This document shows positions 1-64,000 of a stretch of DNA of 64,000 nt, one piece after another. This DNA comes from Arthrinium phaeospermum. Lineage: Eukaryota; Ascomycota; Sordariomycetes; Amphisphaeriales; Apiosporaceae. Both the position numbers and the translations under genes were made by a program. The notes under the pieces were generated by a model, which did no database searches, was not told the DNA's origin, and was given only the letters and a program-made list of their open reading frames with translations. The stretch is from positions 310,001-374,000 of the forward strand of contig QYRS01000011.1 in assembly GCA_006503535.1 (NCBI GenBank), given 5' to 3'. The first letter of the stretch is position 1. Every line of letters begins with the position of its first letter.

Positions 1-755
1 GGGTTGGATAACTCGAGTGCCTGCTCTCACGGAGTCGCGGGTCACTCAGCCTCCGCGCGGGCGTACAACGGGAACACAGAGGATGTTTGGAATAAGCGAG
101 GCGCAACACGAATTGCAGTGTCTAGAATTGAATGGAATAAAGGCAACACCAAGCAAACAAAAGGAAGCCTTTACGACGTGGTAGAATTGGAAGAACAGCT
201 CATGGCTTTTTTGGGGGACGAGGATGCCCGGAAGTCGATGGAGACCTAGACTAACTAACCCATTGGACTGCTTGGCGGCAGCTTTGGAAACGTTCAAAGG
301 GCCAGTTGAAACCAAATCGCGCTAAGCAGGGCGAGCTACGGCATGCATGCTATCATTGCGCGCAAGCGCAGCCGCCATTTGGGGGACCATTGGGGGACCA
401 TTACGACGCCCAAATACGCTGAAATACCGTGCCGCAGATCTCCACCACAGCTCGGTCATCACGAGTCAAGCAGTCGGGAAGCTGAGTTTCAGTGCTGAAA
501 AGCTGCATCTGCATCCCAGCTTGAGGCTACGAACCGACCTGCATTGCAATCTTGGGTTCGTACCTTGCGTGCTTGTACCAGTATCTCCGCTCCAAAGATT
601 TGGGTATAGATCGACAGCCACATCACCTACGTACCTGTTTTCGCCAGCCACATTTGTCCCACATAACATTTGAAGCTTTATCTTTTAGAGTATTCCGACA
701 TTTCCCAATCCACCTATTCATCAGAGCTGGAATTGCGATTTGCAGCAGCGAGAAC
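1..755. other. Upstream region of the cyclophilin gene
   Basis: No convincing gene is visible. Short open frames exist on both strands, but none has a recognisable domain, a good ATG context or splice sites. The last few hundred bases are presumably promoter and 5' UTR of the plus-strand gene that follows. That gene's frame is open upstream of its ATG, but without another methionine codon in a sensible place. Confidence 0.5.
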
Positions 756-2492
756 ATGGGCAAGGGAACCGACAAGCTGTACATCACCCATTCGGAATGG
801 TCGTCTTCCGACGCTTTCTCGGCCAACACTGGTGCTCGCTCCAAAGCCACCGGCGCATTTAGGCGGCTGCCCTTCAACTTTTGCGCCGCCAGCCTCCAGC
901 CCTTCCAGAATGCCGTTTGCACCGCCGACGGCACCATCTTCGACATCGAAGTCATTTCAAAATGGCTGAAGGACCACGACACGAACCCTGTCGACGGGAA
1001 GCCTCTGGCTATGCGCGACCTCATCAAGCTCAACTTTGCGCGCAACGCCGACGTCGATTCGAGAGGCCAGGACGGTTCGGGCAGCGATGGAAAGGGAGAT
1101 CTGATCGACCCAGTCACCTTCAAGGTCTTCACCGATAACACGCACATTGTCGCCATCAGGCACGGGGGCTACGCCAACGTATTTGCTTGGGATACCGTCG
1201 AGAAGATGAACATCAAGCCCAAGATGTGGCGCGATCTACTCGACGACAAGGAGTTCGGCCGATCCGACATCATGACTCTGCAGGATCCGCAAAACGCCGC
1301 GAGCCGAGACATGAGCCAGTTCAAGTTCCTCAAGGAAGGCGGCGAGGCGATTTTGACCAAGGAACAAGAAAAGGAGCGGGAGGAAGGTAATGTCAATATC
1401 GATGCTCTTGGACGTGTAGGAGACAAGGTACTTCGGGCGAAGGAAGCAGTGGAGAAAGCGAGGCGCGAGCGCGAAGCTGGCGGCGATATCAACCACACCC
1501 ATTCTAAAGCCCTTACGAAGAACTCCGACGGCAGCACTGCCATGCGCAAGTCGATGATCCAAGATAAGAAAACAGCCTACAACGCGGCAGCATACACGAC
1601 TGGCCGCGCAGCCGCTTCGTTCACGAGCACAGGTCTCACTCCCGAGACGAGTGGCGAGCGCGCACTGCTTTCCGACGAAGAATATATGCTGAAGCCCCGT
1701 CGCGTCAAGATCAAGGGTTACGCGCGCATGGAGACCAACCTGGGCGACCTGAACCTGGAGCTTCACACCGAATTCGCACCACGTGCCGTTTGGAACTTCA
1801 CGCGTCTTGCGCAAAAGGGGTATTATCGCAACATGTCGTTCCATCGCAACATCCGGAACTTCATGATCCAAGGTGGAGATCCTTCAGGAACAGGACGCGG
1901 CGGCGAGTCCATCTGGGGCAAGAACTTCAAGGACGAGTTCGAGTCGCCTCTGACCCACGACTCGCGCGGTGTCATCAGCATGGCGAACAAGGGCAAAAAC
2001 ACAAACTCGTCCCAGTTTTTCATCACATACCGGCCCGTGAAGCATTTGGACAACAAGCACACCATCTTCGCCAAAGTCGTAGGGGGCTTGGACGTTCTCA
2101 AGAGGATGGAGGAGGTGCCGGGCGACGGATCGGATCGGCCGCTCAACAAGATCACCATCAAGGACGTCATCGTCTACCTCGACCCCTTCGAGGAGTTTCT
2201 CAAGCAGAAGGCGGACCGCGACCTGCAGGCGGAGCGCAAAGCGGAAGTGGAACGCCGCGGCGGGACGGAAGATGACCGAACCACCTGGACTGGCAAGCGG
2301 CTCCGCGGCAACGGGGCCGCCGACTCGGGGAGCGGGGGTCCCGGGGTCGGGAAGTACCTGCAGGCGGCGCGGAAGCAGCAGCAGAACGCGGGCGGGGAGG
2401 AGCTTCTCGAGGGCGACGCCCCGGATACGTGGGAAGAGCCTGCGCGCAAGAAGGCCAAGAGCGGCGGGTTCGGGAACTTTGATGCTTGGTGA
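756..2492 (+). CDS. PPIL2: U-box peptidyl-prolyl cis-trans isomerase (PPIL2/Cyp8-like)
   Basis: Single-exon gene for 578 residues. The U-box lies at about residues 36-95 (RLPFNFCAASLQPF, then the DGTIFD and NPVDGKPL segments). The cyclophilin domain lies at about 317-475 and shows FHRNI, FMIQGGDPSGTG, NTNSSQFFIT and HLDNKHTIFAKV. The linker is charged, and the C-terminus is a basic, glycine-rich tail. By family knowledge, PPIL2-type proteins are nuclear, associate with the spliceosome and combine ubiquitin-ligase U-box and prolyl-isomerase folds. The ATG at 756 was chosen because the domain begins soon after it and the leader before it has no typical start. Length matches fungal orthologues. 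The 3' third is very GC-rich. Identification is firm; E3 activity is inferred from the family. Confidence 0.95.
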   Translation: MGKGTDKLYITHSEWSSSDAFSANTGARSKATGAFRRLPFNFCAASLQPFQNAVCTADGTIFDIEVISKWLKDHDTNPVDGKPLAMRDLIKLNFARNADVDSRGQDGSGSDGKGDLIDPVTFKVFTDNTHIVAIRHGGYANVFAWDTVEKMNIKPKMWRDLLDDKEFGRSDIMTLQDPQNAASRDMSQFKFLKEGGEAILTKEQEKEREEGNVNIDALGRVGDKVLRAKEAVEKARREREAGGDINHTHSKALTKNSDGSTAMRKSMIQDKKTAYNAAAYTTGRAAASFTSTGLTPETSGERALLSDEEYMLKPRRVKIKGYARMETNLGDLNLELHTEFAPRAVWNFTRLAQKGYYRNMSFHRNIRNFMIQGGDPSGTGRGGESIWGKNFKDEFESPLTHDSRGVISMANKGKNTNSSQFFITYRPVKHLDNKHTIFAKVVGGLDVLKRMEEVPGDGSDRPLNKITIKDVIVYLDPFEEFLKQKADRDLQAERKAEVERRGGTEDDRTTWTGKRLRGNGAADSGSGGPGVGKYLQAARKQQQNAGGEELLEGDAPDTWEEPARKKAKSGGFGNFDAW

Positions 2493-3245
2493 TTTCTTTT
2501 GCGTTAAAAAAGCGATGTATATACAAAGATTGGCATTGGGCGGCGTTCAAGGGGAATACCCGTAAATAGGGGTTTGACGATATCAACATGAGATTGGCAT
2601 GATTCTTCGTGCTCTTCTTCGATTGGAAGGTGCATATATGGTCGCCCACCGTGTCCCATCTGTGACATACACGCATCTAATGAAGTGACATCAAAACATG
2701 CGACCTTCCAGACGACGTCTGGTTCACCATCGCGAGCCAGCACAGCATTGATCCGTCGATGGTCTTACCGAAGAGCTTCGTCGCCTAATCGCGAAGGTAG
2801 GAGGGAGCCGGTGTTCGTGAATCTATTGGCGAAGGAGATGACGCGAGGGACTGCGGACGACGTCAAGGCCCCTAAAGGGTGCCAGGGGATCATGTCGTCC
2901 GCATGCTGCGCCCCGCCCACGACCATATGACAATGACACGTTCGATACGACGGACACCACCGACGTCCGTGACTCCTCAGACGGCACCGTCACGGAGAAC
3001 TTCATGTTCAGCGGCACGCCCTGTCCACCAGGCACCCAGCAGCGCTCTGATCCTGGGACGAAGAGGGTCGCCTGTCCTTCCCCGAGGCGAGTTCTGAAGT
3101 GCCCCGAAGTTCAATTTAGCATGGAGACATAATACTAAGGCCGGGAAGATAGATCAGGTTCAGAGACCGCATTTTCTCGTGTATTAGACAAGGGCTTCTA
3201 AATAGTATTAAGGCTTTTCTTTCTTTCTTTTGGTTTTTTACAAGA
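2493..3245. other. Intergenic, convergent 3' ends
   Basis: This lies between the stop codons of a plus-strand and a minus-strand gene. It should hold both 3' UTRs. No ORF with recognisable content and no repeat were seen. Confidence 0.5.
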
Positions 3246-4670
3246 CTAACTGGGAGCCGACCGTGATAGCATTTCGATACCCCCGGCTTCTGGCCGCGAG
3301 GATCCCCCGGCCGGCGTCGACATGTGGTCAAAGGTGACGGCAAACGTCTGGGTACGCATGATCCCCGGACTCTCGCCTTCTTCTGATGCCTCCGCTCCCC
3401 CTCCCAGCCCCCCTCCCAGCCCCCCTCCTTCTCCGCCTTTGAGGATGACGTGGTCGCTAAACGCGGCGCTGCTCTGGCGCTTGTTGCCCCGGCCCCCGGG
3501 AGTCGTGAACTTACCGGCGCTGTCCGAGCCGACGTAGGGGCCCCTGCCCCTGGGGAGGGCCGGACGCTCGCCGCCGAGTTGCCGCTGGGTCCGGAAGAAG
3601 GTTCGCAGGATCGGGATGGAACATGCTACTATGGTGGCGTTGGGCTCGGCGATGCCCACAATGTGGAATACCCATATAGAGTGAAAGTCTGGGTTGGTCC
3701 GCCTGTTAGCCCTGTCCGAGTCCAGGTGACTTGAAGAAAGGAAGAGAAAGAGAAGGGATATGGGCTTACATCTGGTGTTCTCGGTATCTAAAAGGCGTAT
3801 GCCCTCAAAGCCTTTTACTAACCCCGCAAGGCCTGCTCTGCAGTGGAAGGTTAGCCAGTCCAATAGTAGCATTAGAGGATGTTAGACTTACATGACACCC
3901 ACACTGGTTGTGATGAGTGCAGCGGCCCTCTTGTCAGATGACTTCATGGTTACTTCCAACATACGACTCAAGGGCAAAAACGCTAGTATAAAGTCGGAGG
4001 CGGCGGAGAGGACTGTTCGTTTCATTAGCTCGACTGTAGAGGGAAATCGACGAGGGGGGCTGGGAGACCAACATGCTCCTGCGACCTGTAACAGGATTCC
4101 ATTCGTTGGGTGTAAACATGACGTCTGTATACGGTGTTCATGCGGGTCTAGCAGTCTCGATGTTAGAACTCTTTTCCTTTGGCATGGAGGGGGGAAGGGG
4201 AAAGAGGGTTACATACAATCGCATATATTCAACCAGACCAGAAACAGGTGTGCGATATAGTACGAGTTGACGACGAGCAGAAGACCGACGATGGTCCACT
4301 TCTGCCAGCCCGTGGTGAAGATGCGTAGCAGGGTGAGGGAGAAGGACAGCTTGGTCAGCGAGAGGGCGAACTTCTGGAGGTTGTCGCCGATGAGCATGAG
4401 CAGCAGGATGGTGGGCTCGTCGATGGAGGCCTTGGCGAAGCCGCGGCGGAGCATCTCGGAGAAGACGCCGCTTTGGGCGATGGTGAAGAGCCAGCCGGCC
4501 AGCAGGGCCCGGTCGTCCCACCACAGCTGCATCCGGAGCGTGCGAATGTAGAGGCGGAAGCCGAGGAAGGCGCCCGAGACGAGCGTCATGCTCCAGACGA
4601 CGAAGTTGCCGACCAGGCCCACGTCGCCGTCGAGCTTCTCGTTGAAGCCCGGGGGAGTTGACGAGGACAT
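3246..4670 (-). CDS. Rhodopsin-domain (PTH11/SAT4-type) integral membrane protein
   Basis: Four exons: 4670-4217, 4147-3892, 3837-3770, 3688-3246; 406 residues. All phases close. Donors are GTATGT/GTAAGT/GTAAGC, with CTAAC branch points in each intron. The N-terminal half has the fungal rhodopsin-like 7-TM pattern: LYIRTLRMQLWWDDRALL, GDNLQKFALSLTKLSF and LLRIF, the SDFILAFLPLSRM helix, GVIAGL, and IAEPNATIVACSIPILR. The cytoplasmic tail is long and includes a glycine-rich stretch with repeated GLGGG units (about 3375-3430). The family is large in Pezizomycotina and includes PTH11-like receptors, but most members have no known ligand, so sensing is only inferred. The third intron's acceptor (CCCAG at 3689) was chosen because it alone restores the conserved IW-x-E helix frame. 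Confidence 0.85.
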
Positions 4671-5770
4671 GGGGGCGCGCGGGGGAGCGTGTTCGTGTGT
4701 TGATTACGCGGACGAGTTGCGTGTCCGTAATCCGCAGAGGAAATAAAAGGAAGGTGGTGATAGGCGGGCAGTCTTTCTGAACTGGGCGCGCCGCTGAGGT
4801 CAAGGAGCGAGAGTTTTGTCCATTTCACAGAAAGGGCGACAGCAAAGATGGCGCGGGATTGAATACATGACGACAAGACCACAACTTCAGATGACTCTGC
4901 AGTCCCGACCAGGGGACTATTGGGGCGGATGGATGCGGCGTTGGACCCAGAAAGGAGAGAACCAACGAAAGATGCCAAGTCTAGGAGTAGTAATATTGTT
5001 ATGGGCAATCTCGGACCGAGTTGTCAGGCAACATCCTTCAGAACTTCATCCCCCCCGTCCCGACCTGAATGCAAGGGGGCGCAACGGCTTGATGAGCGGT
5101 GATTTCCCCAGCCCAGTCCAGCCATGGGCGGAAATCTGCATGGTTCCTGCTCAAGGAACAAAACTGGGGAGGCCGGTGAAGCAAACGCGCTGGACCCAGA
5201 GTTGCCAGCGATCTTTGGGCGGCGGCGTTGATTGTCTGTAGGCCGCCCAGCCGCCTGGCCAATCGACGCCATCGTCACAGCAGAACCGTCACACGCGGAG
5301 CGGCGGAAGGTGCCTGGGAGGCGGTACCTTATTTCCACGTGCCAGTTCGTGCCCGTGTACGGTTTGGGCTAGATGGGGTAATCTTAATTACTAGTCGACG
5401 ATCCCTCTCAACCGGGCTACGAATCAAATCCTCATGGCCTCACGGGCCAGACGCCGAACCCGGACCACTCAGCCAATCACAGTTCTGGACCCAACCTGCC
5501 AACGACTCCAACAATTCCAACGGCCTGCATATTACATACGAGACCTGCATATATTGGTTTCTGGGGTTGCATTATTGCCTGCCCGCCCTGCCGGATACCG
5601 GCCAAAACCCGGATGCCGTGTATGTATGTGTGATTTTCTCCCAATGTCCCGCCCGCTTTAAAACGTTATGGCAATCCCCTCCCTTGCGTAGATTGCATTG
5701 CGCCCCTGCAGATTCCTCTTCCTATCCAATTTTGTCCATCTCGCCTCGCCCTTTTGAGGAAACGATCCTC
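4671..5770. other. Divergent promoter region
   Basis: This is shared upstream space for the minus-strand rhodopsin-like gene and the plus-strand oxidase gene. The frame running into the oxidase start is open from about 5228, but contains no earlier ATG in that frame, so it is read as leader. No other gene was recognised. Confidence 0.5.
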
Positions 5771-7639
5771 ATGGGTTACCGCGTCAATAGCGCGGTGCTG
5801 CTACTGCTCGCCTCGTGTTCCTTGGGCAAGACCAAAGTGTCAACGGCTACCGGTGCCGAGAACGTACCTAACTCTTCTGCCCCCTCCTATCCATGCGGCC
5901 ATGAGATGTACGGAACGCCCCACTGACAGTGCGACTCATCCCAGTGCAATTCTCTGATACTCGCCGGGTTGAAGGACGTTGTGTTCCTGCCCACAGATCT
6001 GGCATATGACGCAAGCCTGACGTATTACTGGTCGGCGACATCACGGGCTGTGAGGCCGTCTTGCTTCGTGCAACCACAAAAGACTGAAGACGTCTCGAAG
6101 GCCATCCAAGCTCTTTCCCAGACTTCGGGGTCTGATGATGTGGCTATACGCTCCGGCGGTCACTCCATCTGGATATCCAACAATGTTGCCGGCGGCGTGA
6201 CGTTCGACCTCAGCTTGCTTAATCGGGTTACTTATTCAGGGGATACTGTGAGCATACACTATTGATCTTCCATGAGGCTATGCATTAGGATCGCCACAAA
6301 ATGCGTCTCTATATTATTACTAGTGCTGCACCACAACTACCCTGCTGACGAGACGGTAGAAGATCGCCTCTATCGGCACCGGAGCAAAATGGGGCGCTGT
6401 TATGCTGGAAATCGAGAAATACAACCGGACAGCCACGGGAGGACGTGATGGAGACGTTGGCGTTGGCGGGTTGCTTCTCGGGGGAGGCCTGTCCTTTTAC
6501 ACGAGGTACGTTGCTGGAACAAGGAGTCCCTGCGTAGACTCGGGCATTGACAAGAGCCGCAGCAAACGTGGTATTGCATCAAACGATGTCGTCAACTTCG
6601 AAGTCGTGCGCGCCAACGGTTCCGTCGTAAACGCCAATGCAACAGCCAACCCGGCGTTGTTCAAAGCACTGAAGGGCGGCAGCAACAACTTCGGCATCGT
6701 CACGCGATTTGATATGCTCACTTTGGATGCCACGCCCGGCGGGATATATGGTGGTATAAGCTTCATGGCGTATGACCACAAGGACACAATGCTGGCTGGG
6801 TTTGTTCGAATGATCGACATCAATGGAGAAAATACTGCGGATACTGGGGTCCTCATCTTGGCATACAACAGCCCGGGCCCTGCGACGATCGCAATGGCCG
6901 TGGTGAATCTGGACGGCGTGGAGAACTCAACGTCTTTCGAACCCTTCCAGAATGTTCCAGTACTGTCTCGGGACGTCAAGAGACGGACGTATGGAGACTA
7001 TATCAATGCCTTCCAGATGAGCGGGGGCTCGCGGTAAGTCGTATTTCTTTTTTTCCTTCTTTTTTTTTCTCTCTTTTTCTTTTTTCTTTGGCCGAAGCCC
7101 GTCATCCCTGTTTTGAAGACTGATCTTTCTGTAGAAAGGTCTGGTTTTCTCTTTGTTTCAAGAACGATATCGATATCATGAACAAGGCCGCTTCGCTTTG
7201 GGAAGCACTGACAGCAGAGACCGAGGATGTGTTCCCCGGGGGAGGTTGGGGTCTGAACTCGGTCTTCCAGCCCCTGGCAAAGTTCTACGGTGAGATCGGT
7301 GGCGACAAGAATGTGCTGGGTCTGGATGAAAGCTTGAAACACGACTCCATCATCTGGCTGGCGGATGCAACCATGTCTACGCCCGAACAAGAGGCTTACC
7401 TCCAAAGAGCCATGGGGAGCCTCACGGAAACACTCGAGGAATACACTATCGAGAAGGGTGGTTATACCCAGTGGCGGTACCTCAACTATGTGGACCCGTC
7501 GCAGAACCCCCTGAAGTCATATGGCGAGGACAACATCCGACTGATGAAGGAGGTAGCGGCGCAGTATGACCCGGAAAGGTTCTTCCAGGAAAGGGTCTCG
7601 TCTGGGTTCAAAATCTCCAAAGTTGACCATGATTGGTAA
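5771..7639 (+). CDS. Secreted FAD-linked oxidoreductase, berberine-bridge-enzyme type
   Basis: Five exons: 5771-5863, 5945-6247, 6360-6505, 6563-7033, 7135-7639; 505 residues, all phases closing. The N-terminus is a hydrophobic signal peptide (NSAVLLLLASCSLG). The FAD-binding PP-loop domain follows, with YYWSATSRAVRPSC, the flavin-attachment segment RSGGHS (His about residue 104), GTGAKW, GGRDGDVGVGGLLLGGG and NDVVNFEVV. The C-terminal BBE segment is YLNYVDPSQNP. No cysteine occupies the usual second attachment site (GGGLSFYTSKRGIAS), so flavin is probably bound through His only. By family, such enzymes oxidise alcohols, sugars or alkaloid-like substrates with O2; the substrate is unknown. 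The first intron has a poor GTACCT donor but is required by frame. Intron 4 contains a long T-rich tract. Confidence 0.9.
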
Positions 7640-8180
7640 GCAGAATTCGACAGATATAACTGCTTGAAGTCAAATCTAAGCAGCGCCTATACATGACATG
7701 CGGTTTAGGTCGGGCATGTGATTCCAACGTGCAATCACGTTCTCAAAGGCAAGTAAGCCTGCAATTCATTGTTTGATGAGACCGCATTTTGCCTGGCCAG
7801 GTTCTTGAGTAGGCAATTTGTCCTGAAGAGGAAATAAGCGTAGACTCGGGCAAGACGCTAGGACGTAGTATATCTGACGGATCGCGCCTCCAATCGGACA
7901 TTACAGATCTGACCCACTCTGGTCAGGGGAGCCGAGGCCCGAGATCCTATCCCCATTATTCTGATGCAGCTGAGCTGGCTGACTAGGCGGTATACTGTCA
8001 TGCATGTGCCGTGAGATCAAGGGCGTGGTGGATCCTCCGGGGAAGGTCAGCCCAAATCTACCAAATCTGGCGTTCCCCCATGACAAATGGGTTACAATAT
8101 AAAGGTCTAGGCCACCCATGCTGCTGCTAATCTCCCCGACTGTCTCCAATACCGCAGGCAGCAGCAGCAGCATCATCACC
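7640..8180. other. Intergenic and promoter of thioesterase gene
   Basis: This holds the 3' UTR of the oxidase gene and the promoter of the thioesterase gene. A TATAAAG box at 8098-8104 is the only site recognised. Confidence 0.5.
8098..8104 (+). promoter_or_regulatory. TATA box of the thioesterase gene
   Basis: TATAAAG lies 77 bases before the ATG at 8181. It helps decide the start: an in-frame ATG at 8118 is only about 14 bases past the box, so it should lie upstream of the transcription start and not be used. Confidence 0.5.
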
Positions 8181-9206
8181 ATGGCTTCGACCGTTACTGA
8201 ACAGACCGCCATCGAGGAGATCGGGCCGGGCCAATTCCGGTCCAAAGTCAACCCGGGCCGCATGGGCAACGCCAAACCCATTGCTTACGGCGGCTGCACG
8301 CTTGGCGTGGCCGTTAGAGCCGCCCACATGGCCGTCCCGCCCAACCACCACCTCTACTCGGTCGTAGGGCACTATCTCGGCCCGGCCTCGACGACGGAGA
8401 AGCTCGTCTGCATCGTGCACGACACCCGCACCACCAAGTCCTTCTCCACCCGGCGCGTCGTGGTCCAGCAAGCCCAGCCCAGCACCACCAGCGGACAGCA
8501 GATGCGGACGTGCATGGAGCTCATCGCCGACTTCCACGCCCAAGAGCCCGCGGCGCCGGGCATGACCTACTCGGCCGCCCCGTCGCAGGTCTACGCGGGG
8601 CCCGGCCGCCAGTCCGAGACGCCCGCGGTGCTGCGCGCGGGCGACCTGTCGGCGGCCGAGACGGCGGCCGTGGCGCGCAGCCGCGACGTCTTCGCCCTCA
8701 ACGAGCGCTTCCTCGAGACGCGGCCCTGTCGCGAGGGCGTGGCGGCGCAGAACCTGAACGGGGTGCTGGCGGGGCGGCCGACGACGCAGGACGCGCGGGC
8801 GCTGGCGGACCGGACGGCGGCCGAGTGGGTGCGGCACAAACCCTCCAATGGCTCCAACGAAGCCGGTCTGGCGTCACCGGCCGATCAGGCCGCGGCCCTT
8901 GCTTTCTGCCTCGACGGCGGACTGTCGTTCTTGCCGCTCACGCTCGACGGGGTCTGGCTGGGCGACGTGGGCGCGTGCTCGTCGCTCGACTTTGCGCTGC
9001 GGCTCCTGACGCCTCGGCCCGATTTCAATGGGTGGCATCTCCGGGAGCGCAGGACGGTCGCTGGCGGGGCCGGGCGGACGTACTCCGAGGCCCGGATGTG
9101 GGATGAGGAGGGGAACTTGGTGGCGATTATGTCGCAGCAGTCCATCATGCGGCCGAAGCCCGGGAAGGAGGAGAAGGGTGAGAAGGAGAAAGCCTCGCGG
9201 CTATGA
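8181..9206 (+). CDS. Acyl-CoA thioesterase II-type (TesB-like) protein
   Basis: Single exon, 341 residues, forming a double hotdog fold. The first hotdog includes NAKPIAYGGCTLGVAVRAAH, YSVVGHYLGPAS and TTKSFSTRRVVVQQ. The second includes GGLSFLPLTLDG, the CSSLDFALRL segment and EARMWDEEGNLVAIMSQQSI. Family members hydrolyse acyl-CoA thioesters, often in peroxisomes. No clear C-terminal PTS1 tripeptide is seen (ends in SRL preceded by KEKA, which does fit a PTS1-like SRL), so peroxisomal import is plausible. The ATG at 8181 has a good context (ATCACCATGG) and lies a proper distance from a TATA box. The middle of the gene (8500-8850) is extremely GC-rich. The substrate chain length cannot be read from the sequence. 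Confidence 0.88.
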   Translation: MASTVTEQTAIEEIGPGQFRSKVNPGRMGNAKPIAYGGCTLGVAVRAAHMAVPPNHHLYSVVGHYLGPASTTEKLVCIVHDTRTTKSFSTRRVVVQQAQPSTTSGQQMRTCMELIADFHAQEPAAPGMTYSAAPSQVYAGPGRQSETPAVLRAGDLSAAETAAVARSRDVFALNERFLETRPCREGVAAQNLNGVLAGRPTTQDARALADRTAAEWVRHKPSNGSNEAGLASPADQAAALAFCLDGGLSFLPLTLDGVWLGDVGACSSLDFALRLLTPRPDFNGWHLRERRTVAGGAGRTYSEARMWDEEGNLVAIMSQQSIMRPKPGKEEKGEKEKASRL

Positions 9207-9412
9207 GGCTTCTTTTTAGGCGTGGATGAGAGGTGTTAGATGTGACGGAGCTGTATCGTGTGGGATCTTTATCATGAGCAGGGAGGAGTTAAGAGGGACC
9301 TTGTGTCATTCATCAAGTTTAATCATGCAATACTGCTTATACGTCGTGTGGGAGACTTAGATAATTAATCAGCATTTATCTCGTTAAAAACTAGGGTAGT
9401 AAAACGCTCTTT

Positions 9413-11088
9413 TCATGAACTACTGTCCGTATCGTCCGGTTTTTCATGCTTCGACGACCTCTCGTGCTCGGTATTCTTGTGCAGGTCCACCGCCTCCTCC
9501 ACTGTGATCGTCGTCACGACGTCCATCTGGATGCCGTTGTCCTCGACATGAAGGAACTCCTGGCTGGGGCCCTGCGTGGTGCAGGAGCTGGTACGCAACC
9601 GCGTCTGTCCGCCCATCCGCCACCACCACCACTGACTCTCGTTGTTGTAGCCGTCTCCGCCGCCACCTCCGCCGCCGCCCCTGCCCGACCGGCCCGCGAC
9701 CCCTTTGCTCATCGGCCCCGAGATCCAGACCATGTTGCCGAACTTGCGCCACTCGGGCGTGCGCATGACGGCAAAGGCCCCCAGCCCGGCGTGCCGGATG
9801 TCCTCGGGCGTGCTGACGAACATGGTCGTCAGCCAGAGCACCGTGTTCCAGAGCCCGTTGCTCGACACCATGAAGGCGGCGAGGCAGTAGTACGCGTTGC
9901 CCAGCTCCTGCACGGGGCTGTCGTCGCCGGCGCCGCTGCCGCTGGCGCGGCGGTTCTCGCGGATGCTCTGCTTGAGCCGGATGATGGCCAGCGGGATCGT
10001 GCAGACGATGTAGACGAAGGGGTAGATGAAGAAGGCCGGGTGGTAGCCCGAGGGCAGGTTGGCGGCGCCCGCGAAGCTGACGTGGCCGGGGGTTTGCTGG
10101 CGGCGGCAGCGGCGCTTCTGGCGCCAGATCTTCCAGAAGATGAGGGAGTAGAGGAGGCAGGTGTAGGGGATCGAGAACATCACCCAGGACCAGCAGGACC
10201 AGAGACGCTCCTTGGAATACTTGGGGTTCACCCAGCACTGGTTTCCCAACCAGCAAATTAGTTACGATCCAGTGCCAAAAAAGGAAAGTCGATAAGAAAG
10301 GGTAGATAGAAAAGGGGGAAAGGGACCACACTTACCCAGGCATTGGCTCTGACATACCAGCCTCCAAACTCATTTCCGTTCTTTCCCGAGATCATCCCAC
10401 CGAATACCAGACCTAGAGTCAGGAGCCATGCCACAAAGTTGACGATACTGATGACGGTATTTCGGGCCCGGAACCCCCACACGATGGCCAGGTAGTTGCT
10501 CGTTGCCATGCATATGAAAGCCATGCTGCTGTACAATATGCCCATGCTGTTGAGCCAGCCCTGAAATGTACAGGCTGCCGTCCCGACATAGATGCCGTCG
10601 CGCAGCAGCCAGACGAGGTTCAGCGACATGCCGAGGGCCGTGTGACACTCCGCCGCGAGGATGCTTATGATTAGGAACGGGAACGGGTTTCGGACCGGTT
10701 GACATGTTGCTCTTTCTGGTGCAGGGTTTGCTAATACTTGCAGTTGTTGTTGGGGGTTGTAACTCCGGGTCGAGTGGCTTCGGGACACGGGGTTGTCTTG
10801 GCCGACTTCCAGCTGCCTCTGGACGGGTATGCTAAGCGACAAGTCCAAGGAGATTTCCGAGCGTGTCTCGCCGGGACGCTGGCGCAGCTGCTGCCGCCGC
10901 CGAAGTCTTCGGCGGGCGGCATCGATCAGCAACTTGGACAGCAGGTAGCTGAGCAAAGCTGCCGTCGCAACGAAAGATATGATGGACACCACAGCTACTG
11001 CGACCAGACCATTCCGCAGGCCTCCCAGAGAATGCAAAGTATCATTTTCTTGTGCCAATGTGCCGTTGCCCTTCTCTCTTGTGTCCAT
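9413..11088 (-). CDS. Seven-TM G protein-coupled receptor, Git3/cAMP-receptor-like
   Basis: Two exons: 11088-10336 and 10237-9413; 525 residues, phase 0 junction giving ANAWCWVNPKYSKERLW. TM1 is GLVAVAVVSIISFVATAALLS. It is followed by an unusually long basic first loop of about 85 residues, then TM2-TM7 (FLIISILAAECHTALGMSL, CTFQGWLNSMGILYSSMAFI, VNFVAWLLTLGLVFGGMI, SWVMFSIPYTCLLYSLIFW, FFIYPFVYIVCTIPLAI, YYCLAAFMVSSNGLWNTVLW). The WCWV motif before TM5 and the overall pattern fit fungal carbon-source/cAMP-type receptors. The tail has poly-Gly and a run of four Trp. The open frame extends upstream only through non-ATG codons, so ATG 11088 is taken; a further 5' exon is not excluded. Signalling through a G-alpha/cAMP route is inferred from the family. 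Confidence 0.82.
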
Positions 11089-12544
11089 CCTGGCTGTTGG
11101 TTGCTCGGTGGGTGCCGCGATCGTTACACTTCCATCCTCCAGCTTGGCCACCAATTCCGAAGAAAAATTGTTGACTTGTCTTGATCGTGGAGTAAGTAAG
11201 TTATGAGCAGGGCGGAGTCATATCAAATAAGTATGACTCGAAAGGAAAAAATGAGAAATCAAAAGACGTGACGGCAGTTGCATTCACTTCGGCATGTCGT
11301 GACCACGAAGACCCCCCCAGCCCGGTACTGAGTCCGGCTTTTTTCTTTTCCATATTATTTTTACTGTAGTTGCGGGTATGCAAGGGAGTACTCACACCTA
11401 CATACAGTCATTTGTTTGTTCCGTATGTCTTCAAATCATCGACGGAAGCGACACCTATAAATTTTCCAGCCTGGCCAATGCGTGCTCGCAGTTTGCCTGC
11501 CGACCGACTTCGGATGCCGGACGCTTTTGCATTCACAAATGGCTGGCTCTTGTGCTCGTAGTCCGAGTTGTCCGAGCCAGAGCATCGGATGCGGGACGTT
11601 GCACAAAAATCAGCTGCCTAGGGTTGATTACCCCTTTGGGATCGCTTATGCACTCCTTGCTTTGCATGTCATTTCTATTCTTGCCAATCGTCTTCGACTA
11701 CAGACATGCTCCACTCCCAGATTCAAATCGTGTGGCAACATGTTCGCCTTTGGCCTTTGGTAATATACGCATAATACGTTACATGCATTCGCAGCAGTGC
11801 CTCAAGTACCCAGGTTCGCTTTACTCAGTAGTTGGAACAAAAGAACATGCTTGAAGAAGAAAAAGAAAAGTCTGTCCCGTTGTATGTGATCTGGGGATAT
11901 CGTCTAAAGATGACTTCTCTGCAGCAATTCCGTACAGTGTCTGCTCGTCCATTCAATATGTTGACCAGAATGTTGACAAATGAACATGTTTCAGGTCAAG
12001 AGAAAATACTCGGGTAATAATTAGCCGCTCAAAGGACATTTCTTGATCAGAACTGATTCAGCAGCCCCTTGATTCTGTATGGTAATTGGTAGTTGTTTCT
12101 GTGGCTGAAATGCAAGGAATCATGCAGTTTGTGTCCTTCGCACCACTCCGCAACATTCGGCCGCACGTTTACGGTGCACCGATGGATCAAGTCTGCTTCT
12201 TGTTGCTTAAACCTAGCTAGGGATTATGCACATCATGGAGCTCACCCCCGTCGACACATGACCAGCTCAGAACCGGCTCAGTGGCAGTGAACCGGGGACT
12301 CCCCCACCTCGCCGACGTTGATGAGGTTTGCTAGCTGGGGCTGATGCGAGGAAGGGATGGCGGCAAGATTGATTTGATGGCACATACTTGCTTGTCCTAC
12401 CCACCACTCGGATTTCTCAACGGAAATAGGGCTGAATACACATAGAGGCAACGGAGATAAGAAGACGCATTCTAGATGGCGCGACAAGACCCGGCCCATT
12501 CCAGGCCGCCTTGGCCGTCGGGAGGTCAGGTCGGTGACAGGCTA
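11089..12544. other. Intergenic
   Basis: Upstream of the receptor gene and downstream of the P450 gene. The open frames here are short, lack domains and overlap each other. The sequence is AT-richer than the genes around it. Nothing else is recognised. Confidence 0.5.
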
Positions 12545-14365
12545 TTATTGGACTCGACTCTCCTGGCGCTCCGAAGCGAGCACCCACATATCCCTGTGCG
12601 CCAAGAGCCCGCCAAAGCTGTCTTCCGTCCACGGCTGGTCCGGCCGCGCAAGGGACCAGTCGAAATTTCGCATCATCTACGCCATTCGGTTAGCGGACAC
12701 TCTGGCCAGCCCACATCACATGCTCTCTTCTTCCTCCTCTGTTCGGCCGGTGGGTGGGGAAGCGAGCGGGAAGTGGAGGGTTTGGGTTAGATGAACACTC
12801 TCGCTCTCTGACCTCGAAAATGGCCTTTCCAATCTCCATCGTGGCTATGAACTTCCCCATGCATTGGTACCTGCCGTGGCCGAACCCAAGCTCGTGAACG
12901 CGGTTCATGTTTGCCAGCTTCTCCTCGTCCTTCTCCTGGAGCCATCGCTCCGGTCGGAAGCTCGCGGCGTCCTCGCCGAAGATGTCCCGGTTGAGACGGT
13001 GCGTCCACACGGAGTAGAGGATGTTGGTGCCGCCGGGGATGAAGATGGATCGGCCGTCGATGACGACGGTGTCCCCACCATCGGGGACGCGCTTGGGAGA
13101 CGCGTTGGTCACCGGGGCATGGATGCGCATGCTTTCCTTGATGACGGCTTGCAGGTACGGCAGTTTGCGGGCGTCCGCGTCGGAGATGACTCCGTCGGCC
13201 GGGTTCGTGTCGGTCCGGAACGCGTCGATCTCGCTCTGCAACTTCGCATAGACGCGCGGGTGCGTCATCAGATACAGCAAGATGACGGTGATGGACGAAG
13301 CCGTGGTGTCGGCCCCGGCCACCATCTGCAGCGTCGTCTCGGAGAGGATCTGGTCCTCGGTGAGCCCGTGCCGGAAAAAGGAGCCGATCATGTCGGACCG
13401 CTTGTCGTTGGCGGCGTCGCGCTGCAGGCGATCCCGGATGATGTCGCGCGCGTTGGCCAGCAGCCGGCCGAAGCCCGTGGCGTCTTTGACCGACACGCCG
13501 ACGTGGCGGGCGACCAGGGGCAGGTGCAGGATTCGGTGCAGGCCGGTGGCCAGCACGAGGTTGAAGAACCACAGGCCCTCCTCCGACGAGCGGGCGATGT
13601 CGTCGACGTCTCGGTCCCCCTTGAGGTGCCCGAAGGGTCGGCCCCAGCTGATGTCGCTGATGACGTCGAGGGATAAGTACTGGACCTTCTTGGAGAAGTC
13701 CACGGGCTTCGCCAAGGCGTCCGTGGAAATGTACGTGGAGCGGAACAACTGGACAAATTCGGCAACGTGGACGTCAATCGACTTTTCCAGGCCGACATTC
13801 TCCTTTCCTGAATACTATCGTTGTACGCGTTTCCGGATCTCGTTAGCAAAATCGCTCTCGGTTTCTCTGCCGAATGCTGTGCTTACCCCTGACGCCATCC
13901 GTTGTCTCAAGTCCACGTGTTTCTCCTCGTCCATTTCGCTGAACATGTGATCTACGTCTCCCCTGTGCCGGGTGGCCTGATAGAACCAACCGGTCCGACG
14001 GTAGGGGGAGCGGACAGCGTTGATGCGCATTATGAGCTCGGGCGAGGCTGTAATCAAGTCATTGGGCCCTATTCGGGCAATGGGCCCTGTTTGTATGGTT
14101 AAACTTAGCCCGTTATCCAGCCGTGCGATGACCTGTTGTATGTCCGGCGGTGCTTACCATACTTCCTGCACGCCTCATCATATCTCAAGTGTGACTTCAG
14201 GCTCAAGATAGCCCACACATGCCATAAGTCGGACCACCCAGTGCTCCACGGGCCTGCGAAAGATCTCAGACGATAATATGCCTGCAATTTCTGCAGCAGA
14301 TAAGCGCCTAATACAATCGATACGATAGCCCAGCGAAGGTCATATAGGTCGGCGAGAACCCCCAT
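12545..14365 (-). CDS. Cytochrome P450 monooxygenase (pisatin-demethylase-like group)
   Basis: Four exons: 14365-14158, 14086-13887, 13814-12813, 12676-12545; 513 residues, all phases closing. An N-terminal membrane anchor (WAIVSIVLGAYLL) is followed by GPW, KYGPIARIGPNDLI and GYSGKEN. The I-helix AGADTT is at about 302-307 and the K-helix ExxR (KESMR) at about 363-366. FRPERW follows, and the heme loop FGHGRYQCMG carries the ligand Cys at about 454. The C-terminus is NFDWSL. The last intron uses a weak GTCAGA donor but gives the conserved FE-x-x-R-x-FDW junction. ER-bound hydroxylation or demethylation of a small lipophilic compound is the family role; the substrate is unknown. Close resemblance to the pisatin demethylase group is my impression and needs a search. 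Confidence 0.92.
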
Positions 14366-16283
14366 ATTGATGTGATGCTTTGGCTAATGGACTGGTGTAC
14401 CATGTTGTTCAGGAGGACCTGAAATAAAGTATGGAAAGGGAGAGAAATAACCGAGGGTGAGGAGGGGCTCTAGTAGATCACCAGACGTGACGGGGACACA
14501 CATATAAATTCTGCCCGAGCCGTTTAGTATGCAGCCAAGAGATGCAGTGGACCACTGCTACTCTACGATACAACCATGGCCGATGCATGTAGCTTGATTA
14601 CTGGGAGACTCACACAACAAAGTGCCGATCACAGGCGCGGGGTGCATTTGTTTTTCCATTCCCACCGCCCAATGCTATATCTCCGTTTCCCCGTGTTTGG
14701 AGTAACGAAGAAAGTTTTACAAGGATCGTTCCTCGCATCATGATAACGTAGGACGGGAGTTGATATTGGTTGTGAAATGCAATCGCTCACATAGCAAACG
14801 AGCTGTTGCCTCAGATCACAGCTTAAAATTCATGTATCACTCTTGATGGGCTTTGATCGTGCAAAGAATATGGAGAAGGGGAATATAATTAGTTTTATTA
14901 TTCAACTCATCGTACTCAGACCAAAGAAATGTTTAACTCGGCAAATATCTTGTCAAATTCAAATCGGCCACGATATCTTCTTGCTTGAGACTTCGGTGAA
15001 ACTCGTCCCAGAACGACGAGGAGGTAGTACCGCAGTCAGATAGGGACTCTCCAGTATGCATATTTGCATCACCAGGTTCAATAGGATCTTGAGCAGTCGT
15101 CTCTGGGAAATGTATTCACCCTTAACTCTACATTCGGGAGAATCAGAGTTGCCGATGATCATCTTATTGGAGGGAAATTGTCCAGCTTATAGCTGTTGCC
15201 GTTACTGTTGCTGTTGGTTATGTTTGTATTGAACGTGTACTGACTCATAATTAGCCAAAGGGGGAAGGGTCTGAGTTTCTATCCACCCCCTTCCATTCTA
15301 CCAAGATGTATCTACCACTTTCGCCCCTTTCTTTTACCCCTATCTAGCATCCATGAACGACAAGTAGGCACTAGCCTTACTCGACCAATGATCAATCCGC
15401 AAGAGCTTTGACTTCCGTCAACTATCAAGATTCTCTTAGAACTTGACTCACGAGAGCCGAAGCTCAATGTTGCAGCCTTGGTATGCAATGGTGCGGCTGT
15501 GCAGCTCGGAGAGGCGTAGCGAAAACAATAGGCCCGGCCATATAATTCAGGGGGTATACTGGAGTAACAAATGTCTCCAGGGTCTCGTTTGAGGAGCGAG
15601 ATGTTACCATGATGTCCTCGCTGATGAGTAGGGCGGCGGCAGATCCGAGGGGACTGGTTGTTGTCAGCCAGGGATCCCAATGTCACGACAATAGAACACG
15701 GATGACCAAAAAGGCAAGAACCGAGACCATGCCGCCGGTCAGACGGCCAGCTCATAGTGTTTTTTTGGTCCTCTGGGTCATCACAGTCGACGATACTGAG
15801 ATGCTTGACCAAAATCAGTATTCGGGGGAGTGATATCGTGGGAACTCCCCGTAGCCGGTTCCGTGCACAACTCAATTGGGATAGGTATAAGCAGCGCGCC
15901 GTCGAACTACTTGACGCATACACTCATGTTGCTGCAGCTGAGGTTGATGTAGACGAACCCGAGTGGTCCCCGCGTCCAACAGCCAATATTCATTGCCATC
16001 ACCAAATACCCCGGTAAAGATACTGATTGCTGTAGTTTCATATCTACTCGTGTAAGTATAATAAGTTGGATGCATTCTTTAGTATAGGAGAATCTATAAA
16101 CGGTTCTTTAAATGTGTCATTGTACTTGTCCGAATGCATGATGTTAATCTGTAGCGGGGTGCGCAGCACCAAGTTCTTGGCAAAAGCCGGATCGGCCAAT
16201 ACTGCCTGAACATCAACCTCATGCAACCACAACTCTGACCGACTACGAGTTGAAATCAGATTTGAAGACCTGAAGTTTGAAGT
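14366..16283. other. Gene-poor intergenic region
   Basis: No gene recognised. A 200-codon open frame on the minus strand (about 15923-15312) has no ATG start, domain or coding look and is treated as chance. The first part is the promoter of the P450 gene. Confidence 0.5.
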
Positions 16284-16501
16284 TATCCCCTCGAGTGCTA
16301 AAGCGCTGCCCTCCGTACAATACTTTCGGTAAATGATCGACGAGTCTGTGCGAAACGGTACAAAGCCAGTATGTCCAATCAGAGCTGGTGGTTAGCACGT
16401 CGGATATTCAAAAACGGAACGCCGATCACATTAAACCATCCTTGGTTAGTACAATACGTGATTTTTGGTGAAGGGGCAGCGCTTTAGCACTCGAGGGGAT
16501 A
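16284..16501. mobile_element. MITE-like element with 26-bp terminal inverted repeats and TA flanks
   Basis: Left arm 16286-16311 (begins TCCCCTCGAGTGC) and right arm 16474-16499 are perfect reverse complements over 26 of 26 bases. Each end is bordered by TA (16284-16285 and 16500-16501), as expected of a Tc1/mariner-superfamily target duplication. The element would be 214 bp, and the 162 bp between the arms has no coding capacity, which fits a non-autonomous MITE. The caveat is that TA is palindromic and extends the repeat by chance easily. Other copies in the genome would settle it. Alternative: a long stem-loop of unknown role. Confidence 0.6.
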
Positions 16502-17176
16502 TACAATCAAAGTTCTCAGTCTCTGACTGTTGCCGGAAGACTCCAGTTTTAGTACTGATTTGTGTCATATTTCGAGTGGTGATCTGGCGCATGACCCCTT
16601 TGGAGCAGGCACTTACACGCTCACCTAAGCTCCCCCAAAGAGCTCACTGACTCGACACATGCACTCGACACATGCGCCGACTCTCTGGCATTTGGGCTGC
16701 CAATTGATCCAAATCCACAGCACATAACTCATTCCCAGCATGGTAGTTCTGCCAAAAAGCACTGGAAACCTCCCTACGAGATCCATCATGCCTTCAGATA
16801 TGGACAATGAATGTAGACCAGGGCTCATGTAGCGAAGATCGTATGCAGACCATGGCCGACTGTCTACACTCGACTTGCCCTTCTGTAAACCAGAGAGTCG
16901 AAACGTCCAGCTCTTTCCTAGGCCTCTCAGACGTCGGATGCGACTGCCATGGACGCTGGGTACTGGCACAATAAGCCCCCGGTACTGCTGGAGGTCGTTG
17001 GTACGATGCTGCCCTCTCCTGCCATCGTGGGGCGGCAATGGTGAACCCGTCGTCTTCCAATAGATGTATCCAGATATGAGGAGGCGTTCCTCGGTGACAA
17101 AAACCGTCAGTCTCTTGCTTGTCCATGGTACAAGAGGAACTACCGTCGTGATATCCTCGACCTATCTTCCTTTGCG
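16502..17176. other. Intergenic
   Basis: Two overlapping open frames of 137 and 162 codons lie on the minus strand (17282-16625). Neither has a recognisable domain. They could be a decayed coding region, but there is no positive evidence. Confidence 0.4.
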
Positions 17177-17184
17177 TATATAAG
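17177..17184 (+). promoter_or_regulatory. TATA box upstream of a possible small gene
   Basis: TATATAAG lies about 150 bases upstream of the ATG at 17335. It is a good match to the TATA consensus in an otherwise gene-poor stretch and supports transcription on the plus strand. Confidence 0.4.
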
Positions 17185-17334
17185 TCCAACTCATGTGCAT
17201 CCGCCGACTGAACAGCACTTCTACAATCTCTTCTCTTTATTTTCTGCTCGTCGCAGTACTGCAAGGCTATATTACCCCGCATCTGTCAGCATATCTTTTT
17301 TCGCGCGTAAGATTTGGTGTCCGCGAAGCCCAAC

Positions 17335-17610
17335 ATGGCCGTGTCGTCGCATCGTGGTGTTTTGGTCAACCCAGCTGGGGACCAAGAGCTCAACCAACCC
17401 CACCCACATCCAATTCAGCCCATCGACCCAGTAAGTTCATTATGCTTTGCTGCAAAAGAAAAAAGAAGTGTTATTATCAGTGAGATGCTAGTCAGCTAAT
17501 TGAACTTTTATCAAGATGTTTGGAAAATAATACAGGTTCCTAACGGTCCTGCTGTGACGGATACTGCTATATGGGCTTTTTATGGGATCGATCTCAATGC
17601 TAGTTGTTAG
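17335..17610 (+). CDS. Possible 56-residue two-exon hypothetical protein
   Basis: Exons 17335-17430 and 17536-17610, joined in phase 0 by an intron with a consensus GTAAGT donor, a GCTAATT-like branch region and a TACAG acceptor. The ATG is in a good context (CCCAACATGGCC), 150 bases after a TATA box. The protein begins MAVSSHRGVLVNPAGDQEL, has a proline/histidine-rich middle (QPHPHPIQPIDP) and ends GIDLNASC. It has no signal peptide and no known domain. It may be a real small gene, or the remaining first exons of a decayed larger one whose sequence turns AT-rich just downstream. Confidence 0.3.
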
Positions 17611-18262
17611 GTGTTAATGTCGAGTTTTAATGCACGCGGGATAGCCTCAAAAATCATCCATTGCCAATTGCCACACTGCTGTGGGACGCCGTATACTTTA
17701 GCCTCTACGAATTAGAATTAAATTAATTAACCCTTTTATAACTTAATAATAAAGTAATAATTTCATTACTTAATGCTATAACCCTTAAATAAATTATAAT
17801 AATAATATAAAAAAATAAAGCAGTTAATTCTATTATGTTATAATTCTTAAAATTAGTAAAAATGTAGGCATTAAGGTGGCTCACGTGTGGCTGCAAATTG
17901 AGCTGATCATTTACACGTGACTCCGCGTACAGCCGTCGCGATCCAGCCCAAAAGTAGGATCCATTCAACGTGACGAGATCTTGCTGCATCGATTGGTGCG
18001 ATCAGTAGCACCGGCAACCTTATGGCAAAGATCACGTCGCAACCACCCTGCGTTTCATCCCTCAATGGTGCTTGATTGACAGGACGACCTACGAGTTGCT
18101 GTTGCCTACATCCGTCGCCCCCTTCAAGTTGCGCAACCTGGAACCTGCAACCTGGTACTGAACACACACCAAGCGTCGCATCGCATCGCATGGGCTTTTA
18201 GTGCTTTCTCAACCAACTTTTCTTTTTTCATAGAGGGCAAGCATCATTTGTTTGAAGACAAC
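17611..18262. other. Intergenic with AT-rich island
   Basis: From about 17710 to 17868 the sequence is almost only A and T, in sharp contrast to its flanks. It resembles the remains of a repeat mutated by RIP, but no element ends or coding traces are left. The last part is the promoter of the DUF4211 gene. Confidence 0.5.
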
Positions 18263-20428
18263 ATGCCGGCCACCAAGAGAAAGCGACAGGCGCGCCTGAC
18301 CTTTGAGCCGACTGGTGCATCAAGTTCGCCTCATCAGCGCATGTCGCCCGCTAGAATAAGGTATTCCAATCAGCCGGTCATGCCGTCTCGCTCGTCGCCT
18401 TTGAAGCCGGTGAGCTTGAAGCGTTCGTCTGGCACCCAGAAGACACTTGGCGAAGCTACGGGTATGTGCATTATTTGTTGTTTCCGTCATTTCCTTTAAT
18501 TGGCATTCACTATGATTGTTCTAATCGAGCGTTCTGTTTGTACTGGCCATTGACTCTTTTTTTCCTCTTGACCTCCCCACGTTTTCGTTTTCCTTCTACC
18601 AAAGAAGTGAGCTGCCACTGAACATCGCCATTACACGCTGGGCCTGTGATCTTCCATCTCAAGTTTTTTTTTGTCACTGCATTCATGCCAATTTGTTAGG
18701 CCGACTTCTTACCACAAAATGCGAACAGACAAGGTCAGCGCCAGTCAGCCTGTCGCCAGCTTCATGCCCAGATTTACTGGCAGTCAGCGTCGCGCCTTGG
18801 CAGACTCATCTGATGAGGAGGCCGCAACTGAAGGCGTAGTACTGCATGATAGTTCTGGCGGCGAAGATGAGCTGCCATCTCTGGAGCAGATCCCTCCGCC
18901 ACGTTCTTCTCAGTCAGTGTCTACAAGATTAAAGCGCACTGTGCTTTCTGACGACGATGATGAAGAGGAAGAGGACGATCAGCCTGTGCCTCCGAGTTCA
19001 TCGCGACGTCGCGCTCCACTTCTCAATCTGGTCTCCGATGAAGAGAAAGAGGACGATGAGGATGATGTGCCTGTACCTCCTAGCTCTTCACGACGTCGCG
19101 CTCCCGTCGTCAACCTGGACTCTGACGATGATGATGAGCTGGTTATCTTGTCTCCAGCAAAGAGGAGAAAGACCGGTCCTAGTTCGCAGCCACGCCGGTC
19201 TAGCAGCGACCAAAACTCATCAGATGAACAACCCGACCAATCTCCCACCAAGTCGGGTAGAAAGCTTGTCGCTAGAAAAGGTAAATTGAGTCAACATCCA
19301 GCTTCGTCACCAACCAAGCGCCATAAAGGCCATCGAAGCGACAAGCAGAAGAAGATGGAGCTACTCAAACGTCGCAGAGCCGGCGAGAAGATCGAACAAC
19401 TCACATCATCGGAGTCGGAAGATGATGGCGAGAAACGCGGACTTTACGACACAGATAGCGACGAGGGAATGCAAGCCTTGAAAGAGTTCGACGATGACGA
19501 TGACGAGGTGGACGTTGAGGCAGAACTTCCACCTCCTTCGAAAAAGTCGAAAAAGTCCAAGAAGTCAAAGTCGAAAGCACGCAAACGAGACAGCGACGAG
19601 GAGAAAGACAGCGACCTGGACTCCTTTATCGAGTCAGACGAGGATGGTCCTCTTGGTGCACCCGACATTGCTATTCCCTTGGAGTTCACCGCACAGGCGA
19701 CCATGCCATTGAAGGATCAGTTCCCATACGTAGTGGAATGGCTGGTACATAATCGGATCAACCCCCGTTTCGACCGAGAAGATCCTGTGTACACCAATGC
19801 CTGGCGCAAGCTGGATGACGAAGTTCGTGGCTTGGCCTCTTCCAAATTCACCAGCTCGGCGTGGAAGCCCGAATTCTACCGTACCCTTCGCGGTCGACCA
19901 AAGATCGATACTTACGAGATGGATGCTGGCGATGCCGGCAAGTATGAAACCTGCGAGGCGTGTGGTCGTAGTGGACATCCGGCAACCTGGCGTATCGAGT
20001 TCCAAGGCACGCCGTATCGGAAAGAGACGCTGGACGAAATCGAGTCTGATTCGGACTCCGACAGCGATGGGGATGATGACGACAACGCCTCGGTCGACTC
20101 GCAAGGCAACTCGCTCCCTCCGACCAACAAGCAGTGGGTCGTGGGGTCGACTTGCTGCAGCAACGCCGAGACTGCGCACAGCCTTCTGCATTGGAAGTAT
20201 GCGCTGAAGGAATGGGTCGAGGACCGGCTTGAGCGCGACGGCTGGATGAAGCCAAACAAGCTTAAGGAGCGTGAGAAGCTGAAACCAAAGAAGCGCAACA
20301 AGCTAGCCAACGCGATTGTCGATGGCTGGCGTGATACGGGCGTTGTAAAGGCTCTCTATGGCGACTTCAAGCAAAACCTTGAGAACGCCCGGAACAAGAC
20401 AACTACGGGACGTGGTCGTTGGCGTTAA
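18263..20428 (+). CDS. DUF4211-domain nuclear protein
   Basis: Two exons: 18263-18461 and 18729-20428; 632 residues. The N-terminus is MPATKRKRQARLTFEPT, a basic stretch common to this family. The middle is very acidic and serine-rich, with basic clusters that look like nuclear localisation signals (KKSKKSKKSKSKARKR). The DUF4211 domain covers about residues 365-565 and includes LDSFIESDEDGPLG, FPYVVEWLVHNRINPRF, a putative metal pair C-x-x-C (CEACGRSGHP), a later GSTCCSNAETAH, and LLHWKYALKEWV. Two tandem 29-residue units (VPPSSSRRRAP followed by a hydrophobic core and an acidic run) resemble SUMO-interacting motifs. The intron is long (267 nt), and its acceptor (AACAG at 18728) was picked by phase, so a small extra exon is possible. 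Function is unknown. Confidence 0.82.
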
Positions 20429-20901
20429 GAGACTTACTAGGCACCTATGCGGATTCGCAAGGATGAAGGGGCCTACGAAAGGCGGACAATTTTGTTACGA
20501 GGAATGAATCATGGCAATATCGATTTCTGGCATGAAGGTTTCACGGTCAGTGGTAGGCAGCGTATTCTTTTCCAGGCATTACACGGCGTGAGGGGGTTTT
20601 CATATTGGGTCGCAGTCTTCTTGTTTTGCAAGAGGACTTTACGTTTGAGGTGGTGACTTCACCTCATTACCCAACGGCTTGGAATGTGATCAGGCCGCAA
20701 AGCATTTGATATAGGATAAGGGGGCAGGTACACATTCGTATAAATCGATTCATTTTCATAGGAGAAACCATGCTGTCCGGTCATATAAGTTGTGAGCCAC
20801 ATGTGTTCAGGACTTGTCTAGATCACGGTGAATAAGAAAATCCATATTGATATCAACTTCTCCTAGTAACGCGAAACATCCTCAAAATATCATGCATGCT
20901 C
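20429..20901. other. Intergenic, convergent 3' ends
   Basis: 3' flanks of the DUF4211 and dioxygenase genes. Nothing else is recognised. Confidence 0.5.
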
Positions 20902-21909
20902 TCAGCTGTACTGCTGAACATACGCTTTACGGTGTTGGTTCTCATCCAACTCGTTGCTCCGGTTGAGGGGCGTCCACTTAGGCTCGTCCTTGAACAGACG
21001 CATGGCCTGGATGTACTGCAATCATGTTAGATAGGTACATATGCTCCGGGGAAATTGTAGACCTCAGTCCTGGTGGTACATACGTTGCTCTCGCTTGTGG
21101 TGAATCTGTGGTAAATACCAGGGGGCAAGATGATCAAGTCGTCCTGTGCATCATGACCTTGTTAGTAATTTTTTAATTACAAGCTGCGATGCTCGCCCCA
21201 GCATTCAAAAACGTCGTCACATACCTTCTCCAGGTAGATCCGCATCCACTCGTCGCCGCGGCTGCGGACGTCGAAGTAGCCGGCGCCGTCGCGGATGTAG
21301 CGGATCTCCTCGTCCTCGTGCAGGTGCTCGGAGAAGAAGCTCTTGACCTTCTCCTCGTAGACGTCGCCCATCTTCTCGGGGCTCACGATGACCTCGTCGC
21401 GGTTGCGGTACCCCCGCTCCGCGGCCAGCTGGTCCACCGTCGCCAGCGTCGGGTGCCGCGAGTACGTCACGCCCACGGCGGCCAGCTCGGCCTCGCTCAG
21501 GGCGCGGCCGCTGTCGTGGGGGAGGCGCTGGTCGCCCTGGTGGTGGTCATGGTTAGTTATTAGGTGCTACCTCGGGACTCGAAAAGGGAGGGAGCGAGAG
21601 AGGGGGGTCGATTCAGGGGGGCCGGCCGATGAGATGGGGGAAAATAAAGCAAACGTCCAGGAGGCATTCGATGCTCATCCAATAAAGTCAAAGTGGATAG
21701 GTATAGAAAAGGAGATTCGCCATGATGATGAGATGAGAATCTCACGATGTGCGCAATTCGTCACAGCATGAGTGGGCTGAAGTTGCGCCGCGAAATATGA
21801 CGATGCGGGGTTTTTGATGGCCGTGCAACAACTATCTCATCCATCGTTCGTTTCGTTTTTTGCCTTCTTGGCAACTTACCTCGACATTGTCATACCAGTA
21901 GGCCTTCAT
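20902..21909 (-). CDS. ADI1: Acireductone dioxygenase
   Basis: Four exons: 21909-21880, 21536-21225, 21143-21084, 21015-20902; 171 residues. The first exon encodes only [10 protein letters not shown]. This cupin enzyme of the methionine salvage pathway oxidises acireductone to the 2-keto acid precursor of methionine plus formate. Metal ligands of the family are present: His81, His83 and Glu87 in [10 protein letters not shown], and His126 in PPGIYHRF. Length agrees with eukaryotic ARD (about 180). The C-terminus [15 protein letters not shown] is also typical. The first intron is 343 nt, long for this genome; the others are about 70-80 nt. All donors are consensus. Which metal (Fe or Ni) is used cannot be told from the sequence. 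Confidence 0.95.
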
Positions 21910-22772
21910 TTTCGTTGGTCGGGGTTTTCGTCCAGTTCTTTGGATGTAAAATTGCTATAGCAATGGATTGTTGGGGATAGACCAAAATTACTGGAAAATT
22001 TGGTAACTCTTCACATGAAAAACGGTGATCATCTCATCTTGATATACCGCAACCCAAAGAGAGAGAGACCCTGAGAATAGTGCTTGCATATTGCCCCGCC
22101 TGAGCACGCCATTAGCGCTGATTCAACCGGCTGGTGACGTCGGTGGGGCAATCAGGCACTCTGGCACGCTCATTGACTGGACCGATTATGGTCAGCATGG
22201 TGAGTGTTGCAGCGTGGTATCGTCAAATATTCTCAGCATACTGTTACAAACGTTGATGCACAGTGCATAATGTAGATATATGCAGTACGAGCTGGTGACC
22301 GGCACTGAAGCAGCAAATGTCTTAGTTACGACAGCGACCCCCCTGCCTAAACATTGTTACCAGTACGTGATGAGTGCATTGAATATGTAGGTAAGTGTTC
22401 GACAAAGCGATGCTACAAGGTATGTTAGACACTCAATACATATCCATTTCAGTATGCCAGGCTGAGTCTGGTCAATTTCAGGTCAACTACCACACATATG
22501 TCGAGTATAAGAGAGCGGAGTGAGTAGCAGGTAAGAAGAGGCCGTAGAGAGTCAACTCTATCAGTGAAATTCATTCGTAATCATGTAACCCACCATAAAT
22601 ACAAACGAATGTGTGGTAACACCCTTCGTCTAAGCACACCCACTATTGGTGTAAAGGTCAACCTTGTCTAACGCCGTAATGGATATCCCCTATGCAGTCC
22701 TTGCCATGCCTCGCCACCGTGAAAGTAGAATTCAAACGCTTGCAGGAATCGAATACTGATTTGTCAATCCCT
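21910..22772. other. Intergenic
   Basis: Promoter of the dioxygenase gene and 3' flank of the Derlin gene. No domain-bearing ORF, repeat or RNA gene is recognised. Confidence 0.5.
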
Positions 22773-23590
22773 CTATCGGACCTCCGCAGCGGCCAGATCG
22801 GGTCCGCCACCAACGGCAAATTCATTATCAATGGCAGTGGCGGCTTCCTCACGCGGACGACCTTCGAAGATCCTACGCCACCAGCTCGGGGGGTCCAAGG
22901 GCCTCGAGCCATTGTGCATGGGCGGGTAGACATCTGTGAAGAAGTACCAGATGTGACCAATCACGACACCCATGATCTCGTCCTTGGGAATGGTTCCGTG
23001 CATAACGAGGCTGAATCCCATCAACACCCACGGCAGGTACGGCGCGGTGAACACGAGAAGACCCAGAAAGCTGAGTCGGGTGTCAGGGTTCCGGCGCGAC
23101 CAAATGTACACCATGATGGAGGATAGAGGGTGCCCGAGAAACGGCATGGCGACCAGGGGCGACAGGACGAGGAGGAAGGCCATCGAGTACATGAGCAGCC
23201 AGGAGAAGTACGCTGGCGACCGACCAGACGACTCTTCGAGGAGTCGCGAGTAGCGTTGGAGGAAGTAGACGTGGAACAAAAGGTCGAGAGAGAACGGTCC
23301 GAAATAGAGGAATGTCGTCAACATCCGCCAATACTGTAATGAGCTGGTTAGAAACTTGCGCGACACCAGAAATGGCTGCAGGGTTTCGACTAAATAACAA
23401 AGCTTACCTCTCCCTTGGTGAAAACGGTGCGAACGCTATAGAACAGTTGGTATGGCGACACCATCTGGCACTGGACAAGGGCGCTCGTCAGGACGGTGGC
23501 TGTCGTCCACCACCGTGTACAAATGGGCATCTCCCAGAACCAAGCTTCCAGAGGGTTGCGACCGCCATCGCCGGGAATCATTTGATCCAT
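22773..23590 (-). CDS. Derlin (Der1-like) ER membrane protein
   Basis: Two exons: 23590-23408 and 23333-22773; 247 residues, phase 0 junction. It shows the Derlin pattern: amphipathic N-terminus ending in WFWEMPICTRWWTTATVL, the YQLFYSVRTVFTKGE-YWRMLTTFLYFGP block around the splice site, FLQRYSRLLEE, WSRRNPDTRLSFLGLLVF, PYLPWVLMGFSLVM and HIWYFFTDVYP. Derlins are inactive rhomboid-fold proteins that help retrotranslocate misfolded ER proteins for degradation. Length fits fungal Derlins. The start ATG 23590 gives the usual short cytosolic N-terminus. Whether this is the Der1 or the Dfm1 orthologue is not decided; the short C-terminus lacking clear SHP boxes favours Der1. Confidence 0.92.
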
Positions 23591-24704
23591 GATGAATTGT
23601 CGGTGATGTGTGTGAAGTTGCAGGAAGTGCTTGCTTTCAAAGAGTCTCGATGCCGGCTGTGTTGAAGGTTGACCGTTACGGAACCTCGGCGTAGATAAGA
23701 CAGTCTGCGGTCAGAGTGACGGATGGGTTCGGTGGGTTCGGCAGTGCTGCAGCAGACGAACAACGACAGCCTAGAAATGCGCACACGACATGCAAGAAGG
23801 AAGTGGGCGACAATCGAAACAAAAAGCAAGGCAAATGCAATTGGTGCTATGTATGGAGTTGCGGAGAGCGGTATTTATTGCATCTCTTCTCTGTGTTTCC
23901 CTATTGTAGAGAGGTGTGATCTGGCTTCTAGGCAGGATGGCGGTGTTGGGAATAGGTTAAACTTATTAGTGGAAGTTGGGTGTGTTACTCAATTCAATGG
24001 CGGGCATGATCGTTCGGAGTTCACTAATCGACGCCCGAATGGGATGATGGGGGGAGAGGAAGGTAAGAGAGGACAAGTGGAGGATAGTGGGATGTTGCAC
24101 AATCTGTCAGTTCTTGTCAGGGGGCCAACTATGCAGGATTATGCAGGACATAAAATCTGGGCGGTGTCCAGGAGAAGTCTCGAGTCATTTACCAGCCACT
24201 CGAAATTGTGGCTGCAATAACGAGACCCGCCGTAACTGCCCGAGCTTTTCAATTAATATGAAAAGGGAAAGGCTGGGCGGGCCCCGACGCGGGAAAGCGC
24301 GACAGAGGAGCGCGTCGTTTCGTGATGCGCCCAATTGAAGTATGGAATTCCAGTCCCAGCCACTTGATTTTGTTGCCAATTACTCCCTTTCATAAGCCTG
24401 CTCCCCTGCCAACTGTCCGAATTCAATTTATTGTTCCCTTTCCTTTTCCATTCGCATTCCAGTTGCTACCATCCATCACTGCGCTCGACCGTTCCTTCCT
24501 TCCTTTCAGGATTCGTCGAGTCCCAAGGCATTTCCGCAACTTGTTCCTTGCGGGCCTGTTGCAGCAAACTCCATCCCTCATTATCGCATCTCTTGTCGCA
24601 CCTTGCGCCTGAACTTTGCGACTTTTCCGCCTGGAGCGCCTTGTTCGCAGGACGCGAAGTCCTACCATACACTCTCTTTGCCTGGCAATTTATCAACTGC
24701 ATAC
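23591..24704. other. Divergent promoter region
   Basis: Between the Derlin gene and the centromeric histone gene. A 165-codon plus-strand frame from 23723 has no domain or introns and is treated as chance. C/T-rich sequence at 24420-24530 is probably the core promoter and 5' UTR of the histone gene. Confidence 0.5.
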
Positions 24705-25281
24705 ATGAATCGAGGTTCTAGCGGCGGTGGTCGGGGTCGGGGACGGGGGCGAGGACGGCCGTCCGGTGGTGGCCGTGGAGGCAGTGCTGCCGCCTCTGCA
24801 CCTGCAGTACAGCGTAAGTCATGTCGCATCTTCTCATTACATTTTTCTTGATCATGTTACTAATGCGACCCCTTTAGCCGGCGACCCAGTTCCCATTGGC
24901 CGAAAACGACGCTATAGACCGGGTACTAAGGCCCTGAGAGAAATCAGGAAATTCCAGTCCAACACAGACCTATTAATACGGAAGCTTCCCTTTGCTCGTC
25001 TCGTAAGTCTCAGTCGCCCCGTACTCACAATGCGTTTTTTATGGCGACTAACCTGCAATCCGTAGGTGCGCGAAGTTGCTCTGCAATTCCGACCCCGTGA
25101 CGAAGGCATGCGATGGCAGTCGCAAGCCATCATGGCCCTCCAAGAAGCAGCCGAAGCTTTCCTCGTACATCTTTTCGAAGACACCAACCTGTGTGCCATC
25201 CACGCCAAGCGAGTCACAATTATGCAGAAGGACATCCAGTTGGCAAGGAGAATCCGCGGTGTCTGGGGTGGCATTGGCTAA
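24705..25281 (+). CDS. CENP-A: Centromeric histone H3 variant (CENP-A/CenH3)
   Basis: Three exons: 24705-24813, 24878-25002, 25066-25281; 149 residues. The histone fold reads [48 protein letters not shown] and [15 protein letters not shown], and ends [16 protein letters not shown]. Features separating it from canonical H3 are a divergent N-terminal tail, a loop 1 three residues longer (RPRDEGM between the REVALQF and RWQS segments) and the altered C-terminus. CenH3 replaces H3 in centromeric nucleosomes and specifies the kinetochore. The N-tail is unusual: after MNRGSS it is nearly all Gly and Arg ([18 protein letters not shown]), like an RGG box. The introns at coding positions 109 and 234 are typical of fungal CenH3 genes, whereas bulk H3 has other positions. 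Confidence 0.95.
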
Positions 25282-26423
25282 GACTAGCCTATGGTGGTGG
25301 ACGGAAGAAAGGAAAACTTGATACCCATCATACTGATGCTGCTTGGTGTTTACTTGCAGCCGGCGGAGTTCGGATTGCTTTTACTGTGTACAATTGTATG
25401 GGAACATTTTGCGAAGGCGTTGGGGGGTTATTCATATCTACTAAGTCTGGCGGCTTAGCCAACGATGCCGAGCTTGTTGTTCTAAATCGTTGCCATGTCC
25501 AAATTTCTCTGGGTCCATTCAGGCCCATGGGACATAGACGAGGGCTCCGAGAAGAAGTAATAAAACAACCGCAACCTTATCGGTTGTCTGTTTCAAACAA
25601 ATATCCCAGTTTTTCCATTGTTAACGTCGCCAGGCTGCTTGCAGATATATGGTATTGGTATCTGAGGTTTCAAGTTTCCTCAGTCGCTGATGGTTGTTCG
25701 CTTCATCGTTGCCATCGAAATTTCCAGGAATTTGGGTTTCCAACGCCCGAGCCAGAAGGCGCACGCCCAGTGGCGGGCTGAGGCATGAGCAATAGGCCTG
25801 CCGTTATTCTAACGGTCGTGATAGGCCTGTCTCCCTTCAAATTGAGAGACATTACCAACGTCGGAGGTCCCACCCAAATCCCCAAAGCTTGCAGCCGTGA
25901 TATTGAGCCGCAACGTGCTGGGACTCCTGAACGGTGGGAGCCACTCTACTTCACCAGCTTTCGTAGGCTATGGGAGGCATAATCCGATGGCTACTACCTC
26001 TTCTCAACCACTATTGAAGCAAGTGCGATAACCTCAATAGCTATGTATATCATGAGAATGATGCTAGCCTGGTTAATGAGGTGGCTAATTAAGTACGTAC
26101 CTCAATTAGAATATCATCCATGATATTGATCCATCCTGATTCTTGCTATGCAGTTCTGCCGGTTTCCACCGCTCCCCCACCAAAGCTCTGAGAATTGACC
26201 CCTCGGGTCCTAGTGCCCCGCGATTTGGCGATTGACTCACAAAGGACCCAGTGAGAAGTTGAGCGACACATTGCTTGCTTCCGGTTTTTCTCTTGCTGGT
26301 ATATTAGACGTGTGCGTCCATATTCGACTTTCAACCTATCTAGAGTAGAGTGAAAGTCATTGATCGATGCGTCTTCCGAGTGGAGTCAGTCTCTAGTACT
26401 CACGATCAATACCCAACGAAAAC
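25282..26423. other. Intergenic
   Basis: 3' flank of the histone gene and promoter of the leucyl-tRNA synthetase gene. Open frames here have no domain. No repeat recognised. Confidence 0.5.
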
Positions 26424-29400
26424 ATGGCGGACGCAAATAAGATCGTCGAAGGCCTTCAGAACGCCACCCTGAAGGACCTCAAGGGAACCGAGAAGCGAGA
26501 CAATCTCATTGCTATCGAGAAGAAGTACCAGCGACAATGGGAGGACGCGGGTCTCTTTAACGCCGATGCTCCCTCGACGTCCGATATCCCCCTCAACTCC
26601 ATCACCCCGGCCGAGCTTCGAGAGAAGTACCCCAAGTTCTTCGCGACCGTGGCCTTCCCATACACAAACGGACGTCTTCACGTTGGTCACGCCTTCTCAT
26701 GGACCAAGGTCGAGTTCCACGTGGGTTATGCCCGTATGAACGGCCTCAATGTCCTGTGGCCGCAAGGATACCACTGCACCGGTCTTCCCATCAAGGCTTG
26801 CGCAGACAAGCTGGTAAAGGAGGTCGCCAAGTTCGGTCAAGAGTTTGAGAACTACAAGGAGGAGGACGAGCCAGTGGTCGAGGCTGTCGCGGCTAAGAAG
26901 GAAAAGGATGATGTCACCAAGTTCACGGCCAAGAAGGGCAAGGCCAATGCCAAGGCAGTCAAGATGAAGTACCAGTTCCAGATCATGCAAGCCATGGGAA
27001 TTCCCATCCAGCAGATTCACCTCTTCGCAGACCCTGCCTACTGGCTCGAATATTTCCCGCCGCTGGTCAAGCACGATCTTTCCAACTTTGGTTGCCGTAT
27101 TGATTGGAGGAGACAGTTCGTGACCACCGATGCGAACCCCTACTTTGATGGCTTCGTCCGATGGCAGATGAACCGCCTCCGAGAGCTGAGCAAAATCAAG
27201 TTCGGAAAGCGACACACTATTTACTCGATCAAGGACGGCCAACCCTGCATGGACCACGACCGAAGCGAAGGAGAGGGTGTCAACCCCCAGCTCTATGTCG
27301 GCATCAAGATGCGAGTTCTCGAATTTTCCGAGAAGGCTCAGGCTCTGAAGAGTAAGGTCCCGGAGAGTGCCAAGATCTACCTTGTCCCAGCCACTCTCAG
27401 AGCAGAGACCATGTACGGCCAGGTAGCCTGTTTTGTGGCACCCAAGATCACCTATGGACTGTATAAGGCGAACGAAAACGAGTACTATATCATTACGGAG
27501 AGAGCCGCCAAGAACATGGCCTACCAGGAGATCTTCGCCAAGGAAGGCGCGATCGAAAAGGCGGCAGATGTCCCAGGTTCCGACCTGATTGGATCCCTGG
27601 TCGATGCGCCTTTGAGCTTCTTCAAGGAGGGAGTTCGTGTTCTGCCGATGGAGTCTATCCTTGAGACCAAGGGAACTGGTGTGGTCACCTGCGTTCCTTC
27701 CGATTCTCCTGATGACTTTGTCATGATTAAGGACCTCGCCAAGAAGGCAGAGTACTATGGCATTCAAAAGGAATGGGCCGAGCTTGAGATTAAGCCTATC
27801 ATCCAGACACCCACCTCGGACCTCATCGCTGAATACCTGGTGAAGAAGTTGAAGATCGCATCGCCCAAGGATGCGAAGCCCCTGAAGGAGGCGAAAGAGG
27901 CCGCCTACAAGGAGGGCTTCTACCAGGGACACATGCTGGTCGGAGACTTCAAGGGCGCAAAGGTCGCTGATGCGAAGCCCAAGGTGCGGTCTCAACTCAT
28001 CGACGCTGGCTTGGCCTTTGAGTACGCTGAGCCTGAAGACAAGGTTGTCAGCAGAAGTGGAGACGAATGTACTGTGGCGCTTATGGAACAGTACTACATC
28101 GATTATGGTGAGGATTCGTGGCGCGAACAGGTCGTTGAGCATGTCAAGGAAGGACTCAACACCTACTCCAGCGACACACGCAATGCTTTCGCGGGAGTTC
28201 TTGATTGGCTCAAGCAGTGGGCGTGCGCACGAACCTATGGCCTTGGCTCCCGTCTCCCTTGGGCCCCTGAGTACCTGGTAGAGAGTTTGAGTGACTCCAC
28301 GGTATACATGGCCTACTACACCGTTGCTCATTACCTCCACAGTGACAACTTCGGCCGAGAGAAGGGCAAGGCCAACATTGCGCCTGAGCAGATGCTCGAC
28401 GAAGTCTGGGACTACATTCTGTGCCGCACCGAGCTCACCGACGAAGTCCTTACCAAGTCCAAGATCCCCAAGGAGACCCTCGAGGCGATGCGTCGCGAAT
28501 TCTCCTACTTCTATCCTCTGGACCTTCGTGGCAGCGGTAAAGATCTCATTCCTAACCACTTGACTTTCTTCTTGTACAACCATGTCGCCCTTCTCGACAA
28601 GGAGTACTGGCCTCGAGGTGTCCGAGCCAACGGACATTTGCAGCTCAACGGCGAGAAGATGTCCAAGAGCACTGGCAACTTCATGACACTTGATGATGGT
28701 TCGTTGTTCCCTCTTTTCATCTAGCATTACGTACTAACGGACGTTTCTAGTCGTGAAGAAGTACGGCGCGGACGCGTCTAGAATCGCTCTCGCTGATGCT
28801 GGCGATACTATTCAAGACTCCAACTTCGTCGAGGATGTCGCTGACAACACAATGTAAGCAACAACTCCGGTAACCCGCACACTATACAAGTAAAGGCTAA
28901 CTCAACTGCACTGTATAGTCTTCGACTCCACACCCTCAAGGATTGGTGTGAGGAGATGGCTCAAAGCCAGGAGCTCCGGACGGAGATGAATGAGTTTGAC
29001 GACCCACTCTTCGACAACGAGATGAATGCACTCATCGATGACGCTAAGCGGAACTACGACGAAACGAACTACAAGTCTGCCTTGAAGTCTTGCTTCTTCG
29101 ACTTCGTCAACGCCAAGGATGTCTACAGAGCTGCTTGTGGTGCTGCTGGTATCCCGATGAACAAGGATATGGTCATGAAATACATCCGACTTCAGGCTCT
29201 TTCCCTCACCCCCATCGCTCCCCATTGGGCCGAGTATATCTGGATGGAGGTTCTCAAGGAGCCCAAGACCATTCAGCTCGCGAGGTGGCCCGAGGTCCCG
29301 GCGGCTGACCCCAAGCTCAGCGCAGCCCGTGCCTACGTCCTTACTACGCAGTCCAACGTCACATCGGCTGAGTCTGCACAGCTCAAGAAGCTCGCCAAGG

Positions 29401-29876
29401 GCAAGCAGGCCAACTTTGATCCCAAGAAGCCCAAGAAGCTCACCATCTTCTCCACAAAGTCGTTCCCCAAGTGGCAAACACAATGTATCGAGATTCTGAA
29501 GGAGACATGGGATGCAAAGACCAACTCGCAGACCTGCACAGACAAGGAACTGAGTGGTCGCATCGCCAAATTGGGCAAGATCAAGGACGCTATGCCTTTC
29601 GTTCAGCGCCTGAAGAAGCGTCTCCGGGACGGTGAGCCTGCCAGCGAGGTGATGGAACGCCAGCTTGCATTTGACGAGTCGAAGACTTTGAAACTCATGG
29701 TGCCCGCTCTGAAGCGAGCAGCCGGTCTCGCAGCAGTGAGCGTGATCGAAGTTTCGGAGGATACCAAGAAGGGCACCGATATTCTGAGCGGCGGTGAGGT
29801 GGACATCACGGCCCAAGTGGCTGAGCAGGCGGTACCTGGTCAGCCTACTTTCTTGTTCGAGAACATAGAAGCTTAG
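26424..29876 (+). CDS. CDC60: Cytosolic leucyl-tRNA synthetase
   Basis: Three exons: 26424-28698, 28751-28853, 28919-29876; 1111 residues, matching the usual length of eukaryotic cytosolic LeuRS. The class I motifs are HVGH at 86-89 (in [15 protein letters not shown]) and KMSKS at 745-749 ([15 protein letters not shown]). The CP1 editing domain lies between them ([26 protein letters not shown]). The anticodon-binding and C-terminal domains are in the last exon. The enzyme charges tRNA-Leu in the cytosol. Introns are 52 and 65 nt with good branch sites (TACTAACG in the first). The start ATG 26424 is in an AAAACATGG context. High similarity to the archaeal/eukaryotic type, with no mitochondrial presequence, rules out the organellar enzyme. 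Confidence 0.97.
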
Positions 29877-30253
29877 AGATGTAGGAAACTACCCTTTTAG
29901 GGCAAATGAAAAGAAACACTAGACAAGTCCATCTACAAGCAGTTCGAAATCTTGATTGAGTGTAGATGGTAGTATGAACTGAATCCCAATCTCCCACAGT
30001 TGCGTGCGATCACCAAGGAACTGTGAGCGCCCGATGTCAAAGACAGCATGAACTCTAGGTTGCTGGGCCACAATTCTGAGTGTTTCTTTCACCATTGGTG
30101 ATGAGGCTGGCGGGTATCACAACACACACATAAGAATGCTATTAGGGGTTGTTGAGTTGAGTCGTGAGACATTTCTAAGAAAGAATAAAGAAACCCTTGC
30201 CAGGAACTTCTCAATAGCTACCACTTTATCCCAGCTCATTCAAAAGAGCAATA
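29877..30253. other. Intergenic, convergent 3' ends
   Basis: 3' flanks of the leucyl-tRNA synthetase and SesB-type genes. Nothing recognised. Confidence 0.5.
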
Positions 30254-31506
30254 CTACCTCTGTGGAGGCCACATCGCTGGCACCGATCCATAGCTGATTG
30301 ACGAAAAGACGGCCGGTGAATTACTCTGGGTGTAGGCATTGCCCACCTGTGCCCCAAAGTTGGTGTTGTCATGTGCGCCGAAATTGGAGCCGTGCATGAC
30401 AATCGACGCGTTTGGTTGCTCCGTCTCATTGCCGATCTCACTCATCCAGACTTTCAGCGTGTTGACTACCTTAACATAGCCCTCATCCTTATCATTGTCA
30501 AACTTGCACATTTGTCGGTGGTCTCTTTGAATTTGGAAGTCATCTGCCGAATCGAGACAGGCCGAATTACGATCCACAATCTGAAGTAGAATAAGTAAAA
30601 GATGGTGAATTGATAGTGCAGAGGGTGTATACTTACTCGTCCAATGCCTAATGTGTCACGCCCTTCCCACATACACAGCAGCTTCAATTCTATTCGATCC
30701 CGATCCCGAAATTTCACAATCGCTGTGAACTGCCGGAGGATGTCTATAAGGATGACTGAGTCCTGCTGGAGCTGTGTAGTCTTGTCGATCTTTTCGGGCT
30801 TGTTGCCGCGCAGGAGCCGCGCGAATCTTTTTGCTTGCTCCGCCCATTTGGCAGGGTCAGATCCTCGAAGTGGTGTGCCGATGAACATGATGCCTCTGAC
30901 TGCTTTGCTCATACTATCTTTGGCATTGCCCATCGAATTAGCGAGAACGACGACCTTGATTGTGCACATGTTAGCTGGTTTAGGTAAGTCGACAACTCAG
31001 AGAGAGAGAGAGAAACAAGGGGGCGCCGAGTGGCACTGACATCTGCACATATTATGCCCCCTAAGCTATGAGCAATAAAGAAGATAGGTCTGCCGGGCTG
31101 CAAATTCTGTTTCTCAGCATCTCAACATTCTGAGTTCTACTGGATCTGGATCACGAGTTTGCCCACTTACACAATTCACTCTGACCTCGACAAGATCCTG
31201 AATCAGGCGACGAGCAATGTCGCCAATGGATTGGTTGTCCACCTTAGTCTGCCAAAACTCAAGAAGGTGACTCTCGTAACCCCAGGAGAAGATTCGGACT
31301 TCTGGAAGTGCTTGTGGGAGCAGCTCTCTTGCCCAGTTCCGGCCGCTCGACGCTGTCCAGGTGGCTTGACGATTCCCACCTAAGCCATGGACGAGTACGA
31401 CACTGTATTGCATGTCAGAACACACGGTTTCAACAGAAACTAGGACATCAGACGTACTCGGCAACGGCAGCATTGCCTGGATCGTGCAAGGGGTCTTGGA
31501 AGCCAT
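30254..31506 (-). CDS. SesB-type alpha/beta hydrolase with C-terminal amyloid-like signalling motif
   Basis: Four exons: 31506-31171, 31106-31041, 30954-30637, 30580-30254; 348 residues, phase 0 throughout. The hydrolase starts with VVLVHGLGGNRQATW. The nucleophile elbow FIAHSLGG has Ser at about 126; FIGTPLRGSDPAKW follows, and a likely catalytic His261 lies in RDHRQMCKF. This is the SesB (serine esterase/lipase-like) effector domain common in fungal NLR proteins, here stand-alone. After the domain ends (about 290) comes a tail with HGSNFGAHDNTNFGAQVGN at 303-321, two NFGA units ending in a Q-V-G-N core like RHIM/PP-type amyloid motifs. A divergently transcribed ORF starting at 32411 carries a matching motif. 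By analogy with SBP-type proteins, activation by a partner with the same motif leading to cell death is inferred. The hydrolase assignment is firm; the signalling role is a hypothesis. Confidence 0.88.
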
Positions 31507-32410
31507 GATTCATTTTGTTATCCTGATGAAATAAGAACTTGATTTCTGGGACTGAAAGGGAAACTCAAAATGACCCTGGAGGCTTTGTATACGACTTTAA
31601 TCAATACCGAGCGCCGTATACATAGTAGGAACGAAATCTATGTAATATAGGTGCCTTCCTTCAATGGCTGTGGGGTGGAGGGTAGCGAAACCAGATGCGT
31701 CCAGAGGATTGACATGTCCAGAGACAAGTTCATTGGTTAAATACTACGAGCCCGTATGGCCAGGTACAGTTTCCAATCCATCCTTCTTAGGGCTGCAAGA
31801 TATTCACTTCGCCGGTAGGCTCTCGTTTAAGCCCAACATACATTCATTGTGCTAGATGCAGCTCGGCCTGAACCTGTGACATCTACTATGCAGGTTCATC
31901 GCCAAGCAGGATGCTTTCGACGCCCGGCTGTAGAGCAGAGGCGCTGGTTTCATCAATGCCATTGGCTCTTACAACGTACTTCTCAAGCCATCGTCTTATT
32001 TTGAAGCAGGCTGAGCAGTTCTTTGGCGACTTGACTCATCGTCATCTCTGAGTGACCAGTAGAGTCCATATTAATACGCCACATCGGGTAGGTATGCGGC
32101 TCACATGTTCAAGACAATAGTTCAGCTCTATGACTGACGCTTTCCAACTGGCGAATACAATGGCGAGTCACATCACATTGGAAGTCTGATAGGATGTGGT
32201 GTTGTTTTGCAAAACGCACTAAGAGTACGAGGCTTTGAGTAGGAAGTACTACCGATGGACGAAGCGGACCTCATATATGTGTAGATCTTCGATCCAGGTC
32301 TACTCCCCATAGCTTTGGAGCGTTGCTGTTACGAACCGTGACAGCAAAGTCCCCAGACTTGCTGCAACTTCGGACCCTGGGCAGTACCTTCTATACTTCT
32401 CGACGCAGAA
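31507..32410. other. Divergent region between the two motif-bearing genes
   Basis: Head-to-head spacer of 904 bases. No gene or repeat recognised; it presumably holds both promoters. Confidence 0.5.
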
Positions 32411-32641
32411 ATGTCCAGTGATGGCGTTCACGGACGTGGTGGCAATTCGTATGGTGGCAGTACATTCGGTGGGCGAGATACCGCGAATGGAGGGAACCAG
32501 ATAGGCAACACTGGCCAATTCGACTCGGACCAGCGACAGTATCAACAGACTGTGTCTCCCCAGACAAACATAATTATCAAGAAAAAGAAAACGTTCATTT
32601 GTGTGTCTTCAGTACCTTACGATATCTTCAGGATGCTCTAA
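32411..32641 (+). CDS. ORF with N-terminal motif matching the SesB-type protein; receptor remnant or unresolved gene
   Basis: ATG 32411 opens a 76-residue frame. Residues 16-33 (GSTFGGRDTANGGNQIGN) align without gaps to residues 304-321 of the divergent hydrolase with 10 identities of 18, including G-S-x-F-G, D, N, G-x-Q-[VI]-G-N. The position near the N-terminus is where fungal NLR receptors carry such motifs. The frame ends soon after a lysine run. A plausible intron (GTGTGT donor near 32600, TACTTAG acceptor near 32656) would join it in frame to a charged segment (VEKRQLNEEERSKSYIG). A further GTAAGG/CTAAC/CTCAG intron could follow. No P-loop, NACHT or repeat domain is visible before the next gene, so this is a short motif protein, an unresolved spliced gene or a decayed receptor. 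Confidence 0.4.
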   Translation: MSSDGVHGRGGNSYGGSTFGGRDTANGGNQIGNTGQFDSDQRQYQQTVSPQTNIIIKKKKTFICVSSVPYDIFRML

Positions 32642-33484
32642 TGCCCTCTACTTAGTTAAAAACTGCTTCATGCCGCCGCAACCCGATGGACACGCCAGCC
32701 AGGTTGAAAAGCGTCAATTGAATGAGGAAGAACGCTCTAAGAGCTACATCGGCCAACGTAAGGCTGCTCAACGTGAGGATAATGGCGAGATTGATGATAT
32801 GAATGAAGCTAACAAGAAACCCCTCAGCCGTCTCTTCGTCACCCTCAAGAAGAACTACGCGAGAGGGAAAGCGAACGACAACTCGTGGCCAACGAGTCTG
32901 CGGAGAACGCCCACCAGTCTCAAGAGCGACTGAGAGCGGCGAGGGGCCTCCGTCAAACAAAAGAAACTGACAATGCACGTAAGGCACTCTCATGGAAGAG
33001 CAGAAGAAGGCTAAGAACGGCTCTCGCGAGTCGCATCCAATGCAACAACGGCGAAGAATTGGTATGCTGGAGTACACTTAGTCATGCGGAGCAAGGGTCA
33101 GATCAGGTTGAACTGTGTTTCCATTTTGAAAACATTAGCATCAAAGCTGGGACAGTAAGTACATTACGGTATATACTTATTGAGATGTTGTCCAGAATTG
33201 CCTACCTACCTCTCAGTATTGACATGGTTGTTATCCCGGTTAAATCCAATCCAATATTTCTCTGGGGGACGAAAGCGGTATGCGGGGCTAGTGTGACTTG
33301 CGCTCATCAACAAATGCTAGGCCAAACGTTAGATGAACAAATCTGTAATCATGTTGTCAATTCCACCAGTGAACACACTGATAAAACTACGAAATCCAAT
33401 ACCACTACTCTTCGATAAATTACAGGCATGATAGGACGTGCAGCTTGCTCATTGACGACATACTTCAGTTCCTGAAATGTGGTG
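32642..33484. other. Possible continuation of the motif gene; otherwise unexplained
   Basis: Two overlapping open frames (about 32601-32933 and 32885-33418) encode charged, coiled-coil-like segments (for example QSQERLRAARGLRQ) in different frames, bridged by sequences that look like splice sites. No known domain. It could be exons of the gene starting at 32411 or its decayed remains. Confidence 0.4.
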
Positions 33485-34787
33485 ATGGATGCGAAGAGCT
33501 CATCCGAGGTGGCTCACACCTCGCCAGGTAGTAGTAGCGTCGCTCCCCCGCGGCCCAAGCTGCTACTGCCCGCCAGTTGTGATCCGCCCATGCCAAATAC
33601 GCCCCGGAAGCAGCTCGTATGGATTGTGAGTGGCCTACCTCCAGCAAATATGTCGTTAGTGCATTCTACTCACAGCTCTCTGTGCCTCATTCTAGGTGTT
33701 CGGCGGCACCGGCCACATGGGCCGCTCGCTGGTGAAGTGTGCCGTCTCGCGTGGTGATCTCGTCACTGCTGTCGGCCGCACGTTTGAGACATCGCCCGAA
33801 GCCATGGCACAGCAGCATCCGGGGCCGAACAGCCTGGGCCTCCTCTGCGACGTGCGGGCGCGCGACAGCGTGGCGCGGGTGATCGAGCGTACGCGGCAGC
33901 ATTTCGGTCGCATCGACCTCGTGGCCAACTGCAGCGGCTACGGCGTCATCGGCGCGTGCGAGGACCAGGACGACCATGAGATCCGCAACCAGTTCGAGAC
34001 CAACTTCATGGGCACCCTGCACATCATCCAAGCCTCGCTGCCCTACTTTCGCGAACAGCGCGGTGGCCGTTACCTCATTTTCAGCTCGACTAGCGGCGCG
34101 CTGGGCGTTCCCGGTCTGGGGCCCTATTGCGCGACCAAGTACGCCGTTGAGGGCCTCATCGAGGCGATGCTGTACGAAATCGACAGCTTCGGCGTGAAAG
34201 CGACGTTGGTGGAGCCGGGTCTGGTGCGCCGCGATGAGCCGGCCGACGACGGCGGTCAGGAGGGGGCAGGCCATCCGCTGCCGCTGCCGACATGGGGCCA
34301 CTTCCTGATCAAACCGGCGTCGGAGCCGTACGCGCACCCGGCGAGCCCTGCGCTGCACGCCAAGCGTATGGTGCAGTGGCTGGGTGACAAGCAGCCCACG
34401 AGCGCGGTCAAGTGCGCCGAGCTCGTCTGGCAGCTGGGCCACTGCGCCTACCCGCCTCTGCGCCTCGTGCTCGGCAGCTACGCCATCGAGAGCATCCGTG
34501 ACCGTCTCCGCAGCGTCACCGAGGAGCTCGAGGACTGGAAGCACCTCCACCACGCCCCGCCGCCCGAGGTCCTCGAGGCCGCTGCCGCTGCCGCTGCCGC
34601 CGCAGCGGCGGAGGCGGCTTCGACGGGTAACCAACAGCGGCGGGGTAGCGGCAATTCGGATACGGGACAGCAGCAGCAGGACAAGGAGAAGGGACCCGAG
34701 ATCAAGGCGGAAGGGGTAGATGAGGACGAGGAGATGGCGGGGGAGTCAGGGGGCGAGACGCAGGATCAGATTATGGTCATTACTTGA
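33485..34787 (+). CDS. Short-chain dehydrogenase/reductase with low-complexity C-terminal extension
   Basis: Two exons: 33485-33625 and 33696-34787; 410 residues, phase 0. The Rossmann fold starts at VWIVFGGTGHMGRSLV. Its glycine motif GGTGHMG is a variant of the SDR TGxxxGxG. Next come CDVRARDSVARVI, LVANCSGYGVIGACED, the catalytic Ser in IFSSTSGALG and the YxxxK pair in PYCATKYAVEGL. NAD(P)H-dependent carbonyl or hydroxyl chemistry is inferred; the substrate is unknown. The last 75 residues are low complexity: about a dozen consecutive alanines (GCN codons near 34575-34620), then Gln- and Glu-rich sequence, absent from minimal SDRs. The N-terminal 45 residues before the fold are Ser/Pro-rich and without a signal peptide. 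ATG 33485 is the first in frame. Confidence 0.87.
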
Positions 34788-36252
34788 TTCGGGGTTACTA
34801 GCTACTGCTATTACTACTAGTACTATACCAGACATGAGAAATTCGAGGAAACGAAGAACTGCATCTGGAGCGATCATGGCATTTAATATGGTATTCAATA
34901 TTTCTTTGTTGCATTTCCACATCCAAGATGAATAAGCAATTCGTCCACGGGTTGTTACGGTCTGGGCCATACGTGCGTCTCGCTCTGGTCGTGCTTATCC
35001 ACTTGTCTTTTTGGCTGCACGGCATGCAAGACATGAGAAGCTTGATCGCAGGCCAAGCCCCAGCCAACTTTACGAGATGCATTGTGGCCAGTGGCAGTGA
35101 ACACGAGATGAATCTGGTCACATCGGACTGGTTGACCAATAGCGGTGGTTGCTGCCGATCGAGGCTCATCTGTGCGGTTCATGCTATGGGGTCCTCGACT
35201 CCTCGTCGTCTCCGGGGCAGGGCCGGGAACAGTGTCTGCGCAGAGGAGCAGTTCTAATTTTACGCTTCGTCCTTGGCGGCGCTCTGGCCAGGTTGACCGG
35301 TTAGGCCTCTTTAGGGCAAAGCACCGTCCAACTGATCCAATCTACAGTACTTACAACACCTGGTACGGAGTAAACCAACTGCCAACCTCAATTCCTCCCT
35401 CGAGCAAAAAGGTTGAAGCCGGTGTATCCCTACCTACCTAAACCTTGGTAGTGGGTGGTGCAATATTCTGTTCATGGGGAAATGCAGTACCTAGAATAAT
35501 GGGTTTGTTTTGCAACAATGTTTGCCGACAAGCATATATCCTCTCACATCAAGTGATGCAAGTTCGTCTGATTGCACATGGAACTCTGTCTGCCGATAAG
35601 CGGCGCATTGCGGCACAAGCTTGGAGGGTTGAGGGGAATTCTAACACGCTTGACAGCTCGAGTCGTGTGCTAAAAAAAAAAAGAAAGAGAGAAAAAAAAA
35701 GGACCAGAGTGATCCCGAATTGATAAGCCGCGCTTATCCAAGTTGGCCAGCACGATAGCGCGCTTCTAGCCAGGGAGCCTACGTGCTCATTCGTTCGAGT
35801 TAGGCAACGCGCGTTCCGGGCTGGCCTCGCTCGTGTTTTCGCTCTGGCAGCTGTCGACTCCACCGCTGCTGGCTCTAGCAGTAAAAAGATGCGCAAGTCC
35901 CTAAACCCCAGCAGCCTAGGTAGAGACAGATGGGACTTTCAGATTCGTCCAGCCTGCAACCAACCCTGCGCCCAGTCGCTTTAGCCGTTTCCCCTTTAAT
36001 TGTCAGCTCCTATTGAACCCAGCCCAGGCTGACTACCTGCAAATCCTCAATTTCCATCCCAGACCTGAAAAAAGGAAACCAGTTTTCCCTTTTCTTCATC
36101 CCGCCTTGTGATCGACATTCGCCTCCCTCGACTCTCTTGTCGCCTTCTCGATCCCTTCTTTCTTGCTTCGACCCTCTCTTGCGACACTTCACACTCGTTT
36201 ATTCCACCCCAGAATCTCTACCCGCCCGGAGATCCCCATCGTCGTCGCAAAC
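34788..36252. other. Intergenic
   Basis: 3' flank of the SDR gene and a long promoter/5' UTR of the GDP-mannose transporter gene, with C/T-rich sequence just before the ATG. A purine tract (mostly A) lies at about 35670-35702. No gene recognised. Confidence 0.5.
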
Positions 36253-37595
36253 ATGTCGGACAAGAAGAATGAAGATTACGTGGTCAACATGGACTCTGCC
36301 CGGAGTCCTCGCTCGCCCTTTGGCAGCGAGAAGGAGCCCTTCATCCCCACGCGACCGGCGCGCGCCGGTGCTCCCCCCAAGGCTCTGCTCCAGACCATCG
36401 GCCGCTTCGAGAACAGCCCGCCCGTCTCTGTCCTGGCCTACTGCTTGTCGTCCATTTCCATGACCGTCGTCAACAAATATGTCGTGTCCGGCACCGAGTG
36501 GAACATGAACTTCTTCTATCTCGCCGTTCAGGTAAGCATTCGCACACCATAATGATAAGACCGCAACCTTGCTGTCAGCTCGGCTGTGCAACGAACCACC
36601 AACTGACCATGGCAACTTTCGGGTGTAGTCAATTGTCTGTATCGCGACCATCGAGGGCTGCCGGCAAGCCGGCCTGATCAAGAACCTGGCTCCCTTCGAT
36701 ACCAACAAGGGCAAGCGCTGGTTCCCCATCTCGCTTCTCCTCGTCGGCATGATCTACACCAGTATCAAGTCTCTCCAGTATCTCTCGGTCCCCGTCTACA
36801 CCATTTTCAAGAACTTGACCATCATTGTCATCGCCTACGGTGAGGTGCTCTGGTTCGGAGGCAGCGTCACCCCTCTGGCTCTCCTGTCCTTCGGTCTCAT
36901 GGTGCTGAGCTCCGTCATCGCCGCCTGGGCCGATACCGCCCACGCCAGCCAGACCGAGGAGGCTGCTGCTGCCCTGGCCACTTTGAACGCCGGATACGCC
37001 TGGATGGGTCTGAATGTCTTCTGCACTGCTTCGTACGTTCTGGGCATGCGCAAGGTCATCAAGAGCATGAACTTCAAGGACTGGGACAGTACGTTCACTC
37101 CCTTGCTACTTTAAACCAAAAATCGCGCCGTACAGAATTATACTGACACTCTATTTAGCCATGTTCTACAACAACCTGCTCACCATCCCCGTCCTCATCG
37201 TTGCCTCTCTGGTCGCCGAGGATTGGTCCAGCGAGAACTTCGCCAAGAACTTCCCTCCCGAGACGCGTAACAGCATCCTGATTGGTATGATCTACTCTGG
37301 AATGGGTGCCATCTTCATCTCGTACTGCTCCGCCTGGTGCATCCGATGCACGTCCTCCACCACCTACTCCATGGTCGGAGCCCTCAACAAGCTCCCGATT
37401 GCCATCAGCGGCTTCATCTTCTTCGCCGCCCCCGTCACCCTCGGTGGTGTGTCGGCCATCTTCATTGGTTTCGTCAGTGGTATCGTCTACGCCTGGGCCA
37501 AGGTCCGCCAGTCCGAGGTCGCCAAGAACTCGCTGCCCATCGCGCAGCCGACCATGAGCGCCAGCTCTCAGAGCAACCGCGATGCCAACTCCTGA
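36253..37595 (+). CDS. VRG4: Golgi GDP-mannose transporter
   Basis: Three exons: 36253-36531, 36629-37088, 37159-37595; 391 residues, all phases closing. This nucleotide-sugar transporter of the DMT fold has about ten TM helices. Diagnostic motifs are the FYNN segment ([14 protein letters not shown]) and GALNKLP ([15 protein letters not shown]), which in yeast Vrg4 form the GDP-mannose site. Also seen are [11 protein letters not shown] near the N-terminus and [19 protein letters not shown]. It exchanges cytosolic GDP-mannose for GMP to feed Golgi mannosylation and is essential in yeast. The N-terminal 60 residues are hydrophilic and cytosolic. Length and intron placement fit Pezizomycotina orthologues. 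Very high confidence. Confidence 0.96.
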
Positions 37596-38962
37596 GGCCG
37601 GCTTTAGCGGGTTGGTTACCGACGACAAAAACCCACTGCTACGAAGTCCACGATAGAGCGTCTTTCCCATTCTTGGCGGGGGCTAGCAGATTCTGCGAGA
37701 CGGCTGTTGCAACCCCCGTCCTTATTTGCCGCTTACATTAGATGTATAATACTTGATCTTCCAACCTATCTTCCACTGCCGCGAACCGGACAGGCCTCTT
37801 TGGCATAGACTATTTTTTTTCGCGAAGGAACGGACTGGAACACGTGGGGCGCGTTTGGTCGCAAATCGTTTTCATACATGGGACGGCGCATTACGACGAG
37901 TGTTTTGCCCTAGGCAGACGATGACACAGGAAACTCGAAACTCTACGATGAGGCAATGACAAGGTACAAAATTCATAGGTTTCTGTCCCAACAGAAGGAA
38001 GGAAAGGGGGTGTGTTGCATGTTGGGGTTGCATGGTATCACGGAAGTGACACTCTGTTGAAGTTTAGCCACAGGCAGCCTGGGAAGTCGTAATAGAACGA
38101 TGTGATCCTTTTTTCTACTTTGCGATTCCCTCCTTTGTGTGGACGAGCTATATTTCAGATGGCGTTGAGACAGCTTTTGTTGGGTAGGTCTCTTGGTGTT
38201 TTGCAAAGATGTGACCATGCAACACAGTGGTGTCCTTGTGGTATGTTCAGAAACAATCCGTTTTGGTCCCATGTCAGCAAATTAGGCCGGTCGTACGTGG
38301 ATTATCATGCTGCAGCTGTAGCCTGTAGGTGCTAGAAACGGTGTGGCGCTTATCGTAGCCGCCCTCCCTCCAACCTAGCCATATACTTTACTCCGTAAGC
38401 TGGGAGACTATCTATCAGATGATCAGATTGCCATATCATCTATCAATAGAGTCAGTCAGTCGGGACATGGGGGTTGCAATGGGAAGGGCCATGTCAATCT
38501 GGACCAAGATTGCGCTGAATTGGCAGTGCGTGCCCCAGACAGCCACTAGTCGCGGCACGCCATTGGGGCCACATGCCATGGCCGTTTCTTCGCATTGCCA
38601 TGCCTTGTTCTGCCAGGTGACATCACAAAGCCTCAGGGTCGTCATTTGCAGCTTTTTGGGCTTCAGCTCAACAAAATCGCTTCCCGGCCCGCTACCTCGA
38701 GCCTCCCTCTCCTATTTTTCCATAACCCCCCTTTGCCGGCCAACAATACGAGCATTGTCACTCTCTGGCTCTTAATCGATAAACCCTTTTCAATTATGCC
38801 TTGAAACCTTCTTCCCCGCCTCACCTTACTCGCTTTACCTTTTGCTTTTACGACGGCCTCTATTTTGCATTATATGCGATTCCACCCCCCGCCTTGGGGT
38901 TCACGATTGTTTGGCTTGGACGTGACACGTCGTTAATACGCGTTGTGTAGGCAGCAAGCAAC
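37596..38962. other. Intergenic
   Basis: 3' flank of the transporter gene and promoter of the MBOAT gene. Pyrimidine-rich sequence precedes the ATG at 38963. Open frames carry no domain. Confidence 0.5.
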
Positions 38963-40981
38963 ATGTTGCCCTTTATCAACAAGCGTAGGTGCTTCACAGT
39001 GACTCCCTTTCCCTCCCGTGCTTGTCGTATCCTTGATGCTGATTGTGACTACTTTATAGCTTTCGAGGCCCTCGCTGGAGTGGTAGGAGCCTCCCCCGAT
39101 GAACGTACGTACCAGACCCGACACAACCGACCTCCTCCTCCTTCCCCGGCGGATGACAGCCTATGTTCGCCATGCTCTGGCCAATTGTGCCAGTCGCTCT
39201 AACTGCGCCTCTAGTCAAACTCATCTTCTCCTTCCTTCTCTCGTATCCGCTCGCCGGTATTCTCAAACGGGTCCCCGACGCGCGACCGGCATACAAGAAC
39301 ATATACAGTATCAGGTAGGCAGCCAAGCTATTAGGACAGGTGGTCTGGTGTCGTGGAGAAGGCAAACTAATACCACTCGGTGTAGTGTGTGTATATTCTA
39401 CCTGGTTGGCCTCTTCGACCTTTGGGATGGCCTCTGGCACATCTTGGTGTCCGCCGGCGTCACCTACGCTCTCGCCTACTACCTGCGCGGCAGCCCCTAC
39501 ATGCCATGGATGGGCTTCGTCTTCCTGATGGGCCACACGGCCGTGAACCAGCTCCGACGCCAGTTCGCCAACAACCCTGCCGACGTCGATATCACTGGCG
39601 CCCAAATGGTCATGGTCATGAAGCTGAGCGCCTTCTGCTGGAACGTGGCTGATGGAGCCCTGCCCGAAGACCAGCTGTCCGACTTTCAGAAAGACAGGAA
39701 GATCGTCCAGATGCCGAACCTGCTTGACTACGCCGGCTTCGTCTTGTTCTTCCCGTCCTTCATGGCCGGCCCCCCGTTCGACTACAACGAGTACAAGCGC
39801 TGGGTTGACTGTACCATGTTTGACGTGCCCTCGACCGTCGATCCGGCGAAGCGACCCCCCACACGCAAGAAGCGCAAGATTCCGCGTAGTGCCACACCTG
39901 CCATGTGGAAGGCGGCTGGGGGCCTTGTCTGGATTGGCGCATTTGTCAAGTTCAGCGCGTGGTTTGACTGGAAGTTCATGCTTGCCGATGGCTTCATGAG
40001 CTACTCGATTGTTCGCCGAATCTTCTACTTGCACATGGTTGGCGTCACTGCGCGACTCAAGTACTACGGTGTTTGGTCCTTGACCGAAGGCGCCTGCATC
40101 TTGACTGGTCTGGGCTACAAGGGGGTCGACCCTGTGACTGGCCGCGTCAGCTGGGACCGCTTACAGAACATCAACCCCTGGGGCGTCGAGTCGGCGCAGA
40201 ACAGCCGCGCATACCTCGAAAACTGGAACATGGGCACCAACAAGTGGCTGCGCTACTACATCTACTTGCGCGTCACGCCCCGGAACAAGAAGCCTGGATT
40301 CCGTGCGAGCCTGGCGACTTTTACGACAAGCGCTTTCTGGCATGGATTCTACCCAGGTTATTACCTGACGTTTGTGCTCGCGAGCTTCGTCCAGACTGCT
40401 GCCAAGAGTATGTACCTTCAATCCCCGCGTGTAATGTGACGAAAGCCGACTGAACTAACCATTTGACTGCAGACGCCCGACGGTACCTCCGTCCGTTCTT
40501 CCTTGACCCCGTTTCGCAGAACCCCTTGCCCTCGAAGCGGTATTATGACATCGCGTCGTATTTCGCGACGCAGCTTGTCTTCTGCTTCGTGACGGCGCCT
40601 TTCGTTATTCTGCGATTCGACGACTCGATCAAGGTGTGGTCGCGCGTCTACTTCTATGCCGCCTTCATCACGTTCAGCAGCTTCGCTTTCTTCCACTCGC
40701 CCGGCAAGAAGTGGCTGCGCGCCAAGCTGGAGAGCCGTACCCGCAAGGCCGGCGTTAAGATGGCCGGCAACATCAGCTCCGACAGCCTCGCCAGCAACAC
40801 CACTGGAGGTCGGGAGAGGAGGCCGCCGCTCGTCGGACCGGGGCTCAGCGAGGATATGACCAGGGACGCCGACGAAGCCTTCGAGGAGATCCGCGCCGAG
40901 ATTAAGAGGCGACAGTCGCAGAGCAACGGCAGCAAGAAGACGACGCTACCCGCGCTCGCGGAAAAGGCGAAGAACCTCTAG
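38963..40981 (+). CDS. ALE1: MBOAT lysophospholipid acyltransferase (Ale1/Slc4-like)
   Basis: Five exons: 38963-38984, 39060-39104, 39215-39314, 39386-40407, 40473-40981; 565 residues. The first two exons are tiny (22 and 45 nt) but phase perfectly to MLPFINKPFEALAGVVGASP. MBOAT features are DLWDGLWHILVSAG, YMPWMGFVFLMGHTAVNQ, YAGFVLFFPSFMAGPPFDY, the catalytic Asn region LENWNMGTNKWLRYYIY and the invariant His in TSAFWHGFYPGYYLTF. Enzymes of this group re-acylate lysophospholipids (Lands cycle) in the ER. The C-terminus after the last TM is hydrophilic, basic and Ser-rich, and ends in EKAKNL without a classic KKxx signal. An SV40-like basic cluster (TRKKRKIPRS) sits in a loop. Substrate class is inferred from yeast Ale1. 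Confidence 0.94.
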
Positions 40982-41958
40982 TAGGCCTCTCTACCTATGG
41001 TTCATCAGGCTGCGGAGGAGTGGGGCCGGTGGATCTACATCTATGAACGGAAACATGCTCTTTCAGGGGCTTCATGTCTTTGCAGCGGGCCATTCCTCGG
41101 GGTTGGATCTTCTTGGTTCATGGATATAATGGGGCAGAGCGGTGGACGATTGGCTCATTAAACCGGCGAAAAATAATTCCCGGCTCTGTACTGAATTGTT
41201 GGTTTAGTTGGCATCAGCATGTTACTTTGGCGCTGATTTGTGCATGGCGACTTTGCGGAATGAGAGTTCGATAGGCGGCACGGCTTAGATCCGTCCTACT
41301 AGGCGAGCAAGTAGTTGGCATAATCTAAGCAATTGATGACAATTGCCATTATTTATGTGTAAGGGGCATTGCTTGCATTGGTCAGTGTTTGCTTCAATAA
41401 TGATATTGAGGCTCATATTGATATTTGCCCGTCAGACTTCAAGCTACCTACTTCCTATGTTATATGGCTACCTAGAAATACAGCCACACCATAAGAAAAT
41501 GTGCATGGCCATTGAATGAATGGTGTTGGCTATCAGACTCACTAGGGCTCGTTCGTAAATCTTCATCTTAGGCAGGAAATACCGGATTTCGGACTGGGCC
41601 ATTTTTTCTTCTGAGGGGACCTAGGACGCGAAATATATCTATCCTAGTCTGTTTTTCGACGATTAGGAAAGGTCATGGCTATCAATCCATTGTCTACTTG
41701 TCTTTCGGAGTTGATGGAATTCCTCCTTTTCGGCATTGTTGAGAGCCATGCCGCATCCGTTGCGCCCACAAGTCTCCTGGCTCTTTGTTCTCACCAGATA
41801 CAGAACGCGATGGCGAAGAAGTCGAAGTGGCAGACGTAGTTGCGGTCGATGTAGAAGAGGGGCTTGTTCTAGCGATATACTATAGGAATTTCGAGCCGAT
41901 GGTAAACTCAGAGCCCTCGCTTTAGCTAGTTGGGCTTCAGCAAGAACAGTGTTCCCCC
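40982..41958. other. Intergenic
   Basis: 3' flank of the MBOAT gene and promoter of the kinase-like gene. Nothing recognised. Confidence 0.5.
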
Positions 41959-43971
41959 ATGGCTCAATCCGAGAAGATGCCTTACGGCGGGTTCGGTGTC
42001 AAGATACCCTATTTTGACCCCGGCCCGGGCAAGGAATGGAGCGAGGACGACCGGATCCAGAAGGACGGGTTCTTGCTCGTGAAGATCGTCAAGGCGGGCG
42101 TGTTCGTGGTGCAGTCGCTCGGGGACGGGAAGCTCTACCTCAACAAGGTTCTGAGGAAGGGCCAGGGCTACTATGGCCCTCGTCCGGCGGAATTCAAGGC
42201 TTCGACATTCTGGGATGTGTCTGGTGGCGATGGGAATGACGAAGAAGACGAAGACGACGACGAAGAAGAAGACGATGATGATGATGATTCGATGGACACG
42301 GACGACCCTAGTGAATATGCTCCCGCGAGTGATGACTCGGATGATGACTTGTGGGAGCAGATGGCTGAGACTCGAATACGTGGGGGTGCCGGGGAAGAAG
42401 GAGAAGGAGACGAAGAAAGAGAGGAAGATCCGGAGCCGGGGAATAATAATGATTTTACAGCCCCCCTAACGCGAGAGCCATACTTCGCCCATTTGGTCCA
42501 CTGGCAACAGCTAGGCCCCGATGATGACATAATCTGGTCTCTATACTACAAGTACTGCAATGGGGGTGACTTGTATGACTTAGAAGAGGCACACGTAAAG
42601 AAGGGCAAGCGAGTGCCCGAGCACTTCATCTGGCTCGTAGCCGAGCAGCTCGGCGAGGCGCTGGCGTGGACCAACTTTGGGCGACCGCGGGGGGCCGACG
42701 CGACGGCCAACCAGCCGGATTGGCGCAGGGTCACGCACCGCGACCTGTATGGGAACAACATCTGGGTGCACTACCCGCCTACGTCAAGGGGGCGCAAGCC
42801 GCAGAAGGGCGAACGCACCAACGCCTTTCCCGACATCATCGCGGGCGACTTTGGCGAGTCGCACATCGACGGCGACCCCTGGCGGTTCAAGCGAATGGGG
42901 AGGTTCCAAGACTGGCCCGTCGAGCCCTGGCAAGATGTCGATGGCCTGAGCGAAAGCCTGCGCCGCCTGGCCGTAGCGCACATTCCGCACGCCGACCTGG
43001 ACAGGACCATGATCAACGAAGTCAGCATCCGGGCCATCAACGACTCGGATCAGTACGACGGCGACAACAACGGGGAGGCCGGGCTGCACTACTCGGACGA
43101 GCTGATCGATATGCTGGAGACGCTCGAATGGTGGCGGCCGGGCGATTCGGTGGATATGAGCGAGGAGCGGCCGGACGGGTCGCACGGCTACGACGACCTG
43201 CCCGACATTTGTTGGGTCGTCGACGAGATGCTGCCCCTGGCCCGGCGCAAGGTGGCCGAGCTGGACGCCGCCGCCGACGACTACGCGGCCCTAGACATGT
43301 CGTGGACCAAACCGGCGCCCCTGATGCCCTACCTGTGCGACCACACGACCAACCTGGGCGTCAAGCGGATCCGCCAGCTGATCGCCCTGGACCGCTTCGC
43401 CGACGTGCGCGGGCCGTACGAGTACCAGCGCCTCACCTTCCCCGCCCCCACCGCCGTCGGCATGGCCCACGTCGCCGCGACGGCCCAGCTCGCCGCGCCC
43501 GTCTTCGTGGACCGGGCCCGATTCGACGACCGCTACCTGGACGAGCCGGACCCGGAGCAGGAGGTGACGCGGGGATTCTACCGCAACGCCAGCCAGCTCG
43601 TGGCCGCCCTCCGCGAGCTCGGCTGGGCCGAGTCGTACCGGCTCGACGCCGACGAGGCCCCCTCGGACTCGGACGACGGGGCCGAGGCGGGGCGGAAGCC
43701 GCGCCGGGCCATGTTCAGCGGCCGCCAGTCGCTGCACCCGCACGTCGCGGCCATCGAGCGGAGGCTCGAGGAGCTGGAGGGGGCGATCGAGGCGTACAAG
43801 CCGGTGCGCGACGGGTTGCGGGCGCTGGGAAGGGGGGCGCCGAGGTCGCCTAGCCCTGTGGAGGGGATTAGCGACGAGGGGGATGAGGCGGATGATGACG
43901 ATGATAATGGTGATGACGGCGGTGGAGAGGGGATGGACGTGGATAACGACGCCGATATTGAGGGTGATTGA
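41959..43971 (+). CDS. Divergent protein-kinase-like protein with acidic insert
   Basis: Single exon, 670 residues. Catalytic-lobe landmarks are present: HRDLYGNN with HRD at 260-262 and Asn at 267, and GDFGES with DFG at 297-299. Before them come a hinge-like LYYKYCNGGDLYDL and a helix EHFIWLVAEQLGEAL. An N-lobe lysine may be that in LYLNKVLRKG, but no glycine-rich loop is evident. An acidic Asp/Glu insert of roughly 65 residues (about 93-158) sits between N-lobe and hinge, and a second acidic run ends the protein (DDDDNGDDGGGEGMDVD). Such kinase-like proteins are expanded in filamentous fungi and poorly studied. Catalysis is possible since HRD, Asn and DFG remain. Substrate and partners are unknown. 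The second half is very GC-rich. Confidence 0.82.
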   Translation: MAQSEKMPYGGFGVKIPYFDPGPGKEWSEDDRIQKDGFLLVKIVKAGVFVVQSLGDGKLYLNKVLRKGQGYYGPRPAEFKASTFWDVSGGDGNDEEDEDDDEEEDDDDDDSMDTDDPSEYAPASDDSDDDLWEQMAETRIRGGAGEEGEGDEEREEDPEPGNNNDFTAPLTREPYFAHLVHWQQLGPDDDIIWSLYYKYCNGGDLYDLEEAHVKKGKRVPEHFIWLVAEQLGEALAWTNFGRPRGADATANQPDWRRVTHRDLYGNNIWVHYPPTSRGRKPQKGERTNAFPDIIAGDFGESHIDGDPWRFKRMGRFQDWPVEPWQDVDGLSESLRRLAVAHIPHADLDRTMINEVSIRAINDSDQYDGDNNGEAGLHYSDELIDMLETLEWWRPGDSVDMSEERPDGSHGYDDLPDICWVVDEMLPLARRKVAELDAAADDYAALDMSWTKPAPLMPYLCDHTTNLGVKRIRQLIALDRFADVRGPYEYQRLTFPAPTAVGMAHVAATAQLAAPVFVDRARFDDRYLDEPDPEQEVTRGFYRNASQLVAALRELGWAESYRLDADEAPSDSDDGAEAGRKPRRAMFSGRQSLHPHVAAIERRLEELEGAIEAYKPVRDGLRALGRGAPRSPSPVEGISDEGDEADDDDDNGDDGGGEGMDVDNDADIEGD

Positions 43972-44314
43972 GGCCCTGGGAAATGAAAGAAATCATATTG
44001 ACCCCAGGCAATTCTAACGGTCAGCAAGGCTGTTTCGAGCCCTGAGGCTGTCGCCCACTGAGTTGACACCTTGTTTCCCTCAAAGGGGGGTAGGCATCTA
44101 TTTCATTGTCAGTGTCTTAGTTTCAGACACTTCTTCTTGGGTCTGGTACCCCGGGGTACCACCAAGTGTTCTCTCAGTTTCCTGATACTTGGGTCCTCTT
44201 GTTTGTATTGCCGTAAATCTATAAAAAGGGTCGTTCAAAAGCCCAACCCAGTTCCTGGTCACTTTACGATGCTACAAGCCAACTCACAGCAGCATTCAGA
44301 CATCGCTGTCAGCA
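43972..44314. other. Intergenic
   Basis: 3' flank of the kinase-like gene and promoter of the 2EXR gene. Nothing recognised. Confidence 0.5.
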
Positions 44315-45115
44315 ATGTCGTTTCAGCACTTCTCACAACTCCCTTGCGAACTCCGATTGGAGGTTTGGTCCTATGCGCTAGCAAACGAATCTGCTGAGCG
44401 GCTTCGCATGACCACGGAGGGCTGGTTTCCATTTCATACCTCGGAGATCTCTTATCATCCCTCGCCTCTACTTGCGACCAATAGAGAAGCCCGCCATGAA
44501 GCCCAGAGTCGCTACACCGTCAAGATTGAAATCATTGACCTGGAAGTAGCACGAACTATCGTCGACAAGTGGTTCCCTGGAATTCCTGCTGGTTCAATCT
44601 CTAGCAAAGAATATGGCTACACGTGTTATCGGTTTCTGGAAAAGATACCTCGACAACTCCAACAACTGGTGATAGGATGCGTGTATCTGTCGCCGGTACA
44701 TGTCCGCCGTTTGGAAGGGGCCCATTATGAGGCAGGGGTTTGGCACTTCCAGATCATCGACTCGTATCGAGCTTCCCCTGCCCAACTGCTAATGCTTCAC
44801 TGCACTTTCTCCTTGCCCGAAAAAGTGCTGGACCGGCTCTTGACAGTAGTGGCAGGCCGATTCGAACATCAACTCCAGCGTGACTTCTTCTGGGAGAGAG
44901 TGCGGCGCATAATGCGTATTCGAGACTCTTCCCATACTCAAGTATCAGACCGAGACAAACGTCCGGAGCCATTGTGGGGGATGTTTGGTAATCGACACTG
45001 GATGATGGATGGAGACGCGACACGGGGGTCGAAAGCACCTCGGACCCAGTCGCGTGGTCAGCGCCGCGCAATGAAGGTGCAGAGGAAGGCACAGAGATTC
45101 GCCAGATTGCAATGA
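44315..45115 (+). CDS. 2EXR-domain protein
   Basis: Single exon, 266 residues. The N-terminal 2EXR signature is clear: FSQLPCELRLEVWSYAL, followed about 45 residues later by PSPLLATNREARHEAQSRY. The family is very numerous in Pezizomycotina, usually without introns, and has no assigned function. The rest is a mixed helical/strand region (FLEKIPRQLQQLVIGCVYL), and the C-terminus is basic (RGQRRAMKVQRKAQRFARL), which could bind nucleic acid or direct nuclear import. No transmembrane segment or signal peptide. The ATG at 44315 is immediately before the domain. Two bases either side of the gene give no hint of an operon-like link. Confidence 0.85.
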   Translation: MSFQHFSQLPCELRLEVWSYALANESAERLRMTTEGWFPFHTSEISYHPSPLLATNREARHEAQSRYTVKIEIIDLEVARTIVDKWFPGIPAGSISSKEYGYTCYRFLEKIPRQLQQLVIGCVYLSPVHVRRLEGAHYEAGVWHFQIIDSYRASPAQLLMLHCTFSLPEKVLDRLLTVVAGRFEHQLQRDFFWERVRRIMRIRDSSHTQVSDRDKRPEPLWGMFGNRHWMMDGDATRGSKAPRTQSRGQRRAMKVQRKAQRFARLQ

Positions 45116-45376
45116 AATATATCTGACCACGTGAGTTGACTAGATGGATGTGGCTTTAAGTTTTCATCCTGGTGGTTCGACGAGACGGGGACGTAGATGC
45201 ACCACAACGACATGCCTCTTCTTACACCACCGCCGATCTGACAATGGAACAAGCATCCGCACGATCACGGTAACAAGCGATGGCCAATGCATGTGGCGAA
45301 TCGGAAAGGGAATTGACTTGCCCCTGAACATCTGCTAGCTCACTAAGTTGATGAATCAATAGTTAATATAATCTAT

Positions 45377-46587
45377 CTAGATCTCTGAGGTATGACGATG
45401 GTGTTGTACATTAGTGTCCTGATCCGGGTTCACCGTCTCGTACTCTAGGGCCTTGACCAGGAGATAAAAGCCCGACGCCAGCAGACTGCCTAGTATGGGA
45501 CCGACCCAGTAGATCCAGTGACTAGAAAGAGCATATATCAGCAAGCAGTCGACAAGTATCAAGTTGTTCGTGAAACTTACTAATCGGAAAACGAGGCCAG
45601 AACGACACAAGGCCCAAAACTCCTGGCAGGGTTCACGCTGCCGCCGGTGTAGTATACGCCACTGATTTGAAAGACGTTAGTACCGATAGCTGGCAATTGC
45701 AAACCCGTTCGGTCATAATGTAGATGTCCGGCTAAAAGGGTTGGAGCACTTACAGCAATTCGGCAATGAAAAGGCTGATGCCAATGCCCACCGGGGCGAT
45801 GAAAGTAGCCTTGTGCTTCTCGGCCGCCAGCATGAAGATGGCAAAGACCAGCTCGGCGGTCAGGAACATCTCGATGAACAGCCCCTGCACTATGCTGGTA
45901 CCACCCCCGAGGGTCGTCCGGATGTTCAGGGGGCCCGGCAGCAGGCCGTAGATGACGGCCGAGGCGGCGATGCCCCCGAGGATCTGGCTGATGATGATGA
46001 GGCCGCCGCGGACGTAGTCGAGTGCGCCTACCAGCATCATTCCTACAGTGATGGCCATTGGTCAGTACGTACTCGCGCAGGTCATCGTGGGACCAAGAGA
46101 AAAGGGGGCGATGGAGCTTACCTAATGTGACGGCGGGATTGAACAGGCCACCGCTTATACGGAAGAACACCCACTGATACCGAGATCATTAGCACTGGGG
46201 AAAAGGGGAACCAGAGGGGGAAACCAAAACGACAAGGCATAAACGTACCGCATTGATCATCAGACTCATGCCGAAACACAGCGAGATGTACAGCAGCTTG
46301 GCCGGGTTGGCGTTGAGAGGCTCGCCCGAGGTCGGGGCGGTGTTGACGGCGTTGGTGCCGCCGAAGGCGAAGAAGAGGAACATGAAGGTGCCGACGAACT
46401 CGGCCAGCATGGCGACGAGGTGGTTCTTGAGCTTCTTGGGGCAGCGGCTGAGGAGGGGGACGCGGCGCGGGGGCGATCGGGTGGTTGAGTCGTCGTCGAA
46501 GGAGCCCGACGTGGTGCTGCGCACCTTGAGCACCGAGCGCGACTCCCAGGGCAGCCGGATGCGGCGGCCGGGGCGGTCGACGTTCAT
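45377..46587 (-). CDS. Aquaporin (orthodox water-channel type)
   Basis: Five exons: 46587-46249, 46173-46122, 46042-45754, 45661-45581, 45521-45377; 301 residues, every phase closing. The MIP fold has both NPA boxes: GGLFNPAVTLG in exon 2/3 and GGSVNPARSFGP in exon 4. TM1 is MLAEFVGTFMFLFFAFGG. NPARS, rather than NPARD, at the second box favours a water channel over an aquaglyceroporin. The cytosolic N-terminus (about 55 residues) is rich in Arg and Ser. The channel likely sits in the plasma membrane. The open frame upstream of the ATG lacks another ATG, so 46587 is the start. The two NPA half-helices fall on separate short exons. Confidence 0.95.
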
Positions 46588-47955
46588 CGTGGCCGGCGGA
46601 TTGGGTCTGGGCTGCTTGGATTTCTCGTTTTGTCGTTTCGCTGTTTGTGGGTGTCTTGGTAGGTGGAACAAGGGAGGAGAGACACGTTATGGGCGCGGGG
46701 GAGACGAGTAACTCAGAGTCTGGGGGATGTCTGTCTCTCTCTCTTCTGGAACACGGAGAAACCAGCAAGATCTCAACCCTTTTGACTTCGGATGGCATCC
46801 AAGAAGATGGGTCAGGGCTGGCAAGCTATATATTTCTGGCTCTTCCCCTCATCCTATATTCCCACGCAGCAGCCCCTTGAGCCGCGATATCCTAGCTTCC
46901 CTGCTAACATCCAAAGGCGTTGAAAGGCCCCGTGAGACCCAAGATGCCATCGAATGACGAGATGTCGCAGTTTATGATGAAATCGTTGCGCCACCGTTGC
47001 TTTTTCTTTCGGTTGAGGATTAAACTTCTGTCAAACGGGTCGCAGCACCGACGAGTGATGATGACACGGATGGAAGAGAGTGGAGCCGGCAAGCCGCACA
47101 CGATGCGGTATACATGACGAGCGATCGCGTCTATTGGGCGCAGCTGCTCAGTATAACACCGTCCTTAGAGTTCCAAGCGGCAGTAGCCCGAGGCAGGTAA
47201 GATGGCGCTTGGATCTGGGCCGTTGGGCTCGTTCGTGAGCGCTCGCTCTATGAACTAGTAGCTCCTCCCAGATGTCAACCAACCACCACAAGCCGCCTCC
47301 TAATAAAGATCGATCTAGAGCCGCCTCTCGCGCCTACTAACTAAACAATGGATCGAAATCTCCACGACGTTGAATGGTCCAGCTCGACCTCCGCGCCAAT
47401 TAAAGCCTTCTGTTAGTTTTCACTCTGATGCGGTCGGTTAGCCCTGTCAGCCACCATCACCGGCTTAAATGCTCCGTGGCTGGACCGGCTTCAATTGAGG
47501 AAGATGAGATCGTCATTGAAGGTCTAGCTGTCGGCGGCAGCCTCCAGGATCAAGCGGCTAAGCTCGCCATTAACATGAACCCATTCCCTGGTTTCGCCGC
47601 TCGCTGGTTTGCCATGTGTACCTATTCAATAAGGGGACGCAATCAAGGGGTGACAGCAACGTGACGTGATTGACGGCCGGGTGCGCCCTTGCTTATTTTA
47701 TCTCATTCAAAAGAGCACGTTGCGATGCACGTGTGGGAGACGCTCAGATAACGCCTCTCGAACTAACGGCCTGCACCCTGAGCAGTCGGGTAGAGCTGTT
47801 GCACTTGTTCTGGCACAAAGTAGTATATCAGAAGATCTATACAGAAATTTATACTTGGATTGGAGTGATGTACTTCCGAAGCCCATACGCGACTTGCGAC
47901 ATGATGGGTCGAACGGGGAACACATGGTAGGTCTCGTATGTATTTACAAATTCCT
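46588..47955. other. Intergenic
   Basis: Promoter of the aquaporin gene and 3' flank of the TrpRS gene. A 78-codon plus-strand frame at 47428 has no domain. Nothing else is recognised. Confidence 0.5.
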
Positions 47956-49456
47956 TTATATAGGCTTCAGCCCCACCACATCCCGCACCATCCTCATCGT
48001 CTCCGCCGCGCTGTCCCTCGCCGCCTCGGCCCCGACCTCCTCGACCTCCTCGAGCCAGCGCCCGCCCTTGCGCTCGAGGAAGTCCCGGTAGCGCTCGCCG
48101 ACGCCCGCGAGCTCCCGCACGATCGCGTCGGCCGCCGCCTGCTTCAGGTCGCCCAGCCCGGCGCCCCCGGCCGCGAGGCGGCGCGCCCAGTCCTGCGGCT
48201 CCCGCCCCTCCGGGTCGCACTGCGACAGCAGGTCCAGCAGGTTCGCGACGCCGGGCCGCTCCGCCGGGTCGTACGTCACGGCGTTCTGGGAGTCGGTGAC
48301 GGCGCCGCGGAGGCGCCGGCGGATCTCGGACTCCTCGGACGTGATGAGGATGCGCGAGCGGTGGTTGGGCGAGGACTTGGACATCTTCTTGAGGGGGTTG
48401 GTCAGGGACATGACACGGGGTGCGCGGGCTGTTGGTTTCGCGCATCGAGCGTTAGTATGAGTGTGGTTGGGTGATACGCAGAGAAGATAGATAGAGACAT
48501 ACTGGTTATGGTTTCGGGGGCGACTAGGTCACCACCTGGATAGGCATGGTTGAAGTTGGTCGCGCACTCCCTGGCGAACTCGAGGTGTTGCCTCTGGTCA
48601 TCGCCGACCGGGACATGTGTTGCGCGGTGTATCAGGATGTCCGCGGCTTGCAGAACAGGATACGTGAACAGGCCTGCCTTGAGCTTCGTCTCAATAGTAT
48701 CGTCGTTTATACGAAGGGCGTTGTTGTCTTCCGCTAGTTTGCTCTACACATGCATACTTGATTAGCTCGTCTCAAGTCCAAATAAATAACCCCCTCAATG
48801 GGGAGCCTAGCATTACCTTCCACTGCGTCATCCTGTTGAGGTAGCCCACCGATGCCGTGCAGTTCAGAATCCACATCAGCTCGCTGTGCGCCGGCACGCT
48901 GGACTGGTAGAAAATGGTCGACTTGGCCGGGTCCAACCCGATGGCCAGCAGCGAGGCCATCATCTCGCGGCTGCGCTGCCTCAGCACCGGCGCGTCCTGG
49001 GGCATCGTGATGGCGTGCAAGTCGACGATGGAGAAGAAGAGCTTGGTTCCCTCGGGCGCCTCGTCCTGTAGGCGCTTCCACTGGCGCATGGCCCCCAGGT
49101 AGTTGCCCAGATGCGGTATGCCTGTCGGCTGGATGCCGGAAAAGACCCGGGCGCACGCCTTTGCCGACATTCTTCGGATTGAGAAGAAAATAGCGGTATT
49201 TTCTCGGCGTTGATATGGTGTATATCCAAACCACCGCAGTAGCTGCACTGGGGGCAAGATATCTGAAAGCTTCTTTTGAATTTCAGCAATTGAGCATAGA
49301 GCTTCTGTTTCTAATCGGTGCTGCAAGTCCTGTTAGCACGCAATGATCCGATGAATTGATAAACACAGTAATACTTACATCAAATTGAATATTTATTGAA
49401 ATTCCTGTGTATTTTGTCGACTTTATTGTTCTTATGACTGGTGTTTCTCGTCTCAT
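47956..49456 (-). CDS. MSW1: Mitochondrial tryptophanyl-tRNA synthetase
   Basis: Exons 49456-49379, 49320-48817, 48743-48503, 48428-47956; 431 residues in this model. The class I motifs are HLGN (in [17 protein letters not shown]) and KMSKS ([12 protein letters not shown]). TrpRS landmarks are [24 protein letters not shown] and [12 protein letters not shown]. The bacterial-type sequence implies the mitochondrial enzyme. The start is uncertain. A methionine at 49170 just precedes the domain (355-residue protein) but leaves no presequence. The open frame continues upstream to a GCTAAC...GCAG acceptor that joins, in phase, a 26-codon exon with a GTAAGT donor and a basic N-terminus ([16 protein letters not shown]), suitable for mitochondrial import. 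I favour the longer form. The C-terminal half is GC-rich, the N-terminal extension AT-rich. Confidence 0.9.
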
Positions 49457-49822
49457 CGCCCTTTGCCAATAATTTCAACCAAACGACAAACTCCAATGAC
49501 GCTCGGACCATCCGTAACCCCTAAAATCGCAACCGGAAAGCCTGGCACCTGGCGATGCAAGGTCGTTTCTACGACGCACCCAGATCCAATATCAACTAAG
49601 CTATTGACTGATTGGATTATGAGTAGTAGAGTATCTGGAGGTATGATCAATGATATTCGTGATTGGGCCTTGAAGCTACTCTGCACGCGGACTGATCAGA
49701 CTTGATACGTAGCCTATTCAATTGATGGTACAGTTGATTCTATATATATGGTACATCATGTAACTTCTTTATACGAGTACAATATCCCTCTGTCACACAC
49801 TTTGGGCTACGGGCGTTGCGAA
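49457..49822. other. Short intergenic with coding-like trace
   Basis: A minus-strand frame without ATG (about 49686-49453) reads like protein (RQVPGFPVAILGVTDGPSVIG) and abuts, one base out of frame, the first exon proposed for the TrpRS gene. It may be a decayed or unresolved exon. Confidence 0.35.
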
Positions 49823-50805
49823 TCAACCTCCCTGGATGCGGAATCGCTCGCTCTCCAACAGTTCCTGGACCTTTTGAACGGTACCCTCGGTCTTGTCGCG
49901 ACCCAACAACTTCATCTTCTCCTCGATCACATCCTGCATAGCCTGGCCTTGTCCTTCCATTTCCTTGCCGACACCTGTATACCCGTTAGTTTCCAGTCGC
50001 AACAAAGCCCCGTGGGCAAACCAGAACTTACCAAGCTTGCTGTACTCCCACACATTGGCCTTCATACCGATACCGTAGTAGGCATGCTTCTGCAGGAATG
50101 CCAGCCAGATCTGCACCGACTCGGGATTTCCGTCGCGGATCTGGATTAATCTCCGTCGAGTGATTCGCTCGAAGTTTTCCTGACTCTTCTTGAAAATGAA
50201 ATGCGACTTGGGCACTGTCCAGCGCTCCTTGATCTTGGGCAGCGGCACCGGTCCAAAGGCCGGCAGGTTCAGGTAATAAGCCGCGCGCAGAGCGAAGTCG
50301 CAGAAGAACTCGAGATTCGGTACGCTGTAGGATCGCATCTGCAGGTCGCATGTGGGCACTCCGTAGTTGGCCTCCCGGCGCAGGGGCTGGAGATAGAGTG
50401 ACTGTACGGATCGCGGAAGTCGAACGGCCTGTTCTTCCGGATGAAGCTCGTGCCTTCAAAATTGTCAGAAGTGTGGTTCCCAAGGAGAGGAGACAGGCTT
50501 GATTGCGCACCTCATGGGAAAGGGCACTGTGAGCTCCTCATCAGCTGGGACGGAGGCAGGTGTCGTCTGGTTCGGCTTAGCTCTACATAATGGTCAGAGA
50601 TCTTGTCGCATAACAATCTGGCTGAGGGGCTCGTCTACATCGAAGCCTTTGAGCGGCTGGCCGAAGCAATGAATGCGCTCCGAGGCTGGCGGACCTGCAG
50701 GAAAGTTGTTAGCAAGTCGTATGCGAATTGGATTGCCTTGGGTGAGCATACCACCGGCCTCGTAAGGGTTTGCCGCAAGGGCTGTAATATGCTGGTTCTG
50801 GACAT
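49823..50805 (-). CDS. RSM10: Mitochondrial small-subunit ribosomal protein S10
   Basis: Five exons: 50805-50752, 50694-50639, 50582-50511, 50453-50032, 49976-49823 in outline (exon 5 begins at 49974 by splice phase); 251 residues. The N-terminus MSRTSILQPLRQTLTRPV is a typical basic mitochondrial presequence. The S10 domain includes SYSVPNLEFFCDFALRAAYY, GPVPLPKIKERWTVPKSHF, FKKSQENFERITRRRLIQI and GNPESVQIWLAFLQKHAYYG. It is an RNA-binding protein of the small-subunit head. The first three exons are short (54, 56, 72 nt) and each junction was confirmed by phase and by CTAAC/CTGAC branch sites. It lies in tandem with the TrpRS gene downstream and head-to-head with CSN5, 333 bases apart. Confidence 0.92.
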
Positions 50806-51138
50806 TGTGGATGACATAGCTGCATGTGCTTCGTCACATCCCCCAGACAGCCAAAAGTCGCGATCTGATCTCTGCCCTCCATCCAAGGATCCTCAATTGA
50901 GAGCCGGCGAAATTTGGGCCGGGGCATAAGAGAAAGCGGGTCGCCCTATCGATAGGCAACTACGAAGTAACATGCAGCTACCAGCTATTGCAGCCTAGCT
51001 CCCCACCTTCAACTGTCAATTGAGCGATGGCACTCTGAACAATCATCGACAACCGAGCCTCTTGATTTACAGTTTATTTCCTAACACAACCACCCATCAA
51101 GATCTAATACAAGCTCCCAGAGGAGCTCATCAGCCAAG
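50806..51138. other. Bidirectional promoter between S10 and CSN5
   Basis: 333 bases separate two divergent housekeeping genes; both promoters must be here. No specific site recognised. Confidence 0.5.
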
Positions 51139-52369
51139 ATGGAGGTGGCTATGAAATCATGGGGTAAGTCGCACCATCTCACAACCACAACATGCCGATG
51201 CAACAACTCCAAGGTCATCCATCCAGCGTTATCGCTGTGACCCCACCATCAAGCGTCTCTCATTCGTATCCCGTCAGTCACCGGACTAACATACCATCAC
51301 CCTTCTGCTAGAACTCGACAACGATGTGAAACTCGTCGACGAGACGCGAGACGCACTCTACGCCTATTCGCCCGCCGAACAGAAAGAGATTAACGAGAAG
51401 AAGCCGTGGAAGGAGAACCCCCACCACTTCAAGCATGTGCGCATTAGCGCAGTGGCGCTCATCAAGATGGTGATGCACGCCCGGTCCGGCGGAGAGATCG
51501 AGGTCATGGGCCTGATGCAGGGATACGTTTCCGGGGACACATTCATCGTGACGGACGCCTTCGGCCTGCCCGTCGAGGGCACCGAGACCCGAGTCAACGC
51601 CCAGGGCGACGCCAACGAGTACATGATCGAGTACCTGCGGCTCTCGCGCGAGCAGGGGGGCCGCGAGGAGAACGTCGTCGGCTGGTACCACAGCCACCCC
51701 GGCTACGGCTGCTGGCTCAGCGGCATCGACGTCGACACCCAGGCCCTGCAGCAGCAGTTCCAGGAGCCGTTCTGCGCCGTCGTCATCGACCCCGACCGCA
51801 CCATCAGCGCCGGCCGCGTCGAGATTGGCGCCTTCCGCACCTTCCCCCCGGGCTACAAGGCCTCCGATAACGGTGGGTCCTCGTCGGCCAGCGCCAAGGA
51901 GAGCAAAGAACATGGCGGTACTTCGGTGCCCCTGGCCAAGGCGGCGGACTTTGGCGCGCACGCGAACAAGTACTACAGCATGGAGGTCTCGCACTTCAAG
52001 AGCACGCTCGACACGAAGCTTCTGGAGTTGCTCTGGAACAAATACTGGGTGCAGACTTTGTCGCAGAGCCCTCTTCTCACGAACCGCGACTTCGGAAACA
52101 AGCAGATGCTGGATCTGGGTTCCAAGATTCGAGAGGCGTCGCAAGTGATTTCGCGCTCCATCCGCGGCGGCGGCGGTGGCATGTTTGGGACTGCCATCAT
52201 CACGAGAGCAGCCGACTCAGACCTGGAGAAGCTGTCACGAGACAGCCGCGCTGTCGTTGGCAAAGAGGTGCAGGGTCTGATGGCAACGGACGTCAAGGTC
52301 AAGGTCTTCAACGGGCTTGGTAACAGTAATGGAGGAAGCACGGCTCCCGTTGAGACGCAAAGTTCGTAA
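51139..52369 (+). CDS. CSN5: COP9 signalosome subunit 5 (JAMM deneddylase)
   Basis: Two exons: 51139-51163 and 51312-52369; 360 residues. The tiny first exon encodes MEVAMKSW and is joined in phase to [16 protein letters not shown]. The JAMM metalloprotease motif is complete: [14 protein letters not shown] (His135, His137, Ser145, Asp148) with the upstream Glu in [13 protein letters not shown]5 is the zinc-dependent catalytic subunit that removes Nedd8 from cullins; in filamentous fungi the signalosome controls development and secondary metabolism. The middle has a Ser/Lys linker ([14 protein letters not shown]). The C-terminal half carries the helices that bind other CSN subunits. Length fits orthologues (about 340-360). 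Confidence 0.97.
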
Positions 52370-52665
52370 GAAGTCTTTAACGGTGTTCGATAGTAGACAA
52401 GACTGGGCAATACTCTGGTTCAGGGGCAACGGTGAAGAGCCCTCGTCCTGCTTTGCATAAAAGCTAGAGGTTATGAGATCATGAAGCATCAGACGGCGTT
52501 CTGAGTTGAGGTTTACTTGGCATTGGGTGTCTTTTCTACTTTGAGTAGGTTACAGGAATAATACAAGAAAGTTTGGGCGTACCAAACCAACATAATCAGC
52601 ATCCCAGTATCCCGATCGTCTGATTTCGCGTCCGCGTCCTGCGAACGGGGTTCCAGAGAAGGGTC

Positions 52666-56184
<3,519 letters not shown>

Positions 56185-57659
56185 ATGGATTTCCCAGGAG
56201 GCGCCGGGCAGGAGGAAGAGGTTGATCTCTATGGTAAATATTCCCCCGCCATTGGCAGCGCGGGACGATCGCCGCATTTGCAAAAATCAGCCATCTAATG
56301 CTTTCTCACAGAGCTCCTCGAAATCGACAGGTCGGCCAGCCAAAACGACATCAAGAAGGCCTACCGCAAGGTAAGTAATCGACTCGAATTCCATTTATGC
56401 AGTCACAGAGTTCTAATCTTTCGCTTCTAGCTCGCACTGCAACATCACCCCGACAAAGTAAGCGAAGAACTCCGCGAAGAGTCCGAGGCCAAATTCAAGA
56501 GTGTTTCGCAAGCCTACGAGATCCTTAAAGATGAGGAGAAGCGAGCTATGTACGACCAGCACGGCATGGCTGCCTTTGACCCTTCGAGGGGCGGCGGCAT
56601 GGGCCCAGAAGTAGATATCAACGACATTTTGGCGCAGATGTTTGGTATGGGCATGGGTGGCCCCGGTGGCCCTGGCGGTCCTGGCGGGCCCCGCCGACCC
56701 AGACGCGGCGCCGATGAAGAGTCCAGATACAATGTCACTCTAGAGGATCTCTACAAGGGCAAGACGGTCAAGTTTGCTGCCGACAAGCAGGTTCTCTGCA
56801 GCACCTGCACTGGAACCGGAGGAAAGAAGGATGTCAAGCCGCAGACTTGCGAGAAGTGCAAGGGTAACGGCATGGTTGAGGCGTTCCGTCAGATCGGCCC
56901 CGGCATGATGACGCGGGAATCTGCCATTTGCGACAGGTGCGAGGGCTCCGGAAACTTCTTCAAAGAGAAGGACCGATGCAAGAAGTGCAAGGGAAAGCGC
57001 ACCGTCAAGGAGCGGAAGCCACTCGAGATCTATATCCCCAGAGGATCGATGCAAGGAGAGCGCATCGTTCTGGAAGGCGAGGCTGATCAGCTTCCCGACC
57101 AGAAGCCTGGTGATCTCGTATTCATCTTGGTAGAGGAGCCGCATGACGTTTTCCACCGTATCGGAAACGACTTGTCAGCCGACATGGAGATAACACTCGA
57201 GGAAGCCATCTGCGGTTTCTCGCGCGTTGTCTTGACGCACCTCGATGGCCGTGGTATCCAGATCTCTCACCCGAGAGGCAAGGTCCTGCGACCTGGCCAA
57301 GTGCTTAAGGTTGAAGGCGAGGGTATGCCCCAGAAGCGGGGTGAATCCAAGGGTGACCTCTACTTGATCGTCAAGATTGAGTTCCCTGAGGATGGCTGGC
57401 TCAAGGACGACATCGAATACGAGGGTCTTCGCAAGCTCTTGCCAGGCCCGCCTGAGCCCATCAAGGCCGAGGAAGTGGATGATGTCGAGTACGATGACGA
57501 CGCCGATATCGAAGAGGTAAATTGACTTACCATCACCGAACGTTTAATCTGCAGAAGCTAACATGGTACTAGATGGGTGCTCAATCTGGGGACCCCCGAT
57601 ACCAGAGCGAATGGGCGGATGAAGATGACGAGCCGCAGGCTCAGTGCGCGCAGCAGTAA
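56185..57659 (+). CDS. XDJ1: Type I DnaJ (Hsp40) co-chaperone, Xdj1-like, with CaaX ending
   Basis: Four exons: 56185-56233, 56312-56370, 56431-57516, 57573-57659; 426 residues. The J domain (about 14-82) has HPD at 42-44. The G-rich linker is GMGMGGPGGPGGPGG. The zinc domain has CSTCTGTG, CEKCKGNG, CDRCEGSG and a degenerate fourth unit CKKCKGKR. The C-terminal substrate-binding domain follows (IYIPRGSMQGERIVLEGEAD). The last exon adds 29 residues and ends in CAQQ, a CaaX farnesylation signal as in yeast Ydj1. The J-domain sequence (AFD after the helix IV region, MFGMGMG) is closer to Xdj1 than to Ydj1/Mas5. It would stimulate Hsp70 and attach to ER or mitochondrial outer membranes. Missing the last exon would lose the lipid anchor. 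Confidence 0.93.
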
Positions 57660-58559
57660 CGAGTTATGAGACATGAGACCATTAACGTTAACATGATGGG
57701 CGGGAAGATACCAACCAAGGGCCAGAGTAGCTCATGGGTGGTAATAGACGGCATGACTGTCTGATATGAATAGAAAACATCGTTGTATCGTTGGATGAGT
57801 GTTATTCTTCATCGGCAGGGGTATGCTGGATTTTGGCGGAGAGAGTTGTAGACCAACATTGCGGACATAGATCTAGTATGCCCCCTTGGGCTTTTCGTGC
57901 ATTGAAAACCAATCATCCCTCATGAGGATCCATGGTCCTAGTGTGATTGATATGTTAACAACGAAGTGGTAATGCCCGTTTTGAGGGGACTACTAGTAAA
58001 ACAAGCTCGTGATAGCCACAGCGAAAAGTCAGGATGCAGTAGATAAGTATACATACATCCAACACTAATACCTGCCACATGTGCTTCCGTATCCAATTAG
58101 GCGATGGAGGAGTTGTTGGCCTATTTGTAGCTGCCTCCTTCGTACTGCGACGGAAGCGAGTGACATAATTGGTGAGTCTGGCTTGGCTCAGGACTAGGCT
58201 CGAATTCAGCCGCAGATCCCCACCCGTGCAAGCCACACTACCCACATAAGACCAAATGCCCACACCACTTCAAGAAGCCCTAGGTACGTACCGTTGACGC
58301 TCGAGCCAGCAAACCAAGCCCCACGGTCCGGAAAAATCAGGCGTTCGGAAGGGCAAAATTGTAATGTGTGTATCAATTTTACAGTGGCTCTGCCTTTTCG
58401 CGATAATTTCTGAAGCCAGTCTACCACACTCTCACCCCCCCAACCCGACACCTACTAACCATCCAGGACAAATCCCCATAATCCGTCAAGGTAATTGCCA
58501 AATCTCTGCCGAAGTTCTCGTGAACTAGAATTGGACCTTTGTTCTAACAACTCGTCAAG
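57660..58559. other. Intergenic
   Basis: 3' flank of the DnaJ gene and promoter of the ribosomal protein gene. Nothing else recognised. Confidence 0.5.
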
Positions 58560-59278
58560 ATGGTTGCCGCCAAGAAGCACGTTCCTATCGTCAAGAAGCG
58601 TACGTCAATCCGACTCCTCGATCTTTTTTCCCACTGCGACAAAGCACGCAAAATTTGTGCCACCCACCCGCGCGAAACACAATCAGGAAGACGGGAATTG
58701 ACATAGGTTTATTGAATAGGAACCAAGACCTTCAACCGCCACCAGGCCGACCGCTTCAAGTGCCTCGACCGATCATGGCGCAAGCCCAAGGGTATTGACA
58801 ACCGTGTCCGCAGACGGTTCCGTGGCAACACCCAGATGCCCTCTGTACGTTCCAACCCGTATTGCGACGTCTCCGACCTGGATCTTCATTCGACATTTTG
58901 AGTTGGAGATTTGTGGCATTTTTCGAGATTGAGAGGGGATGCAGTTTGCTGACTGATGGATTTCTTCCTGCAGATTGGTTTCGGCTCCAACAAGAAGACC
59001 CGCCACATGATGCCCTCCGGCCACAAGGCCTTCCTTGTCCAGAACACCAACGATGTTGAGCTTCTGATGATGCACAACCGCACCTACGCCGCAGAGTACG
59101 TCGAGAACGCGTCCAGTCGAATTTGGGCAGAGCTGGGACCTGGAGGAATTGTACTGACTAGCCATGCAGGATCGCCCACAACGTTTCGTCCCGAAAGCGG
59201 ATCGACATCATTGCCCGCGCCAAGCAGCTGGGCGTCAAGGTCACCAACCCCAAGGCCAAGGTGACCACCGAGATCTAA
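58560..59278 (+). CDS. RPL32: 60S ribosomal protein L32 (eL32)
   Basis: Four exons: 58560-58599, 58720-58844, 58974-59095, 59170-59278; 131 residues, the usual length of eL32. The sequence [54 protein letters not shown] and [15 protein letters not shown] is diagnostic. It is a structural protein of the large cytosolic ribosomal subunit. Three introns in such a short gene, with the first after only 40 coding bases, are typical of ribosomal protein genes in filamentous fungi. Splice sites are GTACGT donors in all three introns, with TAG, CAG and CAG acceptors. Confidence 0.97.
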
Positions 59279-59948
59279 AAAATGGGTTATTTGTCAACGG
59301 TTGCGGCGACATCGGGGTCCGGTTGATTTGTTTATGGCATTCATTGCATGCAGGGAAGGGATTTGCTCTTATGGTCCACGGACAGCTACGAGCTAGCATG
59401 CACTCCGTGCTAGGAAATGAAATACTACTGCGATGACAACAAACGATACCTCACGCTCCACGGTTCGGATTACCACCTCCAATGTGACATGGCCTGCTGT
59501 CTCGCATGATTGGGCACAGTGTGACCTCGGACTTGTCAACTCTTTTTTTGCGGCGGACCGCGATGAGACCACCCTCTCCCCGAGGTGAATGGAGCACACT
59601 TTGAGCCATAACCGGCTCGGCGGTGAAGACTTCCAGGTTGAGCAAGAGAGGTCTGGGTTATCTAGATCAACGGCCGGTTTCAAGCGCCCAATCGAGACTC
59701 TCCAGTCCTCAATATGAACGTGTCTTTCTGCATATTCGGATGTGTATAGTCGTTTCCTTTCAATTGCTGGCCACGTGAATCACTTGTTTAAACAGACGAG
59801 ATGACATAGCACCAACACGATGGTTGACTCGGTCCTGATCGAGACTGATAACCCATCATCAAGATACACCTGAGCAGTGTTAACACCTTGCGAGTTTCCT
59901 AGAGTCGCGTCGAAGTGCAAGAGAAGACTAGGTAGATGTAATATTGAT
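59279..59948. other. Intergenic
   Basis: 3' flank of the L32 gene. Minus-strand open frames here have no ATG-led domain-bearing product. Nothing recognised. Confidence 0.45.
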
Positions 59949-60218
59949 TTAGCCCGGCAGGTCATTGTTCAGCACGCGATGGTCTGGGTTAACTGCTGCA
60001 GCGAAGCGATACGCATCCCAAGAAGCTAATATAAACTTCAGATGACGTTGTACCACGGCCGACGTATTGTCGACTTCTCTTAATGCATCAAAGTCCCACG
60101 GCTGCAAGGACTGGAATGAGATGTGGATGCCCAGTGTCTTCAGCCACTGGAGGGCCTTCAGACGGCAAATCGAAGTCACGTGTTCCATCCCCAATCGACG
60201 TCTTCGGACCAATGTCAT
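59949..60218 (-). CDS. Hypothetical 89-residue ORF, possibly a gene fragment
   Basis: An ATG at 60218 opens MTLVRRRRLGMEHVTSICRL and runs to a TAA at 59949. The frame is also open upstream to about 60290 without a further ATG, so the true start could be in an unseen exon. The translation has a protein-like composition (WLKTLGIHISFQSLQPWDFD, FILASWDAYRFAAAVNPDH) and a balanced hydrophobic pattern, but I do not recognise a family. It may be a terminal exon of a small gene or the remnant of a larger one. Weakly supported. Confidence 0.25.
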   Translation of the reverse strand: MTLVRRRRLGMEHVTSICRLKALQWLKTLGIHISFQSLQPWDFDALREVDNTSAVVQRHLKFILASWDAYRFAAAVNPDHRVLNNDLPG

Positions 60219-61449
60219 GCGAATGCTTTTGCCCTGGCCGGTCTGATGAAAACTCCCTTCCCCCCAGTGTGTAGAGAGAGATATGCCAAATGATTAATAT
60301 TTTCGATCAGAGTTATGGTGGCGCTGTATGCACGCCTTAGCTGAAGCGATGTTGTTTACATGATAAATATCATCTCCTTCAATAGGTAGGTACGCAAAAT
60401 ATCCAGAGTACGTTCGCGTGTTAAACAATCAACTAGAAATGTGTCTGTAAGATCTGTGGCCCAATCAATTTTCCTCAGCCCAGTTTATTCTTCCATGATT
60501 CAATGAAAAAAAAAACGGTTAGAACCTACCATCCAGCTACTGTTGGTTCGACTGGTTCCATGCTGTGTATGATCCAAGGCATCTTGACCATTATCAGCTG
60601 GACCGCCATTCCAACCAGAAGGTTCAAACCATCCCAGGAACAGTCCAAAAACCTTAAGAGACTTGAATGATTTGAACAAACACGATCAATGGCCATTGTA
60701 TTGGATTGGTTCGTGGCTCGGGCCCTCTCAACTGTAAAATGGTTCACTCAGCCCGTTGTCCCAATATAATCACTAACTTGTTGGACTACGATGAGACTTG
60801 CTGGCTTGTTATAATTGAGGCTTCGGGAATCCCGTAGTATCATCCATGTCAAGTCCGTGGTAATTTACTAGCAACAAGTGTGGGTTACTGGCAGTATAAG
60901 GGATCAAGGGTCTAGAAACGTTGCTCATCAACACTCATCTGCCTGCTTGAATCTCTTAGACAACTGTGTGCTGCCTGTGAACAGCTACCTCTCATTGGTG
61001 CGTGATACCGAAAACCGACGAACTCTGTTCCTACCAAAATTGACATTGATGATGATGGAACTCCAGCAATCTCTGGGTATGGATCACAACATAATCATCA
61101 AAGGCGCCATTGTCTTTCCATGCTGTCAAGTTGTTGTTTTTTTCACCTGGCCGGGTCACCCGTAATTGAAGAGAACCTTGATTCCTTACGGAGATAGGCC
61201 CCAGAGGTATTTGATTGTTCCTCACTCCAGTCTCGGGCCATAAATACTGCCACACTTCTGACATGCAGTTGCTTATTCTTCACTTTGCCAACCATTGTCC
61301 ATCTGTCTCAGATTCTCACTGCTACATCTCATCGATCTCATTACATCCAACTGGTCTTTTGGACTTATTTGCTCCCTCGTTCCTCACTTCTCTACTACTT
61401 GACTCGACCGTCCTGTAACTTCTTCCACCTTTATTGAAACCTAGCCACT
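60219..61449. other. Intergenic
   Basis: No gene recognised. C/T-rich sequence at 61270-61440 looks like the promoter and 5' UTR of the next ORF. Confidence 0.45.
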
Positions 61450-62088
61450 ATGGCATACATTCATCAACTCCTGGGTTGGAATCCCTTCGCCTCTTCAACC
61501 ACCCATCCCAAGGCAAGCAGTCACTTTAATCAACCAGTCAACAGCACCCAGCTACCTGCTCAAAGCCTAGCGTTTGGTGGTTTACAAACAACCGCAAATA
61601 ACCAGCAAGTCAACTGGTTCCAGCCTCCAACGGACTCCTCAGATGGGACAGTCGATGAAGACGTGATCATGGAGGACTGGGACGACTGCAATGTTCCCGA
61701 GCCTGACTATAACATTATGGTAATCGACTCTTTCGATGACGATGGGGACTTGAATCCAACAGAAATGCTCCCTCCCTTCACCCCAATGAACCTGGATTTC
61801 GACACGACAGTAAAATGCGTGGAAAGTAGTATTCACACGACGATCCCTGGCATCCCGAGCTGTCAACTCGGCTTCTGGGGCTCAGGGAATTCGGACTTTG
61901 TGATGGTCGATGCGGACGACACACTACAAACAGCACCCGCCTTCCCTACCAACAACATGATGCCTAGCACCATTCCTGCTCCTTACTCCCACGGTCACCC
62001 TGTGCTCCAGGCCCTCGATGTGGGCTGCGAAATGGAAGTGGATAGCGACATACTCATGAGGCCCGCCCAATTCGAAATTCACTACTGA
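61450..62088 (+). CDS. Hypothetical acidic protein of 212 residues
   Basis: Single exon from an ATG in fair context (CCACTATGG), after a pyrimidine-rich leader. The protein begins MAYIHQLLGWNPFASS and is rich in Ser, Thr, Pro, Asn, Gln and acidic residues (VDEDVIMEDWDDCN, MVIDSFDDDGD). It has no signal peptide, transmembrane segment or known domain and is probably largely disordered, with short hydrophobic-acidic patches like those of transcriptional activation regions. The 212-codon uninterrupted frame, the pyrimidine-rich leader and an otherwise empty neighbourhood support a real gene. Function cannot be assigned; the next gene is a P450. Confidence 0.55.
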   Translation: MAYIHQLLGWNPFASSTTHPKASSHFNQPVNSTQLPAQSLAFGGLQTTANNQQVNWFQPPTDSSDGTVDEDVIMEDWDDCNVPEPDYNIMVIDSFDDDGDLNPTEMLPPFTPMNLDFDTTVKCVESSIHTTIPGIPSCQLGFWGSGNSDFVMVDADDTLQTAPAFPTNNMMPSTIPAPYSHGHPVLQALDVGCEMEVDSDILMRPAQFEIHY

Positions 62089-63069
62089 GAGCTCATACAC
62101 CAACCCCGTGGCACCCACCCTTAACATTCCAACTAGCGGGTGACTTCTATTACACCGAGGGAGAGCGTCAGTCTAAGCCAACACCTGTTCACCCATACCT
62201 ACAACCACACCCACATACTGAACCTCTTCGTTGGATACACCTTTTCAAAATCGAGAGGCGATCTTATTGGCACAATACACACCATACACGCCATACTATC
62301 ATACACCATACACACCGGGCTACGAGCTCTTCCAACCATTGCACATATTTGCTTCAACTTGGTGGTGTAGCCTCGGGGGTTGGTCGCTCTACTTGTCGAA
62401 ACCACGCTGTACGATCAGAGGCCTGTTGGAGCTGGACTGCATTCTGATGATATTTGAGCGTTGAGATATTACACGTTGGCATGTTTTTTGAGAGATACCC
62501 CAGATACGCATTTTCAATGCTGCTTTGAGTTTGGAGTTGGGAGATTTGTTTCCATCTACTATCTGTTAGGAAATGCGTTGGAGATATGCTTTCGGTACAG
62601 CTTGGAGTTTGGAGTTGAGGTGCATGTTGAGTACATGTTTATGGAAGCAACCCAAGCTAGCCAGACTTAGTCCAATTGAGAGACATTCCCACACATCTTG
62701 TGTACTTAGAATCCCATTCGGCCTTTTCTTGACATTTCCATATACGGGTAATACATTGTCGTGACTTCGTCAAGATCGCCCACATCATAGTGCAAAAAAC
62801 ACCAACCATAAACCGCTATGGCCTGTTCAACGTCATGCAAGGGGGTTTGATTCGTGGCTGTAACGTGGGGCAACATCTACTCTGATTGGATTGTTGGTTC
62901 AAATTGATTAAGTCAGCTGTGACTTGCATGGGCACAAATCGCTAACGAGGGATGCAAGCTGCTAATGTGCCTCTCTCGAGCGGTCCCCTCGTGCTTACAC
63001 ATTCGTAGATCCTCAACAGCATATTACTGGCCATTCCAACGGCATTTTGTGAGACATTTCGGACAGATC
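62089..63069. other. Intergenic with short imperfect repeat
   Basis: 3' flank of the hypothetical gene and promoter of the P450 gene. An imperfect tandem array of ATACACC-like units lies at about 62271-62317. Nothing else recognised. Confidence 0.45.
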
Positions 63070-64000
63070 ATGATGGCTCTATACTCATTTGATTCGATGA
63101 TGGCCATTGGCTGTATCCTGGCCACCTATGCCTTCTTGCGAGCTGTCTTGTATTTCACCCAAGACTGCCGCGAGCCACCAACGGTACTGTCTTCCATTCC
63201 GTTCGTGAGCCCGATACTGGGAATGATACGCGAAAGCATGGACTTCTATCCAAAACTGAGGTACGCATTGGTCCGAGAACTTGTGACTGAAGCCAAAAGA
63301 AAGCCAAGCTGACACGCGCGCACTCTCAAACCAGGGAGAGATATCGCGACTTGCCTATATACACACTGAGGCTTCCTGGTACGCGCATCTACGCCATCAA
63401 CTCTCTTGAGCTGATTCCGGTCGTGCAGCGCGAATGGCGCATCCTGATCTTCGCGCCGATCCAGGTCCAAGCAGCACAAGCAGCAATGGGAGTGAGCGAA
63501 GCCACCGTTGCTATGATGAACCGGGACCTGGTCACCGAGAATGGCTTCGTCAACGGCATGGTCAAAGCAACGCATCCCACCATGAGCAATGGCCCATCGC
63601 TGGACCGTTTGAACGGCGAGGCCTTTCGAGTCTTCAACAGGACACTCGAGCAAATCGAGTCCGACTCGAAAGGTAACATTGCCATGTTCAAATGGGTAGA
63701 GAGACAAATCATGCTTGCCACGACGGATGCGGTGTATGGGCCTGCTAATCCAATGCGGGATTCTCGCAATCTGGACGCATGGCAGTAAGTCGACCTGCTT
63801 GATATGGCCTGGTTTGATGTTCCTTATACAAGACCTTTTACTAATTTGAGCTAGCCAATTCCATCCGGCGCTTATGTATATGATGTTAGACATCCTGCCC
63901 CAGAAGCTGTTCTTCCGAGCAGCAATCCGAGCACGAGAAAGGCTCGTGGAGAGCTTCGCCAAGTACTACGCTGATGGAAGCTACAAGCGAGGATCCGATT
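63070..64000 (+). CDS. Cytochrome P450, N-terminal part (cut by window end)
   Basis: Exons 63070-63260, 63335-63784 and 63855 onward; the gene continues past 64000. The N-terminus MMALYSFDSMMAIGCILATY is a membrane anchor, followed by a Pro-rich hinge (PPTVLSSIPFVSPILG) and ERYRDLPIYTLRLPGTRIYA. The segment DAWQ-HQFHPALMYMMLDILP and ARERLVESFAKYYADG resembles the fungal oxysterol-hydroxylase-like P450 group (CYP7/CYP8-type). The heme loop lies outside the window, so the assignment rests on the N-terminal third. An in-frame ATG at 62965 would add 35 residues without anchor character, so 63070 is preferred. Introns use GTACGC and GTAAGT donors and phases close. The substrate is unknown. Confidence 0.82.

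What the first reader, a model, noticed from the sequence alone, without database searches (positions are those of the whole stretch)
30326..32509. Divergent gene pair sharing an amyloid/RHIM-like motif: candidate cell-death signalling module
The minus-strand SesB-type hydrolase ends with GSNFGAHDNTNFGAQVGN (residues 304-321, nt about 30391-30338). The plus-strand ORF starting 904 bp away has GSTFGGRDTANGGNQIGN at residues 16-33 (nt 32456-32509). The two align without gaps with 10 of 18 identities, keeping G-S-x-F-G, D, N and G-x-Q-[VI]-G-N. The last four match the RHIM core Q-[VI]-G. In known fungal amyloid signalling (HET-s, sigma and PP motifs) a receptor carries the motif at its N-terminus, the effector at its C-terminus, and the genes are adjacent. 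SesB/SBP-type hydrolases are known effectors. All these marks are present here. The sequence motif differs in detail from those I know, so it may be a new motif subtype.
Basis: partly seen in the sequence, partly recalled or inferred. Interest (0 to 1): 0.9.

Follow-up and report, generated by a model that had tools for sequence, protein, structure and literature searches.

The report
Fungal hydrolase with amyloid-like paired tag
A fungal enzyme of a type used as a cell-death effector carries near its end an 18-residue tag that also sits at the start of the protein predicted from the gene next door, which suggests that the two assemble together as in known fungal prion-like death signalling, although the neighbour is not the usual receptor.

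Summary
Both 18-mers lie where stated, match at 10 of 18 residues and score 55 (BLOSUM62); the next-best window match scores 36 or 39, and 0 of 1000 shuffled queries reach 55. The likeness is protein-level: codon positions 1/2/3 match at 13/11/6 of 18, flanks are random-like. The minus-strand gene is a four-exon SesB-like hydrolase. In this genome 12 of 19 other hydrolase places of this type are followed by a NACHT, NB-ARC or P-loop NTPase.

The 'receptor' half is not supported. The plus-strand product is a 155-aa protein without Pfam or PDB match, and its coding signal breaks near 32,860-32,930. No NACHT or NB-ARC match lies in the window; no third copy appeared in 300,500 18-mers.

Both motifs keep N-x-G-x-Q-[VI]-G of the PP/RHIM-type core but miss other PP positions. 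Best reading: a divergent PP/RHIM-like amyloid-signalling pair with a small, perhaps decaying, non-NLR partner. Orthologues were not found; assembly was not testable.

The parts
31171..31506 (-). hydrolase exon 1 (start codon at 31506; VHG region)
   Evidence: translation and splice model; Pfam Abhydrolase_6 and DUF676 on the spliced protein
31041..31097 (-). hydrolase exon 2 (AHSLGG nucleophile elbow)
   Evidence: the following intron (30955-31040) ends in an unusual AAG acceptor
30637..30954 (-). hydrolase exon 3
30254..30580 (-). hydrolase exon 4: conserved-His segment RDHRQMCKF, linker, motif, 27-aa tail, stop
30338..30391 (-). C-terminal motif GSNFGAHDNTNFGAQVGN, residues 301-318 of 345
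32411..32600 (+). neighbour gene exon 1 (63 codons plus 1 nt)
   Evidence: splice model by reading the DNA; codon log-odds 0.016 against an intergenic mean of -0.168, sd 0.096, maximum 0.069
32456..32509 (+). N-terminal motif GSTFGGRDTANGGNQIGN, residues 16-33
32601..32655 (+). proposed 55-nt intron (GTGTGT ... CTTAG)
   Evidence: read; joins the two frames that carry coding signal
32656..32933 (+). neighbour gene exon 2, charged region, stop TGA 32931-32933; product 155 aa
   Evidence: codon log-odds 0.178, above the 204 (overlapping) intergenic frames scored (maximum 0.069)
32860..33010 (+). stretch where coding-like signal moves to a second and then a third frame: possible decayed C-terminus, assembly error or missed splicing
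   Evidence: weak, 90-nt windows

Best explanation
The locus is a divergent two-gene module of fungal amyloid-type signalling. The hydrolase is a stand-alone SesB-like (SBP-like) effector: a serine-hydrolase domain followed by a linker and a PP/RHIM-like motif. The neighbour is a small protein that displays the same motif near its N-terminus. Likely mechanism: when the neighbour's motif is locally concentrated and takes up a cross-beta fold, it templates the hydrolase's C-terminal motif; clustering then activates or relocates the hydrolase, which damages lipids and arrests or kills the cell. Shown here: the shared, protein-level motif; the hydrolase domain with its serine elbow and conserved His; the use of the same hydrolase type as an NLR N-terminal domain in this genome; no NACHT or NB-ARC match in the 64-kb window. 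Inferred: amyloid folding, templating, lipid damage and cell death. The neighbour is either a non-NLR trigger/adaptor or the remnant of a former trigger, and its broken-looking 3' part leans towards partial decay.
For: Motif match score 55 against a next best of 36 or 39, 0 of 1000 shuffles. Codon-position pattern 13/11/6 of 18 with random-like flanks and synonymous changes in 5 of 10 shared residues argue for constraint on the peptide and for translation of the plus ORF in this frame. Hydrolase domain by Pfam, two models above cut-off. HSLGG is present in 3 of the 4 paralogue pieces that cover it and the His of RDHRQMCKF in 4 of 4. 12 of 19 other hydrolase gene places in the genome have an NLR-type NTPase downstream on the same strand: 9 by NACHT or NB-ARC HMM (three of these, L006, L020 and L027, below the Pfam cut-off, the first two with a P-loop seen), 3 by reading a P-loop (L004, L005, L017). 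SesB homologues with C-terminal PP or sigma motifs beside STAND/NLR genes are described in PMC3321046 (passages) and PMC7885112 (passages). Both motifs hold N-x-G-x-Q-[VIL]-G, found in only 18 and 19 of 20,000 shuffles (pattern chosen after the fact).
Against: No receptor: no NACHT or NB-ARC match in the window, no motif in the 5' flanks of 62 NACHT and 12 NB-ARC hits. No orthologue of either gene found, so conservation of the pair is untested. The motif lacks the hydrophobic residue before Q and other PP positions. N-x-G-x-Q-V-G alone is not specific: it also occurs once in the scanned loci (L063, on the strand opposite to the NACHT gene). The acidic triad residue is uncertain: the VD of the hydrolase is shared by only 2 of 4 paralogue pieces. 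There is only one pair, so no profile can be built. The neighbour's coding signal shifts frame twice after about 32,860, which suits a pseudogene. No measurement or prediction of amyloid formation was made.
Confidence: 0.55

Rival explanations
1. Orphan or decaying locus: the hydrolase was once paired with a motif-bearing NLR or adaptor, the receptor body is gone, and the plus-strand gene is a pseudogene that kept its first exon. The module no longer signals, or answers only to a distant receptor that was not found.
For: Coding-like signal in successive frames B, A and C between 32,656 and 33,010; no domain in the product; no NACHT or NB-ARC match in the window. Paired loss of receptor and effector function has been proposed for het-s/nwd2 (PMC3321046, passage).
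Against: The shared motif is conserved at protein level despite saturated synonymous change, which would fade after loss of function. Exon 2 shows coding bias above the intergenic frames scored, exon 1 weaker bias within their range. No NLR remnant was seen downstream; the 32813-33412 frame has no Pfam match.
Confidence: 0.25
2. Interaction tags without amyloid: the two motifs are short matching low-complexity tags that bind each other or a third partner, and the neighbour regulates the hydrolase without templating a fibre.
For: The motif has few hydrophobic residues and lacks the one before Q; no Pfam match, so none to the amyloid-motif models that Pfam holds. That negative has no positive control.
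Against: Position at the hydrolase C-terminus and the neighbour N-terminus, Gly/Asn/Gln/Phe composition and the partial PP/RHIM core are those of known amyloid-signalling pairs (PMC3321046 passages, PMC9815663 sections).
Confidence: 0.12
3. Chance: two Gly/Asn-rich stretches that resemble each other by composition.
For: Simple Arg/Gly repeats in the same genome reach equal scores (6 of 2498 control 18-mers, of which the five printed are one repeat); a Gumbel fit on the shuffled cores gives p about 2e-4, not smaller.
Against: 0 of 1000 shuffles of either motif; best match in the window apart from Arg/Gly repeats; similarity restricted to codon positions 1 and 2 and to the motif itself.
Confidence: 0.08

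Closest known systems
PP-motif cluster hellp-sbp-pnt1 of Chaetomium globosum (SBP is its putative lipase)
   Same: hydrolase/lipase with a motif of about 18 residues shared with the N-terminus of an adjacent gene's product; N-x-G-x-Q-phi-G part of the core
   Different: No NLR (PNT1) and no HELLP here; no hydrophobic residue before Q; the Phe lies at -11 from Q, against -8 or -9 in the 2012 consensus; no mirrored half after Q
sigma cluster sesA-sesB-het-eN of Nectria haematococca
   Same: SesB-type hydrolase with a Gly/Asn/Gln-rich C-terminal tag shared with neighbouring genes, one of them (sesA) not an NLR and proposed to modify sesB
   Different: No GxGxQFN / GGTQNINT repeats, no Pfam Ses_B match, no STAND gene; the partner's motif is N-terminal, not C-terminal
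PUASM motif (PNP_UDP effectors)
   Same: Gly, Gln and Phe pattern; the plus protein has G at +5 and F at +7 from Q
   Different: FxGxGxQxxGxGxF is not met; the effector is a hydrolase, not PNP_UDP
Mammalian RHIM
   Same: Q-[VI]-G core, preceded by G two residues before Q
   Different: The core G-(I,V)-Q-(I,V)-G needs a hydrophobic residue before Q; here it is Ala or Asn

Membership tests
SesB-like (SBP-like) hydrolase effector | alpha/beta hydrolase domain with nucleophile elbow and conserved His | tested here: met
   Abhydrolase_6 and DUF676 above cut-off; HSLGG in 3 of 4 and the His in 4 of 4 paralogue pieces covering them
SesB-like (SBP-like) hydrolase effector | conserved acidic triad residue | tested here: inconclusive
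   VD of the hydrolase shared by 2 of 4 paralogue pieces covering it
SesB-like (SBP-like) hydrolase effector | domain type also found fused to NLR NTPases | tested here: met
   12 of 19 other hydrolase places in the genome, 3 of them by HMM hits below cut-off
NLR-effector amyloid signalling pair | same motif at effector C-terminus and neighbour N-terminus | tested here: met
NLR-effector amyloid signalling pair | neighbour is an NLR (NACHT or NB-ARC) | tested here: not met
   no NACHT or NB-ARC hit within G000:C11:310001-374000 at E <= 0.01 (lists are lower bounds); nearest listed is C11:293717-294166; no domain in the product
NLR-effector amyloid signalling pair | motif forms seedable amyloid that activates the effector | not testable with these tools
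   needs peptides and a prion assay
PP motif | core NxGxQxGxN (PMC9815663 section 6) | tested here: inconclusive
   N(-4), G(-2), Q and G(+2) met in both; N is at +3, not +4
PP motif | consensus FxGx(x)NxGLQLxGxNxGxL (PMC3321046) | tested here: not met
   A or N instead of L before Q; F at -11 instead of -8 or -9; no mirrored half after Q
sigma motif | three repeats of GxGxQFNxx / GGTQNINT; Pfam Ses_B or NACHT_sigma | tested here: not met
   pattern absent by inspection; no Ses_B or NACHT_sigma match on the tail or spliced proteins at E <= 10; HMMER filters drop weak hits and no positive control was available
RHIM | core G-(I,V)-Q-(I,V)-G (PMC7885112) | tested here: not met
   GAQVG and GNQIG: the first hydrophobic position is missing
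PUASM | FxGxGxQxxGxGxF on a PNP_UDP effector (PMC9815663 section 24) | tested here: not met
   sequence inspection; the effector is a hydrolase

The most novel reading that the evidence does not exclude
A new fungal amyloid-signalling motif family (G-S-x-F-G-x2-D-x2-N-x-G-x-Q-[VI]-G-N), perhaps a bridge between PP and RHIM types, in which the trigger of a SesB-like lipase is a small non-NLR protein: a minimal two-component death switch without a NOD receptor.
Probability: 0.2. Interest if true: 0.75.

Novelty: new variant of a known kind. Interest (0 to 1): 0.5.

Why it matters
In the fungal systems described in the passages read here an NLR starts the fibre; the nearest precedent for a non-NLR partner is sesA, proposed to modify sesB (PMC3321046), and that locus also has a STAND gene. 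A hydrolase effector whose partner is a small, domain-free protein would show that the tag system can work without the NOD receptor, or would catch such a system while it is losing its receptor. The motif is also a candidate relative of PP/RHIM that differs in the position before Q, so cross-seeding with PP and RHIM can be tested directly.

Tried and rejected
1. NLR partner in the neighbourhood: none among the NACHT and NB-ARC matches listed for the window. The nearest NACHT, about 46 kb from the hydrolase (C11:293717), has a long upstream reading frame and no such motif in the 1.8 kb read (L040).

2. A third motif copy in the genome: protein queries with the hydrolase tail and with the plus N-terminus each found only themselves. 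The tail query did not even recover the plus partner, so that search is insensitive. A direct scan of 300,500 18-mers in 120 of the 128 held loci (the 8 holding the pair itself left out) gave a best profile score of 26.5 against 77.5 and 76.5 for the members. The scan covers the 5' side of 62 NACHT and 12 NB-ARC hits, the 3' side of 13 HeLo hits, 18 PigL_N loci and the hydrolase loci; the 9 PNP_UDP hits were not cut out. It is exon-level, reaches 1.2-1.8 kb, and would miss motifs split by introns or lying further off. Its looser PP/RHIM-core patterns gave six matches (L063, L102, L112, L114, L121, L124); L112, L114 and L121 lie at the start of the PigL_N domain, none resembles the motif otherwise.

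3. Orthologues: spliced hydrolase 1 hit, P0001, 264 aa on a 1,502-base contig, ending soon after the conserved His, possibly incomplete; spliced plus protein 0 hits of 8 candidates; hydrolase exon 4 0 hits of 1 candidate at E <= 10. The collection seems poor in intron-bearing fungal genes, so the misses say little.

4. Pfam and PDB searches of the hydrolase tail and of the plus product: nothing at E <= 10. The genome searches for Ses_B and NACHT_sigma found nothing; Ses_B rang in none of the 14 control genomes and NACHT_sigma in one, below its cut-off, so neither shows absence.

5. Recent DNA duplication of the motif: rejected, because third codon positions and flanks are random-like.

6. Structure prediction was not tried: the tool takes window or locus translations letter for letter, and the hydrolase is spliced.

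7. The first significance script stopped with an error after the window ranking; the shuffles were run anew.

Full report
What is there. On the minus strand a four-exon gene (31506-31171, 31097-31041, 30954-30637, 30580-30254) encodes a 345-aa protein. Pfam matches residues 36-177 to Abhydrolase_6 (1.5e-7) and 36-156 to DUF676 (5e-6), both above cut-off. The second intron ends in AAG, an unusual acceptor, but the joined sequence aligns with paralogues. In an alignment with five typed paralogue pieces of the same genome, one lacking the N-terminal half and one ending early, the serine elbow HSLGG is present in 3 of the 4 pieces that cover it (the fourth has HGFGG) and the histidine of RDHRQMCKF in 4 of 4; the VD that I first took for the acidic residue is shared by only 2 of 4. 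After the domain come a linker, the 18-residue motif (301-318) and a 27-residue tail. On the plus strand an ATG at 32411 opens a frame with the second motif at residues 16-33. A 55-nt intron (32601-32655, my reading) joins it to a second stretch ending at TGA 32931-32933, giving 155 aa. There are 904 bp between the two start codons.

Is the match real? Identity is 10 of 18, BLOSUM62 score 55. The next best match in the whole window scores 36 or 39. None of 1000 shuffles of either motif reaches 55 against the window, and none of 5000 shuffled region pairs does. Stricter controls qualify this. A Gumbel fit to shuffles of the two Gly/Asn-rich cores gives p about 2e-4. Arg/Gly repeats in this genome reach the same score by composition: 6 of 2498 natural Gly/Asn-rich control 18-mers, the five printed being pieces of one repeat, and 4 of 1186 in the window besides the pair itself. 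The strongest evidence is the codon pattern. First, second and third positions agree at 13, 11 and 6 of 18, adjoining 30-nt flanks agree at 7 and 4 of 30, and five of ten shared residues use different codons, Ser among them as TCC against AGT. This is what constraint on a peptide leaves after synonymous sites have saturated. It also argues that the plus ORF is, or was until lately, translated in this frame. The NG86 dN of 0.47 against a saturated dS rests on 18 codons only.

What the hydrolase is. A search of the window's own genome (48.4 Mb, 19 contigs, unnamed) found 27 matching stretches. Four belong to the window gene; the other 23 fall into 19 gene places by my grouping of neighbouring exons. 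Nine have a NACHT or NB-ARC match downstream on the same strand: L006, L007, L011, L012/L018, L014, L016, L020/L026, L022/L023 and L027, of which L006, L020/L026 and L027 rest on matches below the Pfam cut-off. Three more show a P-loop NTPase when read (L004, L005, L017). The remaining seven show none in the calls made, which did not read far beyond them. One of these, at C6:1603829-1604917, also ends in an Asn/Gly-rich tail. So this hydrolase type serves as an N-terminal NLR domain in this organism, and the window copy is a stand-alone version with a tag in place of the NTPase. PMC3321046 describes these two alternative architectures (passages).

What the neighbour is not. It has no Pfam or PDB match at E <= 10. 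No NACHT or NB-ARC match at E <= 0.01 is listed in the 64 kb; the nearest NACHT is about 46 kb from the hydrolase, outside the window (the lists are lower bounds). Six-frame scanning of the 5' side of the 62 listed NACHT hits and the 12 listed NB-ARC hits, the 3' side of 13 HeLo hits and 18 PigL_N loci found nothing like the motif. One search did find one N-x-G-x-Q-V-G string (L063), on the strand opposite to the NACHT gene and without further likeness, and five other loose core matches. Coding bias runs in frame A through exon 1 (0.016, within the range of the intergenic frames) and in frame B through exon 2 (0.178, above the maximum of 0.069 of the 204 overlapping intergenic frames), then shifts to A near 32,860 and to C near 32,930-33,010. 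This suggests a frame-broken 3' part, an assembly error or missed splicing. The method is weak: hydrolase exon 1 scores only -0.031. No base was put back.

How it probably works. By analogy with PP and sigma clusters, the neighbour's N-terminal motif would template the hydrolase's C-terminal motif into a cross-beta stack, clustering and switching on the hydrolase. The amyloid step, the lipid target and the death outcome are inferred. The missing NLR means that the signal source is unknown: the small protein may be the trigger, an adaptor to a distant receptor, or a remnant. PMC9815663 section 24 also suspects signalling between NLRs and effectors of non-adjacent genes.

Relation to known motifs. 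PMC9815663 (sections 6, 19 and 24 read) treats HRAM, PP, sigma and PUASM as the fungal families and lists further unassigned motifs shown only as logos, which I could not see; a match to one of those is possible. Both motifs here keep N(-4), G(-2), Q and G(+2) of the PP core NxGxQxGxN, and N-x-G-x-Q-[VIL]-G arises in only 18 and 19 of 20,000 shuffles, a pattern chosen after the fact. They fail the hydrophobic position before Q, the spacing of Phe, and the mirrored half. They are therefore PP/RHIM-like, not shown to be PP members. Five paper searches listed nothing that I recognised as a description of this motif; they cannot show that none exists.

Verdict. That the organism is a filamentous ascomycete is my inference from its gene content; no call names it.

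Noticed in passing
G000:C6:1603829-1604917 (L008, L015, L096): A second stand-alone SesB-like hydrolase whose C-terminus ends in an Asn/Gly-rich tail (GNVVQSNVVNGSQTVNGDMYFG); no partner with a similar stretch in about 3.5 kb fetched on either side or in the insensitive genome search.
   Followed up: partly
G000, whole genome: 62 NACHT and 12 NB-ARC matches at E <= 0.01 (some are exons of one gene or shared between the lists); hydrolase-NTPase fusions are common.
   Followed up: partly
30955-31040: The second hydrolase intron appears to use an AAG 3' splice site.
   Followed up: no
21488-21553 and 24714-24791: Arg/Gly-rich reading-frame stretches with the highest matches to the rest of the window; besides the pair they are the only Gly/Asn-rich 18-mers reaching 55.
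   Followed up: no
33696-34784: Next plus-strand reading frame looks like a short-chain dehydrogenase, recognised from memory, not by a call; it leaves about 1.3 kb for the neighbour gene.
   Followed up: no
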